DNA of 64,000 nt from Parapedobacter lycopersici (GTDB lineage: Bacteria > Bacteroidota > Bacteroidia > Sphingobacteriales > Sphingobacteriaceae). The notes beneath the pieces were generated by a model. The model was given only the letters and a program-made list of their open reading frames with translations. It had not been told where the DNA came from and did no database searches. Within the stretch, counting starts at the first letter, position 1, and every line of letters starts with the position of its first letter. Shown here piece after piece: positions 1 through 64,000 of this stretch. The stretch is from positions 1 through 64,000 of the forward strand of contig NZ_JAMSLW010000008.1 in NCBI RefSeq assembly GCF_024643285.1. Reading direction: 5' to 3'. The translations under genes and the position numbers were made by a program.

Positions 1-100
1 CCCGACATAGCCCGCCCCGATGCAGCAGATGTTTGTGATGTTCATGCCAGCAAAAATAAAAAAATCCTTAATTTTACCTTGCCAAACAGGAAGAATAGCT

Positions 101-2041
101 TTGATCAAACAGGAAACAGTCGATAAAATACTGGACGCTGCCCGCATCGAGGAGGTGGTAGGTGATTTTGTAGACCTTAAAAAGAGGGGGACATCACTGA
201 TTGGCTTATGTCCGTTCCATAACGAGAAAACGCCATCCTTTAATGTGTCGGTAAGCAAGGGCATATACAAATGTTTCGGTTGCGGCGCCGGGGGGGATTC
301 GGTGCGTTTCGTTATGGAGCACGAAAAGTATTCCTATCCGGAGGCCCTCCGTTACCTCGCGGGGAAGTACCACATTGCTGTCGAGGAAACGGAAAGAACA
401 CCCGAGCAGCTCGCTGCCCAGGACCGGCGGGAGAGCCTGTTTATTGTCACGGGCTGGGCAGGCCGGTTTTTTTCCGGATCGATGTGGGACACGGGGGAAG
501 GCCAGACTGTTGGGCTCAATTATTTCCGGGAGCGCGGCTACCGGGATGACATCATCCGTAAGTTTGAACTGGGTTATTCGCCGGAAGCCTGGACGGCATT
601 GTACGACCAGGCAAAGACGGCGGGTTATAAAGACGAATTTCTGGAGGCGACCGGCCTGGTGATCCGAAAGGATGACGGCGGTGTATATGACCGTTTTCGC
701 GGGCGTGTTATCTTTCCGATCCATAACCTCACCGGCCGGGTCCTCGGTTTTGGCGGCCGTATACTGAAGACCGATAAAAAGGCGGCGAAATACGTCAATT
801 CACCCGAAAGCGAAATCTACCATAAATCGGACGTGCTGTATGGGTTGTACTTTGCGAAAAAGGCCATTGTTGAAGCCGATCACTGCTATTTGGTGGAAGG
901 GTATGCCGATGTTATTTCCATGCACCAGGCAGGTGTTGAAAACGTGGTCGCTTCGTCCGGCACGTCATTGACGACGGGCCAGATCCGGTTGATTTCCCGC
1001 TATACAAGCAATGTGACCATTCTTTATGACGGGGATGCGGCAGGAATTAAGGCCTCGCTGCGTGGTACCGACATGCTGCTGGAAGAGGGGATGAATGTCA
1101 AGGTGCTGCTGTTTCCGGACGGCAATGACCCGGACTCTTATGTGCAGCAATTCGGATCGGCAGCCTTTACCCAATACATCGCCACACACCGGCAGGACTT
1201 CATTGCATATAAAACCCAGGTGTTGCTACGGGATGCCGGGAACGACCCGGTGAGGCGCGCAGAAGTGATTCATGATGTGGTAGCCAGCATTGCACTGATT
1301 CCCGATGCCATTAAGGCCTCGGTGTTCATCCGGGAGTGCAGCACGCTGCTTGATATGGAGGAACGCATTCTCATTGCGGAACTCAATAAAATACGTATTG
1401 GACATGCGAAGAAACGGCCCCGTGAGCCGGCCGCGGAGGAACGCCCCCCTTCGGCTGTATATCCGGAAGCCTTTCCAGCCACGGAGCCGATACCGGATTC
1501 CGGAGTGAATTCCATCCTGCTGCAGGAACGTGAAATTATCCGGATCCTGTTGAATTACGGAAGCCAGCCAGCTGCCTGGGAGGCCGACGGTGACATCCCG
1601 GTTGCCCCGTTGCTGCTGAGCGGGCTGCATGACGTGGTATTTGAAGATCCGGCATGCATGACCATCATCGACACCTATAAAGCGCATATCACGCGGAATG
1701 AGCTTCCGGGCGAGCGGGTGTTTGTCGGCCACGCCGACCGTGCCGTTGCCGACCTGGCTGTCGAGCTGCTGTCCATGAAATACAGCCTCAGCCCCAACTG
1801 GAATGATGAGAAGCGCAAAATATACGTTTCGCACGAGTCAGAACGGCTGGAAGACCTGGTTTATCATGCCATATTCCGCATCAAAAAGAAAAAGGTCGAA
1901 CAACAGCTCGGCCAACTCCGTGAAGCCATGAAAGAAGAAACCGACCCGACGCAGCTTGCGGCACTCATGGGCAACTATCAAAAAATAAAGGAAGTCTCCA
2001 AATTGATTGCTGAAAAACTGGGGACGATCGTGATAAAATAA
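101..2041 (+). CDS. dnaG: DNA primase DnaG
   Basis: Makes RNA primers for lagging-strand replication at the fork, working with the replicative helicase. The protein (646 residues from the start used here) opens with a CHC2 zinc finger at about residues 37-62 (CPFH ... CFGCG). The primase core and TOPRIM domain follow, with VEGYADV and the metal-binding LYDGDAAG at about residues 260-320. The C-terminal third is the helicase-binding region. I chose the TTG at 101 because the family in this phylum begins with a short MI(K/S)QET-type sequence, and the TTG gives exactly that. The open frame reaches back to an ATG at 20, but the extra residues look unrelated to the family. The stop overlaps the yraN start by one base (TAATG). 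Function is certain; the start is fairly sure. Confidence 0.95.
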   Translation: MIKQETVDKILDAARIEEVVGDFVDLKKRGTSLIGLCPFHNEKTPSFNVSVSKGIYKCFGCGAGGDSVRFVMEHEKYSYPEALRYLAGKYHIAVEETERTPEQLAAQDRRESLFIVTGWAGRFFSGSMWDTGEGQTVGLNYFRERGYRDDIIRKFELGYSPEAWTALYDQAKTAGYKDEFLEATGLVIRKDDGGVYDRFRGRVIFPIHNLTGRVLGFGGRILKTDKKAAKYVNSPESEIYHKSDVLYGLYFAKKAIVEADHCYLVEGYADVISMHQAGVENVVASSGTSLTTGQIRLISRYTSNVTILYDGDAAGIKASLRGTDMLLEEGMNVKVLLFPDGNDPDSYVQQFGSAAFTQYIATHRQDFIAYKTQVLLRDAGNDPVRRAEVIHDVVASIALIPDAIKASVFIRECSTLLDMEERILIAELNKIRIGHAKKRPREPAAEERPPSAVYPEAFPATEPIPDSGVNSILLQEREIIRILLNYGSQPAAWEADGDIPVAPLLLSGLHDVVFEDPACMTIIDTYKAHITRNELPGERVFVGHADRAVADLAVELLSMKYSLSPNWNDEKRKIYVSHESERLEDLVYHAIFRIKKKKVEQQLGQLREAMKEETDPTQLAALMGNYQKIKEVSKLIAEKLGTIVIK

Positions 2042-2406
2042 TGCATGGTAACCAGCAAAAGGGCCGTAACGGAGAGGCTATCGCCGTACAGCTGCTCAAG
2101 CAGCGGGGATACGAGGTAATCTGCCTGAACTGGCGGCATAAGCACCTGGAGATTGACATCATTGCCCGTGATGGCGACCACTTGGTATTTGTCGAAGTAA
2201 AAACGCGCCTGAGCAGCAACTTTGGGATGCCGTATGAGGCGGTGGACTGGGTAAAACAGGGCCGGTTAACGCGTGCAGCCGAACGGTACATCCAGGCACA
2301 CCGCCACGAAGGAGAGATTCGTTTTGATGTGGTTTCTGTCCTGTATTCAGCGGACCGCAAATCGTATCGAACCGAGCTGATAAAAGATGCCTTTTGGCCC
2401 GACTAA
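2041..2406 (+). CDS. yraN: YraN/UPF0102 family nuclease-like protein
   Basis: Small 121-residue protein of the UPF0102 (YraN) family, which has a restriction-endonuclease-like fold. The cellular role is not established. The typical features are visible: an N-terminal GRNGEAIAVQLLKQRGYEV helix, then the fold's acidic pair as LEIDIIARD and the EVKTR motif (E-x-K) near residue 58. Its ATG shares one base with the dnaG stop, so the two are translationally coupled. The gene next to it may be transcribed separately, because a promoter box lies immediately after this stop. Confidence 0.9.
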   Translation: MHGNQQKGRNGEAIAVQLLKQRGYEVICLNWRHKHLEIDIIARDGDHLVFVEVKTRLSSNFGMPYEAVDWVKQGRLTRAAERYIQAHRHEGEIRFDVVSVLYSADRKSYRTELIKDAFWPD

Positions 2407-2422
2407 GTGTAAAATATATAGC

Positions 2423-2430
2423 TAAGTTTG
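2423..2430 (+). promoter_or_regulatory. TAnnTTTG promoter box, leaderless start
   Basis: TAAGTTTG is an exact match to the Bacteroidota -7 element. It ends 5 bases before the ATG at 2436, so transcription would begin at or next to the start codon. No convincing -33 TTG sits at the usual distance. Confidence 0.6.
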
Positions 2431-2435
2431 CGAAC

Positions 2436-3476
2436 ATGAATAAATTGATTTATCTCGGGGCGGTACTTGTTGCGCTGGTTGCTTCATGCAATACACAGAA
2501 GAAAACAGCGAAATTCCGCTTCTCGTCGCCCACTGCGGGTACCATGGTGAACGTCGGTGATGTCCTGTCACTTAAACTTGAATTTCCGGACAATCTTTCG
2601 GCCATCGATTCGGTGGTGTATGCGATAGACGACGAAGTGCTTGCCCGCAGGACGGATAGCAGTGTGGTTAGCCTGGAAACGCGGGAAGCCGCCTTCGGGA
2701 ACCGGACGCTCAGTGCCCGGCTTTATCACGATGGCAAGGAACAGGTGGCCTACAGCAATATCGTGGTTGTGCCCCACCCGCCCAAGCGGTATGGCTTCAA
2801 TGTAATCCATGAATACCCACATGATCCCGAGGCATTTACCCAGGGCCTTGAATACGAAAACGGCTATCTTTACGAAAGCACGGGGCTACGCGGAAAATCG
2901 TCGCTGCGTAAGGTGGCTTATCAGACGGGAGAAGTCGTGCAGCGGATTAACCTGGATGATCGGTTTTTCGGTGAGGGGATGACGATCATGGGCGACCGGA
3001 TCGTCCAACTTACATACCTCGAAAAAGTGGGCTTTGTTTATAACAAGCAGACTTTTGCCAAGACCGGCGAATTTGCCTACGGCCAAAGCCCGGAAGGCTG
3101 GGGGCTTTGTTACGATGGCAGCCGGCTTATTAAGTCGGATGGCAGCAGCCGGCTGTACTTTCTGAATGCTGCATCTTTTGCCGAAGAGGGATTCATAGAA
3201 GTATATAACAGCAAAGGCCCTGTAAACAGTATCAATGAACTGGAGTGGATAGACGGAAAGATATACGCCAATATTTACCAGCAGGACATTATTGTAATCA
3301 TTGACCCTGCAAGCGGAGCAGTAGAAGGAGAGATAAACCTGATCGGCATTTATCCGAACAAAGAGGAAATTGACAATGAATTGAATGGCATTGCCTATGA
3401 CCGGAAGGGCGACCGTCTTTTTGTGACCGGCAAAAATTGGAATAAGCTTTACGAAATCGCACTGGTGGAGCGGTAG
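2436..3476 (+). CDS. Glutaminyl-peptide cyclotransferase (glutamine cyclotransferase) lipoprotein
   Basis: Glutamine cyclotransferase family, a beta-propeller enzyme that turns N-terminal glutamine into pyroglutamate. It is probably periplasmic or outer-membrane anchored. From the ATG at 2436 the protein is 346 residues with a lipoprotein signal ending LVASC (Cys18). An Ig-like or spacer segment of about 100 residues comes first. The propeller then starts at FNVIHEYPHDPEAFTQGLEY, which is the family signature, and continues with the FGEGMT and ELNGIAYD segments typical of the group. The frame is open upstream to 2394, but those codons overlap the yraN end and the promoter box, so the internal ATG is preferred. 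It is followed after 7 bases by the potassium transporter, which is probably only a positional link. Confidence 0.85.
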   Translation: MNKLIYLGAVLVALVASCNTQKKTAKFRFSSPTAGTMVNVGDVLSLKLEFPDNLSAIDSVVYAIDDEVLARRTDSSVVSLETREAAFGNRTLSARLYHDGKEQVAYSNIVVVPHPPKRYGFNVIHEYPHDPEAFTQGLEYENGYLYESTGLRGKSSLRKVAYQTGEVVQRINLDDRFFGEGMTIMGDRIVQLTYLEKVGFVYNKQTFAKTGEFAYGQSPEGWGLCYDGSRLIKSDGSSRLYFLNAASFAEEGFIEVYNSKGPVNSINELEWIDGKIYANIYQQDIIVIIDPASGAVEGEINLIGIYPNKEEIDNELNGIAYDRKGDRLFVTGKNWNKLYEIALVER

Positions 3477-3483
3477 CAGATGC

Positions 3484-5262
3484 ATGCTAAACACACTAAA
3501 ATATATTTTTAAATATCGGGGGAAAATAATCGACCGGGCTATGTTGTACAGCAGCCTGGGGTGTGTGTTGGTGGTGTTGTTTCACCTGGGGTACAATACG
3601 GACCAGGTAACCGCCCAGCAGGTGACCACGGTCATCGTCTGGCTGTTTTACGGTCTTTTCGCCCTTGGGTTATTCCGGCTGGTGTTTTCCATGGTGGTGG
3701 CACGGAAAGTCGGCGTGGCCCATTACGGTGGGTTACTGCTGGCTGTTTATTTTCTCGTCGTTGCTTTGGGGCGATCAAATGAACACCCGCTGCTTTCGTT
3801 TCTGCAGCAGGACGAATGGATTTACCTGGGCATTTTTGCGGTATTCCTGACCGAACTGTCAAAAAGCAGCCTGTTTTTCGATAATTTTTACTTTAACCCC
3901 ACGATCCTTTTTGTCATCAGTTTTCTGGTGCTCATTTTAGTGGGAACCTTGCTGCTCATGCTACCCAAAACCACCTGGCAGCAGCCATTGTCTTTTGTTG
4001 ATGCCCTTTTCATGTCGACGAGTGCGGTATGCATCACCGGGTTGTCCACCGTTGACATCGCCACACGGTTTACGGGATTCGGGCATACGGTTATCCTGGT
4101 GCTGATGCAGCTTGGCGCGCTGGGTATCATGACCTTTACCGGTTTTTTCGGCTATTTTTTTGCGGGCGGGTTTTCGTATAAAAACCAGCTCATGTACAGC
4201 GAGTTCTTAGGGCACAATAAGGTAGGTTCGGTGATCAGTACCTTATTGAAGATCATATTTGTTACGCTTATTTTTGAGGCAATCGGCGCAGTTTTTATTT
4301 TCTTTTCCATTGATCCGGCCACGTTTTCGTCGACTGGAGAGCGCATTTTTTTCGCCGTATTCCATGCCGTTTCCGCATTCTGCAACGCCGGGTTTTCCCT
4401 CGCTTCAGGTGGACTTCATCATCCACTGTTCCGTTATAACTACGAGCTGCAGGTGGCCGTGGCCGCGTTGTTTATCGTGGGGGGACTGGGTTTTGGTATC
4501 GTATTCAACATCTATACCTTCGTCAAGCGCTGGATTGTTAATGTTTTTAAACGGGTCATTCACGGGCAGCCTTTTACCTATCGGGCATGGGTGATCAGTT
4601 TTAATACCCGGCTGGTGGTCTGGACCACCCTGGCGTTATTCATTTTCTCGACAATAATGACCTTTATATTGGAGTATGACCATGCACTGGCCGAGCATCC
4701 CTCCCTTTGGGGTAAATGGGTCGCGGCCTTTTTTACGGGTAACAGCGCCCGGACAGCGGGCTTCAATGTAACCGATACCGGCGGACTGTCTTTTCCGATG
4801 CTGCTGATCATGATGTTTCTGATGTGGATCGGGGCCTCACCCGGTTCCACGGGAGGTGGCATCAAGACCACGACATTTTCCGTAGCGGTGCTCAATGTGC
4901 TCAACTTGGCCAGGGGGAAGGATAACCTCGAAATATTCGGCCGCAAGGTGTCCGGTGATTCAGTAAACAAGGCCTTTGCCATTATTTTTCTTTCGTTTTT
5001 TGCTATTGGTCTCACGATTCTTGCCCTGTCGATCACCGACGGGAACCAGGGGCTATGGGCAATAGCCTTTGAAAGTTTTTCGGCCTACGCCACCTGCGGC
5101 CTGAGTGTGGGGATCACTCCACAGCTCAGCGATGCCGGTAAGGTAGTACTGACCTGCTGTATGTTTACGGGTAGGGTGGGCATGCTTACCCTACTGGTTG
5201 CCCTGATCAAAAATACCAAGAACAGAAGTTATGAATATCCGCAGGAGAAAGTCCTGTTTTAA
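3484..5262 (+). CDS. ktrB: TrkH/KtrB family potassium transporter membrane subunit
   Basis: Ion-conducting subunit of a Trk/Ktr potassium uptake system in the inner membrane. The four pore repeats of the superfamily are recognisable: SAVCITGLST, FCNAGFSL, NSARTAGFNVTD and YATCGLSVG, each with the filter glycine. At 592 residues it is longer than typical KtrB (about 450). The excess is an N-terminal hydrophobic block of about 130 residues that looks like several extra membrane helices before the first pore repeat. The regulatory RCK subunit follows 12 bases downstream, so the pair is an operon. Assignment to Ktr rather than Trk rests on the partner having a single RCK unit. Confidence 0.92.
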   Translation: MLNTLKYIFKYRGKIIDRAMLYSSLGCVLVVLFHLGYNTDQVTAQQVTTVIVWLFYGLFALGLFRLVFSMVVARKVGVAHYGGLLLAVYFLVVALGRSNEHPLLSFLQQDEWIYLGIFAVFLTELSKSSLFFDNFYFNPTILFVISFLVLILVGTLLLMLPKTTWQQPLSFVDALFMSTSAVCITGLSTVDIATRFTGFGHTVILVLMQLGALGIMTFTGFFGYFFAGGFSYKNQLMYSEFLGHNKVGSVISTLLKIIFVTLIFEAIGAVFIFFSIDPATFSSTGERIFFAVFHAVSAFCNAGFSLASGGLHHPLFRYNYELQVAVAALFIVGGLGFGIVFNIYTFVKRWIVNVFKRVIHGQPFTYRAWVISFNTRLVVWTTLALFIFSTIMTFILEYDHALAEHPSLWGKWVAAFFTGNSARTAGFNVTDTGGLSFPMLLIMMFLMWIGASPGSTGGGIKTTTFSVAVLNVLNLARGKDNLEIFGRKVSGDSVNKAFAIIFLSFFAIGLTILALSITDGNQGLWAIAFESFSAYATCGLSVGITPQLSDAGKVVLTCCMFTGRVGMLTLLVALIKNTKNRSYEYPQEKVLF

Positions 5263-5274
5263 TCGGTCAATCGT

Positions 5275-5961
5275 ATGAAATACATCGTATTGGGTTTAGG
5301 AAATTTCGGCAAGGCACTCGCCATACGTCTTACTGAACTGGGCCATGAAGTCATTGGCGCAGACAATAAAATGGCGAAGGTTGAACAGCTTAAGGAAAAA
5401 ATTACCCACACAGTATGCATGGACAGTACCGATGTTGACGCTGTAAGTGCCTTGCCGCTTAAGGACGCCCACGCAGTGGTGGTGGCCATCGGCGAGGATG
5501 AAGGCGCTTCGTTGCTGACCACAGCACTGCTGAAACAACTGGGGGTCAAGCGGATTGTAGGGCGGGTTGTGTCCGATCTGCAAAAGACGGTGCTGGAGGC
5601 CATGGACATCGGTGAGTACCTTATGCCGGAGGAGGACGCTGCGGGGCGCTTGGCCATGCGGCTGGACAATATTGACATCGTCGACTCCTTTAAGGTCTCG
5701 GAAAAGTACAGTATTATTGAAACCAAGGTACCCGACAAGTACATCGGGATGAGCCTGCGCGAAGCCAACCTGACCAATAAATACCGGGTTATTGTGCTGA
5801 CCACGCTTAAAATCACGGCAGAAGAGGGCGAAAGCAAGGTGAACGGAGCCAAGGAGGCGACCGGCATTGCCCAGTCCGACACCGTTTTGGCGGCGGGCGA
5901 TATTCTGGTGCTTTTCGGCGAATTGAAGGACATCAATCGACTGATTCAAAAGGGGGAGTGA
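5275..5961 (+). CDS. ktrA: KtrA/TrkA-type RCK regulatory subunit of potassium uptake
   Basis: Cytoplasmic gating subunit for the preceding channel. Residues 1-120 form an RCK_N Rossmann fold with the nucleotide motif GLGNFG at about 7-12 and an acidic residue after the second strand (GADNK). The last 80 residues form an RCK_C (TrkA_C) ligand domain ending ILVLFGELKDINRL. The length of 228 residues fits a single RCK unit, as in KtrA, not the double TrkA. The binding of NAD(H), ATP or ADP that controls gating is known for the family but not shown here. A promoter box for the next gene begins 26 bases after the stop. Confidence 0.93.
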   Translation: MKYIVLGLGNFGKALAIRLTELGHEVIGADNKMAKVEQLKEKITHTVCMDSTDVDAVSALPLKDAHAVVVAIGEDEGASLLTTALLKQLGVKRIVGRVVSDLQKTVLEAMDIGEYLMPEEDAAGRLAMRLDNIDIVDSFKVSEKYSIIETKVPDKYIGMSLREANLTNKYRVIVLTTLKITAEEGESKVNGAKEATGIAQSDTVLAAGDILVLFGELKDINRLIQKGE

Positions 5962-5986
5962 TTGCGTGTATCTCAAATCAAATCGC

Positions 5987-5994
5987 TACTTTTG
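5987..5994 (+). promoter_or_regulatory. TAnnTTTG promoter box upstream of the YfhO-family gene
   Basis: TACTTTTG matches the -7 consensus. A TTG at 5962-5964 is a possible -33 element. The predicted 5' leader to the ATG at 6027 is about 25 bases. This separates the ktr pair from the following three-gene run. Confidence 0.6.
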
Positions 5995-6026
5995 GCACTT
6001 CGTTAATCACAACCAATTGAGGATAC

Positions 6027-8480
6027 ATGAAAACCTGGTTTAACAACAATGCTACCCATCTGGCCGTTATCGGGCTGTTCATCGCGATGAGCTTTCTTTA
6101 TTTTACGCCTGCCTGGCAGGGGAAAGTACTCTTCCAGCATGACGTATTGCAGGCCCAGGCAGGGCAACAGGAAATCCTCACGATCCAGGAGCGGGATGGC
6201 GACATGCCTTTATGGACGAACTCGATGTTCAGCGGCATGCCCTCTTATCAGGTGCTGATCGATCTGCCCAGCAACATCACCACGTATATATTGCGGGGCT
6301 TCAAGTGGGCGTTCCCTCATCCGATTGACGTATTACTATTGTATCTGCTGGGGTCATACCTGTTATTTGGCGTGCTGCGGGTAAAACCCTGGTTGGCGGC
6401 GCTTGGAGCTGTCGCTTTTGCGTTTTCGTCTTATAATTTCATTTATATTGAAGCAGGCCACGCCAATAAAACCTACGCTATCGCATTTATGGCCCCTATT
6501 CTCGCCGGCATCATCCTGGCCTTTCGCGGGCGATACCTGCTGGGCGCAGTAATCCTGGCTTTTGCCATGGCACTTGAGATCCGGGTCAATCACATACAGG
6601 TAACCTACTACCTGTTTCTGGCCGCACTTGTTCTGGTAGGGATGGAACTTTACCGCGCTGTCCGGGAAAAGCGGCTACTGGATTTTGGCCGTGCCCTTGG
6701 ATACCAGGCAGCTGCCGTGGTGCTGGCGCTGGCCGTTAATGCATCGTTGTTATGGCCAACTTACGAGTATAGTAAAGAGTCGATACGCGGGCGGGCAAAC
6801 CTGGCCACGCAAAGCATGGAGCGGTCGGATAATGGGGTCAGCCGCGATTATGCCTATCAGTGGAGCCAGGGCGTGGGAGAAAGCCTGACGTTTTTGGTGC
6901 CTAACGCTTATGGAGGCGGAATGACAACGCACCTGGATGCAGACTCCGAGGTCGGCCGCATACTGATGAACAACGGTATTTCACCGGACGCTGCGGCCAG
7001 CATTCCGGCTTATTGGGGAGAAAAACCCTTTACTTCCGGTCCTTGGTATTTCGGCGCGGGCATCGTCTTCCTTTTTGTACTCGGCGCTGTGATCGTGCGT
7101 GGCCGGTTGAAATGGTGGCTGCTGGGTACTACGCTGCTCGTATTGCTGCTTTCCTTCGGCCGGCATTTCTCCCTGGTTTCGGATATCTTTTTTAACTATT
7201 TCCCACTGTATAATAAATTCCGTGCGGTGGAATCCATTCTAGTGATCGCGGCACTGCTGGTGCCGGTATTGGCTGTCCTGGCCATCAATGAACTTATAAC
7301 GAACGGAAACCAGCAAAAGAACCTGGAGAAGAAGCTACTGTATGTGTTGGGCGGTGTTGGGGGAGTTACGCTGCTGATTGCTGTACTGCCTGGCTTGTTT
7401 TTGAGCTTTAAGGCCACCAATCATCAGGAGGTTATCCAATCGTATGCACAACAACTACAGGACAATACACTTGCCAACGAGCTGGTGGCCGCGCTGGTAA
7501 AAGACCGCGCAGGCCTGGCACAGGCAGATGGGTTCCGCTCACTGCTTGTGATTCTGATCACCTTTGGGCTGGTGTGGCTGCTGGTTAAGCAAAAGCTGAA
7601 AAGTACGACAGCGGTGATTCTGCTTGGTGTGGTCACATTGATCGACTTATGGGGGGTAGACCGGCGGTACCTGAACGCGGCTAACTTTACTGATCGGCTG
7701 CAGCTAAACCGACAGTTCAACGTGGAGCGGGAAGTGGATAGGCTCATCCGGATGGATAAGGATCCGAACTACCGGGTACTCGACCTGACCACCAATCCAT
7801 TCGCCGATGCACGGGCGTCTTATTTCCACAAATCCATCGGTGGGTATCACGCGGCCAAACTGATGCGTTATCAGGAACTGATTGAACGGCAATTTTCATC
7901 GGCAATCAATGAGGATGTGCTGGATATGCTCAACACACGCTACCTGATTACGAGGGACAACCAGGGCAACGAACGGATACAGCGGCGAAGCACGGCTGCG
8001 GGAAATGCCTGGTTTGTCGGGCAGGCTGCCTTTGTGAAAGACAATGAAGCGGAGATGCAGGCAATCAACGGGTTTAACCCGCTTAAGGAGGCATTTATCC
8101 ATGCGGAATTTAAGCCGTTGCTCGATGAAAAGAAACTCACCGCTCCCGCGGAAGCGAACATCAGACTGACGGCTTACCGCCCGGACCACCTCGTTTATGA
8201 GTACACGGCGTCCGATGACGCACTTGCTGTGTTTTCGGAGGTATGGTATGATAAGGGCTGGAAAGCCTATGTAGACGGTAAGGAGCTGCCGATTGTCCGC
8301 GCGAATTACCTGTTACGGGCAGTACAATTACCCGGAGGCAACCATCAGGTTGAATTTAAATTTGAACCGCAGTCTTATTACGCCGGGGAAAGTATTTCAC
8401 TAGCCGCATCGTTATTGCTGGTACTGGGTGCGGGAGGAGCGGTCTGGCTGGAAAGGCGGCGGCGGACAGAACAGGCTTAA
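6027..8480 (+). CDS. YfhO-family polytopic membrane protein
   Basis: An 817-residue protein with many membrane helices through residues 1-540 and a soluble region of about 240 residues before a last C-terminal helix (SLAASLLLVLGAGGAVWL). This layout and motifs such as NSMFSGMPSYQ near the start match the Bacterial membrane protein YfhO family. YfhO-like proteins are distant relatives of GT-C glycosyltransferases, and in Gram-positives they take part in glycosylating cell-wall polymers. In Bacteroidota the substrate is unknown. The soluble part ends in a region (VWYDKGWKAYVDGKELPIVR) seen across YfhO homologues. It heads a run with a sugar epimerase and a sugar permease, which may indicate a carbohydrate theme, but that is inference. 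Confidence 0.85.
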   Translation: MKTWFNNNATHLAVIGLFIAMSFLYFTPAWQGKVLFQHDVLQAQAGQQEILTIQERDGDMPLWTNSMFSGMPSYQVLIDLPSNITTYILRGFKWAFPHPIDVLLLYLLGSYLLFGVLRVKPWLAALGAVAFAFSSYNFIYIEAGHANKTYAIAFMAPILAGIILAFRGRYLLGAVILAFAMALEIRVNHIQVTYYLFLAALVLVGMELYRAVREKRLLDFGRALGYQAAAVVLALAVNASLLWPTYEYSKESIRGRANLATQSMERSDNGVSRDYAYQWSQGVGESLTFLVPNAYGGGMTTHLDADSEVGRILMNNGISPDAAASIPAYWGEKPFTSGPWYFGAGIVFLFVLGAVIVRGRLKWWLLGTTLLVLLLSFGRHFSLVSDIFFNYFPLYNKFRAVESILVIAALLVPVLAVLAINELITNGNQQKNLEKKLLYVLGGVGGVTLLIAVLPGLFLSFKATNHQEVIQSYAQQLQDNTLANELVAALVKDRAGLAQADGFRSLLVILITFGLVWLLVKQKLKSTTAVILLGVVTLIDLWGVDRRYLNAANFTDRLQLNRQFNVEREVDRLIRMDKDPNYRVLDLTTNPFADARASYFHKSIGGYHAAKLMRYQELIERQFSSAINEDVLDMLNTRYLITRDNQGNERIQRRSTAAGNAWFVGQAAFVKDNEAEMQAINGFNPLKEAFIHAEFKPLLDEKKLTAPAEANIRLTAYRPDHLVYEYTASDDALAVFSEVWYDKGWKAYVDGKELPIVRANYLLRAVQLPGGNHQVEFKFEPQSYYAGESISLAASLLLVLGAGGAVWLERRRRTEQA

Positions 8481-8499
8481 CCAACGGAACTAATAAGAC

Positions 8500-9675
8500 A
8501 TGAACAGTAGCGATTACAGCAAAATTTATAAAGCGAGCTTACTCACTGATGTAATGCCTTTCTGGCTGGCCCATTCCAGGGATGAAAAGGGCGGCTATTT
8601 TACCTGTTTGGACCGGCAGGGAAAGGTGTTTGATACGGATAAGTTTATCTGGTTGCAGGGAAGGCAGGTCTGGATGCTGTCTACCTTATACAATCAGGTG
8701 GAACGGCGCCCGGAATGGCTGGAATTTGCCCAGCATGGCGCGGATTTCCTGTTGAAGAACGGTAGAGATGAAACGGGAAATTTTTACTTCGCGCTGAACC
8801 GGGAAGGACGGCCGCTGGTGCAGCCCTATAATATTTTCTCTGATTGTTTTGCGGCAATGGGGCTTGGCGCTCTGTATTCCGCGACAAATGAGGACCAGTA
8901 TGGGGAAATTGCACGGCAGACATTCTTGAATATCATCGCCCGCAGGGATAATACCAAGGGTAAATACAACAAACAATATCCAGGGACACGCGATCTGAAG
9001 GGCTTTTCGCTGCCGATGATATTGAGTAATCTGTCGGTGGAGCTGGAACATATTCTTGATCGCCAGCTGGTGGAAACCCTCATTGATGAGGTGATCCACG
9101 AGGTAATGAATGTGTTTTATCAGCCGGACAGCGGACTGATTCTTGAAAATGTATATGCCGACGGCAGTTTTAGTGATTCGTTCGATGGCCGCCTGGTGAA
9201 TCCGGGCCATGTGCTGGAGGCCATGTGGTTTATGATGGATCTGGCTGTGCGAAGGAATGATCCGGAATTGATCGCCAAAGCAGTTGCCATTGCCCTGCGC
9301 GCACTGGACTTCGGATGGGATACGGAGCACGGCGGCATTTTATATTTTAAGGATATCAAGGGGCATCCGACACAGCAGCTCGAATGGGATCAGAAGCTGT
9401 GGTGGGTACATATCGAGGCCATGATCTGTATGGCTAAGGCTTGGTTGCTGACGGATAACACCCAGTGCCGCGACTGGTTTAACACACTGCATGAATATAC
9501 CTACCGGCATTTTTCCGATCCGGAATACGGAGAGTGGTTTGGCTACCTGAACAGGCGCGGCGAGGTACTTTTACCCCTGAAAGGCGGTAAATGGAAAGGG
9601 TGTTTTCACGTGCCCCGCGGCCTGCTGCAGCTTGGGGATACCATGGATGCCATTTCAGCAAAGCGATCACGCTAA
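8500..9675 (+). CDS. AGE-family sugar 2-epimerase (probable N-acylglucosamine 2-epimerase)
   Basis: 391 residues of the N-acylglucosamine 2-epimerase / cellobiose 2-epimerase superfamily, an (alpha/alpha)6 barrel. Motifs typical of the family appear in order: HSRDEKGGYFTCLDRQG, KFIWLQGRQVWM, a central NPGHVLEAMWF with the catalytic-type histidine, DTEHGGI, and a final FHVPRGLLQL. The FTCLDR and WLQGRQVWM block is closest in my memory to the GlcNAc/ManNAc epimerases rather than cellobiose epimerases, so N-acetylmannosamine-N-acetylglucosamine interconversion is the preferred reaction. The next gene, 12 bases on, is a sugar permease of the FucP type, as in known sialic-acid or amino-sugar loci. 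No neuraminate lyase or kinase is present here. Confidence 0.85.
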   Translation: MNSSDYSKIYKASLLTDVMPFWLAHSRDEKGGYFTCLDRQGKVFDTDKFIWLQGRQVWMLSTLYNQVERRPEWLEFAQHGADFLLKNGRDETGNFYFALNREGRPLVQPYNIFSDCFAAMGLGALYSATNEDQYGEIARQTFLNIIARRDNTKGKYNKQYPGTRDLKGFSLPMILSNLSVELEHILDRQLVETLIDEVIHEVMNVFYQPDSGLILENVYADGSFSDSFDGRLVNPGHVLEAMWFMMDLAVRRNDPELIAKAVAIALRALDFGWDTEHGGILYFKDIKGHPTQQLEWDQKLWWVHIEAMICMAKAWLLTDNTQCRDWFNTLHEYTYRHFSDPEYGEWFGYLNRRGEVLLPLKGGKWKGCFHVPRGLLQLGDTMDAISAKRSR

Positions 9676-9687
9676 TCCGACCCCAGC

Positions 9688-10935
9688 ATGGCATTGCTCC
9701 CCCATCAAAACATACCGACAGGCCAGACCGTATCGGACAGGCATTATACCCCGGCGTTAATCGCCCTGGCGGTATTGTATTTCATGATGGGCTTTATTAC
9801 CTGCCTGAACGACACGCTGGTGCCTTTTTTTAAAGCTGGTTTTACCTTAAGCTATGCCGAATCCGCATTGGTGCAGTTTTATTTTTTCCTGACCTACGCC
9901 CTCTTTTCCATACCTGCGGGAAGGATGGTGGAAAAAGTAGGCTATAAGCGGGGTATGGTGTTCGGTTTTGCTGTCGCGGGGGTTGGTGCATTTCTGTTTT
10001 ATCCGGCTTCCATTTGGCACGAATACAGCCTTTTCCTCGCTGCACTTTTCGTACTCGCCATCGGTATTGTATTGTTGCAGGTCGCAGCGAATCCGTATAT
10101 CACCGTACTTGGTCCGCCGGAAACGGCATCCTCCAGGTTGACGCTTATTCAGGGTGTGGGTTCGCTGGGCACCACGACGGCACCTTTGTTCGGTGCGCAT
10201 TTTATTTTATCACGTCTGGGCGATTCCGGAGGGGCCAGCGATGCAGTGAGTACACCCTACCTGGGCATTGGGCTGACACTTCTTGTGATCGCACTGGTAC
10301 TGGCTCGCCTGGCATTACCTAAGGTGACCGCGGCTGACGACGCACAACAGGACAGGGACCAGCCTTCCAGGCGTATTTTTTCCTTCCGTAACCTGAACCT
10401 GGGCACGATCGGCATTTTTGTCTATGTGGGTGCTGAGGTGGCTATTGGGACTTTTCTGACGAACTACATTGCAGATACGCTGCTGATTGACGAACATCAG
10501 GCAAATAATTATGTTGCGCTCTATTGGGGAGGCATGCTGGTCGGTCGGTTGATTGGTGCAGTATTACTGCGGTGGATTAAACCGCAGCGGGTATTGGCCG
10601 GAACGGCAACGATGGCACTGCTGCTGATTTTGACCGCTATCCAGTCGACCGGACAGGTGGCCGTATGGACAATGGTATCGGTGGGGCTCTTCAATTCAGT
10701 CATGTTTGCCATTATTTTTTCATTGGCAGTGAAAGGGCTTGGAAAATACACCACACAGGCTTCGGGATTGCTATCTTCGGCTATTGTTGGTGGGGCTGTA
10801 ATCCCGTATTTGCAGGGGTTACTGAAAGATGAATTTACGTGGACAATTGCCTTTATGCTCCCGTTGTGCTGTTACGTATACCTTGTTTTTTACGGACTGC
10901 ACGGATACCGGACAACAACATCACCGTTAAAATAG
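9688..10935 (+). CDS. FucP/NagP-type MFS sugar transporter
   Basis: 415-residue major facilitator permease with twelve predicted helices. The motif [18 protein letters not shown] in helix 1 is diagnostic for the fucose/glucose/GlcNAc proton symporter subfamily (FucP, GluP, NagP). [14 protein letters not shown] is the loop 2-3 MFS motif. It sits in an operon with the AGE epimerase, so an amino sugar or other epimerase substrate is the likely cargo. The start at 9688 follows the epimerase stop closely. Its 3' end overlaps the stop of the convergent rnhB gene by 9 bases, and no terminator is visible between them. Confidence 0.88.
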
Positions 10936-11523
10936 CTTCAGTTGGGGGTCACTTACGCGGAATGTCCGACGATGGTGAGGCGTATAACCGTGCTCCAGGA
11001 TCGCACTCCGGTGCTGTACCGTAGGATATCCCTTGTTATGTATCCACCCGTATTGGGGAAACTCGCCAGCCAGCCCGTCCATATAATCGTCGCGGTAGGT
11101 CTTGGCGAGGATAGACGCAGCGGCAATGGAAAGGTATTTGCCATCACCCTTAACGATGCAGCAGTGCGGTGTTTGCCGATAAGGAATAAACCGATTGCCA
11201 TCCACTAAAATATACTCCGCCTTGATCTTCAGCGCATCCAGTGCCTTGTGCATGGCCAGGTATGACGCATTGTGGATGTTAATCCGGTCTATTTCAGCCG
11301 CACTTACGCTGGCTACGGCACAGGCGAGCGCCTGCTCTTCGATGATGTTGCGCAAAGTGTACCGTTGGGAAGCGGCCAGCTGCTTGGAATCCGTCAGTAT
11401 GTCGTGTTGAAAATCCTTGGCAAATACAACGGCCGCCGCGTAGACCGGTCCTGCCAGGCAGCCACGTCCCGCTTCATCGCAGCCCGCCTCTATTAATATG
11501 TCCTGGTGTGTGGAGCGTAGCAT
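10927..11523 (-). CDS. rnhB: Ribonuclease HII
   Basis: Removes RNA from RNA-DNA hybrids and single ribonucleotides misincorporated in DNA. The family signature [19 protein letters not shown], with the metal-binding Asp-Glu pair, lies near residues 14-32. Further acidic catalytic residues are in YILVDGN and in [12 protein letters not shown]. At 198 residues the length is normal for a bacterial RNase HII. It is transcribed alone from a promoter box 29 bases upstream. Confidence 0.96.
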
Positions 11524-11552
11524 TTATCGGAGGTGTTTCGTTACTTGCGAGA

Positions 11553-11560
11553 CAAAATTA
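11553..11560 (-). promoter_or_regulatory. TAnnTTTG promoter box for rnhB
   Basis: On the minus strand this reads TAATTTTG, an exact -7 match. It ends 29 bases before the rnhB ATG at 11523. Confidence 0.55.
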
Positions 11561-11656
11561 TATTTTTATTGTGAGCAATCAAGCAAAGAAGGTTCCGCAT
11601 GACCGGAAGTCTTGCTGCACTGTGTAATAATTCTTATACAATTAAACTTAAGAAAT

Positions 11657-12475
11657 GCCATGTCGTCAAAAACACACTTTACCATGAACAAGATGAACTT
11701 AACCGGCTGCCTTATATTGCTGTTGATGGTCAGTGGAATCACCGCTGGTCATGCACAACGGAATAAGGGCAATACCCAGCAGACCCTGGATTGGGCGACC
11801 GATCTGGTTATTGACGGGCGGCTGGACGACTGGGGGGATACCCTGCTTTATGAGCATGGCTCGCAGGGGCTGCAATACCAGCTTAAAAATGACCGCGACC
11901 GGCTTATCGTGGCCATGCGTGTGCCGGACAAAGAACAACAGGTACGGGCGCTGTCACAGGGGCTCAGCCTAATGGTTAACCCACAGGGAAAGAAGCGCGA
12001 AGGACCTACGGTGGTTTTTCCGGTTGCTGACAGGATTGCATTCCGTTCGATCATGTCGGCCGATAATAACGACCGGCCGGAAGATATGCGGCGCGGGGCA
12101 CTTCAGGCTATCCGTGCAATTTATGTCCTGCGGTTCGAGGGCCTGCTTGACGGACAGATCTCACTGGACAACACGTATGGTATTGAGGCCCGGGCGGCCA
12201 TAGATTCGGCAGATGCCCTCTGCGTGGAAATTGCGGTGCCTTTACACCAGCTGAGTGTTTCAGCGGAAACCAACAGCGAATTGGCGTTTAACGTGAAAAT
12301 AAATGGACTGATTATGTCCAAAAATACGGGAATGAGCAACGGTATGCGCGGTCGTTATCCCGGATATGGATATCCCTACGGGTACGGATATCCTTATGGC
12401 TATGGGCAGCAAACACCATCCAAACCGCGTGAGGAACCCGGTGTATGGATTGTTTCGCCACTGGCTAAGGAATAG
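11657..12475 (+). CDS. Secreted Gly/Tyr-rich protein of unknown function
   Basis: I do not recognise a characterised family. From the ATG at 11657 it has 272 residues with a signal peptide (hydrophobic NLTGCLILLLMVSGI, cleavage near GHAQ). The first part of the mature protein (LVIDGRLDDWGDTLLYEHGSQG) resembles the opening of carbohydrate-binding-module-9-like or DOMON-like beta-sandwich domains found in secreted Bacteroidota proteins. Near residues 230-250 there is a low-complexity stretch of GYPYGYG repeats, followed by a short conserved-looking end (EEPGVWIVSPLAKE). The large beta-barrel receptor follows 16 bases later, so the two are probably co-expressed and may work together at the outer membrane. 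An upstream ATG at 11612 is possible but would put residues in front of the signal peptide. Confidence 0.7.
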   Translation, partial: AMSSKTHFTMNKMNLTGCLILLLMVSGITAGHAQRNKGNTQQTLDWATDLVIDGRLDDWGDTLLYEHGSQGLQYQLKNDRDRLIVAMRVPDKEQQVRALSQGLSLMVNPQGKKREGPTVVFPVADRIAFRSIMSADNNDRPEDMRRGALQAIRAIYVLRFEGLLDGQISLDNTYGIEARAAIDSADALCVEIAVPLHQLSVSAETNSELAFNVKINGLIMSKNTGMSNGMRGRYPGYGYPYGYGYPYGYGQQTPSKPREEPGVWIVSPLAKE

Positions 12476-12491
12476 TTTATGCTGAATCTAA

Positions 12492-15368
12492 ATGATAAAA
12501 AAAGATCAATCAACCGTAAAGCGCGCCTTAACAGCTGTCCTGCTGGCGGCTTCGCTTTTGCTGCTCGGTTTTCCGGGCTTTTCACAAACCTATAAACGGG
12601 TACAGGGAACATTAAGTGACCAGAACGGCGACGCAGTTGTCGGTGCTTCGGTGAGACTGGTATCGCCTATAGACTCGGTTCAGACGAGCACGGGGGCGGG
12701 TGGCCTGTTTTCGTTTAATAACATCAAAGGCACCCAGTTTACACTTACGGTGACGAGCCTGGGATATGATACGCTCCGACAGGTCCATGCCTTTAAGCCT
12801 GGCGACAATGAACTGGCGCTTCCATTGATGCTGAGTGAGTCGAGCCTGCTGCTCGCTGAAGTAGCTGTCACTGGAGTAGCCCCCATTACAGTGAAAGAAG
12901 ATACGCTGGAATACGCGACGAAGGACCTTCGCCTGCGTGAAGGTGCGCTGGTGGAAGATGCCCTTAAAAAACTGGACGGGGTGGAAGTGGATAAGGACGG
13001 CAACGTTACCGCCCAGGGCGAAACAGTAACCCGGGCACGGATCAACGGAAAGGATTTTTTCGGGGGTGATATCAAAGCGGCCATTCAGAATCTGCCTGCC
13101 GAGATCGTGGAGAAAATCCAGATTGTGGATGATTACGGGGACATGGCAAATGTGACCGGGAACCGTACCGGCGATCCCGAGCGGGTACTGAACCTGGAGA
13201 TAGCCCCCGAACGCAATACGGGCGACTTTGGCAATTTCCGGGTGGGGGGCGGCACCCAGGACCGGTATCAAATGACCGGCTCCTACGGAAAATTTAAGGA
13301 TGGCATACAGCTTTCCGTACTTGCCAATCTGAATAATGTAAACGCCAACCTGTTTGACTTTAATACCCGCAGCGGGGGTGCGCGGCGCATGCGGGGCGGC
13401 GGAAGTTTCGGCCGTGGCTTTGGAGGAGGCGGCTGGAACCGCAACGGGCTGACCAATACCGGATCGATCGGTGTCAATTACCGGCAGGACTTCAGTGAAA
13501 AACTGACGATGTACGGTGAGTACAGTTTCGGGCATACCGACAATACAATGCAGCGTAACGAATTTGAGGAAACAACACTTGCTGAGGGAACCACTTACAA
13601 AACCAGCAATAGCAATAACGGCAGCATTGGAAACGATCACCGCCTCAGCTGGAATGTTGAATACAAACCGGATGACCGGAATTACATCAAACTCTCCCCG
13701 AACTTCTCTTTCAGACAGAATCAGGCCAACAACTTTTCGCTGAGCAGTAACAGCCGGGATGTGCAGCTTATTAACGACATGACCAATAGAGAAATCAGCC
13801 ACTCCTATGCGCCGACCTACGGTGTTAGCGGGCTGTATAACCGGCGGTTGAACGACAATGGCCGGAACGTCTTTGTTAATTTTGCGCTGAACACTGCCAG
13901 TACTGAACAGGACCAGGAACGTATTATAAACAGCCTGCCGTACGTGTCCGACGCGGCGGCCCTGGACAGTGTATACCAGCAGCATTTGGTCGACCTGCAA
14001 AACAAAAACCTGAATGGAGGGGCCACCGTATCCTATATTGAACCAATGGGACAATATGGTCGGCTCGAAGTAAACTACGACTTTAATTTTGCGTCCTACG
14101 ATAATGACCGCAATGCCCGTGCATATGACCGTGATGGAGCGGTCATCGATAACCCCGAGTATAACAATAACCGGGTGTATGATTATACTTTCTATACGCA
14201 TAGGGGTACACTTACTTATCGGCATGAGAAAGATAAATGGAATTATTCCCTGGGTATCGCCGCACAGCCCAACCTCCTGCGTGGCAGCGGGGATATCGAC
14301 GGAAATGCCGTTGCGATCAACCGAAGTGGGTTTAATTGGATGCCCGTGGCACGTCTGGAATACGAAGTGTCGCGGACGAAGCGGTTCAACGTCAACTATT
14401 CGGGTAGGGCATCGGAGCCTGGTTTTACCCAGCTGCAGCCATTTACCGACTATTCCAATGCGAACGCCCCGGTAACGGGGAACCCAAATCTGGCTGCCGA
14501 ATTTACACATGAACTGCGGCTGAATTACCGGAACTTCAATATCGGGGAGGGCACCTCCTTTTTTGTCGGCCTGATGGGCTCGCTGGCTGAAGACAAAATT
14601 GTAACCAACCGTACTACATCAATTGATGATTCCATCGGGTTGGTGCAGGCGATTGAATACCTGAATACCAATGGGTTCTACAATACACGTGGGTTTTATA
14701 ACTTTGCCAAGCCGTTTGCAGACCGCGCGTATACGCTGTCGTTTAACGGCATGATTGCGTATAACAATAACGTATCTTATACTACCGCCGGGATGCCCGG
14801 AGGCGAGGCAGGCACTTTTGCAACAGAAAGGAATATTGCGCGAAACTGGGTGCTTTCGCAGGGCGTTAGCTTCCGGTATAATCCAAAGGAAACCATTGAG
14901 ATTTCTCCGGGTGTACGATATACATACAATACAACCCGCAACACGGTTTCATCAGGGAACAACCGCGACGTTTCGACCTGGGCCGTTACCCTGAATGGCT
15001 CGGTTAACTTTACTCCCACCTGGATACTGGGGGCGGATTTCGAAAAAACCAGCAACAATGGATATAGCAGCTCCGTAGGGGCAAATCCCATGATTATTAA
15101 CACCTATGTCGAAAAGCAATTTCTGCGGGGGAGGAATGGTGCCATCCGGTTTCAGGCATTTGACCTGCTTAATGAACAGATCGACATATCCCGCAACGTA
15201 ATAGACAACACCATTACCGATAGCCGGAGCAACCGGCTGGCGCGGTATTTTATGTTGACACTTTCTTACCGCTTCTCTAATTTTGCCGGTGGTCGTATGG
15301 GTACTGACGGATCTGGAAGGGGGGGTGGACCCTATGGTGGCGGCGACGGAATGCGCGTCCGGTTCTAA
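12492..15368 (+). CDS. TonB-dependent-receptor-like outer-membrane beta-barrel protein
   Basis: 958 residues. A signal peptide (LTAVLLAASLLLLGFPGFSQ) is followed by a carboxypeptidase-regulatory-like beta-sandwich (VQGTLSDQNGDAVVGASVRL ... LGYD), about residues 36-120. Next is a plug-like segment (EGALVEDALKKLDGVEVDKDGNV ... RINGKDFFGGDIKAAIQNLPAEIVEKIQI), then a long beta-barrel of the outer-membrane beta-barrel type 3 group. The end is glycine-rich (GSGRGGGPYGGGDG) before a final aromatic MRVRF. I see no clear TonB box. Such proteins either import ligands or act as surface receptors, and the ligand is unknown. Another glycine-rich stretch lies near residues 296-315. It is downstream partner of the Gly/Tyr-rich secreted protein. 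Confidence 0.85.
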   Translation: MIKKDQSTVKRALTAVLLAASLLLLGFPGFSQTYKRVQGTLSDQNGDAVVGASVRLVSPIDSVQTSTGAGGLFSFNNIKGTQFTLTVTSLGYDTLRQVHAFKPGDNELALPLMLSESSLLLAEVAVTGVAPITVKEDTLEYATKDLRLREGALVEDALKKLDGVEVDKDGNVTAQGETVTRARINGKDFFGGDIKAAIQNLPAEIVEKIQIVDDYGDMANVTGNRTGDPERVLNLEIAPERNTGDFGNFRVGGGTQDRYQMTGSYGKFKDGIQLSVLANLNNVNANLFDFNTRSGGARRMRGGGSFGRGFGGGGWNRNGLTNTGSIGVNYRQDFSEKLTMYGEYSFGHTDNTMQRNEFEETTLAEGTTYKTSNSNNGSIGNDHRLSWNVEYKPDDRNYIKLSPNFSFRQNQANNFSLSSNSRDVQLINDMTNREISHSYAPTYGVSGLYNRRLNDNGRNVFVNFALNTASTEQDQERIINSLPYVSDAAALDSVYQQHLVDLQNKNLNGGATVSYIEPMGQYGRLEVNYDFNFASYDNDRNARAYDRDGAVIDNPEYNNNRVYDYTFYTHRGTLTYRHEKDKWNYSLGIAAQPNLLRGSGDIDGNAVAINRSGFNWMPVARLEYEVSRTKRFNVNYSGRASEPGFTQLQPFTDYSNANAPVTGNPNLAAEFTHELRLNYRNFNIGEGTSFFVGLMGSLAEDKIVTNRTTSIDDSIGLVQAIEYLNTNGFYNTRGFYNFAKPFADRAYTLSFNGMIAYNNNVSYTTAGMPGGEAGTFATERNIARNWVLSQGVSFRYNPKETIEISPGVRYTYNTTRNTVSSGNNRDVSTWAVTLNGSVNFTPTWILGADFEKTSNNGYSSSVGANPMIINTYVEKQFLRGRNGAIRFQAFDLLNEQIDISRNVIDNTITDSRSNRLARYFMLTLSYRFSNFAGGRMGTDGSGRGGGPYGGGDGMRVRF

Positions 15369-15380
15369 TCGTTTTTTTGC

Positions 15381-15388
15381 TATCTTGC
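15381..15388 (+). promoter_or_regulatory. Near-consensus promoter box before the M16 peptidase gene
   Basis: TATCTTGC, a one-step variant of TAnnTTTG preceded by a T-tract and TTG, ends 6 bases before the ATG at 15395. This again suggests a leaderless mRNA. Confidence 0.4.
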
Positions 15389-15394
15389 GCCGCT

Positions 15395-16621
15395 ATGGAC
15401 TACGCGCTTATTCACTTAGCTAACGGCATCCGGGTTGTGCTGCACCAGAATCAATCCCCTGTATCGCATGCCTGCCTGATTGTTAACGCTGGAGCCAGGG
15501 ATGAGCCGGAAGGGAAATACGGACTGGCTCATTTTATTGAGCATTTGCTGTTTAAGCAGACAGAAAGGCGCAATACCAATCAGCTGTTAAACCGGCTGGA
15601 GGCCGTGGGGGGTGATCTGAATGCCTACACGACCAAGGAATACACCTGCATTCACGCTTCTTTTCTTTTTCCGCATCTGGCGCGGACCCTCGATCTGTTT
15701 GAGGACCTGCTGTTCCATTCGGTTTTTCCGGAGCAGGAGATGGAAAAGGAGAAAGGCGTGATTCTGGATGAAATAGCCTCTTACCAGGACAGCCCCGAAG
15801 AGTCAGTAATGGACGACTTTGAGGACCAGGTATTCCAGGGACATGCATTGGGACACAATATTCTTGGCACAGCGTCCGACCTGCGCACGTTCTCCAAAAC
15901 AGACATCCTGCGTTTCGTCCAGCAGCACTACAGTACGCATGAACTGATTATTGGTATTAGTGGGAATTATCCGCTCAAGCGCGTGGAAAGGCTGGCCGAA
16001 CGGATTTTCGGAAGTATACCGGAGCGTGAAAGCGTCAACCGGCGGATCGCGCCCCCTGCCATCCTACCCCAGCAGCTGACGCTGACTAAGCCCATTAACC
16101 AGGTACATCAGATGATTGGCGGGCGTGCATATGCTACACATAATGAAAATAAGACCGGGCTGTTGCTGCTCAATAACCTGCTTGGCGGGATGGGGATGAG
16201 TTCACGGCTAAACCTCATTATAAGGGAGAAATACGGCATTGCATACACCATCGAATCCAACTATACACCTTATTCAGATGCCGGCTTTTTTTACATTTAT
16301 TTCGGCACGGATGAGGAGAAGGTGACTAAGGCGCGCAAATTGGTGGCAAACGAGCTGCGGAAACTGCGTGAGAAACCACTCGGTGTAATGCAGCTGCACC
16401 AGGCCAAGCACAAATTTAAAGGGCAGATTGCACTGGGAGAGGAAAACCGGTTGAATCTTATCATCGCCCTTGCAAAAAATGTGCTTGATGATAACCGGGT
16501 ACAGACATTGGATGAGGTGTTTTCCAGAATAGATATGGTGACAGCACCACAGCTGATGCACATCGCGAACGAAATTTTTGACGATGCGAACCTTGCTTCG
16601 TTGAGTTTTGTGCCGGAATAA
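15395..16621 (+). CDS. M16-family zinc metallopeptidase
   Basis: 408-residue peptidase of the M16 (pitrilysin/insulinase, processing-peptidase-like) family. The inverted zinc motif HFIEH is at residues 46-50, and the third ligand glutamate is expected in the following EKEKGVILDEIASYQDSP helix. A degenerate second M16 domain follows, ending LASLSFVPE. The length fits the short single-chain bacterial type (PqqL/YmxG-like). The start ATG at 15395 is six codons inside the longest frame. I prefer it because MDYALIHLANGIRVVLH begins just where family members do, and because a promoter-like box overlaps the earlier codons. The substrate is unknown. Confidence 0.9.
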   Translation: MDYALIHLANGIRVVLHQNQSPVSHACLIVNAGARDEPEGKYGLAHFIEHLLFKQTERRNTNQLLNRLEAVGGDLNAYTTKEYTCIHASFLFPHLARTLDLFEDLLFHSVFPEQEMEKEKGVILDEIASYQDSPEESVMDDFEDQVFQGHALGHNILGTASDLRTFSKTDILRFVQQHYSTHELIIGISGNYPLKRVERLAERIFGSIPERESVNRRIAPPAILPQQLTLTKPINQVHQMIGGRAYATHNENKTGLLLLNNLLGGMGMSSRLNLIIREKYGIAYTIESNYTPYSDAGFFYIYFGTDEEKVTKARKLVANELRKLREKPLGVMQLHQAKHKFKGQIALGEENRLNLIIALAKNVLDDNRVQTLDEVFSRIDMVTAPQLMHIANEIFDDANLASLSFVPE

Positions 16622-16625
16622 ATGG

Positions 16626-16633
16626 TATCTTTG
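16626..16633 (+). promoter_or_regulatory. TAnnTTTG promoter box for fabD
   Basis: TATCTTTG matches the consensus exactly. TTTG at 16607-16610 is a candidate -33 element, with a spacing slightly short at 15 bases. The leader to the fabD ATG at 16668 is about 28 bases. Confidence 0.6.
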
Positions 16634-16667
16634 GCAAACTTGATCTACTGATTATATTACGCAAATA

Positions 16668-17552
16668 ATGAAGCAGGCATACATATTCCCCGGGCAGGGC
16701 GCCCAATTTGTAGGTATGGGACAGGACTTATACCAGCACAGCGACGCGACAAAAGCGATGTTTGAACAGGCTAACGAGATTTTGGGTTTTCGCATTACCG
16801 ACATTATGTTTTCCGGTACGGAAGAAGACCTGAAGCAGACCCGGGTAACACAGCCTGCCATTTTCCTGCATTCGGTTATTTTAGCAGCAGCCCTCGGTAA
16901 GGGCTTCCGTCCGCAAATGGTAGCCGGTCACTCACTTGGCGAGTTTTCCGCGCTGGTAGCCGCGGGATCGCTTTCATTTGCCGACGGACTGCAATTGGTG
17001 GCCAAGCGGGCAAATGCGATGCAGAAGGCCTGTGAGCTACAACCCTCTACGATGGCGGCGATTTTAGGGCTGGATGATTTTACGGTTGAGGACATCTGCC
17101 AGCGGGTTAGCGATGTGGTGGTGCCGGCTAACTATAACTGCCCCGGCCAGCTGGTTATTTCCGGTACCCTGGAAGGTGTAGACCGCGCCTGCACCCTGTT
17201 ACTTGAAGCTGGTGCGAAACGGGCATTAAAACTCAATGTTGGAGGAGCGTTCCATTCCCCATTGATGGAGTCGGCCAAGATTGAACTGCAGGAAGCAATT
17301 GAGGCGGTGGTGATTAAACAACCTGTATGCCCGATTTATCAGAATATTGATGCAAAGGCTTACACCGATCCAGCGCATATTAAACATAACCTGATTGAAC
17401 AGCTCACCGGTGCCGTTCGCTGGACGCAAACTGTTATCCATATGATTGAGGACGGTGCAACTTCATTTATTGAAGTCGGTCCGGGCAATGTGCTTCAGGG
17501 ACTGGTTAAAAAGGTAAATCGCCAGGTCGAAACTTCAGCGGCTGTCTTATAG
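16668..17552 (+). CDS. fabD: Malonyl-CoA:ACP transacylase
   Basis: Loads malonyl groups from CoA onto acyl carrier protein for fatty acid synthesis. The 294 residues carry the FPGQGAQ motif at 7-13, the nucleophile elbow GHSLGE with Ser89, and the second catalytic histidine in GGAFHSPLM at about residue 200. The C-terminal [14 protein letters not shown] is also standard. The gene stands alone here, without the usual fab neighbours. Its stop overlaps the convergent metK stop by 6 bases. Confidence 0.96.
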
Positions 17553-18800
17553 GGCAAAAGCGACCTTTACCTGGTCAACGTAATCCAGTTTCTCCCAAGT
17601 GAACAGCTCCACCTCGAGTGTGGTTGTTTCGCCATTGCTGTTTTCGAACGTCTTTGTAACGGTTTGCGGTTCGCGTCCCATATGCCCGTATGCAGCTGTT
17701 TCAGAATAAATGGGGTTGCGTAATTTCAACCGCGTTTCAATACCATACGGCGTCATATCAAACAGGCTGTGGATTTTTTCGGCAATTTTGCTGTCCGATA
17801 AACCGACTTTGGCCGTTCCATAGGTGTTCACATAGATACCGATCGGGTCTTTCACGCCAATGGCATAGGAGATCTGTACCAGTATTTCGTCGGCTACGCC
17901 TGCTGCCACGAGATTTTTGGCAATATGCCGGGTGGCATAGGCCGCTGATCGGTCCACTTTGGAAGGGTCTTTACCGGAGAATGCACCACCACCGTGACCT
18001 CCTTTTCCGCCATAGGTATCCACGATAATTTTCCGCCCGGTGAGGCCGGTATCCCCGTGGGGTCCGCCGATTACGAATTTACCGGTTGGATTGATGTGGT
18101 ACTTGATGTCGGCAGTAAAAAGCTGTTGTAGCTCGGGTTTTAACTGTGCCTTTACACGGGGAACGAGTATATTAATAATGTCTGACTTAATGCGGTCAAG
18201 CATGCGTTCCTCCTTATCAAAATCATCGTGCTGCGTGGACACGACAATGGCGTCGATCCGGATCGGGTTGTGATTGTCGTCGTATTCCAGCGTTACCTGT
18301 GCTTTGGCATCCGGCCGGAGATAGGTAATTTCTTTGTGCTCCCGGCGTATTGCCGCCAGCTCATATAGTAAACGGTGCGCCAGGTCAAGCGCCAGAGGCA
18401 TCAGGTTCTCGGTTTCATTGCTGGCATAACCGAACATGATACCCTGATCCCCAGCACCCTGCTCCTGTTTTTCCTTGCGGTCAACCCCCTGATTAATATC
18501 AGGAGACTGTTCATGGATCGCCGATAAGACGCCGCAGGAATTGGCCTCAAACATGTATTCGGATTTTGTGTATCCGATCCGTTCGATGACCGAGCGGGTG
18601 ATCTTCTGTACATCCAGATAAACTTTGGATTTCACCTCACCTGCCAGCACCACCTGCCCGGTGGTAACTAATGTTTCGATGGCAACACGTGCATCAGCAT
18701 CCCACGCAAGGAAGTTGTCAATAAGTGCGTCCGATATCTGGTCGGCAATTTTATCGGGATGTCCTTCCGAAACCGATTCTGAAGTGAATAAATAGGGCAT
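17547..18800 (-). CDS. metK: S-adenosylmethionine synthetase
   Basis: Makes S-adenosylmethionine from methionine and ATP in the cytoplasm. 417 residues from [21 protein letters not shown]. The HPDK motif binds ATP and magnesium, and the glycine-rich [22 protein letters not shown] lies near residues 270-290. Length and motifs are normal. An in-frame codon two residues earlier is possible, but the ATG at 18800 matches the family start. The gene is preceded by a leader of about 160 bases containing a SAM-II-like aptamer, so feedback by its own product is likely. Confidence 0.97.
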
Positions 18801-18881
18801 AAGCAATACTTGTCTTTAACGAATACCAAAGCGCTGTGAAATTTGTAATCGGGAGGTAAAAGTAGTGTAAAACAAACGACC

Positions 18882-18958
18882 GGTGGGTTTTAGCACTTTT
18901 TTACCGTGGTTGCAATCCTATGCGGGTGACATGACCAGCATACGCAAATCGATCCACA
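18882..18958 (-). promoter_or_regulatory. Probable SAM-II riboswitch in the metK leader
   Basis: Read on the minus strand, the leader has the landmarks of the SAM-II (SAM-alpha) aptamer in order. These are a GTGG strand of P1 (18957-18954), GATTT (18950-18946), TTGCAA followed by the P1 partner CCAC (18915-18906), an A-rich TAAAAAA, and GCTAAAA (18894-18888) followed by CCC. Between GATTT and TTGCAA there is an inserted hairpin with TATGC/GCATA flanks, which would be an extension of the usual loop. I could not fix the pseudoknot pairing by eye. Position directly upstream of metK strongly supports the call. Confidence 0.7.
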
Positions 18959-18969
18959 TTTCATGTGCG

Positions 18970-18977
18970 CAAACTTA
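18970..18977 (-). promoter_or_regulatory. TAnnTTTG promoter box for metK
   Basis: Reads TAAGTTTG on the minus strand. Transcription would start near 18965, a few bases before the first strand of the SAM-II-like aptamer, as expected for a riboswitch-controlled mRNA. Confidence 0.6.
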
Positions 18978-19081
18978 GATAAAGTTACTTTTATATGCAA
19001 GTTAAAATGCATGGGGCGGCCCAGGTAGGTTATCTTTTGATGAAAAAATTTCATTCGGATGAGAAAATGATATTTTGGAGG

Positions 19082-19089
19082 TACATTTG
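19082..19089 (+). promoter_or_regulatory. TAnnTTTG promoter box, leaderless start of lipid kinase gene
   Basis: TACATTTG matches the consensus and ends 5 bases before the ATG at 19095, predicting no 5' leader. Confidence 0.55.
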
Positions 19090-19094
19090 CTTAT

Positions 19095-19973
19095 ATGGAA
19101 GACAAAAAGCGCATGCTGTTTGTGATCAATCCGATATCGGGGGGAAAGAAAAAAAAGGATGTTGAAAAGCGGATATTGGAAGAACTCGACCCAGAGCAAT
19201 ATGTGGTGGAATTTGCGGTCAGCGAACATCCGGGCCATGCTTATCAGCTCAGTGCCGCAGCTGTATCCGCAGGGATTGATGCGGTGGTGGCCGTTGGCGG
19301 AGATGGGACAATCAATGAAGTAGCGTCTGCCCTGAAAGGAACCGATGTGCGGCTGGGTATTGTGCCGGAAGGGTCGGGGAACGGGTTGGCGCTTTACCTC
19401 GGTATCCCGCTCAACGAACGGGCAGCCATTAAACGGCTGAGCCGCTACGAGAGTCTTACGATAGACTGCGGTTCAATTAATGGGCAGTTCTTCTTTAATA
19501 TGGCAGGGATCGGGTTTGACGCATCGGTAAGTGACCGCTTTGCCAACGACAACATCCGGGGACCCATTGGTTATTTAAAAGCAGTAATCAGCGAGATCAG
19601 CACATACAAGCCTAAAAAGTATACACTGACCATTGATGGAGAAACGATTGAGCGGGAGGCCTTCATGATCAGCGTAGCCAATTCCCCACAGTATGGGAAT
19701 AATGCATACGTGGCACCCCAGGCTTCGATAAATGACGGTGTTTTGGACGTCTGTATTATTCATAAATTTCCATTATACACATTTCCCATGATGCTGTTTC
19801 ATCTTTTTAATAAGACCGCCGACCAATCCGAATACGTGGAGATTATTCCGGGCCGGCGGATCCGTATACTCCGGGAAACCAACGATGCGGTACATGTGGA
19901 CGGTGAGCCCAAGGAAATGGATATGACACTGGATATTCAGGTGCATCCTGCATCGTTAAAAGTGCTCAGTTGA
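19095..19973 (+). CDS. Diacylglycerol kinase-family lipid kinase
   Basis: 292-residue lipid kinase of the DagK/YegS/sphingosine-kinase superfamily. The N-terminal catalytic domain has FVINPISGGKKK at 9-20 and the nucleotide-binding VVAVGGDGTINEVASAL at about 64-80, then GSGNGLALYLGIP. The C-terminal beta-sandwich domain ends with VDGEPKEMDMTLDIQV, which contains the conserved DGE. It phosphorylates a lipid, such as diacylglycerol, at the inner membrane, but the exact substrate is not determinable. A SUI1-like gene follows 58 bases downstream. Confidence 0.9.
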   Translation: MEDKKRMLFVINPISGGKKKKDVEKRILEELDPEQYVVEFAVSEHPGHAYQLSAAAVSAGIDAVVAVGGDGTINEVASALKGTDVRLGIVPEGSGNGLALYLGIPLNERAAIKRLSRYESLTIDCGSINGQFFFNMAGIGFDASVSDRFANDNIRGPIGYLKAVISEISTYKPKKYTLTIDGETIEREAFMISVANSPQYGNNAYVAPQASINDGVLDVCIIHKFPLYTFPMMLFHLFNKTADQSEYVEIIPGRRIRILRETNDAVHVDGEPKEMDMTLDIQVHPASLKVLS

Positions 19974-20031
19974 GGGGGGCGTATTGCAATATCTTAAAAA
20001 GAATAGCGTTTAAGCAAATACATGATCGAAT

Positions 20032-20379
20032 ATGAAGAAAAAGAGACAGCAGTATAGTGGTGTTGTGTATTCCACGGATGAAACCTTCGCATACCAACAG
20101 GAAGAGGAGGATAATCTCCGGGAGACGCTGCCAAAAAACCAGCAGCAGCTCCGGGTACTGCTTGATAAAAAGATGAGGGGGGGAAAGATCGTCACACTAG
20201 TGAGGGGTTTCATTGGTACAGCAGCCGACTTAAGTGCGCTAGGCAAACAGCTTAAACAGAAATGCGGTGTGGGTGGCAGTGTAAAGGATGACGAGATTAT
20301 TATTCAGGGCGATTTCAGGCAGCGGGTGCTGGATATCCTTATCGCTGAGGGTTATCGGGCGAAACAGGCCGGGGGTTAA
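20032..20379 (+). CDS. SUI1/eIF1-like translation factor (YciH family)
   Basis: 115 residues. The N-terminal 45 are charged and probably disordered. The SUI1 domain follows from QQLRVLLDKKMRGGKIVTLVRGF to the end and includes the conserved LGKQLKQKCGVGGSVKDDEIIIQGDFR. Bacterial homologues resemble eukaryotic initiation factor eIF1 and may influence start-codon choice. That role is interesting in a genome where many mRNAs look leaderless, though this link is speculation. Confidence 0.88.
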   Translation: MKKKRQQYSGVVYSTDETFAYQQEEEDNLRETLPKNQQQLRVLLDKKMRGGKIVTLVRGFIGTAADLSALGKQLKQKCGVGGSVKDDEIIIQGDFRQRVLDILIAEGYRAKQAGG

Positions 20380-20698
20380 TGCGGTGTTGTTCCGTTACGT
20401 AACAATTAAATGATAATCGGTTAAAGTGGATTTTTGGAGTATAATCAGTTGTCAGTAAATTATTTATAGTAGATGAATCGGTCTTATAAAGGTTAATAAT
20501 CAAGAAAAAAACCGGTTTAAATGCGTTAAAAGCATATTAATTTGAATGTTTAATTTGCAATTACAAAAAAAAATAGTTTTCATTGTAAAAAAATTGCTTC
20601 TGCATTACAGAAGCAACGTTTGTTTAAGGAGTGTTGATGCTGCTGCTGCGCACCCCTTGTATATATAAGGCTGACTAACGCTAATTATTGACAAGAAT
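20380..20698. other. AT-rich intergenic region before the exb operon
   Basis: No credible open frame. The stretch holds runs of A and T, one strong hairpin (listed separately) and an imperfect palindrome around 20655-20670 (CCTTG...TAAGG). The promoter of the exb operon lies at its right end. Confidence 0.6.
20594..20616 (-). terminator. Perfect hairpin with a T-run on the minus strand
   Basis: TTGCTTCTG and CAGAAGCAA form a 9-bp stem around a CATTA loop. On the minus strand the stem is followed by seven T, the classic intrinsic-terminator form. On the plus strand it is followed only by CGTTTGTTT. It could end the SUI1 transcript or block antisense transcription. No minus-strand gene ends here. 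Confidence 0.5.
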
Positions 20699-20727
20699 TT
20701 TGTTTTTAGTTTAAAACATTATATTTG
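20699..20727 (+). promoter_or_regulatory. Promoter of the exbB operon
   Basis: TTTG at 20699-20702 and TATATTTG at 20720-20727 form a full -33/-7 pair with 17 bases between them. TTGACA at 20688 may add to it. The predicted A/U-rich leader to the ATG at 20821 is about 87 bases. Confidence 0.7.
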
Positions 20728-20820
20728 CTTTGGCTATATGTAGCTATTCAGGAATTTTTTTGCATAAATTCAAAAAACAATCATATTAAAAAAGAACATT
20801 AAAATCTAAATTTTAGAAAA

Positions 20821-21651
20821 ATGGCAAACGCACCAAAAACAAGTACAGTTAAGAAAGAAAAAAGCAATTCAAGTTCGAATGTTTTTGCAAGTCTATCGAT
20901 TATTATATGTTTTATAATCGGGGCTTTAGTTTGGAAATATATCATGGGTGATCCAAACAACTTTATCGATAACAACCCGGAGAATCAACCTAAACCAGGT
21001 AACTATTTTGGAATGGTTTACCATGCAGGTATCGTTGTACCTGTGTTATTGGGCTTGTTTCTGATGGTGTGGGTGTTCTCTATTGAGCGTTTCATCGTAA
21101 TCAGCAGGGCTTCCGGAAATGGTAACGTAGGTAACTTCGTGCGCAAAATCCAGTCGCTTATCGGCGGTGGCAACATTGATTCGGCAATTGCAGAATGCGA
21201 TAGACAAAAAGGTTCCGTTGCGAACGTAATCAAATCAGGATTGCTTAAGTACAAAGATGTGTCCGCTAACCCGGCCCTTGATACGGAACAGGCAACACTG
21301 GCAATCCAGAAGGAAATTGAGGAAGCTACTGCATTGGAAATGCCGATGCTGGAAAAAAACCTGACGATCATTGCTACTTTGGTATCCATTGGTACACTGT
21401 GCGGACTGTTAGGTACAGTAACCGGGATGATTCGCGCATTCGCGGCGTTAGCTACTGGCGGTGCTCCAGACTCTGCGGCACTTGCAAACGGTATCTCTGA
21501 GGCGTTGGTGAACACGGCAACTGGTATCGCTACCTCTACGATTGCAATCGTATTTTACAACATCTTTACTTCAAAAATTGATACACTTACCTACTCTATT
21601 GACGAAGCTGGTTTTTCTATCGTGCAGACTTACGCAGCCAGTCACAAATAG
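20821..21651 (+). CDS. exbB: ExbB/TolQ/MotA-family proton channel protein
   Basis: Inner-membrane stator that, with ExbD, uses proton flow to energise TonB. 276 residues. There is an N-terminal helix (SLSIIICFIIGALVWKYIMG), a second at about 68-90, a long cytoplasmic loop, then two C-terminal helices. The family core is LLGTVTGMIRAFAALATGG and LANGISEALVNTATGIATSTIAIVFYN. It is the first gene of a seven-gene operon with two ExbD proteins and TonB. Confidence 0.93.
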   Translation: MANAPKTSTVKKEKSNSSSNVFASLSIIICFIIGALVWKYIMGDPNNFIDNNPENQPKPGNYFGMVYHAGIVVPVLLGLFLMVWVFSIERFIVISRASGNGNVGNFVRKIQSLIGGGNIDSAIAECDRQKGSVANVIKSGLLKYKDVSANPALDTEQATLAIQKEIEEATALEMPMLEKNLTIIATLVSIGTLCGLLGTVTGMIRAFAALATGGAPDSAALANGISEALVNTATGIATSTIAIVFYNIFTSKIDTLTYSIDEAGFSIVQTYAASHK

Positions 21652-21735
21652 AGAAAATAAAAAACTTTAGTCGGGTATATGGAAAACCCGTTGAAGTTGC
21701 ATCGTATCAGTATACAGTAAATTAAAATTACCAGG

Positions 21736-22362
21736 ATGCCAAAGGTAAAAGTAAAAAGAGCCAGTACATCGATAGATATGACCGCCATGTGCGATGTGTC
21801 TTTCTTGTTGCTCACGTTTTTTATATTGACAGCCACAGCGCGTGCACCGGAGCCACTTCCGGTAGACACCCCGGCGTCGGTTACACAGGTAAAGGTTCCG
21901 GATACCGATTTGGGACTGATTACCGTGGGCGGCGACGGTAAAGTGTTCTTCGGAGTAAAAGATCGGCATGTACGGGCGAGGATGCTCGAATTGATGTCGG
22001 AGAAATACGCAATGCCCTTTACGGAGCAAGAGCGGGGTCGTTTCTCCTTAATGGAAACATTCGGCGTGCCTATGGGTAATCTGAAGCAGCTTATCGCTTT
22101 GGATGCCACTGCCCAGACGCAGCCGGGGTTACAACCCGGAATCCCGGTGGATTCGACAGACGCATTGAGTAATGAGCTGTTTCACTGGATATACTCAGCA
22201 CGGGTAGCTACCAAGGAATTGCATGACGTAGAAATGCGGGTGTCAATCAAGGGAGATGCCGACGAGAAGTATCCTGAGATAAAGAAAGTAATGGATGTTC
22301 TTCAGAGCCAAAAGGTGAATAAGTTCAGCTTGATTACAAGCTTGAAAAACACCGTGGAATAA
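21736..22362 (+). CDS. exbD: ExbD-family biopolymer transport protein, first copy
   Basis: 208 residues with one N-terminal membrane helix carrying the proton-relay aspartate Asp20 (MTAMCDVSFLLLTFFIL). A periplasmic domain follows. That domain is longer than in classical ExbD (about 140 residues) and has an insert around residues 65-150 (KDRHVRARMLELMSEKYA ...). It pairs with the next ExbD, and both keep the key aspartate, so they may form a mixed dimer in the ExbB ring. Confidence 0.9.
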   Translation: MPKVKVKRASTSIDMTAMCDVSFLLLTFFILTATARAPEPLPVDTPASVTQVKVPDTDLGLITVGGDGKVFFGVKDRHVRARMLELMSEKYAMPFTEQERGRFSLMETFGVPMGNLKQLIALDATAQTQPGLQPGIPVDSTDALSNELFHWIYSARVATKELHDVEMRVSIKGDADEKYPEIKKVMDVLQSQKVNKFSLITSLKNTVE

Positions 22363-22396
22363 GCTGAAGAAATTAACAAATTAAGATTTTAACGCG

Positions 22397-22945
22397 ATGG
22401 CAGAATTAAATCAGGATAGCGGCGGAGGCAAAAAAGGCGGCAAGATCAGAAGTAAAAAGGCCGGTGGCAGGGTAGACCTTACCGCCATGGTGGACTTGGC
22501 GTTTCTGCTGATTACCTTCTTCATGCTGACCACCTCTATCAATAAGCCGAATGCCATGGATGTGGCGTTACCGGATAAGAACGAGGAGAATCCGGAAGAT
22601 CGGCTGGAAGTTGCCGATACCCGGACGATGACCCTGCTGCTGGGATCCAACAATAAGATTGAGTGGTACCTGGGAGAATACAGTAGCCCGATAGAAGGAC
22701 CGGAAGTGGTGGATTATGGAAAAGATGGGATTCGTTCGGTACTCCTGCAAAAGTTGAAGGAGATACCCCAACGAGCAGGAGGTGACCTTATTGTGGTGAT
22801 TCGCCCCAGTGATCGGTCTACGCACCGTAACCTGGTGGATATCCTTGACGAAATGAATATTGTACAAGCACCGATATACATGATCGGAACAATCAGTGAG
22901 GCGGAGATAGAGGTATTGGAACGTGACGGCTTATACAATGAGTAA
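22397..22945 (+). CDS. exbD: ExbD-family biopolymer transport protein, second copy
   Basis: 182 residues. A glycine/lysine-rich cytoplasmic start (SGGGKKGGKIRSKKAGG) leads into VDLTAMVDLAFLLITFFMLTTS with the proton-relay aspartate Asp33. The periplasmic ExbD domain follows (DLIVVIRPSDRSTHRNLVDILDEMNI). It is clearly diverged from the preceding copy. The two-ExbD arrangement is frequent in Bacteroidota Ton systems. Confidence 0.9.
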   Translation: MAELNQDSGGGKKGGKIRSKKAGGRVDLTAMVDLAFLLITFFMLTTSINKPNAMDVALPDKNEENPEDRLEVADTRTMTLLLGSNNKIEWYLGEYSSPIEGPEVVDYGKDGIRSVLLQKLKEIPQRAGGDLIVVIRPSDRSTHRNLVDILDEMNIVQAPIYMIGTISEAEIEVLERDGLYNE

Positions 22946-22973
22946 TTAACTATCACCACATAATATTACACAT

Positions 22974-23804
22974 ATGTTTGGTTCTAAATTAGATATTTTT
23001 AAAAGAGAGTGGCTCGATGTGGTGTTTGAGGGGCGGAATAAAGATTACGGAGCGTATGATCTCCGGAAAATAGCCCCCAAAGCGACAAACATTGGGTTGG
23101 TCGTTGCCTCGATCGGTTTTGTATTGCTGCTGATGGGGCCGGCGATTGCCAGATGGCTCGGTATTAATACCGACAGCGGGCCCGTTGAGAAGATAATAGA
23201 AACGGAAGTGGTACTTTCTGAACCACCCCCGGTAAATGAGGAGGAACCTCCTCCCCCCCCTCCTGTAGAACCTCCTCCCCCCCGGGTAGACCAGGTACGT
23301 ATGCCTGAGCCGAAGGTGGTGCCGGCGGAGCAGGTACAGGATGAGGAGCCGCCTACGGTGGAACAGCTGAAGTTGGCTGATCCGGGATCGAAAACAATCG
23401 AAGGCGACCCGAATGCAGAAATACGTATTGATCTGCCGGTTGGTGAGGGTGAAATTGATGCAGAAGTTACGGAAACTTCAAGTGATCAGATTTTCCAATC
23501 GGTGGAGATCAATCCGGAGCCACCCGGCGGAATGGCTGCATTTATGCAGTGGGTAGGTAAAAATTACCAATATCCGCAGGCAGCAATGGATGCCGGAGTG
23601 AATGGGCAGGTACAGGTTTCCTTTGTTGTGGAGCGTGACGGCAGCCTGACGGACCTGAAGGTTGTAAAAGACCTTAAATTCGGCACCGGGGAAGCAGCTA
23701 TAAAAATGTTGCAGAAGGCACCGAAATGGAGTCCGGGTATTCAGAATGGCCGGCCGGTACGGGTAGCTTATACCCTGCCTATCCGACTTAGCATTCAACA
23801 ATAG
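22974..23804 (+). CDS. tonB: TonB-family energy transducer
   Basis: 276 residues. The cytoplasmic start has NKDYGAYDLRK, typical of Bacteroidota TonB. One membrane helix (residues about 42-62) is followed by a proline-rich spacer (EEPPPPPPVEPPPPR, about 88-103). The TonB C-terminal domain comes last (YPQAAMDAGVNGQVQVSFVVERDGS ... WSPGIQNGRPVRVAYTLPIRL). It transmits the ExbB-ExbD motor force to outer-membrane receptors, such as the barrel at 12492 or others elsewhere in the genome. Confidence 0.94.
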   Translation: MFGSKLDIFKREWLDVVFEGRNKDYGAYDLRKIAPKATNIGLVVASIGFVLLLMGPAIARWLGINTDSGPVEKIIETEVVLSEPPPVNEEEPPPPPPVEPPPPRVDQVRMPEPKVVPAEQVQDEEPPTVEQLKLADPGSKTIEGDPNAEIRIDLPVGEGEIDAEVTETSSDQIFQSVEINPEPPGGMAAFMQWVGKNYQYPQAAMDAGVNGQVQVSFVVERDGSLTDLKVVKDLKFGTGEAAIKMLQKAPKWSPGIQNGRPVRVAYTLPIRLSIQQ

Positions 23805-23809
23805 TAATA

Positions 23810-24043
23810 TTGGCACGGTATCACCATAATGATGGTCCGCAATATAGACAGAAATCGCCCACGAAGCGGTTTCTGTCTGTTTTAGGACTTTTTATGTTTG
23901 GTTTCTATTTTGTGTTGGGACTTGCCATCATTTTTTGGAAGGATTTTCCCCTGCAAATTGACCAAACATACCGGGTATTGTTTGGATTACTGCTCATCGT
24001 ATATTCTTTTTTCAGGTTTGTGCGGCTTTGGCAGAACAGATAA
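23810..24043 (+). CDS. Small two-helix membrane protein in the exb operon
   Basis: 77 residues from a TTG start at 23810. It has a charged N-terminus (RYHHNDGPQYRQKSPTKRF) and two hydrophobic helices (VLGLFMFGFYFVLGLAIIFW and VLFGLLLIVYSFFRFVRLW). No ATG lies before the first helix, so the non-standard start is needed if this is a gene. I do not recognise a family. The location between tonB and the PstS-like gene, with short gaps on both sides, argues that it is real. Confidence 0.65.
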   Translation: MARYHHNDGPQYRQKSPTKRFLSVLGLFMFGFYFVLGLAIIFWKDFPLQIDQTYRVLFGLLLIVYSFFRFVRLWQNR

Positions 24044-24089
24044 TAACAAATAACTTTTTTGTGAAAAAAAGGAGTTTTTTTTCATACTT

Positions 24090-24998
24090 ATGAAAAAATC
24101 ACTATTATTACTGCTCATTATTGGGTTTGGTGTGTTTCTGGAGTCGTGCAATGGCGGACCCTCTAAAGATGATCAGACCATATTGACCGGACGGCTACGC
24201 GTTTTAGTGGATGAAAGCCTGTTGCCTATTATGGAGGAGCAGGCGGCGGTATTCGAGCATATTTACGACTATGCTGAAGTGGAGTTAGTCGATGGACCGG
24301 AAAACCAGCTTGTCGGAAAATTGTTCAACAGGGAGGCGGAAGTCATCGTGTTGACCAGACAATTCACCGAGGAGGAGAAAAAGTTCTTTGAAGCAAGGGA
24401 GTTCCGACCTCGCATAGCGCAATTTGCAACAGATGCCATTGCGCTGATTGCAAATCGAAATGCCCCTGATTCTATCATGACGGTGGATGATGTTATTCAG
24501 ATTATGCGCGGTAACCGGCCGGCCGGTTCGCAAACGCGACTGGTATTTGATAACCCGAACTCAAGTACGGTCCGGTTTTTGAAGGACCTGGCAGGTGTGG
24601 ACTCATTGCCGAGTGAAGGGATCTACGCCATGAGGTCGAATAGCGACGTGTTAAAGCACGTATATGAAACACCGCAATCGATCGGTGTTTTGGGGATCAA
24701 CTGGATTGTGCGTCCCGACAGCAGCTTGCAGCGTTATGTAGACGGGGTAAAGGTGCTGGCGATCAAGGGTCGGGCCGGGGGAGCGGGTGATAGCGGATAT
24801 TACAAACCGACGCAATCAAATTTGGCAGAAGGGTTATATCCACTTTCACGACCGGTTTATTTGATAAATTGCGAGCCGCGCAGGGGATTGGGAATGGGTT
24901 TTTCCGCATTTCTTTCCGGCCTTTCCGGACAGCGGATTATCCTGAAGTCCGGCTTAATGCCGGATAGCCTGCCACCAAGGGAGATTATTATTCGGTAA
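24090..24998 (+). CDS. PstS-like phosphate-binding-domain lipoprotein
   Basis: 302 residues with a lipoprotein signal (lipobox FLESC, Cys20) and a periplasmic-binding-protein fold of the PstS-like group. GRLRVLVDESLLPIMEEQAAVF starts the fold, VIVLTRQFTEEE and FATDAIALIANRNA continue it, and SQTRLVFDNPNSSTVRFLKD matches the ligand-loop region of PstS. No pstC/A/B permease genes follow, so it is not an ordinary ABC uptake protein. As an anchored protein in a Ton operon it may sense or present an anion at the periplasmic face. This is inference. Confidence 0.8.
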   Translation: MKKSLLLLLIIGFGVFLESCNGGPSKDDQTILTGRLRVLVDESLLPIMEEQAAVFEHIYDYAEVELVDGPENQLVGKLFNREAEVIVLTRQFTEEEKKFFEAREFRPRIAQFATDAIALIANRNAPDSIMTVDDVIQIMRGNRPAGSQTRLVFDNPNSSTVRFLKDLAGVDSLPSEGIYAMRSNSDVLKHVYETPQSIGVLGINWIVRPDSSLQRYVDGVKVLAIKGRAGGAGDSGYYKPTQSNLAEGLYPLSRPVYLINCEPRRGLGMGFSAFLSGLSGQRIILKSGLMPDSLPPREIIIR

Positions 24999-25036
24999 TA
25001 CAAATAACAGAGTAACTATTTAATGTAATTAATAAG

Positions 25037-26770
25037 ATGAAGATGATGAAAAGCGCAATGATGTGGGGCGTATCGCTTGCTTTTATGGCCACAACCGTGC
25101 AGGCACAGAGCCTGGACGAAGCTAAGAAAGCAATAGACGCGGAGCAGTATGCCAAAGCCAGAGGCGTATTGGAAACACTGGTCCAAAGTAAACCCAACGC
25201 TGGAGAGAATTATTTTTATTTAGGGCTTGTATATATTCACAACGCTCACTTGGATTCAGCGTTGGCAGTGTTCAATAAAGGGTTGGAGGCAGATCCAAAG
25301 ACCAGTTTGAATGCTGTTGGACAGGGAATTGTGTCCCTTTATAAGGGGGACGCTAATGCTGCGAATACCAAGTTTGTTGAGGTGTCGCAGAGCCTGAAAC
25401 GCCGCGATTACCTTGAGTTGTATCATATTGGCCGTGCTTATGTTGATGCACCAACCCCTGATTATCAGAAGGCAGTTGAATACCTCGAACAGGCAAAGGC
25501 TAAGGACAAGGACAGCGATCCCATGATCCCGTTGGCCATGGGCGATGCTTATTTTGGCCTCAAAAATAATAGTATGGCGTATAAGAGCTATCGTGATGCC
25601 ACGATGCTTGACAATACATTGACCCGTGCTAAGGTACAGATGGCTGTTATTGTCCGGGGCTCACACGCTTGGCAGGAAGCGATAGACGGTTTGCAGAAAA
25701 TTGCTTCCGAAGTTCCTGACTATGCACCTACCTACCGTGAATTAGCTGAAACCTATCATGCCTGGGCACAAACAGCAACGACGGTTGAGGATTACAATGC
25801 CCGTAACAAGCAGGCCGTGGAATTCTACAAGCAGTATATGGATAAAACTGACTATTCAGTTGATTCCCGTATACGCTATGCTGACTTCCTGGTATTCGCA
25901 GGTGATTACACCGAATTGCAGGTGCAGGCCCGTGAACTGGCTGAACTGGAGGATGTAAATCCGAAAGTACTCCGTTACCTGGGTTATTCGGCCTATGAGA
26001 ATGGCGAGTTCCAGGAAAGTAAGAGTGCACTGGATAGACTGTTTAGCCGGATGGAGGCTGATCGGATTATTCCGCGTGACTACCTGCATTTAGGTATGGC
26101 CGATTTAAAATTGGCTGCAACTGATCAGGCTCTTTTTGATGAAGGAATCAGCCACTTGAAGAAAGCGGTTGCAGCAGATTCATCGATCGCGGATGACCTG
26201 CATGATGTAGGCATGGAATTGTTTACCAATAAGCAATACGCAAACGCAGCGAAGGTGTTTGAGATCGCGGCTTCGACACCGACTTCAAGAAATTACATTT
26301 ATGACAACTTCTATCTTGGATTTGCTGGTTACTATGCCGTAGCAACGACACCGTTGGACCAACGTGGGGAAGCACATCAACAATTATTGCAAGAAGCGGA
26401 TTCCGCACTAGGCGTGGTGATTGATAAGGCACCTACCACACAGGATGCCTATCTGTTCCGGGCCCGGGTAAATAACCTGTTGGATGATAACGAAAATCCG
26501 CAGGGTCTTGCCGTTCCCTACTTTGAAAAGTATATCGAGGTGGTGAAGGAAAAGGGCGATGCTGAAGTACAGAAAGCCAAGAATAATTTCATTGAAATTT
26601 ACAATAACCTGGCTGCAATCAACGCGAAAAACGGGGAATACCAAAAAGCCCGGAATTACTTAACAGAAACCCTGAAGCTTGATCCTGAAAATGCGTACGC
26701 TAAGCAAACGATGGCTTATTTAGAGCAAGCATCTACTACTACGTCAGCTCAGGATACCTCAGCCCAGTAG
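25037..26770 (+). CDS. Periplasmic TPR-repeat protein of the exb operon
   Basis: 577 residues with a signal peptide (MMWGVSLAFMATTVQAQ) and tandem tetratricopeptide-type repeats through most of the length. Clear units are near residues 15-90 (AEQYAKARGVLETLVQ ... YIHNAHLDSALAVFNKGLEADPK) and at the C-terminus (NAKNGEYQKARNYLTETLKLDPENAYAKQTMAYL). It ends in a short Ser/Thr/Gln tail (TTTSAQDTSAQ). TPR proteins act as scaffolds, and this one would sit in the periplasm beside the Ton motor parts. It is the last gene before a strong terminator. Confidence 0.85.
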   Translation: MKMMKSAMMWGVSLAFMATTVQAQSLDEAKKAIDAEQYAKARGVLETLVQSKPNAGENYFYLGLVYIHNAHLDSALAVFNKGLEADPKTSLNAVGQGIVSLYKGDANAANTKFVEVSQSLKRRDYLELYHIGRAYVDAPTPDYQKAVEYLEQAKAKDKDSDPMIPLAMGDAYFGLKNNSMAYKSYRDATMLDNTLTRAKVQMAVIVRGSHAWQEAIDGLQKIASEVPDYAPTYRELAETYHAWAQTATTVEDYNARNKQAVEFYKQYMDKTDYSVDSRIRYADFLVFAGDYTELQVQARELAELEDVNPKVLRYLGYSAYENGEFQESKSALDRLFSRMEADRIIPRDYLHLGMADLKLAATDQALFDEGISHLKKAVAADSSIADDLHDVGMELFTNKQYANAAKVFEIAASTPTSRNYIYDNFYLGFAGYYAVATTPLDQRGEAHQQLLQEADSALGVVIDKAPTTQDAYLFRARVNNLLDDNENPQGLAVPYFEKYIEVVKEKGDAEVQKAKNNFIEIYNNLAAINAKNGEYQKARNYLTETLKLDPENAYAKQTMAYLEQASTTTSAQDTSAQ

Positions 26771-26793
26771 TTGAATACAAATTGATAAGATAG

Positions 26794-26825
26794 AAAGCGC
26801 CGGAGTTATTCTCCGGCGCTTTTTT
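26794..26825 (+). terminator. Intrinsic terminator of the exb operon
   Basis: AGCGCCGGAG pairs with CTCCGGCGCT around a TTATT loop and is followed by a run of T. The 10-bp GC-rich stem ends the seven-gene operon. Confidence 0.92.
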
Positions 26826-26881
26826 GGATTTCAGCGAGATCAATTTTAAGTGGCGCGGTTTCCGGACGTCGGAATTTTTAT

Positions 26882-26889
26882 TATGTTTG
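26882..26889 (+). promoter_or_regulatory. TAnnTTTG promoter box for nuoA
   Basis: TATGTTTG matches the -7 consensus and ends 22 bases before the nuoA ATG at 26912. It directly follows the exb terminator. Confidence 0.6.
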
Positions 26890-26911
26890 CGGTGAATTTA
26901 ATCAGACCACT

Positions 26912-27289
26912 ATGGCAGCGGAAGCGTTAAGTACCCCTAATGATTATTTGCCCATATTAATTCAGCTGATTGTTGCAGCTGGTTTTGGTATAGGTACCAT
27001 TTTAATTACTCACCTCATTGGTCCTAAGGTACGTACGGAGAATAAGCTTGGCGCTTTTGAATCAGGTATAGAAGTTGTTGGGAACGCACGTCAGCCGTTT
27101 TCAATCAAGTATTTCATGGTGGCCATCCTGTTCGTTATTTTCGACATCGAAGTCATTTTTATGTATCCCTGGGCGGTTAATTTCCGGGAGTTCGGACTTT
27201 CGGGATTAATTGAGATGTTCGTCTTTATGGCGCTGCTGCTTTTGGGCTTTATTTATGTGATCAAGCGGAAGGCGCTGGAGTGGGACTGA
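26912..27289 (+). CDS. nuoA: NADH-quinone oxidoreductase subunit A
   Basis: Small membrane subunit of complex I (125 residues, three helices). Conserved segments are PKVRTENKLGAFESGIEVVGNARQPFSIKYFMVAILFVIFDIEVIFMYPWAV, with the loop acidic residues of the quinone-site region. It is the first gene of a 14-subunit cluster, but about 125 bases with their own signals separate it from nuoB. Confidence 0.94.
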   Translation: MAAEALSTPNDYLPILIQLIVAAGFGIGTILITHLIGPKVRTENKLGAFESGIEVVGNARQPFSIKYFMVAILFVIFDIEVIFMYPWAVNFREFGLSGLIEMFVFMALLLLGFIYVIKRKALEWD

Positions 27290-27349
27290 TCCTTTATTAG
27301 ATCGTTTCTAAATAAGATAATGCGCCGTGTAAGCGGGCAATATATTTTG

Positions 27350-27357
27350 TAAATTTG
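27350..27357 (+). promoter_or_regulatory. Possible internal promoter before nuoB
   Basis: TAAATTTG is an exact -7 match, 60 bases before the nuoB ATG. It would allow nuoB onward to be expressed apart from nuoA. Confidence 0.4.
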
Positions 27358-27361
27358 TACT

Positions 27362-27390
27362 CACCCGTGTTATTAATGGGTGGGTTTTTT
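27362..27390 (+). terminator. Hairpin plus T-run between nuoA and nuoB
   Basis: CACCC (27362-27366) and GGGTG (27378-27382) form a short stem followed by GGTTTTTTT. It resembles a weak intrinsic terminator or attenuator that could reduce read-through from nuoA into nuoB. Confidence 0.45.
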
Positions 27391-27416
27391 TATTGAATGT
27401 AAAGTGCGGAGTTAGC

Positions 27417-27968
27417 ATGAGTGACATTAAATTAGCAGAAGCCCCTCCGGGGGTGCAGGGATCCGGTTTTTTTGCAACAACCTTGGATAAGGCTATTGGT
27501 TTGGCCCGGGCAAATTCACTGTGGCCTTTGCCTTTTGCAACCTCCTGCTGTGGTATTGAATTTATGGCTACCATGGGTTCTACCTATGATCTCGCCCGTT
27601 TTGGTGCCGAGCGGCCAAGTTTTTCACCCCGTCAGGCTGATATGCTGTTGGTGATGGGGACTATTGCAAAGAAAATGGCTCCGGTATTGCGCCAGGTGTA
27701 TATACAGATGGCCGAACCCCGCTGGGTAATTGCTGTAGGTGCATGTGCTTCGAGTGGGGGTATATTTGATACGTACTCGGTTTTACAGGGGATCGATGAA
27801 GTGATTCCCGTGGACGTATACGTGCCCGGATGTCCACCAAGGCCGGAGGCCATTCTCGATGGGGTGATTCGGCTGCAGGAGATCGTAAAGAATGAACCGT
27901 TAAATAGAAGAAATTCACCGGAGTACAAGGCTTTACTTGAAAAATACGGAATACAAACCAATGGCTAA
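27417..27968 (+). CDS. nuoB: NADH-quinone oxidoreductase subunit B
   Basis: Carries the N2 iron-sulfur cluster next to the quinone site. 183 residues from the ATG at 27417 (MSDIKLAEAPPG). The cluster ligands are seen as ATSCCGIEFMA, then GACASSGGIFD and YVPGCPPRPEA. The frame is open for 8 more codons upstream to 27393, but the conserved part and spacing favour the later ATG. nuoC starts inside its last codons, with 8 bases of overlap. Confidence 0.96.
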   Translation: MSDIKLAEAPPGVQGSGFFATTLDKAIGLARANSLWPLPFATSCCGIEFMATMGSTYDLARFGAERPSFSPRQADMLLVMGTIAKKMAPVLRQVYIQMAEPRWVIAVGACASSGGIFDTYSVLQGIDEVIPVDVYVPGCPPRPEAILDGVIRLQEIVKNEPLNRRNSPEYKALLEKYGIQTNG

Positions 27969-28464
27969 GCTCGACAACCAAACTGTACTTCAGCATCTTC
28001 AAACCCGGTTTACTGATCATATTCAGCAAGTGAGTGAGCCTTACGGGCTGCTAACCATTGAAACGGATACGACACATATTCTGGAGGTTCTCGAGTTTTT
28101 GAAAACGGACAACAATCTGTTGTTTGGTTACCTCACCGATATTACTGCGGTGCATTATCCCGAGCTGGAAAAAGAGTTTGCCGTAGTGTATCATGTGCAC
28201 AGCCTAGTCAATAATATCCGTATCCGGATTAAAGTTTTTCTTGATGGGAACTACCCGGCTATCCCAACCGCTACCGTACTTTGGAATGGCGCCAACTGGA
28301 TGGAAAGAGAAACGTATGATTTTTATGGGATACAGTTTGTTGGTCATCCGGACCTTAGGCGGATATTGAATGTTGATGATATGGAGGTGTTCCCTATGCG
28401 TAAGGAATATCCATTGGAGGACCCTAATAAGGTAGATAAGAAAGATTATTTCTTTGGAAGATAA
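27961..28464 (+). CDS. nuoC: NADH-quinone oxidoreductase subunit C
   Basis: 30-kDa-type subunit of the peripheral arm, 167 residues, separate from NuoD (not fused as in E. coli). The signature is WNGANWMERETYDFYGIQFVGHPDLRRIL, with EYPLEDP near the end. The ATG at 27961 overlaps the nuoB stop, giving translational coupling. An earlier ATG at 27937 lies within nuoB and is less likely. Confidence 0.94.
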   Translation: MAKLDNQTVLQHLQTRFTDHIQQVSEPYGLLTIETDTTHILEVLEFLKTDNNLLFGYLTDITAVHYPELEKEFAVVYHVHSLVNNIRIRIKVFLDGNYPAIPTATVLWNGANWMERETYDFYGIQFVGHPDLRRILNVDDMEVFPMRKEYPLEDPNKVDKKDYFFGR

Positions 28465-28472
28465 GGTGTATT

Positions 28473-29708
28473 ATGAGCGATTCGATTTCGAAGATAACCC
28501 CAAATAAGTTGGTCTATACCGACAACGATCCGCAGGACGAACTGTTTACACTCAACCTCGGACCTACACACCCGGCAACGCACGGCGTATTCCAGAATGT
28601 GTTACAGGTAGACGGTGAACGTATCGTGAGCGGAGTGTCTACCATCGGTTACATTCACCGCGCTTTTGAGAAAATTGCTGAACACCGTCCTTATTATCAA
28701 ATAACACCGCTGACAGATCGACTGAACTATTGCTCGTCGCCAATTAATAACATGGGGTGGCACATGACTGTCGAAAAGCTGCTTGACATCGAATTGCCCA
28801 AAAGGGTGCAATACATGCGTGTTATTGTCATGGAGTTATCGCGTATCGCTGACCACATTATTTGTAATGGCATTTTGGGGGTAGATACGGGTGCATTTTC
28901 CGGATTTCTCTATGTGATGCAGGAGCGGGAATTTATTTATGAGATTTTTGAGGAGATCTGTGGAGCACGATTGACTACCAATATCGGTCGAATCGGAGGA
29001 TTCGAACGCGACTTCAATGAAACTGCATTTGCCAAGATCAGAGAATTCCTGAAACGATTCCCCCCCGTGCTGAAGGAATTTGAAGAGTTGTTTAACCGAA
29101 ACCGCATATTCATTGAACGCACAGCAGACGTGGCTGCTGTAGATGCTGAAACGGCTCTGAACTACAGTTGGAGCGGTCCGATATTGCGTGCGACCGGGGT
29201 AGATTACGATGTACGGGTGAACGAACCATACTCTTCCTATGAAGAATTTGAGTTTGATATCCCGGTGGGAACCAAGGGGGATGTGTATGACCGATTTTTG
29301 GTGCGTAATAATGAGATGTGGGAAAGCCTGAAGATTATTGAGCAGGCCTTGGATAAAATTGAAAAGGAGCCTAAGGGTATTTTCCATGCCGACGTGCCTG
29401 CGTTTTACCTGCCACCAAAAGAGCAGGTGTATAACAACATGGAAGCATTGATCTACCATTTCAAAATTGTAATGGGTGAGATTGACACGCCAAAAACTGA
29501 GGTTTATCATTGTGTAGAAGGAGGCAACGGTGAGCTTGGTTTTTACCTGATCAGCGATGGAGGCAGGTCGCCATACCGGCTGCATTTCCGCCGGCCATCT
29601 TTTATCAATTACCAGATGTATGCGCCAATGAGCAGTGGCATGCTGCTTTCAGATGCCATCATTAATATGAGTAGTTTAAATGTTATAGCAGGAGAACTGG
29701 ATGCTTAG
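28473..29708 (+). CDS. nuoD: NADH-quinone oxidoreductase subunit D
   Basis: 49-kDa-type subunit that forms the quinone pocket with NuoB. 411 residues containing NLGPTHPATHGVFQNVLQVDGE near the start and GYIHRAFEKIAE. The end has GELGFYLISDGGRSPYRLHFRRPSF, followed by an SSLNVIAGELDA-type tail. Its last 8 bases overlap the start of nuoE. Confidence 0.97.
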   Translation: MSDSISKITPNKLVYTDNDPQDELFTLNLGPTHPATHGVFQNVLQVDGERIVSGVSTIGYIHRAFEKIAEHRPYYQITPLTDRLNYCSSPINNMGWHMTVEKLLDIELPKRVQYMRVIVMELSRIADHIICNGILGVDTGAFSGFLYVMQEREFIYEIFEEICGARLTTNIGRIGGFERDFNETAFAKIREFLKRFPPVLKEFEELFNRNRIFIERTADVAAVDAETALNYSWSGPILRATGVDYDVRVNEPYSSYEEFEFDIPVGTKGDVYDRFLVRNNEMWESLKIIEQALDKIEKEPKGIFHADVPAFYLPPKEQVYNNMEALIYHFKIVMGEIDTPKTEVYHCVEGGNGELGFYLISDGGRSPYRLHFRRPSFINYQMYAPMSSGMLLSDAIINMSSLNVIAGELDA

Positions 29709-30243
29709 TGTGAAACATAATGAATCCGTGACTTTTACGGAAGATATGCTTGGCAAATTTGCCGAGATCGTCAGGCGTTATCCGGAAGGGCGGCAAAAAT
29801 CGGCCTTGCTACCCCTGTTACATGAAGTACAGGCTGAATTTGGCTGGCTCAGTGTATCAGCTATGGATAAGGTGGCCGAATACCTCCACCTGGATCCCAT
29901 CGAAGTGTATGAGGTGGCCACATTCTATACCATGTTTTTCTTACAGCCGAAAGGCAGATTCAATTTAGAAGTATGCCGTACAGGTCCATGTTGCCTGGTA
30001 GGTGCCGAGCGAATCATGACACATCTTGAAGAAAAACTGGGTGTAAAAGAAGGTGAAGTGACAGCGGATGGACTATTTAGCTGGCGCGGTGTGGAATGCC
30101 TGGCTGCATGTGGATATGGTCCGGTATTGCAGATAGGGCCGGAGTATACATTCTACGAAAACCTCACAGCGGAAGGTGTGGATGAATTGATCAACGAACT
30201 TAGAAAAAAAGCAGAAGGCGCAAAGCTGGACGCGGATAGCTAA
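29701..30243 (+). CDS. nuoE: NADH-quinone oxidoreductase subunit E
   Basis: 24-kDa-type thioredoxin-fold subunit with a 2Fe-2S cluster (N1a). 180 residues. The cluster cysteines are in CRTGPCCLVG and in GVECLAACGYGPVLQIG. The helical N-terminus (YPEGRQKSALLPLLHEVQAEFGWLS) is typical. It lies between nuoD and nuoF in standard order. Confidence 0.95.
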   Translation: MLSVKHNESVTFTEDMLGKFAEIVRRYPEGRQKSALLPLLHEVQAEFGWLSVSAMDKVAEYLHLDPIEVYEVATFYTMFFLQPKGRFNLEVCRTGPCCLVGAERIMTHLEEKLGVKEGEVTADGLFSWRGVECLAACGYGPVLQIGPEYTFYENLTAEGVDELINELRKKAEGAKLDADS

Positions 30244-30248
30244 TTATT

Positions 30249-31601
30249 ATGGCTCGTAAGTTATTACTGACGCATATCGATATCCCGGGCATTAACACCT
30301 TTGAGGTGTACCGCCAAAAGGGAGGGTACCGTGCGGTTGAAAAAGCACTGAAAACGCTTACACCCGACGATGTGCTGGAGGAAGTGAAAAAATCGGGTTT
30401 GCGCGGACGGGGCGGAGCAGGATTCCCAACGGGAATGAAATGGAGTTTTTTGGCCAAACCGGAGGGGATACCCCGCTACCTGGTGTGCAATGGTGATGAA
30501 TCTGAACCGGGTACATTTAAGGATCGCTACCTGATGACGCATATTCCGCATGCGTTGATTGAAGGGATGATTGTTTCCAGTTATGCGCTGGGGGCAAACA
30601 CCTCTTACATTTATGTGCGTGGGGAGATGATGCCGCAGATCCGCATTCTCGAAAAAGCGATTGCGGAGGCGAAGCATGCGGGTTTTCTGGGTAAAAATAT
30701 CCTGGGCTCGGGCTTCGATCTGGAACTTTTTGTACAACCCGGTGGCGGCGCTTATATCTGTGGTGAAGAAACTGCGCTGTTGGAATCACTGGAAGGCAAA
30801 CGGGGCAACCCGCGGATAAAGCCACCCTTTCCGGCTGTATCGGGCCTTTATAATTGCCCAACTGTTGTAAACAATGTGGAATCAATTGCCGCTGTAGTAC
30901 CCATTATTAATGATGGCGGTGAAGAATACGCCAAAATCGGGGTGGAGCGCAGTACCGGCACCAAACTCATTTCTGCAGGCGGAAACGTGAAAAACCCTGG
31001 GGTATATGAAATTGAGCTGGGGCTTTCGGTTGAGGAGTTTTTATATTCAGATGAATACTGTGGCGGTATCGCCAATGGCAAACGCCTTAAAGCCGTAGTA
31101 GCCGGTGGTTCTTCGGTTCCCATTTTGCCGGCTAACCTGATCTTGAAGACATTGAAAGGTGAATCGCGGCTGATGACGTATGAATCATTGGCTGATGGTG
31201 GTTTTCAAAGCGGTACTATGCTTGGTTCGGGTGGTTTTATCGCTTTTGACGAAGATCAGTGTATTGTGCGGAACACGTGGAACTTTACACGGTTTTATCA
31301 TCACGAAAGCTGCGGACAATGTTCACCATGCCGTGAAGGGACAGGCTGGATGGAAAAGGTGCTGCATAAAATTGAACACGGCCATGGATCTTTTAGTGAT
31401 ATCGATTTACTGGTTAATGTGGCTAAAAATATTGAAGGTAATACAATATGCCCGCTTGGAGATGCCGCGGCATGGCCTGTAGCCAGTGCTATCCGGCATT
31501 TCAGGGATGAATTTGAATGGCATGTAACGAATGGTGCGGAGGCCCGGCAGCGCAATTATGGTTTGGCCAATTATGCCGATCCGCTTGAACCCGTGGTATA
31601 A
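30249..31601 (+). CDS. nuoF: NADH-quinone oxidoreductase subunit F
   Basis: NADH- and FMN-binding subunit with a 4Fe-4S cluster (N3). 450 residues. SGLRGRGGAGFPTGMKWSF and CNGDESEPGTFKDR form the NADH/FMN site. YICGEETALLESLEGKRGNPR continues it, and ESCGQCSPCREGTGWM plus NTICPLGDAAAWP hold the four cluster cysteines. It is complete. Confidence 0.97.
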   Translation: MARKLLLTHIDIPGINTFEVYRQKGGYRAVEKALKTLTPDDVLEEVKKSGLRGRGGAGFPTGMKWSFLAKPEGIPRYLVCNGDESEPGTFKDRYLMTHIPHALIEGMIVSSYALGANTSYIYVRGEMMPQIRILEKAIAEAKHAGFLGKNILGSGFDLELFVQPGGGAYICGEETALLESLEGKRGNPRIKPPFPAVSGLYNCPTVVNNVESIAAVVPIINDGGEEYAKIGVERSTGTKLISAGGNVKNPGVYEIELGLSVEEFLYSDEYCGGIANGKRLKAVVAGGSSVPILPANLILKTLKGESRLMTYESLADGGFQSGTMLGSGGFIAFDEDQCIVRNTWNFTRFYHHESCGQCSPCREGTGWMEKVLHKIEHGHGSFSDIDLLVNVAKNIEGNTICPLGDAAAWPVASAIRHFRDEFEWHVTNGAEARQRNYGLANYADPLEPVV

Positions 31602-31672
31602 GGATTAAACAGGACGAGAGAACAGTTGCCGAACTATATGGTTGACTAAGCAAATCGTTAAAAGCTAAGAAC

Positions 31673-32689
31673 ATGGCTGAGGATATAAAGTTTAAGGTAA
31701 GCATAGATGGTATTCCGGTAGAAGTACCCCCAGGTACAACAATTCTGAATGCTGCCCGCCAGATCGGCGGCGATATTGTGCCACCTGCTATGTGTTATTA
31801 TTCCAAACTGGAGGGTAGTGGGGGCAAATGCCGCACATGCCTGGTAAAAGTAAGTAAAGGATCAGAAAAAGACCCCCGTCCCATGCCTAAGCTGGTAGCT
31901 TCGTGCAGGACTACGGTAATGGATGGCATGGAAGTGCAGAATATCACCTCTCCGGAGGTAATTGAAGCCCGCCGCGGGGTCGTGGAAATGCTGTTGATCA
32001 ATCATCCGCTGGACTGCCCCGTTTGTGACCAAGCCGGAGAATGTCATCTGCAGGACCTGGGTTATGAACATGGATTGGAGGGAACCCGCTATGAATTTGA
32101 GCGGCGTACATTTGACAAAATAGATATCGGAGATAAAGTGCAGCTGCACATGACAAGATGCATTCTGTGTTATCGTTGTGTGTTTGTAGCCGATCAGCTC
32201 ACGCCACAGCGGGTACATGGTATTCTGGGACGCGGTGATGCGGCTGAAATCTCGACCTATATTAAGAATGCCATTGATAATGATTTCTCTGGAAACGTTA
32301 TTGATGTATGCCCTGTAGGTGCGTTAACAGACAAGACTTTCCGTTTCAAGAATCGCGTCTGGTTTACAAAACCGGTTGATGCACACCGCGATTGCCCCAC
32401 CTGTAGTGGAAAAGTAACACTGTGGTATAAGGGTGAAGAGGTGTTGCGTGTAACTGCGCGGAAGGATGAATATGGAGAGGTAGAAGAATTTATATGCAAT
32501 ACCTGCCGTTTTGAGCAAAAGGCTACGTCCGACTGGGTGATTGAAGGACCGCGTAAGATAAAGCATACTTCCGTCATTTCGGCCAATCACTATGAACAGC
32601 TACGTCCACCGGCTGTGGTCAAAAAGAATCTGACATTACAGGAGGCAAATAAAGAACAGTTTGAACGGGCAGACCGGCTGCTACCTTAG
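31673..32689 (+). CDS. nuoG: NADH-quinone oxidoreductase subunit G, short form
   Basis: 338 residues, against 750-900 in classical NuoG. The N-terminal part is complete: a 2Fe-2S ferredoxin domain (CYYSKLEGSGGKCRTCLVKV), the His-Cys3 cluster segment (LDCPVCDQAGECHLQDLGYEHG), and a 4Fe-4S segment (MTRCILCYRC ... VIDVCPVGALTDK). A CPTCSGKVTLWYKGEEVLRV segment follows, which is the beginning of the molybdopterin-oxidoreductase-like region. The protein then ends, so nearly all of the large molybdopterin-type domain is missing. A clean stop, intact motifs and normal downstream genes argue for a genuine short subunit, not a broken one. Short NuoG forms are known in this phylum. Confidence 0.92.
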   Translation: MAEDIKFKVSIDGIPVEVPPGTTILNAARQIGGDIVPPAMCYYSKLEGSGGKCRTCLVKVSKGSEKDPRPMPKLVASCRTTVMDGMEVQNITSPEVIEARRGVVEMLLINHPLDCPVCDQAGECHLQDLGYEHGLEGTRYEFERRTFDKIDIGDKVQLHMTRCILCYRCVFVADQLTPQRVHGILGRGDAAEISTYIKNAIDNDFSGNVIDVCPVGALTDKTFRFKNRVWFTKPVDAHRDCPTCSGKVTLWYKGEEVLRVTARKDEYGEVEEFICNTCRFEQKATSDWVIEGPRKIKHTSVISANHYEQLRPPAVVKKNLTLQEANKEQFERADRLLP

Positions 32690-32780
32690 GAAGATGACCC
32701 CAAGCGGCGGACCAATGAAAAGAAGAGCTGACTTGAAGATGCCAGCTGATGGCTACAGTTCATGTCAATATGAATAGTTT

Positions 32781-33818
32781 ATGGAATTAGCATTTGTGAT
32801 CGAAAAATTTGTGTTGGTGACCATTGTATTTGTCATCTCCCTTGTCGTTGCCATGTATTCTACATTGGCTGAACGTAAAGTGGCGGGTTTTATGCAAGAT
32901 CGTTTCGGTCCGGATCGTGCGGGACCTTTTGGCATCCTACAACCCCTGTGTGACGGAGGTAAGTTTTTCTTCAAGGAGGAGATCATTCCCGCCGGAGCAC
33001 ATAAGCCGCTGTTCATTCTGGGACCTACAATTGCTATTATTACGGCTTGTATCGGAAGTGCTGTGATCCCCTGGGGTCAATCATTAACGATAGGTGACCG
33101 GATTATTGAGTTACAGGTGACCGACATTAACGTGGGCGTCTTATACATATTTGGTGTTGTTGCATTAGGTGTATATGGCATTATGCTGGGCGGATGGGCT
33201 TCCAACAATAAATTTTCACTCATGGGAGCCGTGCGTGCGGCCTCGCAGAGTATTAGTTACGAGCTGGCAATGGGCCTGTCGTTAATTGCCCTGCTTATGG
33301 TAACGCAGTCGCTTTCATTAAGAGAAATTGTAGCACAGCAGTCGGGCTTTGTCAATTGGAATATATGGGTGCAACCCCTCGGGTTCCTGATTTTCCTCGT
33401 CTGTGCTTTTGCAGAATGTAATCGGGTGCCCTTTGATTTACCGGAATGTGAAACCGAATTGATCGGTGGGTACAACGTGGAGTATTCCTCCATGAAACTG
33501 GGGTTGTATATGTTTTCCGAATACATCAATATGTTTGTGTCGTCGGCATTAATGTCGGCACTCTATTTCGGCGGCTACAACTTTCCCTTCATGTATGATC
33601 TGGGACTATCGCAGAATTGGATTACGATTATTGGCGTTATTGTATTCTTTGTCAAGATATTTGCGTTCATCTTTTTCTTCATGTGGATACGGTGGACGCT
33701 TCCGCGTTTCCGCTATGATCAGTTGATGAATCTCGGATGGAAAATGCTTATCCCGTTGGCTATTGCCAATATTGTATTGACAGGTGTCATTACTATTATA
33801 AAAGATACTTTTTTTTAA
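32781..33818 (+). CDS. nuoH: NADH-quinone oxidoreductase subunit H
   Basis: Membrane subunit joining the peripheral arm to the proton pumps and forming part of the quinone channel. 345 residues, eight or nine helices. Conserved loops include LAERKVAGFMQDRFGPDRAGPFGILQPLCDGGKFFFKEE, RAASQSISYELAMGLSL, and AECNRVPFDLPECETELIGGYNVEYSSMK. About 90 bases without a signal separate it from nuoG. Confidence 0.97.
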   Translation: MELAFVIEKFVLVTIVFVISLVVAMYSTLAERKVAGFMQDRFGPDRAGPFGILQPLCDGGKFFFKEEIIPAGAHKPLFILGPTIAIITACIGSAVIPWGQSLTIGDRIIELQVTDINVGVLYIFGVVALGVYGIMLGGWASNNKFSLMGAVRAASQSISYELAMGLSLIALLMVTQSLSLREIVAQQSGFVNWNIWVQPLGFLIFLVCAFAECNRVPFDLPECETELIGGYNVEYSSMKLGLYMFSEYINMFVSSALMSALYFGGYNFPFMYDLGLSQNWITIIGVIVFFVKIFAFIFFFMWIRWTLPRFRYDQLMNLGWKMLIPLAIANIVLTGVITIIKDTFF

Positions 33819-33884
33819 GAAATTTGGCGGCGTGAATTCTGCTTACTGAAAAGATAGCGGAACGCAGCAATAAAGAGAGATAAA

Positions 33885-34406
33885 ATGCAATCGCTAAGCA
33901 ATAGGAAGAAAGTACTGGAACAGAAACCCATGAATTTCTGGGAGCGAATTTACCTCCCGGCCATTTTCCAGGGACTCTCCATTACCATCAAGCACTTTTT
34001 TAAGCGGATACCTACAGTACGTTATCCAGAGGTGAAGCGCCCCTATTCCAAGAATTTCAGGGGGCAGCATTCATTAAAACGAGACGAACAGGGACGTGAG
34101 CGCTGTACAGCCTGTGGCTTATGCGCACTCTCCTGCCCGGCGGAAGCGATCAGCATGATCTCGGCCGAACGTCAGAAAGGGGAAGAACACCTTTATCGGG
34201 AAGAGAAATATGCCGCAGTTTATGAAATCAATATGCTGCGTTGTATATTCTGTGGGCTTTGTGAAGAGGCATGCCCTAAGGAAGCGATTTACCTGGATGG
34301 TGAACACGTAACCGCAGATTACCTGCGTAAGGATTTTATTTACGGTAAAGATAAACTGGTAGAACCCAGGTTTGATTTCGTAAAAGAAGGGGAAACGACA
34401 ACCTGA
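33885..34406 (+). CDS. nuoI: NADH-quinone oxidoreductase subunit I
   Basis: Carries two 4Fe-4S clusters (N6a and N6b). 173 residues. Two ferredoxin motifs are visible: CTACGLCALSCPAEAI and CIFCGLCEEACPKEAI. The N-terminal region (ERIYLPAIFQGLSITIKHFF) is the membrane-associated helix. Confidence 0.96.
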   Translation: MQSLSNRKKVLEQKPMNFWERIYLPAIFQGLSITIKHFFKRIPTVRYPEVKRPYSKNFRGQHSLKRDEQGRERCTACGLCALSCPAEAISMISAERQKGEEHLYREEKYAAVYEINMLRCIFCGLCEEACPKEAIYLDGEHVTADYLRKDFIYGKDKLVEPRFDFVKEGETTT

Positions 34407-34427
34407 CTATTTTAGCCTGATAAAACC

Positions 34428-34925
34428 ATGAGCGTTTTTTATTTTGTAGCTTTTTTATCCATATTTTTTGCCTTAATGACCATTTTTACTAAAAATCCGG
34501 TACATAGTGTGCTGTATTTGGTCATTACCTTCTTTACATTTACGGTGCACTATATTCTATTGAATGCACAGTTCCTGGCCGTCGTTAATTTCATCGTGTA
34601 TATGGGCGCCATCATGGTGCTTTTCTTATTCGTGCTGATGTTGCTCAACTTAAACAAGGATACGGAACCGCTGAAATCCAATCTGGTAAAATTGATGGGT
34701 GTAATCGCCGGTGCGTGTTTGTTGCTTACAGTGGGCGGTTCACTTCGCGTACTGGAAATATCCCAGCCCATCGTCATGAAAAACCCGGATATTGGGCTCG
34801 TTGGAAACTTGGGCAAAGTGTTGTTCAGCGACTTTCTTTTGCCGTTTGAGATTTCATCGATTTTACTATTGACTGCCATGGTGGGCGCGGTGTTGCTGGC
34901 CAAAAACGAACCTAAAAAAGCATAA
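34428..34925 (+). CDS. nuoJ: NADH-quinone oxidoreductase subunit J
   Basis: Membrane subunit with five helices, 165 residues. FTKNPVHSVLYLVITFFTFTVHYILLNAQFLAVVNFIVYMGAIMVLFLFVLMLLNL is the family core, with the pi-bulge helix region. The stop codon is directly followed by the nuoK ATG without a gap. Confidence 0.94.
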   Translation: MSVFYFVAFLSIFFALMTIFTKNPVHSVLYLVITFFTFTVHYILLNAQFLAVVNFIVYMGAIMVLFLFVLMLLNLNKDTEPLKSNLVKLMGVIAGACLLLTVGGSLRVLEISQPIVMKNPDIGLVGNLGKVLFSDFLLPFEISSILLLTAMVGAVLLAKNEPKKA

Positions 34926-35255
34926 ATGGAGACGATTGTAGAAAACATCCAGGGAGTTCCGCTTAACCATTACATTTTATTCTGCAGCATTATCTTCACC
35001 ATCGGTGTTATCGGTGTGCTGATCCGCAGAAATGTCATCATTATTATGATGTCCATTGAGTTGATGCTGAATTCGGTAAACTTGCTGCTAACGGCTTTTT
35101 CTGCACATAGCGGGGATCCGGCAGGGCAGGTTTTTGTGTTTTTCATCATGGCGCTTGCCGCGGCAGAAGTAGCGGTAGGGTTGGCAATTATCGTAATGGT
35201 ATACCGCAATACACGATCAGTGGATATTAATGCATTGAACCGCTTGCGGGGATGA
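34926..35255 (+). CDS. nuoK: NADH-quinone oxidoreductase subunit K
   Basis: Small three-helix membrane subunit, 109 residues. The two membrane glutamates used in proton transfer are in MSIELMLNSVNLLL and AAAEVAVGLAIIV. It is followed by about 95 bases before nuoL with no clear signal. Confidence 0.95.
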   Translation: METIVENIQGVPLNHYILFCSIIFTIGVIGVLIRRNVIIIMMSIELMLNSVNLLLTAFSAHSGDPAGQVFVFFIMALAAAEVAVGLAIIVMVYRNTRSVDINALNRLRG

Positions 35256-35349
35256 TGGGACTTTTGCCGCACTTGGGCAAGGTATATCGGCTGGGCGGAT
35301 TGCCGGATACAGGATACTACGGAGATAAACGGAAAATATATTCATAAAC

Positions 35350-37269
35350 ATGATAGATTTAATTTGGTTAATTCCCTTGTTACCGCTGGTTGGTTTTCTG
35401 ATCAATGGATTGGCAAGGAATGTATTGCCAAAATCATTGGTTGGTGCGATCGGGAGCGGAGTGGTACTGGCTGCGTTTTTACTAAGCTGCGGAGTGTTTT
35501 CGTCTGTTTACGCTGCACGTCAGGCAGGAGAAACGGCGACTTTTATTCAGCCCATCTTTCAATGGATTGGAGCGGGAGATCTTAGTGTATCAATGTCCTT
35601 TCTGGTGGACCCGCTGAGCGCAATCATGTTGCTCATTGTGACGGGAATAGGCTTCTTGATCCATGTATACTCGATTGGCTATATGAAACACGATGCGGGG
35701 TTTGCAAAATTCTTTGCTTTCCTCAACTTGTTTATCTTCTTTATGCTGCTCCTGGTACTGGGTTCCAATTACGTGGTCATGTTTATCGGATGGGAAGGCG
35801 TTGGGCTTTGTTCATACCTGCTTATTGGCTTTTGGTTTACCAACACCGCTTACGCAGGCGCAGCCAAGAAAGCCTTCGTTATGAACCGCATCGGCGATCT
35901 GGGTTTCCTTATCGCAGTATTTCTCATTTTCGCTACTTTCGGAACACTGGAGTTTTCCCAAATATTCCCCCAGGCCGCAGGTATGACGACCGGAGACATT
36001 ACATTGTTGCTCATTACCTTGCTGCTGTTTATCGCTGCAACGGGTAAATCGGCTCAAATTCCATTATTTACCTGGTTACCTGATGCCATGGCCGGACCCA
36101 CACCGGTTTCCGCGTTGATACATGCTGCTACCATGGTAACTGCAGGTATTTATATGATCGCCAGATCCAATATCTTGTTTACGCTTTCTCCGATAACCCT
36201 GCAAATTGTTGCAGCCATCGGCCTGTGTACAGCGTTGTTGGCAGCGGCGATCGCAATAACCCAGAATGACATCAAGAAAGTACTGGCTTATTCTACGGTT
36301 TCCCAATTGGGCTACATGTTCCTGGGGTTGGGTGTGGGTGCATTTACCGGTGCATTTTTCCACGTCATCACGCATGCCTTTTTTAAGGGGCTGTTGTTTC
36401 TTGGGGCTGGATCGGTGATTCATGCGATGAGCAATGAACAGGATATGCGGCATATGGGCGGACTCCGGAAGCAGTTGCCTATAACATACTTTACCATGTT
36501 GATGGGTACAATTGCCATCGCCGGTATCCCGCCGCTCTCGGGATTTTTCTCTAAGGATGAGATTCTGGCGCATGCATTTGCCACAAATAAATTGTTGTGG
36601 ATATTAGGCTTTATCGGCGCTTTATTTACGGCGTTTTATATGTTTAGGATGTTATTTCTGACTTTTTTTGGAAAATTCAGAGGCTCAGCTGAACAGGCAA
36701 ATCACGTGCACGAATCACCTGTGACCATGACGATACCATTGATCGTCCTGGCGGTACTTTCAGTAATCGGTGGAATGCTGAATGTTCCCGCTGCACTGGG
36801 AGGAAGCCATGCTCTTGCTGAATTCTTATCCCCCGTATTTGCGGACTCTGCGGCGCGGTCGGAAGCCTTCCATTTAGCCCATAGTACTGAATATTTGCTC
36901 ATGGGTGTTTCGGCGATCGGCGCCATTGTGATGGCCATCGTGGCATATCGGAAATACATTAGCAATGCCGCAGTGCCGGCAGCTGATGGGGCGCCCCGTG
37001 GGGTACTTTCCCGGCTCTCTTATCATAAGTTTTATGTCGATGAACTGTACGACAGGCTTATCGTTCGCCCGTTGAATGGCTTATCTGTCTTCTTTTACCG
37101 TTTTACAGACAGGGGCGGAATTGATGGACTGGTAAACGGGCTTGGTAAGACAATTGGTGAAACGGGTAAAGGCCTACGGCTATTGCAAAGCGGCAATGTC
37201 GGATTTTATATCTTTATGATGGTCATTGCTGCAGCGGCACTATTGGCCTATGGTTTTTTTAACCTTTAA
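35350..37269 (+). CDS. nuoL: NADH-quinone oxidoreductase subunit L
   Basis: Distal antiporter-like proton pump subunit, 639 residues. It carries VGLCSYLLIGFWF, FTWLPDAMAGPTPVSALIHAATMVTAGIYMIAR and LAYSTVSQLGYMFLGLGVG, with the key lysine and glutamate positions kept. The final helix (FYIFMMVIAAAALLAYGF) anchors the long lateral helix expected before it. Confidence 0.96.
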   Translation: MIDLIWLIPLLPLVGFLINGLARNVLPKSLVGAIGSGVVLAAFLLSCGVFSSVYAARQAGETATFIQPIFQWIGAGDLSVSMSFLVDPLSAIMLLIVTGIGFLIHVYSIGYMKHDAGFAKFFAFLNLFIFFMLLLVLGSNYVVMFIGWEGVGLCSYLLIGFWFTNTAYAGAAKKAFVMNRIGDLGFLIAVFLIFATFGTLEFSQIFPQAAGMTTGDITLLLITLLLFIAATGKSAQIPLFTWLPDAMAGPTPVSALIHAATMVTAGIYMIARSNILFTLSPITLQIVAAIGLCTALLAAAIAITQNDIKKVLAYSTVSQLGYMFLGLGVGAFTGAFFHVITHAFFKGLLFLGAGSVIHAMSNEQDMRHMGGLRKQLPITYFTMLMGTIAIAGIPPLSGFFSKDEILAHAFATNKLLWILGFIGALFTAFYMFRMLFLTFFGKFRGSAEQANHVHESPVTMTIPLIVLAVLSVIGGMLNVPAALGGSHALAEFLSPVFADSAARSEAFHLAHSTEYLLMGVSAIGAIVMAIVAYRKYISNAAVPAADGAPRGVLSRLSYHKFYVDELYDRLIVRPLNGLSVFFYRFTDRGGIDGLVNGLGKTIGETGKGLRLLQSGNVGFYIFMMVIAAAALLAYGFFNL

Positions 37270-37293
37270 TTACGGGGAAATTATATCGCGTAC

Positions 37294-38751
37294 ATGGACA
37301 ATCTATTCATACTTTTATTACTTCCGGTACTAGGCGCCTTGGCCTTGGTCTTTGTGCAGCACGAAAAGGCAGCCAAGCAACTGGCTTTGATTGTTTCACT
37401 GGTGTCCTTGGTGTTCACTGTATCCCTTCTGACCAGTTTTGTGCCAGATGCCAGCATGCAGTTTGTACAACGCTTTGATTGGATTCCTTCATTAGGCATT
37501 CATTTTCATGTTGGTGTTGATGGTATTAGCCTACCCTTGGTGTTACTCACCAATATATTGGTGCCATTAATTATTTTATCAGCATTTAACCACTCATACA
37601 AGGGTAGTTTTTATGCCCTGGTACTTTTTATGCAAGCCGGGTTGCTGTTGGTATTCACTGCACTCGATGCTTTTGTCTTTTATGTGGGCTGGGAAATAGC
37701 ATTGATTCCGATTTATTTCATTTGCGCACTATGGGGTGGGGAAGATCGGATACGGGTAAACCTGAAATTTTTCATTTATACATTTTTCGGAAGCCTGCTC
37801 ATGCTTACGGCGATTATTTACCTGCACCTTCAGACGCCGGCAAATGATTATGAGTTAACTTCTTTTTATCAGCTGGGATTAGAATCCGGAGTACAGCGCT
37901 GGGTCTTCTGGGCTTTTTTTATTGCCTTCGCGATAAAGATGCCGATTTTTCCTTTTCATACCTGGCAACCGGATACCTATACGCAGGCACCCACAGCGGG
38001 TACGATGCTGCTGTCGGGTATCATGTTAAAAATGGGGGTATATGGACTGATACGTTGGTTAATCCCCATTGCTCCACTTGGCTTTGCTGCATATGGCCAG
38101 TTGGCACTCGTACTGTGTATTATTGGCGTGGTGTATGCATCCATCATCGCATTCAAGCAGCGCGACGCTAAACGCCTGATCGCTTACTCATCTATTGCAC
38201 ACGTTGGTTTAATCGGGGCAGGTGTTTTTGCCTGGAATATACAAGGTGTTCAGGGAGCGATTATTCAAATGGTTAATCACGGCATCAGTGTGGTCGGATT
38301 GTTTTTTGTGCTGGATATTGTTGAAAGGCGTATCGGAAGCCGTGATATTAAGTTAATGGGCGGCATCGCCAAACCAGCCCCTGCCTTGGCAATTGCCTTT
38401 CTGGTCATTGTTATGGGCGCTGTAGGGCTTCCGTTAACCAATGGCTTCGTAGGAGAGTTCCTACTATTAATGGGAATTTATGAATATGGATTATGGTATG
38501 CTGTGTTTGGTGGACTGACTTTGATTTTTGGGGCTGTATACTTATTGCGGTTGTATCAGAAAGTAATGCTAGGTGAGGTAAATGAGCAGACAGCCGGATT
38601 TACCGATATTACGCGTACAGAGTGGCTGGTCTTGGCTACAGTGGTCGTTCTTGTTGTTGGCATTGGTGTTTATCCAAAACCTTTGCTTAACCTCTCTGAG
38701 GCTGCTGTTGCCAACCTGATTAATGGGATAGGCCAAATCGCTAACCGATAA
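37294..38751 (+). CDS. nuoM: NADH-quinone oxidoreductase subunit M
   Basis: Second antiporter-like proton pump, 485 residues. Core motifs are FYVGWEIALIPIYFICALWGG, FPFHTWQPDTYTQAPTAGTMLLSGIMLKMGVYG and LIAYSSIAHVGLIGAGVF. It sits 24 bases after nuoL. Confidence 0.96.
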   Translation: MDNLFILLLLPVLGALALVFVQHEKAAKQLALIVSLVSLVFTVSLLTSFVPDASMQFVQRFDWIPSLGIHFHVGVDGISLPLVLLTNILVPLIILSAFNHSYKGSFYALVLFMQAGLLLVFTALDAFVFYVGWEIALIPIYFICALWGGEDRIRVNLKFFIYTFFGSLLMLTAIIYLHLQTPANDYELTSFYQLGLESGVQRWVFWAFFIAFAIKMPIFPFHTWQPDTYTQAPTAGTMLLSGIMLKMGVYGLIRWLIPIAPLGFAAYGQLALVLCIIGVVYASIIAFKQRDAKRLIAYSSIAHVGLIGAGVFAWNIQGVQGAIIQMVNHGISVVGLFFVLDIVERRIGSRDIKLMGGIAKPAPALAIAFLVIVMGAVGLPLTNGFVGEFLLLMGIYEYGLWYAVFGGLTLIFGAVYLLRLYQKVMLGEVNEQTAGFTDITRTEWLVLATVVVLVVGIGVYPKPLLNLSEAAVANLINGIGQIANR

Positions 38752-38814
38752 TTGGGGCAGCGGACCGAGTATTGCGAAGAGAGAAATAAATTAAGTAGGG
38801 TTATATTGAAATAA

Positions 38815-38834
38815 GAAAACCCCTATAGGTTTTC
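38815..38834. other. Hairpin between nuoM and nuoN
   Basis: GAAAACC and GGTTTTC form a 7-bp stem around CCTATA. No T-run follows on the plus strand, so it is more likely an RNA stability or processing element than a terminator. Confidence 0.35.
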
Positions 38835-38862
38835 ATTACGGGGGAATAAGACAATAACAAAT

Positions 38863-40242
38863 ATGAGTGCGATTATTACGCTTTCGTTATTAGCCATCTT
38901 ACTATTATACCTGGGGCTGTTTAAGGCTAAAACAGCGCTGCTCCCGGTATCATTGCTTGGGCTTGTTGCAGCGGCAGGGCTTAATATCGCCGGTTGGGAC
39001 CAGGCAGCGAAACCGCTATATAGCGGAATGGTTTTATTCGATCCCTTTGCCATTGCTTTTTCAGTACTCTGTATTGTAATCACAGCATTGGTTCTTCTGC
39101 TTTCAAAGGATTACTTTGATCAGCGTAGTCCGCATGTGGCCGAGTACTATGCGCTTCTCCTGTTTTCATTAACAGGAGCAACGCTGGTGACGTCATTCCA
39201 CAACCTGGCCATGTTGTTTATTGGTATTGAGATCATGTCTGTGGCACTGTATATTCTGGCCGGTATCCGCAAGAGAGACTTTGCATCCAATGAGGCTGCC
39301 CTGAAATACTTCCTTATGGGTGCTTTTTCCACGGGGTTCCTGTTGTTTGGCATTGCGTTGCTCTACGGAGCAAGCGGGTCATTTGACCTGGCACAGATTA
39401 AACAGTATGTGGTGAGTAACCCGCAAGCGATATCGCCGCTTTTCTACGCAGGTATTTTATTGGTGCTGATCGGACTCGTTTTCAAAGTGGGGGCAGCGCC
39501 ATTCCATTTTTGGACACCCGACGTATACGATGGAGCTCCGATATTGATCACAACGTTTATGAGCACGGTAGTAAAAACAGCAGCATTTGCTGGGTTTCTG
39601 CGGCTCTTTTATTTCTGTTTCGCGCCTTTGCAGGATTTCTGGATGCCGGCACTGCTGGTCATTACGGTAATTACACTGTTTGTCGGAAACATTACCGCAT
39701 TGGTGCAACAGAGTTTCAAACGGATGCTGGCGTATTCCAGCATTTCACATGCTGGGTATCTGCTCTTTGCCATTGTTGGAATGGGAGCAGCCTCGGCTGA
39801 ATCGGTTCTGATTTATGCAACAGCATACTCATTCGCTACTGTCGTTGCCTTTGGCACGTTGATTTTGGTAAAGCGTGCGACCGGAAGTGATCATTTCGAG
39901 GCCTTTAATGGTTTAGCCAGGAAAAACCCGTATTTGGCACTTACACTTACCATTGCTATGCTTTCCCTGGCAGGTATCCCCCTTACCGCCGGGTTTGTGG
40001 GTAAATTCATGATGTTCTCCGGCGTATTGGCGGACTATCAGGTATTATTGGTTATCCTGGCGGTAATTAATGCTGCAATGGGTATCTTTTACTATTTCCG
40101 TGTTATTGTGGCCATGTATTTCCGACCACTTGACCGCGATCAGATTGCTGTGTCGGGTTATTATAGCGCAGTGCTGTGGATCGCTGTGCTGATCACAGTC
40201 ATACTGGGCGTGTATCCGACCTGGCTGACAGGACTGATTTAA
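38863..40242 (+). CDS. nuoN: NADH-quinone oxidoreductase subunit N
   Basis: Third antiporter-like proton pump, 459 residues. Typical segments are FIGIEIMSVALYILAG, FHFWTPDVYDGAPILITTFMSTVVKTAAFAGFLR and LAYSSISHAGYLLFAIVGMG. It is the last gene of the complex I cluster. No terminator is visible on the plus strand directly after it. Confidence 0.96.
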   Translation: MSAIITLSLLAILLLYLGLFKAKTALLPVSLLGLVAAAGLNIAGWDQAAKPLYSGMVLFDPFAIAFSVLCIVITALVLLLSKDYFDQRSPHVAEYYALLLFSLTGATLVTSFHNLAMLFIGIEIMSVALYILAGIRKRDFASNEAALKYFLMGAFSTGFLLFGIALLYGASGSFDLAQIKQYVVSNPQAISPLFYAGILLVLIGLVFKVGAAPFHFWTPDVYDGAPILITTFMSTVVKTAAFAGFLRLFYFCFAPLQDFWMPALLVITVITLFVGNITALVQQSFKRMLAYSSISHAGYLLFAIVGMGAASAESVLIYATAYSFATVVAFGTLILVKRATGSDHFEAFNGLARKNPYLALTLTIAMLSLAGIPLTAGFVGKFMMFSGVLADYQVLLVILAVINAAMGIFYYFRVIVAMYFRPLDRDQIAVSGYYSAVLWIAVLITVILGVYPTWLTGLI

Positions 40243-40407
40243 TCAATCTTAAACGGAAAGAAAGATAGCATCCGGACTCATCCCGTCTGGCCTATGCCTA
40301 TCCAACAGTGTTATTGGTGGGAGTATCTTCATGCAGTGGGATTTCTGTTCACCTCAAAAATAGTCGGAAGCATCGACGCAGATATTATTTGCTATATAGT
40401 AAGGAAT
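40243..40407. other. Intergenic stretch after nuoN
   Basis: I see no promoter box or hairpin here. A small plus-strand open frame from 40294 runs through the inverted repeat downstream and has no family features, so I do not call it a gene. Confidence 0.5.
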
Positions 40408-40436
40408 AAAAAAAACCGCCCATCTGAGATGGGCGG
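40408..40436 (-). terminator. Strong intrinsic terminator on the minus strand
   Basis: CCGCCCAT and ATGGGCGG form an 8-bp GC-rich stem around a 5-base loop (40416-40436). On the minus strand it is followed by eight T (40415-40408). A CCCC/GGGG hairpin (40440-40450) precedes it. It ends transcripts coming from coaBC or from the candidate RNA. Confidence 0.85.
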
Positions 40437-40639
40437 CCGCCCCAATGGGGATCGGGGCTATCAACCTAAACCTACCTCTCCTTTAGCCAAAAGAATGCCA
40501 AAAAACTATTTTTTAAAATATCGCTGAAAAATTTTTAAAAAAGAGCGGGCAATCAGACAGGATGTTTTAATTAAAAAACTATATATCAGCTTTTTGTATC
40601 AAAAGAGTAGGGGTAGTAAATGAGACGGGCTATCTACAC
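40408..40639 (-). ncRNA. Candidate small non-coding RNA (about 230 nt)
   Basis: A minus-strand promoter box sits just beyond the coaBC stop and a strong terminator lies about 230 bases downstream, with no open frame between them. Within the predicted RNA the ends can pair. CUACC (40616-40612) pairs with GGUAG (40476-40472), and CUCUUUU (40607-40601) pairs with AAAGGAG (40484-40478), giving a 12-bp interrupted closing helix around an A/U-rich middle. The octamer GATAGCCC occurs near both ends. A 6S-like regulatory RNA is one possibility, since a closing stem with a large bubble would fit. The alternative is simply a long coaBC 3' region. Confidence 0.45.
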
Positions 40640-40644
40640 TGATG

Positions 40645-40652
40645 CAAAAATA
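40645..40652 (-). promoter_or_regulatory. TAnnTTTG promoter box for the candidate small RNA
   Basis: Reads TATTTTTG on the minus strand, just downstream of the coaBC stop and pointing away from coaBC. A clear -33 element is not seen. Confidence 0.45.
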
Positions 40653-40662
40653 GCATTGTGCA

Positions 40663-41865
40663 CTAGGGTAATAAAGCGATAATCCGGGTACAGATATCGC
40701 GGGCTACTTCAGATTTTGGTTTGAGGTCAAGTGCTTCAATTGTTCCTGACCGGTGAATAATAGTGACCTTGTTGTTATCACCGGCAAATCCCGCACCTTT
40801 ATCCTGCATGGAATTCAGTGCAATGAAATCGAGATTTTTCTTTTGCAGCTTAGCAATGGCATTCGCCTGCTCGTCATTGGTTTCGAGTGCAAAACCTACG
40901 AGTACCTGCGATATTTTTTTTTGTGAACCAAGTGTCGCCAGTATATCTACAGTCTTTTTGAGCTCAAGGGTTAGCCCAGCCGTTGCTTTCTTGATTTTTT
41001 GCGTAGCGGTAACCTTCGGTGTATAGTCAGCCACAGCAGCACTCATAACGGTAATGTCGGCATCATTGAAATTGGCCACACACTGTTCCAGCATTTCAGC
41101 AGCTGACGTAACCGGGAGAAAATTAGCTAGCCCGGTTGGTTTTGGCAGATCAGAAGGACCACTGACCAGGGTAACAGAAGCCCCAAGCCGCATAAGTTCA
41201 GTGGCCAGGGCATAACCCATTTTACCTGATGAATGATTTCCTATATAGCGCACGGGATCAATTGCTTCATGTGTTGGTCCGGCAGTAACCAATGCCTTCT
41301 TCCCTGTCAAGGGGCGGGACTCGTCAAAATGATTCGTTAGAAAGGCTAAAATATCTTCCGGCTCGGCAAGACGGCCCTCGCCGGACAGCCCGCTGGCCAA
41401 CGGACCATTGCCTGGTGGAATGATGAGATTTCCGGCCTGTTGTAAACGGGAAATGTTGGCCTTGGTGGCAGGGTGTGCCCACATGTCCAGATCCATTGCC
41501 GGAGCCAGAAAAACTGAACTTTTTGCGGATAGGTATACCGCGCACAGTAGGTTGTCGCAGATACCGTTGGCAAACTTCGCCAGCGTATTGGCACTCACAG
41601 GGGCTACAACGATAGCATCTGCCTGAAGTGCAAGATGCACATGATTGTTCCATGTACCACGTTCCCGGTCAGCATAAGTGGTTAATACCGGATTTCCCGA
41701 AAGGGTGGATAAAGTTAATGGGGTAATAAAATCGGCGGCGTCCGGAGTCATAATTACCTGCACAGATGCTCCGTCTTTTTTCAATAGACGAATCAAATGT
41801 GCAGCCTTGTACGCGGCAATACTACCGCAGACTCCTAACAGGATATGCTTCCCTCGGATTGCCAT
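40663..41865 (-). CDS. coaBC: Bifunctional phosphopantothenoylcysteine decarboxylase/phosphopantothenate-cysteine ligase
   Basis: Two steps of coenzyme A synthesis in one 400-residue protein. The N-terminal flavoprotein half (residues 1-180) has GVCGSIAAYKAAHLIR and the active-site NNHVHLAL. APVSANTLAKFANGICDNLL and APAMDLDMWAHPAT follow. The C-terminal ligase half begins at KKALVTAGPTHEAIDPVRYIGNHSSGKMGYALA, with the conserved NDADITVMSAAVADYTP. It is the third gene of a bamD-rpoZ-coaBC operon. Confidence 0.96.
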   Translation of the reverse strand: MAIRGKHILLGVCGSIAAYKAAHLIRLLKKDGASVQVIMTPDAADFITPLTLSTLSGNPVLTTYADRERGTWNNHVHLALQADAIVVAPVSANTLAKFANGICDNLLCAVYLSAKSSVFLAPAMDLDMWAHPATKANISRLQQAGNLIIPPGNGPLASGLSGEGRLAEPEDILAFLTNHFDESRPLTGKKALVTAGPTHEAIDPVRYIGNHSSGKMGYALATELMRLGASVTLVSGPSDLPKPTGLANFLPVTSAAEMLEQCVANFNDADITVMSAAVADYTPKVTATQKIKKATAGLTLELKKTVDILATLGSQKKISQVLVGFALETNDEQANAIAKLQKKNLDFIALNSMQDKGAGFAGDNNKVTIIHRSGTIEALDLKPKSEVARDICTRIIALLP

Positions 41866-41885
41866 GCCGATGAAACCGCAGGTTA

Positions 41886-42236
41886 TTAATCCGCTGCTTG
41901 TTCTTTTGACGGGTTCCTGAAATAGACCTTGTCGTTCAGGAAATCATCAACGGCCACCAGCGTGGGTTTGGGCAGACGTTCGTAATGTTTTGAAATTTCT
42001 ATTTGTTCGCGGTTTTCAAATACTTCTTCCAAATTGTCATTGGTCGTAGCAAATTCGGCCAGCTTGCCATTGAGCTCTTCTTTCAGGTCCACGGAAATCT
42101 GGTTGGCCCGCTTACCGATGACCACAATCGATTCGTATATATTACCTGTCTTTTCATCCAATTCCCTCAGATCCCGGGTTACCGTGCTGTTGGGGACAAC
42201 GGACTTACTTACTTGCGTACTCATATCTTTACTCAT
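41886..42236 (-). CDS. rpoZ: RNA polymerase omega subunit, Bacteroidota type
   Basis: 116-residue homologue of omega/Rpb6. The core NIYESIVVIGKRANQISVDLKEELNGKLAEF corresponds to the omega helix that clamps the beta-prime C-terminus. The C-terminal half (KPTLVAVDDFLNDKVYFRNP) is lineage-specific. It lies between bamD and coaBC with short gaps of 14 and 20 bases. The omega-coaBC neighbourhood is conserved in many bacteria and supports the call. Confidence 0.88.
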   Translation of the reverse strand: MSKDMSTQVSKSVVPNSTVTRDLRELDEKTGNIYESIVVIGKRANQISVDLKEELNGKLAEFATTNDNLEEVFENREQIEISKHYERLPKPTLVAVDDFLNDKVYFRNPSKEQAAD

Positions 42237-42250
42237 TAATTTTTATTCAG

Positions 42251-43165
42251 TTAATTTGATGTAGAAACTTCCGGCGCAGCTGTTTCGGCCGGCAGTTGTG
42301 CCGTTTCCTGTCTTCGCTGTGCAGCCGAAAATTCAGCCATCAGCTTTTTAGCTTCTGCTATCCGTTGCTCCGCATCCGCCTTGTATTTGTCTGCATCTTT
42401 CCGGAAACGGCTTTCCGGATAGGATGCAACAAACTTACTATAGAGTTCAATAACTTCCTCGAACCGTTCCTCACGCCTTCTCAGCGAACTTTGGCCCGCA
42501 TAAAGCGATTGTGCTTTGATACTCAGAAACTCCATTTCCTCGGCGTATTTCGTGTCCGGAAAATCACGCAGTACATTGTCAAATGCAATAACTGCTGCAC
42601 GGTAGTCGTCCTGTAACCCCATATCCAGGTAAAGTTTGGCATTAGTGAACGCCTTGGCCTCCAGTTTGTCACGCAAGTCCTGGATCAGCGCCCCGGCTTC
42701 CTTAGCACGTTCACTGGATGGATATAAGTTGATAAACAGCTGTAACGCTTCAATCGCCCGGTATGTATATTCCTGATCAAGTGTCGCTTTGGGCGATTCC
42801 AGGTAATAACAATAAGCACCCATATACCGGCATTCTTCCGTTCGTGCGCTGTTGGGGTAAGTATCGGTGAATTGCTTGAAATGATACCTCGCGGCCGTAT
42901 AGTCACGCAGGTAATAATTGGCGTAAGCCATATAATAGTACAGGTCTTCCGCCTCTGCTTGTCCGCGATACCTTTGCATCAGGTCCTCAAATAAGATCTG
43001 CGCTTTGCTGTACCGTTTATTGTTATAATATTTAATGGCTTCCTGGTACTTCTGCGCGATATTGTTGCTCGCCCGCAACTTCTCAAATCGGCTCTTACAT
43101 CCGGAGATCATTACAATCAGCAGCATAGCCACCGCCCATGTCACAACTCGCCTGTTTATAAACAT
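42251..43165 (-). CDS. bamD: Outer-membrane assembly lipoprotein BamD
   Basis: Part of the Bam machine that inserts beta-barrel proteins into the outer membrane. From the ATG at 43165 it has 304 residues with a lipobox ISGC (Cys23). Five TPR-like units follow (YYNNKRYSKAQILFEDLMQRYRG, YYLRDYTAARYHFKQFTDTYPNS, and so on) and a charged coiled C-terminal tail. The longest frame starts 33 codons earlier, but that part would precede the signal peptide and cover the promoter box, so the later ATG is right. It is the first gene of the bamD-rpoZ-coaBC operon. Confidence 0.92.
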   Translation of the reverse strand: MFINRRVVTWAVAMLLIVMISGCKSRFEKLRASNNIAQKYQEAIKYYNNKRYSKAQILFEDLMQRYRGQAEAEDLYYYMAYANYYLRDYTAARYHFKQFTDTYPNSARTEECRYMGAYCYYLESPKATLDQEYTYRAIEALQLFINLYPSSERAKEAGALIQDLRDKLEAKAFTNAKLYLDMGLQDDYRAAVIAFDNVLRDFPDTKYAEEMEFLSIKAQSLYAGQSSLRRREERFEEVIELYSKFVASYPESRFRKDADKYKADAEQRIAEAKKLMAEFSAAQRRQETAQLPAETAAPEVSTSN

Positions 43166-43169
43166 TTTG

Positions 43170-43177
43170 CAAAGATA
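43170..43177 (-). promoter_or_regulatory. TAnnTTTG promoter box, leaderless start of bamD
   Basis: Reads TATCTTTG on the minus strand, 4 bases before the bamD ATG at 43165. It decides the start codon. Confidence 0.65.
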
Positions 43178-43336
43178 AGTGAATTTAGTATACCTGTCAA
43201 TTAATTTGGAGCAAGATAAGCCAAAGATGGTGAAATGGAAACGGTAAGAAAGGGCTTTTAACAAACTTTAACAAGACGGAATACCACCATCGCCCGGGAA
43301 CCGGGAAACACACTATTTCATTTTAAGAAAAATCCG

Positions 43337-43344
43337 TATCTTTA
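43337..43344 (+). promoter_or_regulatory. Near-consensus promoter box for the Nfu gene
   Basis: TATCTTTA differs from TAnnTTTG at the last base only. It ends 23 bases before the ATG at 43368. Confidence 0.4.
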
Positions 43345-43367
43345 CAACAGTAAATAATAGTGAGGTT

Positions 43368-43652
43368 ATGAATTTACAGGAAAGAGTAGAGCAGGCATTG
43401 GATTCAATCCGGCCGTACCTGGAGACTGACGGTGGCAACGTGCGGATTGACGAAATAACGGCGGATAATGTGGTGAAGTTGAAACTTTTGGGGTCCTGTG
43501 CTTCATGCGCCATGAGTATCATGACCTTCAAGGCGGGTTTAGAGCAGGCGATTAAGAAAGCCGTGCCTGAAATTACCGCCGTGGAAGCTGTTAATATCAC
43601 GGATATGGACGACCCCAATGCTACCATGCCAACCCCCAAAATAAATTTTTAA
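43368..43652 (+). CDS. Nfu/NifU C-terminal-domain iron-sulfur protein
   Basis: 94-residue Nfu-type scaffold or carrier for Fe-S clusters. It has the domain start IRPYLETDGGNVRIDEI and the paired cysteines LGSCASCAMSIMTFKAGLEQAI that bind a shared 4Fe-4S cluster between two monomers. It probably serves Fe-S enzymes generally, including the complex I encoded nearby, though the link is only positional. Confidence 0.92.
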   Translation: MNLQERVEQALDSIRPYLETDGGNVRIDEITADNVVKLKLLGSCASCAMSIMTFKAGLEQAIKKAVPEITAVEAVNITDMDDPNATMPTPKINF

Positions 43653-43695
43653 GCGGGGTTAACATTATTTAACAAGCCAGGAAACACCGAATGCG

Positions 43696-43703
43696 TAGTT
43701 TTG
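43696..43703 (+). promoter_or_regulatory. TAnnTTTG promoter box, leaderless start
   Basis: TAGTTTTG matches exactly and ends 5 bases before the ATG at 43709. It overlaps the first codons of the longest frame from 43691, so that upstream ATG is unlikely to be used. Confidence 0.6.
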
Positions 43704-43708
43704 TGGAC

Positions 43709-44362
43709 ATGAGGGTAAATCGTTATATCATTATTGTCGTGTTTATGCTGTGTGCGATCGTTGTATCAAACGCACAGGACCGTAAGCTGGTACAGTTTAG
43801 CGGTGTCATTCATAACGCGGACACGAATACGGTTGTGCCTTATGTTACCGTTAAAAACAACTCATACCACAATCAGACATTTACCGCCAATCATCAAGGT
43901 TATTTTTCATTTGTAGCCCATGAAGGGGATACCATCAGCTTCACGTCTGTCGGTTACCTGCCAATCCGGGTGGTCATCCCAACAGTTCCGGAAGACAAGT
44001 ATACCGCTATGGTGCGCATGACCGCACAGATTAAAGAGCTACCTATGGTAACGCCTTATCCTTGGGCAAGCATTGATGAATTTAATGAAGCCTTTATGGC
44101 GCTTGAGATTGCTGATGATGATATTGTGGTGGCGCAAAAGAACCTCTCTCCTGAATCATTAGCTGCTCTCTCCCGCATTACACCCCGCAGCGCTGAAGAA
44201 ATCCAGAGCTTTAGTGCGATGCAAAACCATATCGAGTTGAGTAATCAGGCAGTAAATCAGCGGATGGCCAATCCGCTTTTGAGCCCCTTTGCCTGGGGTA
44301 ATTTCATCCGTCAGATAACCGAAGGGAATAAAAGCCGGAATCGATTGCAGCGAAACCGGTAG
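43709..44362 (+). CDS. Secreted protein with a carboxypeptidase-regulatory-like domain
   Basis: 217 residues from the ATG at 43709. A signal peptide (YIIIVVFMLCAIVVSNAQ) leads into a CarboxypepD-regulatory-like beta-sandwich (FSGVIHNADTNTVVPYVTVKNN ... HQGYFSFVAHEGDTISFTSVGYLP), about residues 22-100. A helical C-terminal part follows with no domain I recognise. This domain is normally the N-terminal add-on of outer-membrane receptors, and here it stands without a barrel. It is convergent with the permease gene, with only 4 bases between the stops. Confidence 0.75.
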   Translation: MRVNRYIIIVVFMLCAIVVSNAQDRKLVQFSGVIHNADTNTVVPYVTVKNNSYHNQTFTANHQGYFSFVAHEGDTISFTSVGYLPIRVVIPTVPEDKYTAMVRMTAQIKELPMVTPYPWASIDEFNEAFMALEIADDDIVVAQKNLSPESLAALSRITPRSAEEIQSFSAMQNHIELSNQAVNQRMANPLLSPFAWGNFIRQITEGNKSRNRLQRNR

Positions 44363-44366
44363 TCGC

Positions 44367-45587
44367 TTAGGAAAGCCTTACGGTTTGCCGCACACTTAAC
44401 CGCGAAGAAATAAATGCAATCAATGCAGACACGACAAAGACCGTGGCAAATACCAGTAGGAAATCCAGTGCACGGATATCCACCGGGTAGGCATCCGTAA
44501 TCAAATTTTCTCCGTTTCCAATACCAATCCACCCCCAGTAGTACTGCGACAGGCAAAACAACAATCCCAAAAAAAGACCCATAATACAGCCGATCAGGGC
44601 AATCAGCATGCCTTCGTAGAAGAATATCCGGCGAATGAGCGAGTTGCCGGCACCTAAACTCATTAATATAGATATGTCCTGTTTTTTGTCGATCACGAGC
44701 ATGGTGAGCGAACCAACAATATTGAAGATAGCGATCATTCCTGTAAAGGCGATGATGAAGAATACGGCCCATTTTTCAGATCGCACGATTTTGTATAATG
44801 TGGGATTCTGTTGTTCCCGGTTTTTTACTAGAAAATCTACCCCCAGCATTGACGATAAATCCCGTTGAACAGCAGCCACGTCGGTCCCCGGAGCCAAATC
44901 GATTTCAATGGCCGAGATTTGGTCATATTCACTCAGCACCTCCCTGGCAAAAGCCATTGGTACAATCAACAGGTCGTCATATTCCTGCTGATAGGTGAGT
45001 ACGCCGGATGGACGGATGGTCCGCATGGTAAACTCCTCTGCCGGATTAACGGCATTTATTTTTCCCTTCCTCGGAGAAAACACCTCAATTATGCGCGACG
45101 GATCCTCGAGCGATATGCCGAGCATTCCCTGTACCTTTGCGCCCATTACGGCATAATATACTCCATTGCGCTCCAGAACAAAACGCCCCTCCCGCAGGAC
45201 GGAATCGGTCTGCTGATGCTGTATAAAGTCGGCTGATACCCCTTTGATGGTGGCGATGTATTGGCCGCTATCGTACCGGAGCAATACACGTTCCTGTAAA
45301 ACCTCATCGTATGCCGCAACGCGGGGATCGGTCTTAACGGCATCAAATAGTTGTTTGTCAGCGGTAAATACCTTTCCCTCCTTGGGCTCAATACGGAGTT
45401 CCGGCGTAAATGCGCTGTACATGGAAAAAATCAGGTTTTCCAACCCGTTATAAAACGATAAAATCACAATGAGCGATGCACTGCTTACCAACACGCCGAC
45501 AGCGCTGATGCCGGAGATGATATTGATGGCATTCACCGATTTTTTGGAGAAAAGGTAACGCCTGGCAAAATAGAGTGCAATATTCAT
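44367..45587 (-). CDS. LolC/LolE-like (FtsX family) ABC transporter permease
   Basis: 406-residue inner-membrane permease. The N-terminal segment IALYFARRYLFSKKSVNAINIISGISAVGVLVSSASLIVILSFYNGLE contains helix 1. A periplasmic MacB-PCD-like domain of about 220 residues follows. Three C-terminal helices come last (FIIAFTGMIAIFNIVGSLTMLVI, then LIGCIMGLFLGLLFCLSQYYWG, and LLVFATVFVVSALIAFISS). This is the layout of LolC/E, which release lipoproteins from the inner membrane. No ATPase gene is next to it. It starts 3 bases after the MBL gene stop, so the two are co-transcribed. Confidence 0.85.
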   Translation of the reverse strand: MNIALYFARRYLFSKKSVNAINIISGISAVGVLVSSASLIVILSFYNGLENLIFSMYSAFTPELRIEPKEGKVFTADKQLFDAVKTDPRVAAYDEVLQERVLLRYDSGQYIATIKGVSADFIQHQQTDSVLREGRFVLERNGVYYAVMGAKVQGMLGISLEDPSRIIEVFSPRKGKINAVNPAEEFTMRTIRPSGVLTYQQEYDDLLIVPMAFAREVLSEYDQISAIEIDLAPGTDVAAVQRDLSSMLGVDFLVKNREQQNPTLYKIVRSEKWAVFFIIAFTGMIAIFNIVGSLTMLVIDKKQDISILMSLGAGNSLIRRIFFYEGMLIALIGCIMGLFLGLLFCLSQYYWGWIGIGNGENLITDAYPVDIRALDFLLVFATVFVVSALIAFISSRLSVRQTVRLS

Positions 45588-45590
45588 TGG

Positions 45591-46232
45591 CTACCCCCTG
45601 ATAAACGGATTGGTGTTTTTCTCATGCCCAATGGTGGTTTCGGGGCCGTGTCCCGGATATACCCGGGTGTCGCCGGGCAGTGTGTAAAGTTGCTGCGAGA
45701 TGCTGTTAAGCAGCTGTTGATGATTGCCGCCAGGGAGGTCCGTTCGCCCGATACTATTCCGGAAAAGGACATCACCACCGATCAGAAAACCATTTTCAGG
45801 GGAATAGAAGCACAAATGTGCAGGTGAATGGCCCGGCGCAAAAATCAGGTGCAGCTTTTGCTGCCCGAAAGCCACTGAGCCGGTCTCGGGTAGAAATGTT
45901 TCTGAAATGGGCGACACCTCATACCGGATTCCCATCTGCGGGGCATAATTCTGCACCTCAATCAACAGGGGTAATTCCCCTTCATGGAATTGGGGCAGTA
46001 ACCCGTAAGTGTCATAAATATACCGGTTACCAAGCACGTGGTCGATATGGCAATGTGTATTAAGAAGTAACTGCAGCTGCAGGCCTTCACCATCGATAAA
46101 TTCCTTTACTGCATCTTCTTCCGCTTTCCCATACATCCCCGGGTCTATGATTGCGCCCGCACCCGTGTCATCGTAAAGCACAAAGGTATTTTCCTGATAA
46201 GGGTTGCAGACAAAGGATTTAATGTGGATCAT
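45591..46232 (-). CDS. MBL-fold metallohydrolase (glyoxalase II-like)
   Basis: 213 residues from the ATG at 46232. The metal site NTHCHIDHVLGN (His60, His62, Asp64, His65) is intact, and FAPGHSPAHLCFY, GGDVLFRNSIGRTDLPGG and VYPGHGPETTIGHE supply the other ligands. The overall pattern is that of hydroxyacylglutathione-hydrolase-like proteins. The substrate is not determinable. The longest frame begins at 46259, inside the promoter box and the gldD end, so the internal ATG is preferred. Confidence 0.88.
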   Translation of the reverse strand: MIHIKSFVCNPYQENTFVLYDDTGAGAIIDPGMYGKAEEDAVKEFIDGEGLQLQLLLNTHCHIDHVLGNRYIYDTYGLLPQFHEGELPLLIEVQNYAPQMGIRYEVSPISETFLPETGSVAFGQQKLHLIFAPGHSPAHLCFYSPENGFLIGGDVLFRNSIGRTDLPGGNHQQLLNSISQQLYTLPGDTRVYPGHGPETTIGHEKNTNPFIRG

Positions 46233-46236
46233 ACCG

Positions 46237-46244
46237 CAAAAATA
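46237..46244 (-). promoter_or_regulatory. TAnnTTTG promoter box, leaderless start of the MBL gene
   Basis: Reads TATTTTTG on the minus strand, 4 bases before the ATG at 46232 and just after the gldD stop. Confidence 0.6.
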
Positions 46245-46249
46245 AGCAT

Positions 46250-46852
46250 TCATTTCCAACGGATGGAATGGATGATAGTATCAATATCGGCACGTATGAA
46301 ATCGAGTACCGGCTGGATGGAATCCAGGCGCGGCTTTTCATTGAAATAAAGTGCCCCACGGAGGTAATGGTGCGTGCTGTCCGTAACAAAGAACTGAATG
46401 TTCGATGCGGTATTGCCGCTGATTTCATACAGCAGGCCAAATACATGGTCTGCCGGTCGGTTAATCCGCTGTTGATCTATTGCAGTCGCTTTAATGGTAT
46501 GCTTGAATGCGAACGTCCGGGCATCTTCCACCAGCTCATTAAAATGTCCCTTGCCTTCGATGGGAATGTAACTCAGGTGTATCCGTGCGTTAAACTGCTT
46601 AAACCAGATATCCGTCCAGCAAGGCTGTGCATCCGCTGAACGGTCGGGCTCCATGGCAGCGTAAGCAGGTATCGCAAATACAAAAGGGCATGAGGAAGAA
46701 AACGACCGATAATCTTTTGCGGGAAACTCGATGCGGAAATACCCCCTGGGTTTAGGCGAATAATGTGGCATACAACTGTAAATACAGCTGACTGCCAAGC
46801 AGGCAAAGATGCATAAAGCCACGTTTCGGGACATCATTCCTCCGTTGTTCAT
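46250..46852 (-). CDS. gldD: Gliding-motility lipoprotein GldD
   Basis: GldD is one of the Bacteroidota gliding lipoproteins, probably periplasmic, and is needed for gliding in Flavobacterium. 200 residues from the ATG at 46852. There is a lipoprotein-like signal (NVALCIFACLAVSCIYSC) followed by the family start KPRGYFRIEFPAKDYRSF, then PFVFAIPAYA, CWTDIWFKQFNARIHLSYIPI and GLLYEISGNTASNIQFFVTDSTHHYLRGALYFNEKPRLDSI. The exact start is uncertain among three nearby ATGs. The one chosen lies 10 bases after the aroE stop. Confidence 0.88.
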   Translation of the reverse strand: MNNGGMMSRNVALCIFACLAVSCIYSCMPHYSPKPRGYFRIEFPAKDYRSFSSSCPFVFAIPAYAAMEPDRSADAQPCWTDIWFKQFNARIHLSYIPIEGKGHFNELVEDARTFAFKHTIKATAIDQQRINRPADHVFGLLYEISGNTASNIQFFVTDSTHHYLRGALYFNEKPRLDSIQPVLDFIRADIDTIIHSIRWK

Positions 46853-46862
46853 CGCCAACGCA

Positions 46863-47606
46863 TCAGCTGTTCCATAGCTGCCAGTTCCGTTCGGCCTGCA
46901 GCTCCAGCATTTCCAAGCCATTCTTTATTGCCGCACCCTGCCGGGCACCACGTTTTAAAAATGCGGTGGCAGCAGGATTATATACCAGATCGTACAGAAG
47001 GTGCTTCTCCCCGAGGTATTCGTACGGAATATCGGGGCAATTGTCGATATCCGGGTAGGTACCAAGAGGTGTGGTGTTAACCAGGAGCAGGTGCTCGCTT
47101 AATACATCCGCACTCAGCTGGCTGTACGTGTATTGTCCTCCTTCGGGTCTGCGTGACACCAGGTGGGGAGCAATTCCCAATTGCGTTAGCGCATAAATAA
47201 CGGCTTTTGCAGCGCCCCCGTTTCCCAGCACAAGGGCTGAAGTATGCCATGGCTGGAGCAACGGTTTCAGCGATTCCATAAACCCGAATACATCGGTATT
47301 ATACCCGGTTAATATCGGTTCTCCCGTTTGCCGGTCAATCCGGATGCAGTTTACTGCAGCGATCGCTTCAGCTTCTGGCGAGAGCTGGTGCAGGTAATCC
47401 ATAACAGCAATCTTATATGGAATCGTCACATTTATCCCCGCCAATTGGGGATCATTCGAGATCAATTCGGGTAAAGCCGAGATTGATTCGATCGGATACA
47501 GCTGGTAATCAACCTCCTTTATCTGCTCCCGTTCAAATTTAGCGTCATAATACCGCTTGGAAAACGAGTGGGTCAGCGGATAGCCAATTAAGCCGAAATT
47601 TTTCAT
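46863..47606 (-). CDS. aroE: Shikimate dehydrogenase
   Basis: NADPH-dependent reduction of 3-dehydroshikimate in aromatic amino acid synthesis. 247 residues from MKNFGLIGYPLTHSFSKRYYDAKF, where SFS binds the substrate. The catalytic lysine is in GINVTIPYKIAVMDYL, NTDVFGF supplies the aspartate, and GNGGAAKAVIYAL is the nucleotide motif. The frame is open 32 codons further, into the upstream gap and comA end, but the family start is clear. Confidence 0.95.
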   Translation of the reverse strand: MKNFGLIGYPLTHSFSKRYYDAKFEREQIKEVDYQLYPIESISALPELISNDPQLAGINVTIPYKIAVMDYLHQLSPEAEAIAAVNCIRIDRQTGEPILTGYNTDVFGFMESLKPLLQPWHTSALVLGNGGAAKAVIYALTQLGIAPHLVSRRPEGGQYTYSQLSADVLSEHLLLVNTTPLGTYPDIDNCPDIPYEYLGEKHLLYDLVYNPAATAFLKRGARQGAAIKNGLEMLELQAERNWQLWNS

Positions 47607-47634
47607 GGTACAGGCAGTAAATTCGTAGGAGCCG

Positions 47635-48390
47635 TTAAATGAAATTATGAAAGGTATCCCCGCGCAGACCCAGACGGGTACTTTCCAATGCGATAATTTC
47701 ATGCGGGCTGATATTTCCCAGGTTCACATTGGCGCCTATAAGCTGGATAAACCAGACCTGCTGTGCTTTCAGCGGTGCCTCCCAGATGATTTTTTCATTA
47801 GGTATTTCGTTCAGGATCTCATCTACAAGTCCCTGCCTTACCTCGCCCGATTCCCGGTAAAGCCCGACGTTCCCACTTTCACGGGATTCCGCAATAAGCC
47901 GCCATGATCCGGCAGCTAACTCGGCTTTCATCAATGAAATCCATTTATAGGGAGCCATGATCTTCGTATTATCTTTAGACCCCACTTCAGAAATGACCGT
48001 AACATGCTGGGCAAGCTTCGCAATGTACTCGCACTTCTGGTCATGCGGCATCACGATGGAACCGTCGGAAATTTCAGCGTATTCCAGCTTGTATTTTTCG
48101 ATAACCCGTAAAAAATCATCGAACTGGTCACGAACTACAAAAGCCTCAAATAGGGTTCCGCCCAAATAAGGGTGTACACCGGCACTTCGGTATACCGCCA
48201 GTTTCTCTTCCAGCTGCGGGGTAAGATAAGCGGTTGTCCAACCCAGCTTAACAAAATCGGTATATGATGCTCCAACGGCCATGAAATCTTCGGCCTGCCT
48301 TACGCTAAACCCTTTATCCATGACCATTGTTAATCCATTATTCCTTGGTTTATGCGTACGCATCGGGACATTCTTCAACTCAAAATTCAT
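47635..48390 (-). CDS. Phosphosulfolactate synthase (ComA family)
   Basis: 251 residues with the ComA fold. FELKNVPMRTHKPRNNGLTMVMDKG is the start. FVKLGWTTAYLTPQLEEKLAVYRSAGVHPYLGGTLFEAFV and YAEISDGSIVMP carry the barrel residues, and VISEVGSKDN and WEAPLKAQQVWFIQLIGANVNLGNI follow. ComA joins sulfite to phosphoenolpyruvate to make (2R)-phosphosulfolactate, known from coenzyme M synthesis in archaea. Here it may supply a sulfonate for another product, or have changed function. A start at 48390 (MNFELK) is preferred to the upstream frame limit. A GGCCGT/ACGGCC hairpin lies just upstream (48433-48452). Confidence 0.85.
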   Translation of the reverse strand: MNFELKNVPMRTHKPRNNGLTMVMDKGFSVRQAEDFMAVGASYTDFVKLGWTTAYLTPQLEEKLAVYRSAGVHPYLGGTLFEAFVVRDQFDDFLRVIEKYKLEYAEISDGSIVMPHDQKCEYIAKLAQHVTVISEVGSKDNTKIMAPYKWISLMKAELAAGSWRLIAESRESGNVGLYRESGEVRQGLVDEILNEIPNEKIIWEAPLKAQQVWFIQLIGANVNLGNISPHEIIALESTRLGLRGDTFHNFI

Positions 48391-48462
48391 GAAAGTAACT
48401 GCATTAAATGCTAACAAAAGTTGCTGTGTAATGGCCGTATTACGGAACGGCCGTCCGGCAAA

Positions 48463-49866
48463 TTACGACGTATATTTATTAATGACATCGATTATGGCTT
48501 TATTGCCACGCAATTGTGGAAGGTATTCAAATAATACGGCATGCTTATGCGGATCGGATGAAAGCCCTAATTCCAAATAGTTCAACGCTTCATTATACTT
48601 GCCGTTCGCAATAAGATAAGCGACCATGCGATAATATAATTCCGCAGTTTCCGGGTTATTCTTGATTGCCTCGGCGATCGTTTCAATTGCACGGCCCAGC
48701 TTCCCCCTTTCGTATAAAATGGAAGAGTAATCCAGCCATGCCTCTGCGTCAATGGGATTCAGTTCAACTACTTTTTCGTAAGCTTGCTCTGCTTCATCCA
48801 GTTGGTTCAGTTTGTAGCGGGCATCCGCTATGGCAAACCAGTAATCGGGGTTATTCTGTTCCAGGTCAAGCGCCTTTTTATAAAAATGCAGTGACTCGAA
48901 GTGGCGCTCTTCGTAGTCGAGCGTAACGCCGATACCGAACCAGGCATCAGCAAGGTCCGCATCAATTTTCACTGCTTTTTTATAGTACGATCGTGCCTCG
49001 TCCATCTGGTCAAGCTTTTCATAACACTCTCCAATGGCACAATATGTTTCGGCGCCCGGGGGCTCATATTCGAAAGTTTGCTTATATACCGCAATGGCTT
49101 CGCTGTATTTGTCCAAATTGACCAATGCATTGCCTTTATTGAAGTAAGCCGAAGCAAAGTTGTCTTTAATCAATATGGCATAATCGTAGGCATCGATAGC
49201 CTCTTCATATCGGTTCAGCTTATGATAAGCATTCCCGAGGTTATACCATGCTGCACAGGAATAAGGATCATTATCGATGTATTGCTTGTAGAAACCGATA
49301 CTTTCTTCCTGCCTATCCAGTACATCGTAACAGAAGGCAAGTTCGTATAAGGCATCCTGATTTTCCATATTCTGCTTCAGGCTCGCCTTCAGAAAATGGA
49401 TGGCCTTTTCGTAATCGCCTTTATTTTGATAAAGCAACGCCATCTGGAGGTAAATCTCATCGGGGTTTTCGCTCAGCTCCAATGCCTTTTCCAGGTTGCT
49501 GAATGCTTCATCATAACGGTCCAGGTTACCCAGTATTCCACCCTTAATCAGGTAAATGTCGCTTTCCGAGGGTTCCAGGGTTTCAGCCTTTTCCAACGAT
49601 TCCAACGCTTCGGAGAACTGATGCGTAACGGCAAAAAGCTGAGCCTGTTTCAAATAAAAAACAGCCACAAAGGGGTGCTGGTTTACCGCATACTCCACCA
49701 CCTGAAGGGCCTTGATTGGGTCATTTTTATCCATGTAATAATCTATGATCCCTTCAAAAGCCTGTGTGTCAAAGAAATACTGGTCCTTATTGCGGATCAT
49801 TTCTTCATATCGTGCTACCGAAAATTTCGGGTCTTCGGCGGGCCCATATTCGAAATCGTCTTCCAT
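48463..49866 (-). CDS. Cytoplasmic TPR-repeat protein
   Basis: 467 residues without a signal peptide. An acidic N-terminus (MEDDFEYGPAEDPKFS) is followed by about eleven tetratricopeptide repeats of 34 residues from residue 40 onward. Good examples are AAWYNLGNAYHKLNRYEEAIDAYDYAILI and SAYFNKGNALVNLDKYSEAIAVYKQTFEYEP. The function is unknown. The TPR array suggests a binding scaffold. It sits upstream of comA, aroE and gldD on the same strand and has a long leader of about 250 bases with its own promoter box. Confidence 0.88.
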   Translation of the reverse strand: MEDDFEYGPAEDPKFSVARYEEMIRNKDQYFFDTQAFEGIIDYYMDKNDPIKALQVVEYAVNQHPFVAVFYLKQAQLFAVTHQFSEALESLEKAETLEPSESDIYLIKGGILGNLDRYDEAFSNLEKALELSENPDEIYLQMALLYQNKGDYEKAIHFLKASLKQNMENQDALYELAFCYDVLDRQEESIGFYKQYIDNDPYSCAAWYNLGNAYHKLNRYEEAIDAYDYAILIKDNFASAYFNKGNALVNLDKYSEAIAVYKQTFEYEPPGAETYCAIGECYEKLDQMDEARSYYKKAVKIDADLADAWFGIGVTLDYEERHFESLHFYKKALDLEQNNPDYWFAIADARYKLNQLDEAEQAYEKVVELNPIDAEAWLDYSSILYERGKLGRAIETIAEAIKNNPETAELYYRMVAYLIANGKYNEALNYLELGLSSDPHKHAVLFEYLPQLRGNKAIIDVINKYTS

Positions 49867-50122
49867 CTATATCCTAATTTAGAACTAACATTGAGGCTCC
49901 CATTCCGCTTTTCAGCCGCTGGCTTGATGACAACAACAAAATAGGGTTTTGTCGAATAATACTGTTAACACAAGTTTTCAACAATTGGGCCAGGTGTTTT
50001 TAAAGCTATTGAAAATCAATTTTTTATAAAAAAACCAATGTCGATAATCAATAAAGGTGTGGGTGCCTCCCTTCTGGATGTACGTGTGCACACTGTCGCC
50101 ATGATCGTCTCAAATCGATATA

Positions 50123-50130
50123 CAAAGGTA
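50123..50130 (-). promoter_or_regulatory. TAnnTTTG promoter box for the TPR gene
   Basis: Reads TACCTTTG on the minus strand. The predicted leader to the ATG at 49866 is about 250 bases. Confidence 0.5.
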
Positions 50131-50152
50131 CGTATTTATGCTTAAAAAAATA

Positions 50153-50160
50153 TATCTTTG
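50153..50160 (+). promoter_or_regulatory. TAnnTTTG promoter box for the aldehyde dehydrogenase gene
   Basis: TATCTTTG matches exactly. It covers the TTG at 50158 that opens the longest frame, so the true start must lie downstream, at 50257. Confidence 0.6.
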
Positions 50161-50256
50161 GATTACGCATGTTCCAAAGATCCATTACTGCGTAAATTAA
50201 CCGCGGGGGCAGGCCCCACCATTTTATCCGGATGCACCCGCTTCAAAAAATACCAC

Positions 50257-51801
50257 ATGATCAACAGACTGACGATTGAAGACATGCTGCAACGGCTCTC
50301 CATCAAGCCGGTAAATCCAGCATGGAGCACTGGTAAGGAAACAGGGGATGATACTTCAACACCGTTCGATAGCTTTTCTCCTGTGGATGGCCAGCTGATC
50401 GCCTCCGTCGGGTCGGCGTCTGCCGATGCATATGACCGGGTAATCGAACAGGCCACTGCCGCTTTTGGCCAATGGCGGATGATCCCGGCTCCACGCCGGG
50501 GCGACATCGTCCGGCAATTTGGAGAAGCGCTCCGCAGTCACAAGCAGGATCTGGGCATGCTGGTTTCCTATGAGATGGGCAAAAGTCTACAGGAGGGCCT
50601 GGGGGAAGTACAGGAGATGATTGATATCTGCGATTTTGCTACCGGACTCAGCCGGCAGCTGTATGGGCTCACCATGCAATCGGAACGCCCGCAGCACCGC
50701 ATGTACGAACAATGGCATCCACTGGGCATCGTGGGTATTATTTCCGCTTTTAACTTTCCGGTAGCCGTCTGGAGCTGGAACGCGGCCATTGCATGGATAT
50801 GTGGTAACGTGTGTGTTTGGAAACCTTCTGAAAAGACCCCCGTTACTGCCGTGGCCTGCCAGCAATTGATGGCGCGTGTATTGGCGGAAAATGGCATACC
50901 CGAAGGTGTGTCCTGCCTGGTACAAGGCGGCCGATCACTGGGTGAAGAGCTGGCCGGTGACCACCGTATTGCGCTGGTGTCGGCTACCGGTTCCACCCGG
51001 ATGGGCAAGTCGGTCGCCGCGGCGACGGCCGCAAGACTGGGCCGGAGTATCCTGGAACTGGGCGGCAATAACGCCCTGATCATTTCGCAGCACGCCGACC
51101 TGGATGTCGCCTTGCCCGCTGCGGTATTTGGCGCGGTAGGCACCGCCGGACAGCGGTGCACCACCACGCGCCGGCTGATCATCCACGAAGCGGTGTACGA
51201 TACATTCCGCCAGCGGCTGGTAAACGCATATGGACAGCTGCGTATCGGTAATCCGCTCGACGAACAGAATCACGTCGGACCGCTGATCGATGTGGATGCC
51301 GTCCGGCAATACGAAGCGGCAATTGCTTCCTGCCTGCGTGAAGGCGGGCATTTCGCCGTTGCTGGCACAGTGCTGGAAGGAGCAGAATATGTTTCAGGTT
51401 GCTACGTGCGTCCCTGCATTGCCGAAGTCGAGCCTTATTTCGAAATAGTGAAGCAGGAGACCTTTGCTCCCATACTGTACCTGATGAAATACCGCACACT
51501 GGAAGAGGCCATCCGGATCCAAAATGAGGTTCCCCAAGGATTATCATCGGCGATTATGACGCAGAACCTGCGTGAGGCTGAACAGTTTCTGTCTGTCGCC
51601 GGGTCTGATTGTGGTATCGCTAATGTGAATATTGGCACTTCAGGAGCAGAAATCGGAGGCGCATTCGGCGGAGAAAAAGATACCGGGGGTGGCCGCGAAT
51701 CCGGTTCTGATGCCTGGAAAGCATATATGCGGCGGCAAACAAATACCATCAATTATTCCGATAAGTTGCCGCTGGCCCAGGGAATTAAATTTGACGTGTA
51801 A
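50257..51801 (+). CDS. ALDH7-type aldehyde dehydrogenase (probable alpha-aminoadipate semialdehyde dehydrogenase)
   Basis: 514 residues from the ATG at 50257. The NAD-binding SAFNFPVAVWSWN and WKPSEKTP come first. ELGGNNALII carries the general-base glutamate, and Cys301 in GTAGQRCTTTRR is the nucleophile. The ending EIGGAFGGEKDTGGGRESGSDAWKAYMRRQTNTINYSDKLPLAQGI is diagnostic for the antiquitin/ALDH7 group. This group oxidises the lysine-derived aminoadipate semialdehyde (piperideine-6-carboxylate). It probably has a role in lysine breakdown or in aldehyde detoxification. It stands alone. Confidence 0.9.
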   Translation: MINRLTIEDMLQRLSIKPVNPAWSTGKETGDDTSTPFDSFSPVDGQLIASVGSASADAYDRVIEQATAAFGQWRMIPAPRRGDIVRQFGEALRSHKQDLGMLVSYEMGKSLQEGLGEVQEMIDICDFATGLSRQLYGLTMQSERPQHRMYEQWHPLGIVGIISAFNFPVAVWSWNAAIAWICGNVCVWKPSEKTPVTAVACQQLMARVLAENGIPEGVSCLVQGGRSLGEELAGDHRIALVSATGSTRMGKSVAAATAARLGRSILELGGNNALIISQHADLDVALPAAVFGAVGTAGQRCTTTRRLIIHEAVYDTFRQRLVNAYGQLRIGNPLDEQNHVGPLIDVDAVRQYEAAIASCLREGGHFAVAGTVLEGAEYVSGCYVRPCIAEVEPYFEIVKQETFAPILYLMKYRTLEEAIRIQNEVPQGLSSAIMTQNLREAEQFLSVAGSDCGIANVNIGTSGAEIGGAFGGEKDTGGGRESGSDAWKAYMRRQTNTINYSDKLPLAQGIKFDV

Positions 51802-51815
51802 GCTTTAAGGGCGCA

Positions 51816-52391
51816 TTATAGATAAAGTCCCTTATTCTCAATGAATCGCAACACACCGTCGGGCACAAAATAACGCACGGATTTACCTGCTTTTACCGCA
51901 TTGCGGATAAATGTCGATGAAAATTCCATGAGCGGCGTATCCGTAATCCGGATGGCAGGATGGCCTTCCCATTCAGCTATTGAAAAGCCGGGCCGGGGGT
52001 ATACATAAATGCGGTAATCCCGCAGCAAAACCTCATAGTTCTTCCATTTTTTGATCGACGCCAGGTTGTCTGATCCCATAATCAATACGAATGTCTTCTC
52101 TGGATGTTTCTCGTTAAGATGGGTTAGCGTATCGATGGTATAAGAAGGTTGCGGCAGGGAGAATTCGACCGTACTGCTCTTGATTTTTTCGGCCTGCTCA
52201 AGTGCCAGGTTGACCATTTCCAGCCGGTCGTACATGTTAATCAGCGTATCTTTCCGCTTCAGCGGGTTGTGGGGCGATACAACCAGCCATACCTCATCGA
52301 GATCGGTATAGTGGGCCATGTAGGTGGCAATGATCAGGTGACCGGTATGTATGGGGTTGAAAGATCCGAAGAATAATCCAACGGTAGCCAT
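51816..52391 (-). CDS. nadD: Nicotinate-nucleotide adenylyltransferase
   Basis: Joins nicotinate mononucleotide and ATP in NAD synthesis. 191 residues. GLFFGSFNPIHTGHL carries the nucleotidyltransferase (H/T)xGH motif, and VSPHNPLKRK and the C-terminal FSSTFIRNAVKAGKSVRYFVP (the SSTxIR motif) confirm it. It is the last gene of the yicC-gmk-nadD operon, starting 1 base after the gmk stop. Confidence 0.95.
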   Translation of the reverse strand: MATVGLFFGSFNPIHTGHLIIATYMAHYTDLDEVWLVVSPHNPLKRKDTLINMYDRLEMVNLALEQAEKIKSSTVEFSLPQPSYTIDTLTHLNEKHPEKTFVLIMGSDNLASIKKWKNYEVLLRDYRIYVYPRPGFSIAEWEGHPAIRITDTPLMEFSSTFIRNAVKAGKSVRYFVPDGVLRFIENKGLYL

Positions 52392-52392
52392 G

Positions 52393-52968
52393 TCAGTCCT
52401 TTTTTTCTATAAAATCCAGCATCAGCCGTTCCGCTTCCCGGCAGGCAACATCCAGGTCGTCATTGTGCAGGATGACATCAAACTGGCCGGCATAGCCGAG
52501 CTCCTTTTCTGCCTTGGCAACCCGTTCGGTTAATTTCTCATCGCTATCCGTTCCTCTTCCATACAGCCGCTGTTTCAGTACTTCCAGTGAAGGCGGCTGT
52601 ACGAAAACCGCCAGTGCACGGTCGCCGAATTTGCGCTTAAGGTGCAATCCGCCTTCCACATCGATGTCAAAGATGACATGTTTGCCCGACGCCCATATGC
52701 GGTCAACTTCCGTGCGGAGCGTGCCGTAAAACGTACCGGCGTATACTTCTTCAAATTCAATGAATTCCTTCTTAGCGATGCGGTGTAAGAACTCCGCCTG
52801 GGAAATGAAGTAATAGTCGCGGCCGTTTACCTCTCCGTCTCGCGGCGCGCGGGTGCTGGCCGAAATGGAAAAGGCAATTTTATCACCATATTTGGTCAAA
52901 AGATGCCTTACGATGGTCGTTTTGCCCGCACCGGAAGGGGCAGAGAATATGATCAGCTTTCCGTCCAT
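52393..52968 (-). CDS. gmk: Guanylate kinase
   Basis: Converts GMP to GDP. 191 residues. The P-loop SAPSGAGKTTIV is at about 9-20. SISASTRAPRDGEVNGRDYYFIS is the GMP-binding region, and FDIDVEGGLHLKRKF and IFVQPPSLEVLKQRLYGRG-type segments follow. It lies 3 bases downstream of yicC, a conserved pairing. Confidence 0.96.
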   Translation of the reverse strand: MDGKLIIFSAPSGAGKTTIVRHLLTKYGDKIAFSISASTRAPRDGEVNGRDYYFISQAEFLHRIAKKEFIEFEEVYAGTFYGTLRTEVDRIWASGKHVIFDIDVEGGLHLKRKFGDRALAVFVQPPSLEVLKQRLYGRGTDSDEKLTERVAKAEKELGYAGQFDVILHNDDLDVACREAERLMLDFIEKKD

Positions 52969-52971
52969 TGG

Positions 52972-53847
52972 TTACAGTACGTTTAGTAACTGCTCTTTGA
53001 TTTTTTCCAGTTCCTCTTTCATCCGCACCACCACTTGCTGGATACCCGCATGATTGGCTTTGGATCCCAAGGTATTGATCTCCCGGCCCATTTCCTGCGA
53101 AATAAAGCCCAATTTTTTCCCATTGGCATCGGTCGCCTCCAGCGCTTGCAAAAAATAATTACAGTGGCTGCGAAGCCGGACTTTCTCTTCGGTAATATCC
53201 AGTTTGTCAATGTAAAATATCAATTCCTGTTCAAAACGGTTCCGGTCTACGTTTTCTTTGCCCACCGTTTCATCCAGGTATTGATGGATCCGTTCACGGA
53301 TTAATGGAATTCGGCTGGTCTCCATCGCTTCCACCTCATCGAGTAGCTGGAGGATGGTCGATGTCCGTGAAAAAAGGTCTCCGCGCAGCACTTCACCCTC
53401 GTCCTTCCGGAACTGATCCAGTTGCCCTATGGCGTCCCGGAATGCAGCAAGCAGCAGCACGGCTTCCTCTTCGTCGGCACGGTCCTCATCCTGGCTGACC
53501 ACTTCGGGCATATTGAGTGCTAACTCAAAAAGATTGGCCGGTTCGTGACCCAGGTTTTCGGCAATGGTTTTTAGCTGTCGGTAATAGTTCCGGAGTAACT
53601 CATCGTTGATGGTTGCCGCCGATGCCGACTGATCGGTGTATTCGGCATTCACCGTCACGCTTACTTTACCCCGCTCCACCAGCTTTGTGCATTCACCGCG
53701 TAGAAAAAGCTCTTTATCCGAAAAAGCCTTCGGTAACCGGATGCTGAGCTCCAGGAATTTGGAATTTAACGACTTAATTTCTACGGTATATTTTACCTGC
53801 TGGTTTTCCCTGGCCCCTAAGCCATAACCTGTCATGGACTTGATCAT
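52972..53847 (-). CDS. yicC: YicC-family endoribonuclease
   Basis: 291 residues starting MIKSMTGYG, the hallmark of the family. The end is the DUF1732-type domain (LGFISQEMGREINTLGSKANHAGIQQVVVRMKEELEKIKEQLLNVL). E. coli YicC is an RNase acting on a small RNA. Family role otherwise is poorly known. The frame opens two codons earlier at a TTG that falls inside the promoter box, so the ATG at 53847 is the start. It heads the yicC-gmk-nadD operon. Confidence 0.93.
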   Translation of the reverse strand: MIKSMTGYGLGARENQQVKYTVEIKSLNSKFLELSIRLPKAFSDKELFLRGECTKLVERGKVSVTVNAEYTDQSASAATINDELLRNYYRQLKTIAENLGHEPANLFELALNMPEVVSQDEDRADEEEAVLLLAAFRDAIGQLDQFRKDEGEVLRGDLFSRTSTILQLLDEVEAMETSRIPLIRERIHQYLDETVGKENVDRNRFEQELIFYIDKLDITEEKVRLRSHCNYFLQALEATDANGKKLGFISQEMGREINTLGSKANHAGIQQVVVRMKEELEKIKEQLLNVL

Positions 53848-53850
53848 GCG

Positions 53851-53858
53851 CAAACTTA
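53851..53858 (-). promoter_or_regulatory. TAnnTTTG promoter box, leaderless start of yicC
   Basis: Reads TAAGTTTG on the minus strand, only 3 bases before the yicC ATG. This is the closest box-to-start spacing in the window. Confidence 0.65.
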
Positions 53859-53950
53859 GATAAATTTGCCCGAATTTATCGATTTCTCCACCGCCATAAG
53901 AAGTTTTTAGTAAAATTCACCGTCAGCTTTTTGCAATCGGTTATCATTCC

Positions 53951-54553
53951 CTACCAATCGTGTTTGGCAATAATGACACACAGGTACGATTTGTAGGTGC
54001 TGCCGGAAGCCGCGCGCACATAACCAATGCCAATGTCCTGTAAGGAAGCGTTCCATTCGCCTATGCCCAGTAAATGTTTGCGGTGGGCGTAACCTGGAGA
54101 GTTTCTGCCAATAATCATGGCATTAATGCCATCCACAGCCGATGGGTGATTGGCGCCGATGGATTCAAAACTGTTTGCATTCTTACGCTTAAGCCAGCTG
54201 GCATTCAGTGAATAGCCTGCACGGTCAATATGGTAATTAGGGCCAAAACCATCGGGGTCAGTGTGATCGAAATAATCGCGTTTGGCCATGTCCAGCGCCC
54301 TCATCTCCGCAACTTTTGCAAGCGTGCTGTTCCATTTCAGCGGGGTATGGTTTACCGTTATGCCGCGACTGAGGTGAAGTTTGCGTTGATAAGCCCCGGG
54401 GTTTTGCCGGATGTCATTGAGCAGTGCGAAAGCCTCGCGGGCTTCCCTGCGATCGACGGTCGGCCGGCTTGTTCCGGAAGGAGAAAAGGACGAAAGCAGC
54501 CAAAAGGCCGCAGAAAAAATAAGATATCTCACGGTAATACTTTGATCAAGCAA
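53951..54553 (-). CDS. Secreted CAP-domain (SCP/PR1-like) protein
   Basis: 200 residues from a TTG at 54553, or 193 from a GTG at 54532 that would begin directly at the signal peptide (VRYLIFSAAFWLLSSFS). The CAP domain shows AFALLNDIRQNPGAY, then LKWNSTLAKVAEMRALDMAKRDYFDHTDPDG and NSPGYAHRKHLLG. The conserved histidines and the SFESIGAN segment are present. Function in bacteria is mostly unknown. It ends a probable dnaN-dedA-CAP run on the minus strand. Which non-ATG start is used is open. Confidence 0.82.
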   Translation of the reverse strand: MLDQSITVRYLIFSAAFWLLSSFSPSGTSRPTVDRREAREAFALLNDIRQNPGAYQRKLHLSRGITVNHTPLKWNSTLAKVAEMRALDMAKRDYFDHTDPDGFGPNYHIDRAGYSLNASWLKRKNANSFESIGANHPSAVDGINAMIIGRNSPGYAHRKHLLGIGEWNASLQDIGIGYVRAASGSTYKSYLCVIIAKHDW

Positions 54554-54575
54554 ATGGCAAGGACTATGCCGGTTT

Positions 54576-55241
54576 TTATGCGTTGGGATTCCGCGGTTTT
54601 TTTAATTTTTCTTTTGCCAGCTCAAAAATAATTGGCAGCAGGGAAAGGAAGATAATCAGCAACACTACTTTGGAAAAATTATCCCTGACAACGGGAATAT
54701 TGCCCAGGAAATAACCCGCTAACGTAATGCCTACAACCCATAAGACAGCCCCAATAACATTATAGGTCAGGAAAGTGCCATAATGCATCCGGCCAATCCC
54801 GCCAACGAAGGGGGCGAGTGTTCTGACAATCGGTACGAAGCGGGCAATCACAATGGTTTTACTGCCATATTTTTCGTAGAACGCATGCGTCTTCTGGATT
54901 TGTTCATCCTTCACGACCTGCTTGCCGAATAGCCTGAAGCGGGTAACCTGCATTCCAAATCGTTTTCCGATGCCATAGTTGAGGGAATCACCTGAAATTG
55001 CCGCAACCAGCAGAATGAGGATCATCAGCCAAACACTGAGATCGTTGGGTTGCGCGGCAAGCATACCTGCAGCAAATAGCAACGAATCGCCCGGAAGGAA
55101 GGGCATTACCACTACACCCGTTTCAATAAAAATAATCATGAAAAGAATGAGGTATGTCCACGTCTGGTACTCATTAACGATTTCGACCAGGTGCCGGTCG
55201 ATGTGGAGAATAAAATCAAAAAGCGAATAAATGAGTTCCAA
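54576..55241 (-). CDS. DedA-family membrane protein
   Basis: 221 residues with membrane helices and the DedA/SNARE-associated signature. FIETGVVVMPFLPGDSLLFAAGMLA comes first, then GDSLNYGIGKRFG and FYEKYGSKTIVIARFVPIVRTLAPFVGGIGRMHYGTFLTYNVIGAVLWV. DedA proteins are needed for membrane homeostasis, and some family members move undecaprenyl phosphate or phospholipids across the inner membrane. It lies 38 bases downstream of dnaN. Confidence 0.92.
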   Translation of the reverse strand: MELIYSLFDFILHIDRHLVEIVNEYQTWTYLILFMIIFIETGVVVMPFLPGDSLLFAAGMLAAQPNDLSVWLMILILLVAAISGDSLNYGIGKRFGMQVTRFRLFGKQVVKDEQIQKTHAFYEKYGSKTIVIARFVPIVRTLAPFVGGIGRMHYGTFLTYNVIGAVLWVVGITLAGYFLGNIPVVRDNFSKVVLLIIFLSLLPIIFELAKEKLKKPRNPNA

Positions 55242-55279
55242 TGCGTTTACGTATGCTATTTCCCGGTATCACCAGCGGT

Positions 55280-56404
55280 TTAACCCATGCTGTTCAGCAT
55301 CACGGGCATTACCAGCATCAGGATGTCTTCGTGTTCTTCCGATAAGGCAGGTAATAACAATCCAGCGCGGTTGGGAGTGCTCATTTCCAGCACAACTTCG
55401 TCACTGTCCAGATTGGTCAACATCTCAACCAGGAATTTGGCGTTGAATCCGATTTCCATATCATCACCTTCAAACTGGCAGCTCAGCCGTTCGTGCGCTT
55501 CATTGGAGAAATCGAGGTCTTCTGCGGAAATGTTCAGTTCGCTCCCGGAAATCTTAAGCCGCACCTGATGGGTGGTCTTATTCGCGAAAATAACGACCCG
55601 GCGCAACGAATTGAGAAAAGTATGCCGGTCGAGCGTTAGCTTATTCGGATTTACCTGCGGAATTACCGCTTCGTAGTCGGGATACCGTTCATCAACCAAC
55701 CGGCAAATCAGGTGAATGTTGTTGAATTTAAAAAAGGCGTTCGTACTGTTGTATTCCACCGCTACGGCGATATCTTCCGAGGGTAGCGTCGATTTCAACA
55801 GCGACAGCGCTTTTTTGGGCAGTATGAGCGACGTGGGCCGGTCAGCGCTGATGTCTGTTCGACGGTAACGTACCAGTTTATGCGCATCGGTGGCCACAAA
55901 TGTGGTCGATTGTTCGCCAAGTTGCACCAGCACCCCGGACATGGCGGGCCGCAGTTCGTCGTTGCTCACCGCAAAGATGGTCTTATTAATGGCCTCGGCA
56001 AGCACCGATGCCGGTATGCTTACCGACGATGCATTGTCCACAACCGGTATCTTCGGGAAATCATCGGCATTTTCACCGCTTAATTTATATTTACCGTCGC
56101 CGGCGCTAATCTCAATGGCTAGCGTCTGCGTATCCACTGAAAATGCTACCGGCTGATCCGGGAGCGTTTTCAGCGTTTCGATCAATATTTTGGAGGGCAT
56201 GGCTACCCGTCCCTCTTCCTTTGCTTCTATGGCAAGGGAAGTAACCATGCTGGTCTGCAGGTCCGTGGCCGAAATGGTCAGCACGTTGTCCTTGATTTCA
56301 AAAAGGAAATTTTCCAGAATCGGCAGCACGGTGCTGCTGCTTGAGGCACCACTGATGGCCTGTAGTTGCTTTAATAATATTGAAGTAGAAACAATGAATC
56401 TCAT
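55280..56404 (-). CDS. dnaN: DNA polymerase III beta sliding clamp
   Basis: Ring-shaped processivity clamp of the replicase, 374 residues in three repeats. Typical segments are MRFIVSTSILLKQLQAISGA, TLPDQPVAFSV, FAVSNDELRPAMSGVLVQL, FVATDAHKLVRYRR and the C-terminal LVMPVMLN (the usual VMPM(R)-like end). A near-consensus box (TATCATTG, 56431-56424 on the minus strand) lies 19 bases before the ATG. No dnaA or recF is next to it. Confidence 0.96.
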   Translation of the reverse strand: MRFIVSTSILLKQLQAISGASSSSTVLPILENFLFEIKDNVLTISATDLQTSMVTSLAIEAKEEGRVAMPSKILIETLKTLPDQPVAFSVDTQTLAIEISAGDGKYKLSGENADDFPKIPVVDNASSVSIPASVLAEAINKTIFAVSNDELRPAMSGVLVQLGEQSTTFVATDAHKLVRYRRTDISADRPTSLILPKKALSLLKSTLPSEDIAVAVEYNSTNAFFKFNNIHLICRLVDERYPDYEAVIPQVNPNKLTLDRHTFLNSLRRVVIFANKTTHQVRLKISGSELNISAEDLDFSNEAHERLSCQFEGDDMEIGFNAKFLVEMLTNLDSDEVVLEMSTPNRAGLLLPALSEEHEDILMLVMPVMLNSMG

Positions 56405-56572
56405 GCCCGAATAATATTATGTGCAATGATAAGCAAAAGATTTGGTTTTCGGCAAATGAGATTTGGATTGTTTCCTTTGGATTTTGCCAAAGGAAGGGCG
56501 TTTCCCTTACGGGTCGCGGGAAACAATGTGCACCGCCATTTGTTGATTCATTGGAACCAACGTATTTGTGCC

Positions 56573-56770
56573 ATGGAAAACAGTCATAAAACAGATGCAG
56601 CAGGCAATGTGCAACCAGAGGACAACTATGCTGCCCACCAGGACAATCCGGCGCCGTCTCCCGAAGCGGTGAAGGAACGCAATGACCGGCCGGCGAGCAT
56701 AACGCTCTGGATTGCCATTATATTAGCCATTATTATCGCGGCCGCTTTTTATTTAATTTATGTCTTGTGA
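56573..56770 (+). CDS. Small C-terminally anchored membrane protein
   Basis: 65 residues from the ATG at 56573. A polar, proline- and glutamate-rich N-terminal part (ENSHKTDAAGNVQPEDN ... PSPEAVKERNDRP) is followed by a single helix at the very end (ITLWIAIILAIIIAAAFYLIYVL). I do not recognise a family. The longer frame from 56426 has no protein-like character before this point. It could be a tail-anchored inner-membrane peptide. Confidence 0.55.
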   Translation: MENSHKTDAAGNVQPEDNYAAHQDNPAPSPEAVKERNDRPASITLWIAIILAIIIAAAFYLIYVL

Positions 56771-57114
56771 GGTAACGCCAGAGAGCGGATACAGCACATT
56801 GCTTAAACTTAAGGACGTAACTCAATCCCGTTAGTGTTTTGTGGGGATAATTGCCATCCATGTCCACAAAGGCTATGTGCAACTTCACGCAATTGGCTTA
56901 TTCAGGGCCAGGTTGGTGTCGTTGCATTAGTTTCCTGCTTTACACTTCCGTTTTCTCTTCGATATGCGAGTAAGTTCCTCAGTCGCTGAGTAGTTCCGTT
57001 TTATTTTACAGGAAGGTATATCATTTGTTGATGTGCAAGCGAAAATAAAATTTTCCGCGGAATATTTATTTTTTTTACCTTCGTAATAATATACATCTAC
57101 CACTACCAAAATTT
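56771..57114. other. Intergenic region
   Basis: No convincing gene. A small hairpin CTCAG-TCG-CTGAG (56978-56990) lies between two copies of AGTTCC. A near-consensus promoter box lies at the right end. A 60-codon minus-strand frame (56927-57109) has no signal peptide or family features. Confidence 0.5.
57076..57083 (+). promoter_or_regulatory. Near-consensus promoter box for the T9SS-cargo gene
   Basis: TACCTTCG differs by one base from TAnnTTTG and follows a T-tract. It ends 31 bases before the ATG at 57115. It may serve the whole following surface-protein cluster. Confidence 0.4.
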
Positions 57115-57609
57115 ATGAAATCAGCCTTGCTAATCTGCGCGATTTATTCGTTTTCGATTACCGTTGCGCTATCCCAGGAACTTATTCGCCAAGTTGTAGC
57201 CAATGCGGGCCATGAGGGCACGGTTGGTTATGCAATTTTCCAATACACGATCGGTGAGCCTGTGGTGGCGACACTGGATGCGGGCAATTTGCGACTCACA
57301 CAGGGTTTTCAACAACCCGAAGTGGCTGGGCCAACCAAGGCACCGCAGGCACCGTTTGTTTCGGATTTAATTGTTTACCCCAATCCCGCGGCAGAATTTA
57401 CGAACCTGGAATTCGACCTACTTCAGGATGGCCGGGTGGTATTCATGCTGATCAATAATGCCGGTCAGGTGGTGTTTACGGAAACTAACCAGCTGCTGGC
57501 GGGCCGGCTAAAATACACCATGGCACTTAATAACTATGCCGCCGGCCTATATTACCTGGTGATCCGCACCGGTTATGGGACCTATACGGAGAAATTAGTC
57601 ATCCAATAA
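57115..57609 (+). CDS. Secreted protein with a T9SS type A sorting tail
   Basis: 164 residues. A signal peptide (ALLICAIYSFSITVALSQ) is followed by a short N-terminal part (NAGHEGTVGYAIFQYTIGEPVVATL ... LTQGFQQPE) that is widespread in short Bacteroidota secreted proteins. The C-terminal 80 residues form the type IX sorting domain (IVYPNPAAEFTNLEFDL ... FMLINNAGQVVFTE ... NNYAAGLYYLVIRTG ... KLVIQ). It would be exported and anchored at the cell surface. The PorV-like channel component follows 17 bases on, so cargo and channel partner are co-transcribed. Confidence 0.88.
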   Translation: MKSALLICAIYSFSITVALSQELIRQVVANAGHEGTVGYAIFQYTIGEPVVATLDAGNLRLTQGFQQPEVAGPTKAPQAPFVSDLIVYPNPAAEFTNLEFDLLQDGRVVFMLINNAGQVVFTETNQLLAGRLKYTMALNNYAAGLYYLVIRTGYGTYTEKLVIQ

Positions 57610-57626
57610 CCTCAAGCAAGACATTC

Positions 57627-58796
57627 ATGAATACCCGCATCTCAACACCAGCATATACGCTGATACTTGCTGCACTGTTCCCGCTGTTTGTGACTGCCCA
57701 GATCGGGCGTAGCACGATCACTACAGGAGCGTCCTTTCTTTTGCTGAGCCCGGATGCCCGGACTACCGGAGTAGCCGAGGCAGGAACCGGACTTGTGCCG
57801 GATGCCAACTCGGTATTCACCAACGCGGCTAAACTGAACTTTGCCGGGGAGAAGGGGTTGAGCTTTTCTTATACACCGTGGATGCGCCAGCTGGTAAAGG
57901 ATGAACATCTTGGTTACCTGACGGCTTTTCACCGGTTAAGCCAGCGCGAGGCCCTCGGTATGTCCATCAAATACCTGGATATGGGCGAGATCACCTTTAG
58001 GGACGAAATGGGGAACCTATCGCAGCGATACAATGCCGGGGAGATTTCCATAGATGCCAGTTACTCACGCCTGCTTGGCGACCACTTCGCCATGGCACTT
58101 ACGGCCCGATACATCCACAGTAACTTAGGTTCAGGCGCCTATAATGGATTAGACATGGATCGCGCCAACGCTTTTGCGATGGATGTGGGGCTGTATTCCG
58201 AAAAAAGCTACATCACTTTGAAGCAATTCAGCAAGCGGTTTGCCTGGGGAATAAACCTGACCAATATCGGTACGAAGCTTAATTATACCAATGCGAAGGA
58301 AAGCTTTCTGCCAATGAACCTGCGGATGGGGGTTGGTTACGGATTAAACAACGACCCGGATAACCGCTTGACCTTATTGCTTGATGTCACCAAACTCTTG
58401 GTCCCGTCACGGCCGCAGTACCGGGTGGATGAACAAGGTAATGTAACTGCCGAGATCGAAAAGGGGAAAGACCCCGATCGAAGTGTGCCTTCTGCACTAT
58501 TTACGTCGTTTTTTGACGCACCGGGCGGATTTTCGGAAGAACTATCCGAATTTACCATCTCCGGAGGCTTCGAGTTTTGTTACTACCGGCAGTTTTTTAT
58601 CCGTTCGGGCTATTTCTATGAAAATCCTGCCAAAGGAAACCGGCAGCATTTTGCGGCTGGCGTAGGGCTCCGGGTTAAATCGCTGCAGATAGACATTGGC
58701 TACCTGACTCCAATGGCACGGCGTTATTCCGTTCGCAACGAATTGAAATTTACACTCAGTTTCCACCCCATGGATGTATTGGGTGGGGAAAAATAA
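57627..58796 (+). CDS. porV: PorV-like type IX secretion outer-membrane protein
   Basis: 389 residues of the PorV/LptO group, a FadL-like 14-strand barrel that shuttles T9SS cargo from the SprA channel to the attachment complex. A signal peptide ending FVTAQ is followed by ASFLLLSPDARTTGVAEAGTGLVPDANSVFTNAAKL, the characteristic family start. Later strands (GMSIKYLDMGEITFRDEMG, AMALTARYIHSNLGSG, FAAGVGLRVKSLQIDIGY) fit the barrel. It may be the general PorV or a paralogue dedicated to this locus. Confidence 0.85.
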   Translation: MNTRISTPAYTLILAALFPLFVTAQIGRSTITTGASFLLLSPDARTTGVAEAGTGLVPDANSVFTNAAKLNFAGEKGLSFSYTPWMRQLVKDEHLGYLTAFHRLSQREALGMSIKYLDMGEITFRDEMGNLSQRYNAGEISIDASYSRLLGDHFAMALTARYIHSNLGSGAYNGLDMDRANAFAMDVGLYSEKSYITLKQFSKRFAWGINLTNIGTKLNYTNAKESFLPMNLRMGVGYGLNNDPDNRLTLLLDVTKLLVPSRPQYRVDEQGNVTAEIEKGKDPDRSVPSALFTSFFDAPGGFSEELSEFTISGGFEFCYYRQFFIRSGYFYENPAKGNRQHFAAGVGLRVKSLQIDIGYLTPMARRYSVRNELKFTLSFHPMDVLGGEK

Positions 58797-58824
58797 TCAT
58801 GCAATCGAATTAAAATATAAATAC

Positions 58825-59253
58825 ATGAAAAGACAGACAATCTACCCCCTGCTGATCGCGACATTGATGACGGTCCTCGCAGTGCATGCCCAGGCGCAGA
58901 CCAGGCAGGATCATGTGTCGGAAGCGCGTATCCGTCGCCTCTTATCCGGGGATGGTACCGAAAATAAGCCGATTCAGTTCGGCGCGGGAGCCATAAATAA
59001 AATACAGACGCTTTCGATTAATCCCAAGTCTGAAGTTTCTCCGAATTCATCCCAGGAACTGCGGGCACTGATTTTCGAAAACTATACGCCCCCCGGATCC
59101 AATCGTGCAGCCCTGAGGAGTGCGGCGACACCGCAACTGTCCGGAGCCGCCAAGCTGCCATCGGAGTCAGCAGCTACAGAAATCATCGGGACTGAAACCA
59201 CTCTCCCGGTGCAGGCGGTACCGACGCAGGGCGATGTAAAAGAGGAACAATAA
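58825..59253 (+). CDS. Small secreted protein of unknown function
   Basis: 142 residues from the ATG at 58825. A signal peptide ([19 protein letters not shown]) leads a polar, Ser/Ala/Pro-rich chain with no domain I recognise and no sorting tail. The segment [24 protein letters not shown] is its most ordered-looking part. It lies between porV and the collagen-like gene, with gaps of about 30 bases on each side, so it is likely part of the same surface system. The frame runs 17 codons further upstream, into the porV 3' end. Confidence 0.65.
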
Positions 59254-59284
59254 TGACATGCTAACTAATCAGATACATAAGCAT

Positions 59285-62200
59285 ATGAAACGATATTTTT
59301 CTTATTGCGTGGTTGTCGTCCTGATGCTGACTGGCCTTATGGCACAGGCGCAATCGGGATTGACCGGCATCAATTATCAGGCTGTCGCCCGCAATCTTGA
59401 CGGGACGGTTATGGCAGGTAGGAATGTCGATGTGCGTATATCCATTATCGGTGGCTCGGCCAATGGTGTAGTGCAATACCGTGAAGAACACCGGGTAAAA
59501 ACAAATACACTCGGTCTTTTCACCCTGCAGATCGGTAGGGGTACCGCATCACAGGGGACATTCGCAACGATCCCCTGGCAGGATGCCAATCAATTTGTTA
59601 AGGTAGAGTTGGCCGTTGACAATGGTGGCTATGCCGATTTGGGCACTACGCAATTGATGAGTGTACCATTCGCATTATATACAGCCGGTGGTAACACCGG
59701 TCCCGCTGGTCCGGCAGGGCCTACCGGCCCCATGGGACCTGCAGGTCCCGAAGGTTCCGCCGGTCTGCGGGGAGTAAAAGGAGATACAGGCCCCGCTGGC
59801 CCTGTCGGCCCGCGAGGCTCGCAGGGTGATTCCGGCCTCCAGGGTCCCGCCGGCCCTATCGGTCCGCAGGGACTACAGGGTGACCCCGGTTCCCAAGGCC
59901 CTGTTGGTCCTGTCGGCCCACGGGGTTCACAGGGTGATACGGGTCCCCAAGGTTCTGCCGGCCCTATCGGTCCACAGGGGTTACAGGGTGATACGGGTCC
60001 CCAGGGTCCCGCTGGCCCTATTGGTCCGCAGGGGTTACAGGGTGATCCCGGTCCCCAGGGCCCGGCTGGTCCGGCTGGTAGCGATGCTGCCATAACCGAT
60101 GTGGCGGCAGGGGGAGATCTGTCAGGCACTTATCCAGATCCCGTGGTCGCCGGCCTTCAAGGTATTCCGGTTAGTAACACTGCACCTTTGGCCGGGCAGT
60201 CGCTGCGGTTTGATGGTACGCAGTGGACCCCTTCGGCTTTGGGCGGCGGCGGATTCGCGCTTCCTTATGCCACGGTTGAAAACAATGCGGCCACATTGTT
60301 TTCCATAGCGAACAATGGTGATGGGGTTTCACTCGAAGGCATTAATAATACGACGACTTCTAATATCGCGGCTGTCCGTGGTATTGTTTCGTCGACAGCC
60401 CCCGGTGGATTTTCGTCAGCTATTCGTGGGATTAATAATGGTACCGGCGGGTTGGGCGTTGGCGTATATGGTTCTCAGAATGGCTCAGGATGGGGTGTAT
60501 ATGGCACCACCCCAAATGGTTTGGGCGTATATGGCAACGCAACAGCCAACGGAACCGGTGTGTATGCCAACAGCAACACCGGCACCGGTTTGACGGCAAC
60601 CAGCAATAACGGTATCCCGGCAAGCATTTCAATTTTCAATAATGCAAATAACAACAATGTGCTTGTCGCAAACACGGTGGGAAACGGTACAGTAATCAAT
60701 GTCACCACAACCGGCAACGGCGCCGGTGTACGTGCATCAACGGTAGGCGGCTTTGGGATCCATGGCATTACAGCTAGTCAGACCTCCGCGGGTATCGTTG
60801 GCGATAACAATAACGGAGGCGAGGCGGTAGTGGGAAGGACAACCAGCGATATCGCCGGTGCTGTGGTTGGCCGCAACGACGGCGGAGGCTATGGTGTCCG
60901 GGGGTTTGTTGCAACGAATACCACAGGTACGGCTATCGGCGTGCTGGGACAGGTGGGCTTGAACAGTAGTACGGGCCGTGCGGGCAGGTTTGAGAACTTC
61001 AATCAAACGAATACGCAGGGCAATACGTTGGAAGTTGAAACCAATGGTAACGGAAACATTCCAGACAATACGCAAGGGAACGCCGCGTCTTTTCGGGTGG
61101 ACAACAATAACAGCGTGGCGGCGGCGGTCCGAGCCGAAGTAAATACCATTTTTGGTAATTTCGGCGCTGCCGCCATCTTCGGTACGTCCTCCGGCACCGG
61201 CGGGGTTGCCGGTCTCTTCCATGCTTCGAATCCAGCCGGTAATGGTCCGGCGTTAGTCGCATTGGCCGACGGCAATGGCAATGCAATTACCGCCAATGCA
61301 GAGAACACAGGCAACGGTGTGGAAACCTCAGTTAATGGTGAGGGTGATGCATTGCATGCTTGGGTACCAAGCTTTGCAGATGGACGCGCCGGCCGGTTCG
61401 AGATTTTAAACGCGGATAATGAGAACGAAGTAATTACCGTAAAGACGGTAGGTAATGGGGCCGCGGGTAGTTTCATAGTGGACCGCACGACAGGCACTTC
61501 CCCCGCCGTGCGCGGCGAGGTTAATTCGCAATTCGCAAACTTCGGCACGGCTGGAGTCTACGGCATTTCTTCCGGCACGGGCGGTTATGCAGGACTCTTC
61601 TATGCCTCTAATCCAGCCGGTAATGGACCTGCACTACTCGCACTCACCAACGGAAACGGAAACGGGGTTACGGCCAATGCCGGAGGGACCGGCGATGGTG
61701 TCGAGGCATCGGCCGATGGCAGTGGTAATGCCATTTCCGGCTTTACCCCCAATTTCGGCACAGGCAGGGCCGGTCGGTTCGCGAATTTTAACAGCGCCAA
61801 CAGCCAGCCAACCGTTCAGATCAACTCGAACGGCACAGGCAATACCCTCTTGATAAACCACACCGGGGCGTCTGGCAACCTGGTGACATTCCAAAGCGCG
61901 AATGCTAACGTTGCGCGGATCAACAAAGCTGGCCGAGGCTTTTTCGATGGCGGCACCCAAACCGGCGGTGCGGATATTGCCGAAGCGTTTGATGTAATGG
62001 GTAATTTCGCTGCGTACGAAGCCGGTGATGTACTGGTCATCTCGGTAGATGAAGACCGCACCGTGGAGAAATCTAATGAAGCGTATTCAACACTCGTCGT
62101 CGGGGTATATGCAACCAAACCGGGCGTACTGCTCACCGAGGAAAGTATGGATACGGACATTTCCGATAAAGTACCCATGGGCGTGGTAGGGGTTATCCCG

Positions 62201-62386
62201 ACAAAGGTGTGCCTGGAAGGCGGCGCGATCAAGCGTGGCGACCTGCTGGTGACGTCTTCGCAGCCCGGTGTGGCGATGAAGGCTGATCCGGATAGGGTAA
62301 GGGTTGGTCAGGTGATCGGAAAAGCCCTGCAGGAGTATGACAGCAATGGCATAGGCAAAATAAAGGTGCTCGTAAATGTGAAATAA
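59285..62386 (+). CDS. Large secreted collagen-like repeat protein
   Basis: 1033 residues from the ATG at 59285. A signal peptide (residues 1-23) is followed by an N-terminal domain ([30 protein letters not shown] ... [31 protein letters not shown]) common in Bacteroidota collagen-like surface proteins. A Gly-X-Y tract of about 130 residues follows (about 136-266). A long region of Gly/Asn-rich beta-strand-type repeats (about 330-900) includes two 127-residue tandem units. The conserved C-terminal domain starts [28 protein letters not shown] and ends [12 protein letters not shown]. There is no T9SS tail, so how it is held on the cell is unclear. It is likely a fibre or adhesin. Confidence 0.85.
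59798..60067 (+). repeat. Five tandem 54-bp collagen-like repeats
   Basis: Five 18-residue units in a row, alternating in part between [18 protein letters not shown] and [18 protein letters not shown] forms, all Gly-X-Y. The whole Gly-X-Y tract reaches from about 59690 to 60083. High identity between units makes slippage and length change likely. Confidence 0.85.
61151..61858 (+). repeat. Two 127-residue tandem repeats in the collagen-like gene
   Basis: The segment starting [21 protein letters not shown] (61151) recurs 381 bases later as [21 protein letters not shown] (61532). Matching inner parts include [11 protein letters not shown] and [15 protein letters not shown]. The second copy is cut slightly short by the C-terminal domain. 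Confidence 0.8.
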
Positions 62387-62388
62387 TG

Positions 62389-62396
62389 TACCTTTG
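62389..62396 (+). promoter_or_regulatory. TAnnTTTG promoter box, near-leaderless start of ruvX
   Basis: TACCTTTG starts two bases after the preceding stop and ends 8 bases before the ruvX ATG at 62405. Confidence 0.6.
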
Positions 62397-62404
62397 CGGG
62401 TACG

Positions 62405-62824
62405 ATGCGTATTCTCGCTTTTGACTACGGAACCAAGCGGGTCGGCTTGGCGGTGACCGACCCGTTACAGCTTATTGCAACGGCGCTGGACACGGTGCAT
62501 GCCAAGGACGTGTTGGATTATGTGAAAGCCTACCTCGCCCGTGAGGAGGTAAGTACTTTCGTGGTGGGCGAACCCCGCCGGCTCGATGGTACCGAGTCGG
62601 AATCGGCCCAGCATGTACGGGGTTTTATCCGGTCGTTGCAGCGTACTTTTCCTGCTATTCCCGTGGAAACCGTCGATGAACGGTTTACGTCCAAGATGGC
62701 CTCAACCAGCATCGCGCAAAGCGGCATCGCGAAGAAAAAGCGGCAGGACAAATCTCTTATTGATCGCGTATCTGCCGTACTGATCCTGCAATCGTATCTT
62801 GAGCGGCGCGATTTTCAGGGATAA
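62405..62824 (+). CDS. ruvX: Putative pre-16S rRNA nuclease / Holliday-junction-resolvase-like RuvX
   Basis: 139-residue YqgF-family nuclease of the RNase H fold. FDYGTKRVGLAVTDP at 5-19 has the first catalytic aspartate. VVGEPRRLDGTESE and ETVDERFTSKMA provide the second acidic site, and KSLIDRVSAVLILQSYL carries the last aspartate. The family matures the 5' end of 16S rRNA. ybeY, also an rRNA-maturation gene, follows. Confidence 0.93.
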   Translation: MRILAFDYGTKRVGLAVTDPLQLIATALDTVHAKDVLDYVKAYLAREEVSTFVVGEPRRLDGTESESAQHVRGFIRSLQRTFPAIPVETVDERFTSKMASTSIAQSGIAKKKRQDKSLIDRVSAVLILQSYLERRDFQG

Positions 62825-62830
62825 ACTTCC

Positions 62831-62838
62831 TACCTTTG
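62831..62838 (+). promoter_or_regulatory. TAnnTTTG promoter box for ybeY
   Basis: TACCTTTG lies 23 bases before the ATG at 62862. It lies inside the earlier part of the longest open frame, which supports the later start. Confidence 0.5.
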
Positions 62839-62861
62839 GCGCTGTCATCATATCACTGAAC

Positions 62862-63287
62862 ATGGGGAAGGTCCATTTTTTTACGGAAGATACGGCGTAT
62901 CGCCTACATCAGAAAATTGCGGTACGCCAATGGATCCAGGCAGCTATCCGCGAAGAAGGGTATAAGCCCGGTGAAATCAGCATCATCCTATGCAGCGACA
63001 CACAGTTGCTGGATATTAACAAACAGTATCTCCAGCACGATACGTATACAGATATCGTCACGTTCGACAACAGTGAGCAGGCTGAAATAATCGCCGGTGA
63101 TATTTTTATCAGTATAGACCGGGTGCGTGAAAATGCAGCCGCCTTCGGGGTTACTGAAAAAGATGAACTGCACCGCGTGATGATCCACGGTATTTTACAC
63201 CTCTGCGGTTACGGCGATAAGGGAAAGCAGGAAAAAACCCGGATGACGGAAAAAGAAGACTTTTATCTGGCCCGGAGGGGTTTCTAA
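62862..63287 (+). CDS. ybeY: rRNA maturation endonuclease YbeY
   Basis: Zinc-dependent RNase for 16S rRNA 3' end maturation and ribosome quality control. 141 residues from MGKVHFFTED. NKQYLQHDTYTDIVTFDNSE and GDIFISIDRVRENA are conserved. The zinc motif reads HGILHLCGYGDK, so the first two histidines are kept, but the third of the classical HGxLHLxGYDH is replaced (GDK). This replacement is seen, from memory, in other Bacteroidota. The ATG at 62862 is preferred over an in-frame start at 62799 inside ruvX. Confidence 0.9.
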   Translation: MGKVHFFTEDTAYRLHQKIAVRQWIQAAIREEGYKPGEISIILCSDTQLLDINKQYLQHDTYTDIVTFDNSEQAEIIAGDIFISIDRVRENAAAFGVTEKDELHRVMIHGILHLCGYGDKGKQEKTRMTEKEDFYLARRGF

Positions 63288-63297
63288 GTAATTGAAA

Positions 63298-63321
63298 CCT
63301 AACAGGCAACCGCCTGTTAGG
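63298..63321. terminator. Bidirectional hairpin between ybeY and ndk
   Basis: CCTAACAGGC and GCCTGTTAGG form a perfect 10-bp stem around AACC. T-rich sequence follows on the plus side (ACATTTTT), and a short T-run (TTT) follows on the minus side. It separates the two convergent genes. Confidence 0.8.
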
Positions 63322-63332
63322 CTTACACATTT

Positions 63333-63755
63333 TTAAAACCGTTCGAACTGCGAAAAGAAGAAGTTACCTTCAATTTCCGCATTCTCATCGGAGTCAGAGC
63401 CATGGATGGCATTGGCTTCAATGGAGTTCGCATATTTGTTGCGGATTGTGCCGGCGGCCGCTTTTGCGGGATCTGTCGCACCAATCAGCGTACGGAACGC
63501 TTCCACCGCGTTCTCTTTTTCAAGAATAGCGGCCACAATGGGGCCAGAAGTCATAAAATTCACCAGGTCGCCATAAAACGGGCGTTCGGCGTGTACCGCA
63601 TAAAATGCACCGGCTGTTTCTTCAGAAAGGCGGATGTATTTCATCGCCACGATTTTGAACCCCCCCGCAATGATGTCATTTAAAATTGCACCCACATGGC
63701 CGTTGTTTACGGCATCGGGCTTAATCATGGTGAAAGTTTTATTTGTTGTTATCAT
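63333..63755 (-). CDS. ndk: Nucleoside diphosphate kinase
   Basis: Balances nucleoside triphosphates by phosphate transfer through an active-site histidine. 140 residues. [15 protein letters not shown] opens the fold, and [20 protein letters not shown] contains the catalytic histidine (NAIHGSDS). Length is normal. Two promoter boxes lie upstream. Confidence 0.96.
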
Positions 63756-63770
63756 TTAAAAAATTTTGCG

Positions 63771-63788
63771 CAAAAATAGCCAAAGTTA
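63771..63788 (-). promoter_or_regulatory. Two TAnnTTTG boxes upstream of ndk
   Basis: On the minus strand TAACTTTG (63788-63781) is followed 2 bases later by TATTTTTG (63778-63771), both exact matches. The nearer one ends 15 bases before the ndk ATG. They could give two closely spaced start sites. Confidence 0.5.
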
Positions 63789-63848
63789 AGTAGTTGTGCA
63801 AACGGCAAATATGTCCTCTACAGTACGTTCGTCGTCAAGAATGATTTC

Positions 63849-63856
63849 TATATTTG
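63849..63856 (+). promoter_or_regulatory. TAnnTTTG promoter box, near-leaderless start of the last gene
   Basis: TATATTTG matches exactly and ends 7 bases before the ATG at 63864. Confidence 0.55.
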
Positions 63857-63863
63857 GAAATCA

Positions 63864-64000
63864 ATGAACAATATTCCGTATCGATACCAACGGGGCATTC
63901 GACTGCTGATCTGTTTTTTGCTGTCTTTTACCGCCGGACAAGCGGCTGCCCAATACCAGGTTGCGACCATTCCTTCGCCGAAGGAACAGGGGCAGGCGTA
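63864..64000 (+). CDS. Partial secreted protein, possibly a TPM-domain (YgcG-like) protein
   Basis: The window ends 45 codons into this gene. The visible part is a signal peptide (LLICFLLSFTAGQAAAQ) and the beginning of the mature chain (YQVATIPSPKEQGQA). The IPxPKxQGxx start resembles Bacteroidota TPM-domain proteins, which anchor near the membrane, but too little is visible to be sure. A promoter box directly precedes the ATG. Confidence 0.5.
   Translation, partial: MNNIPYRYQRGIRLLICFLLSFTAGQAAAQYQVATIPSPKEQGQA

Follow-up and report, generated by a model that had tools for sequence, protein, structure and literature searches.

The 64,000-nucleotide stretch of Parapedobacter lycopersici DNA analyzed here (the window) includes a locus in which the genes of a Ton motor are followed by that of a lipoprotein resembling phosphate-binding proteins. 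This raises the question of whether the locus codes for a phosphate ABC importer or, as a sequence-only reading had proposed, for a Ton complex with dedicated periplasmic parts. The results described below support the latter.

The cluster encompasses nucleotides 20821-26770 and consists of seven genes, all on the + strand: exbB, two copies of exbD, tonB, a gene for a 77-amino acid membrane protein (the tiny protein), one for a PBP_like_2 lipoprotein (PBP), and one for a TPR protein. The exbB gene (20821-21651) codes for a long ExbB of the operon type (276 amino acids), identified by its ORF, an alignment, and a Pfam MotA_ExbB match of 102 bits. The exbD1 (21736-22362, 208 amino acids) and exbD2 (22397-22945, 182 amino acids) products matched the Pfam ExbD model with 67 and 56 bits and are separate paralogues in a tree of 47 versus 47 sequences. 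Both include the proton-relay aspartate (D20 and D33), as had been claimed, and this intramembrane residue is D in all 94 aligned ExbDs. The tonB ORF (22974-23804, 276 amino acids) shows a TonB_C match of 62 bits. The ORF of the tiny protein (23810-24043) has a TTG start 5 bases past the tonB stop codon, and two hydrophobic stretches are recognized in its product by eye. PBP (24090-24998, 302 amino acids, PBP_like_2 100 bits) has a lipobox Cys at C20, and the TPR superhelix protein (25037-26770, 577 amino acids) starts with a signal-like helix and matched several Pfam TPR models. All Pfam matches named for window proteins exceed their cut-offs.

An intrinsic terminator-like hairpin of 12 pairs, G+C-rich and read on the + strand (26794-26822), ends in a run of six T (TTTTTT, 26820-26825) and closes the cluster upstream of nuoA, which starts at 26912; the scanner output corresponds to the minus-strand reading of this hairpin. 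ORFs, Pfam matches and hairpin thus agree with the proposed gene set and its single terminator. A candidate operon promoter (20699-20727, +) has the form TTTG-N17-TATATTTG (also TTTG-N17-TANNTTTG), which we take to be the Bacteroidota consensus; this pattern is weakly above chance, with 5 occurrences in the window versus 2.13 expected and at least 5 in 8 of 100 shuffles.

The PstS-fold lipoprotein

The predicted fold of PBP is the two-lobed PstS fold with a PBP_like_2 domain, a family and a fold that it has in common with PstS (PDB 4omb and 4gd5, VIA Z 26.0 and 25.9; the VIA and Foldseek lists served to judge the fold alone). The PstS family model TIGR02136, on the other hand, gave 41.9 bits versus a cut-off of 206.6, and the phosphate loops of PstS (GS, GGG, SR, RxxxSGT) are lost in the PBP family. 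GS, GGG or the loop-4 Arg is kept in none of 50 Ton-family PBPs (34 alignment rows, including the window and detached modules, plus 16 deep loci), versus 10 of 10 PstS controls from the same phylum, which separate from the Ton-family PBPs in a tree with FastTree support of 1.0. The GS of loop 1 is likewise missing from all 14 PBPs outside this count (eight tandem, two motor-PBP, two solitary, and two of family f33). Eight of the ten controls adjoin two permease-size ORFs and an ABC ATPase, as judged by size, order and Walker motif rather than by HMM; the other two are located on a 3.6-kb contig (L234) where neither permease nor ATPase is visible, and three (L227, L232, L233) come from one genus.

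The window ORF list includes no Pst permease beside PBP, as the sequence-only reading had stated, and a whole-genome search for PstC gave no match, while the control genomes matched in 14 of 14 cases, 12 of them over the cut-off. PBP therefore differs from PstS systems in its loops, in the lack of pstCAB neighbors, and in a genome where PstC was not detected. Given the absence of a PstC match together with the loss of the phosphate loops, we reject a phosphate importer, and the earlier claim that the locus is not one is strongly supported. A candidate second PstS in the genome was also rejected: the PBP_like_2 match on C20, of 21.7 bits, is below the cut-off, and by eye the ORF is a LysR-type regulator.

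If phosphate is not the ligand, the cleft could bind another one, its closure switching or tuning the Ton motor. The cleft positions are remodelled yet conserved (D41 in 41, E42 in 37, R90 in 47, and S158 in 44 of the 50 PBPs, all ranking in the 87th percentile of conservation or higher), and the two lobes of the predicted fold would be compatible with such gating. However, variability is seen in loop 2 and in parts of loop 4, conservation is highest at residues outside the four phosphate loops (Y250, P251, P291), and no ligand is known for PBP, so that we regard a ligand-gated motor as quite unlikely. A specific form, in which PBP would sense a periplasmic ligand and, via the TPR superhelix, act as a clutch that turns ExbB-ExbD1-ExbD2-TonB on or off, we regard as unlikely; if true, it would mean a regulated Ton energization dating from early Bacteroidota.

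The motor and its counterparts in Riemerella and Vibrio

The occurrence of MotA_ExbB, ExbD and TonB_C domains over their curated cut-offs within one cluster places the motor among the TonB-ExbB-ExbD systems. Its organization is also reminiscent of tolQ-tolR-tolA-tolB-pal-cpoB, since a motor of the ExbB/TolQ and ExbD/TolR type with two R/D proteins and a transducer is followed downstream by a lipoprotein and a TPR protein, and the window ExbB has its highest score with the TolQ model, albeit below that model's cut-off (89.8 versus 221 bits), and TolQ as its top PDB matches. The motor could then drive division or the tethering of the outer membrane, the lipoprotein and the TPR protein taking the places of Pal/TolB and CpoB. 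This alternative is rather improbable, because the transducer carries TonB_C and is the only match to PF03544 in a genome with 66 plug domains over the cut-off, none of the seven proteins includes an OmpA-like Pal or TolB domain, and a tonB2 mutant of Riemerella anatipestifer is defective in iron/hemin uptake (PMC4446302).

In the same report the R. anatipestifer tonB2 locus, which is the main iron/hemin system of this bacterium, shows the same gene order as the window cluster, similar gene sizes, and a downstream "phosphate" binding protein. The presence of leuS upstream is shared with two of our loci (L065 and L066), and the TonB2 locus is very likely of their type. The authors, who in the available text treat TonB2 as a four-gene system and merely mention the downstream gene, cloned the four genes without those located downstream; in E. 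coli this complex did not function, although that of tonB1 did (PMC4446302). They ascribed the failure with the hemin receptor to its specificity for TonB1, and neither complex worked with Serratia receptors (PMC4446302). Missing required partners could explain the failure of the four-gene construct; poor expression is a possible alternative cause.

The TPR gene is the last of the ton cluster, as is the gene of the Vibrio accessory protein TtpD; this likeness is one of gene position. The Vibrio TonB2 system requires TtpD2, a TPR protein of 425 amino acids that is encoded after tonB2 and is essential for transport (PMC6957404). Unlike the window cluster, that system has TtpB2 and TtpC2 upstream, and the passages covered (PMC6957404) mention neither a PBP-fold lipoprotein nor a tiny membrane protein. 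The literature covered, with most subscription papers and bioRxiv outside its scope, included no study of the three extra parts, and the binding-protein gene was mentioned only in PMC4446302.

Gene order and co-occurrence across Bacteroidota

To survey the phylum, 39 loci were chosen by hand among the hits listed, so that each family is represented roughly once or twice (one of 40 regions was a duplicate and was dropped). The full seven-gene order is present in 26 of them, two with an additional tonB; one locus is cut at exbB by the contig end, three are complete except for the tiny gene, five have the module separated from the motor, and the layout is missing in four. Since the full order extends over the phylum, the cluster is no local oddity. 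Among the best 80 named loci of at least 594 relatives, recruited via PBP, the order tonB, tiny, PBP, TPR is found in all 80 (three with an extra tonB between tiny and PBP), and exbB is also present in 74, the contigs of the remaining six beginning too near to show it. Gene order is thus conserved, which passes a check proposed with the sequence-only reading. Twenty further loci, chosen for PBP or ExbB hits, include all seven genes in 10 cases, among them some with additional tonB copies and one with an additional exbD; three lack only the tiny gene. The tiny gene was not found in loci L071-L073, L219, L237, L241 and L251, and two loci (L229, L235) have the organization exbB-exbD-exbD-PBP without tonB.

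The PBP and TPR genes, mostly together with the tiny gene, can stand apart from the motor (e.g. L053, L063, L064, L080) and therefore form a sub-module of their own, a point that the sequence-only reading had missed. Where the module is detached and the region of the operon-type ExbB was read (eight genomes; L207-L213, L253), exbB-exbD-exbD is found elsewhere, accompanied by tonB in six. A study of 2008 by Alvarez is said, by papers that cite it, to deal with exbD of F. psychrophilum.

The tiny protein belongs to a conserved family. The window protein had no Pfam match over the cut-off and 29 family members gave weak, scattered matches, the commonest being DUF308 (nine), so that a Pfam name was dropped. 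The TPR family profile matched PDB 3u4t, the C-terminal part of the TPR protein Q11TI6 of Cytophaga hutchinsonii, with 251.7 bits; identity is 25% over 278 columns. High scores with this profile are also obtained by generic TPR designs; as a single stretch of 3u4t covers the second half of the profile, this structure is probably, to judge by sequence, a solved fragment of the cluster's TPR family.

Lack of co-occurrence would have spoken against dedicated parts. Among 105 genomes of the window's class, operon-type ExbB and a strong PBP are both present in 68 and both absent in 37, with no discordant genome, and PBP accompanies operon-type ExbB also where their genes are unlinked. Joint absence occurs even inside genera (g38, genomes G121 and G325; g64, G266), and only two of the 37 genomes, G170 (2.3e-35) and G266 (4.2e-21), have any PBP match. 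The genome lists for this tally were entered by hand. Operon-type ExbB was defined by E below 1e-45, where a score gap exists (9.4e-68 for the weakest operon-type match, 7.1e-43 for the best generic one). A strong PBP was defined by E below 1e-56, a threshold that falls in a gap within the class (weakest strong match 1.8e-73) and in none phylum-wide (195.7 and 189.2 bits are adjacent). Phylum-wide, 121 of 392 genomes have both, one PBP alone, 101 ExbB alone, and 169 neither; given the missing gap, the ExbB-only genomes include some where the cluster is present with a diverged PBP. In the two f33 genomes inspected (G079, locus L078; G113, loci L079 and L216) the cluster layout was not found.

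The phylum-wide gene order and the joint absence of PBP and operon-type ExbB lead us to reject chance adjacency. They also leave it very unlikely that PBP is an orphan solute receptor for another importer or for sensing alone, placed beside the Ton genes for convenience: its PBP_like_2 fold and the separable module would fit, but PstC was not found in the genome, PBP and operon-type ExbB are jointly absent, and PBP stays with the motor in the two loci lacking tonB.

Proposed partners of the main Ton motor

It is on balance probable that the tiny protein, PBP and the TPR protein serve the main Ton motor as dedicated partners in the periplasm and are required for its work, as TtpD2 is for that of Vibrio TonB2. 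The cluster would be the cell's main Ton system, of a seven-gene type that is ancient and characteristic of Bacteroidota. ExbB and the ExbD1/ExbD2 pair would convert the proton motive force into movement of TonB, which would pull the plugs of many outer-membrane transporters. The tiny hairpin protein may be located in the inner membrane beside the motor. In the periplasm, the lipidated PstS-fold protein, presumably no longer binding phosphate, and the long TPR superhelix could together build a scaffold by which the TonB/ExbD part is held or coupled as it extends to the outer membrane. We infer from these data that the proteins are physically associated, that the partners are needed and act as a scaffold, and which membrane carries the lipoprotein. 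The module is dispensable for Ton transport in general, since bacteria whose only ExbB is generic manage without it.

It is customary to regard the Bacteroidota motor as the three-protein machine of E. coli, yet here a single TonB_C gene faces 66 plugs. Should the three additional genes be required, E. coli reconstitutions that omit them would fail, as one four-gene construct did, and the Ton complex of the phylum, in a form undescribed in the searchable papers, would be a larger machine with two different ExbDs.

The seven-gene Ton cluster and its conservation

The cluster encompasses nucleotides 20821-26770 of the forward strand and, in the ORF list, includes exbB, exbD1, exbD2 and tonB (the motor), followed by the genes for a 77-amino acid membrane protein (Tiny), a PBP_like_2 (PstS-fold) lipoprotein (PBP), and a 577-amino acid TPR protein, with intergenic gaps of 84, 34, 28, 5, 46, and 38 bases. 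Six of the seven proteins are backed by Pfam; Tiny has no Pfam match over any cut-off. A promoter-like site of the Bacteroidota type, its pattern weakly above chance, is found 5′ of exbB, and a hairpin with a T run ends the cluster ahead of nuoA (start 26912). ORFs, Pfam matches and hairpin uphold the sequence-only reading, which placed all seven genes before one terminator. The genome is 3.62 Mb in size, and the closest named PBP relatives among the matches listed belong to Parapedobacter (63-69% identity). Genes resembling nuo, found from 26912 on in the window, also lie directly downstream of the Ton cluster or of a detached PBP-TPR part at loci L064, L218, and L219, which suggests an old shared location.

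The gene order is conserved across Bacteroidota, a check that the sequence-only reading had proposed. Using profiles started from the window proteins, 39 loci chosen across many families of the phylum were read: 26 have the complete seven-gene order, with an additional tonB in L061 and L069, one is cut at exbB by the contig end (L062), three lack only tiny (L071-L073), five have PBP-TPR apart from the motor (L053, L063, L064, L080, and L087; tiny is present in four of these detached parts and tonB in one), and four show no such layout (L075, L078, L079, and L083). In L078 and L079 the PBP is followed by a roughly 425-amino acid protein with one N-terminal hydrophobic stretch. A tandem PBP pair without a TPR gene, found in L075, L083, L248, and L249 and followed in the last three by proteins of about 300-490 amino acids, is a different rearrangement of the module. 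When a named collection was searched with the PBP, the best 80 loci of at least 594 relatives, all recruited through their PBP and including Parapedobacter, Pedobacter, Daejeonella, Flavobacterium and others, had the order tonB, tiny, PBP, TPR without exception, three of them (L104, L133, and L167) with additional tonB between tiny and PBP; exbB was also visible in 74, the contig beginning too near to show it in the other six. Two Bacteroidota Ton clusters (L124 and L169) come from MAG contigs whose titles name Klebsiella pneumoniae and Bifidobacterium breve, labels that are almost surely wrong. Twenty further loci, selected for PBP or ExbB matches, included 10 with all seven genes, several with additional tonB copies and L242 with an additional exbD, and three missing tiny alone.

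Motor types and their association with the PBP

The ExbB of this operon is a type of its own, since best matches score either 297-388 bits or at most 116 bits in 26 genomes, and have E-values either of 9.4e-68 and below or of 7.1e-43 and above in 392. Among these 392 genomes, which are not independent, 121 carry both this ExbB type (E below 1e-45) and a strong PBP (E below 1e-56), one, an assembly of 480 contigs (G363), carries the PBP only, 169 carry neither, and 101 are counted as ExbB only, a number that is overstated because deep genomes among them do have the cluster, with a PBP that has diverged. The two f33 genomes looked at, which have the ExbB type but not the cluster layout, are true exceptions. 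Co-occurrence holds without linkage: in the window's family and class (105 genomes) 68 have both, 37 neither, and none the PBP only or the ExbB only. Joint absence is also seen within genera g38 (G121 and G325) and g64 (G266). Eight genomes with a detached module have the operon-type exbB and two exbD elsewhere, about 20 kb away in G289, G400, and G072 and far off or on another contig in G052, G046, G307, G025, and G216, with tonB beside them in six of the eight (L207-L213 and L253). Genome G113 has an operon-type ExbB (L216) away from its PBP locus. At L229 (G423) and L235 (G338) the PBP gene stands immediately after exbB-exbD-exbD and tonB is absent, an arrangement that links the PBP with the motor. 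Upstream of this motor-PBP pair, which has no Ton transducer, lies a TPR-like gene.

In a tree of the 47 loci with exactly two ExbD matches, window included, first and second ExbDs form two clades (47 versus 47, FastTree split support 1.0), and the proton-relay aspartate that had been noted in both window copies is kept in all 94 proteins. The pair is old and its order has not changed, which points to a dimer that mixes the two ExbDs.

Against 66 plug domains over the cut-off (68 in all) stands a single PF03544 match in the genome, and thus this operon very probably serves as the main Ton system. On contig C1 (L002) lies another exbB-exbD set, of the generic kind, together with a TonB-like protein not detected by PF03544. 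Such a set, with a folC-like neighbour identified by eye, is also found at L220 and L221, and it is possibly a Tol-like system of Bacteroidota.

The PBP, TPR and Tiny proteins

AlphaFold2 gave a confident two-lobed PBP model (pLDDT 91.4, pTM 0.84) whose closest structural counterparts were phosphate-binding proteins (4omb, Z 26.0, 2.4 Å over 249; 4gd5, Z 25.9, 2.0 Å over 233). The window PBP fails the PstS family cut-off (41.9 versus 206.6 bits). The phosphate loops are retained in 10 of 10 PstS controls from the same phylum, which split from the Ton-family PBPs in the tree (support 1.0), and loop 1 GS, loop 2 GGG or loop 4 Arg occur in 0 of 50 Ton-family PBPs (2 gapped there). Loop 1 has D in 41 and E in 37 of the 50, and the loop 3 Arg is retained in 47. 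Loop 2 varies, as do parts of loop 4, and the top-conserved residues Y250, P251, and P291 lie away from the phosphate loops. Conservation at or above the 87th percentile at D41, E42, R90, S158, and S159 marks a cleft that has been remodelled, not one in simple decay. All 34 aligned PBPs keep the lipobox Cys. A PstC search of the whole genome gave no matches (control genomes, 14 of 14, 12 over the cut-off), and no second PBP_like_2 protein over the cut-off was found there. The lack of a PstC match and the loss of the phosphate loops strongly support the earlier view that this is not a phosphate ABC importer.

The TPR model consists of helical hairpins throughout (pLDDT 93.3, pTM 0.85). The Cytophaga hutchinsonii TPR fragment in PDB 3u4t, whose deposited name is generic, aligns as one stretch with the second half of the family (251.7 bits) and ranks 29 in the fold list (TM-score by target length 0.58); designed TPR proteins outscore it in the profile search, but through several repeated stretches. 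From the single-stretch match and its place in the fold list, 3u4t is probably a solved structure of part of a member of this family. Two stretches of Tiny are hydrophobic and its C-terminus carries a conserved Gly/Arg motif, and basic residues at both ends, seen by eye, point to a hairpin whose termini both lie inside.

Relation to characterized Ton systems

As in the window, the Vibrio vulnificus TonB2 cluster encodes a TPR protein last, the 425-amino acid TtpD2, essential for transport (PMC6957404). In Flavobacterium psychrophilum a TonB-ExbBD system was highly expressed in all samples (PMC9723704), and exbD2 inactivation impaired growth under iron restriction (PMC9331221, citing Alvarez 2008). 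Loci L065 and L066, with all seven genes and a leuS-like gene upstream (by eye), are very likely of the type of the Riemerella anatipestifer tonB2 locus. According to PMC4446302, TonB2 is the main iron and hemin system of that species; in E. coli, the TonB1 complex but not the four-gene TonB2 complex allowed hemin use through a Riemerella receptor, iron uptake was supported by TonB1 only, and neither complex was functional with Serratia receptors. Its authors attributed the hemin result to receptor specificity and did not understand the iron result. If the complex also required Tiny, PBP and TPR, both failures would be accounted for, though there may be other causes.

The cluster is an enlarged Ton motor that has been conserved, and we infer that Tiny, PBP and TPR work as its three dedicated partners. 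The question of the PBP is narrowed: its ligand is very probably not phosphate and it is very probably not a Pst receptor, with gate and scaffold both remaining candidates.
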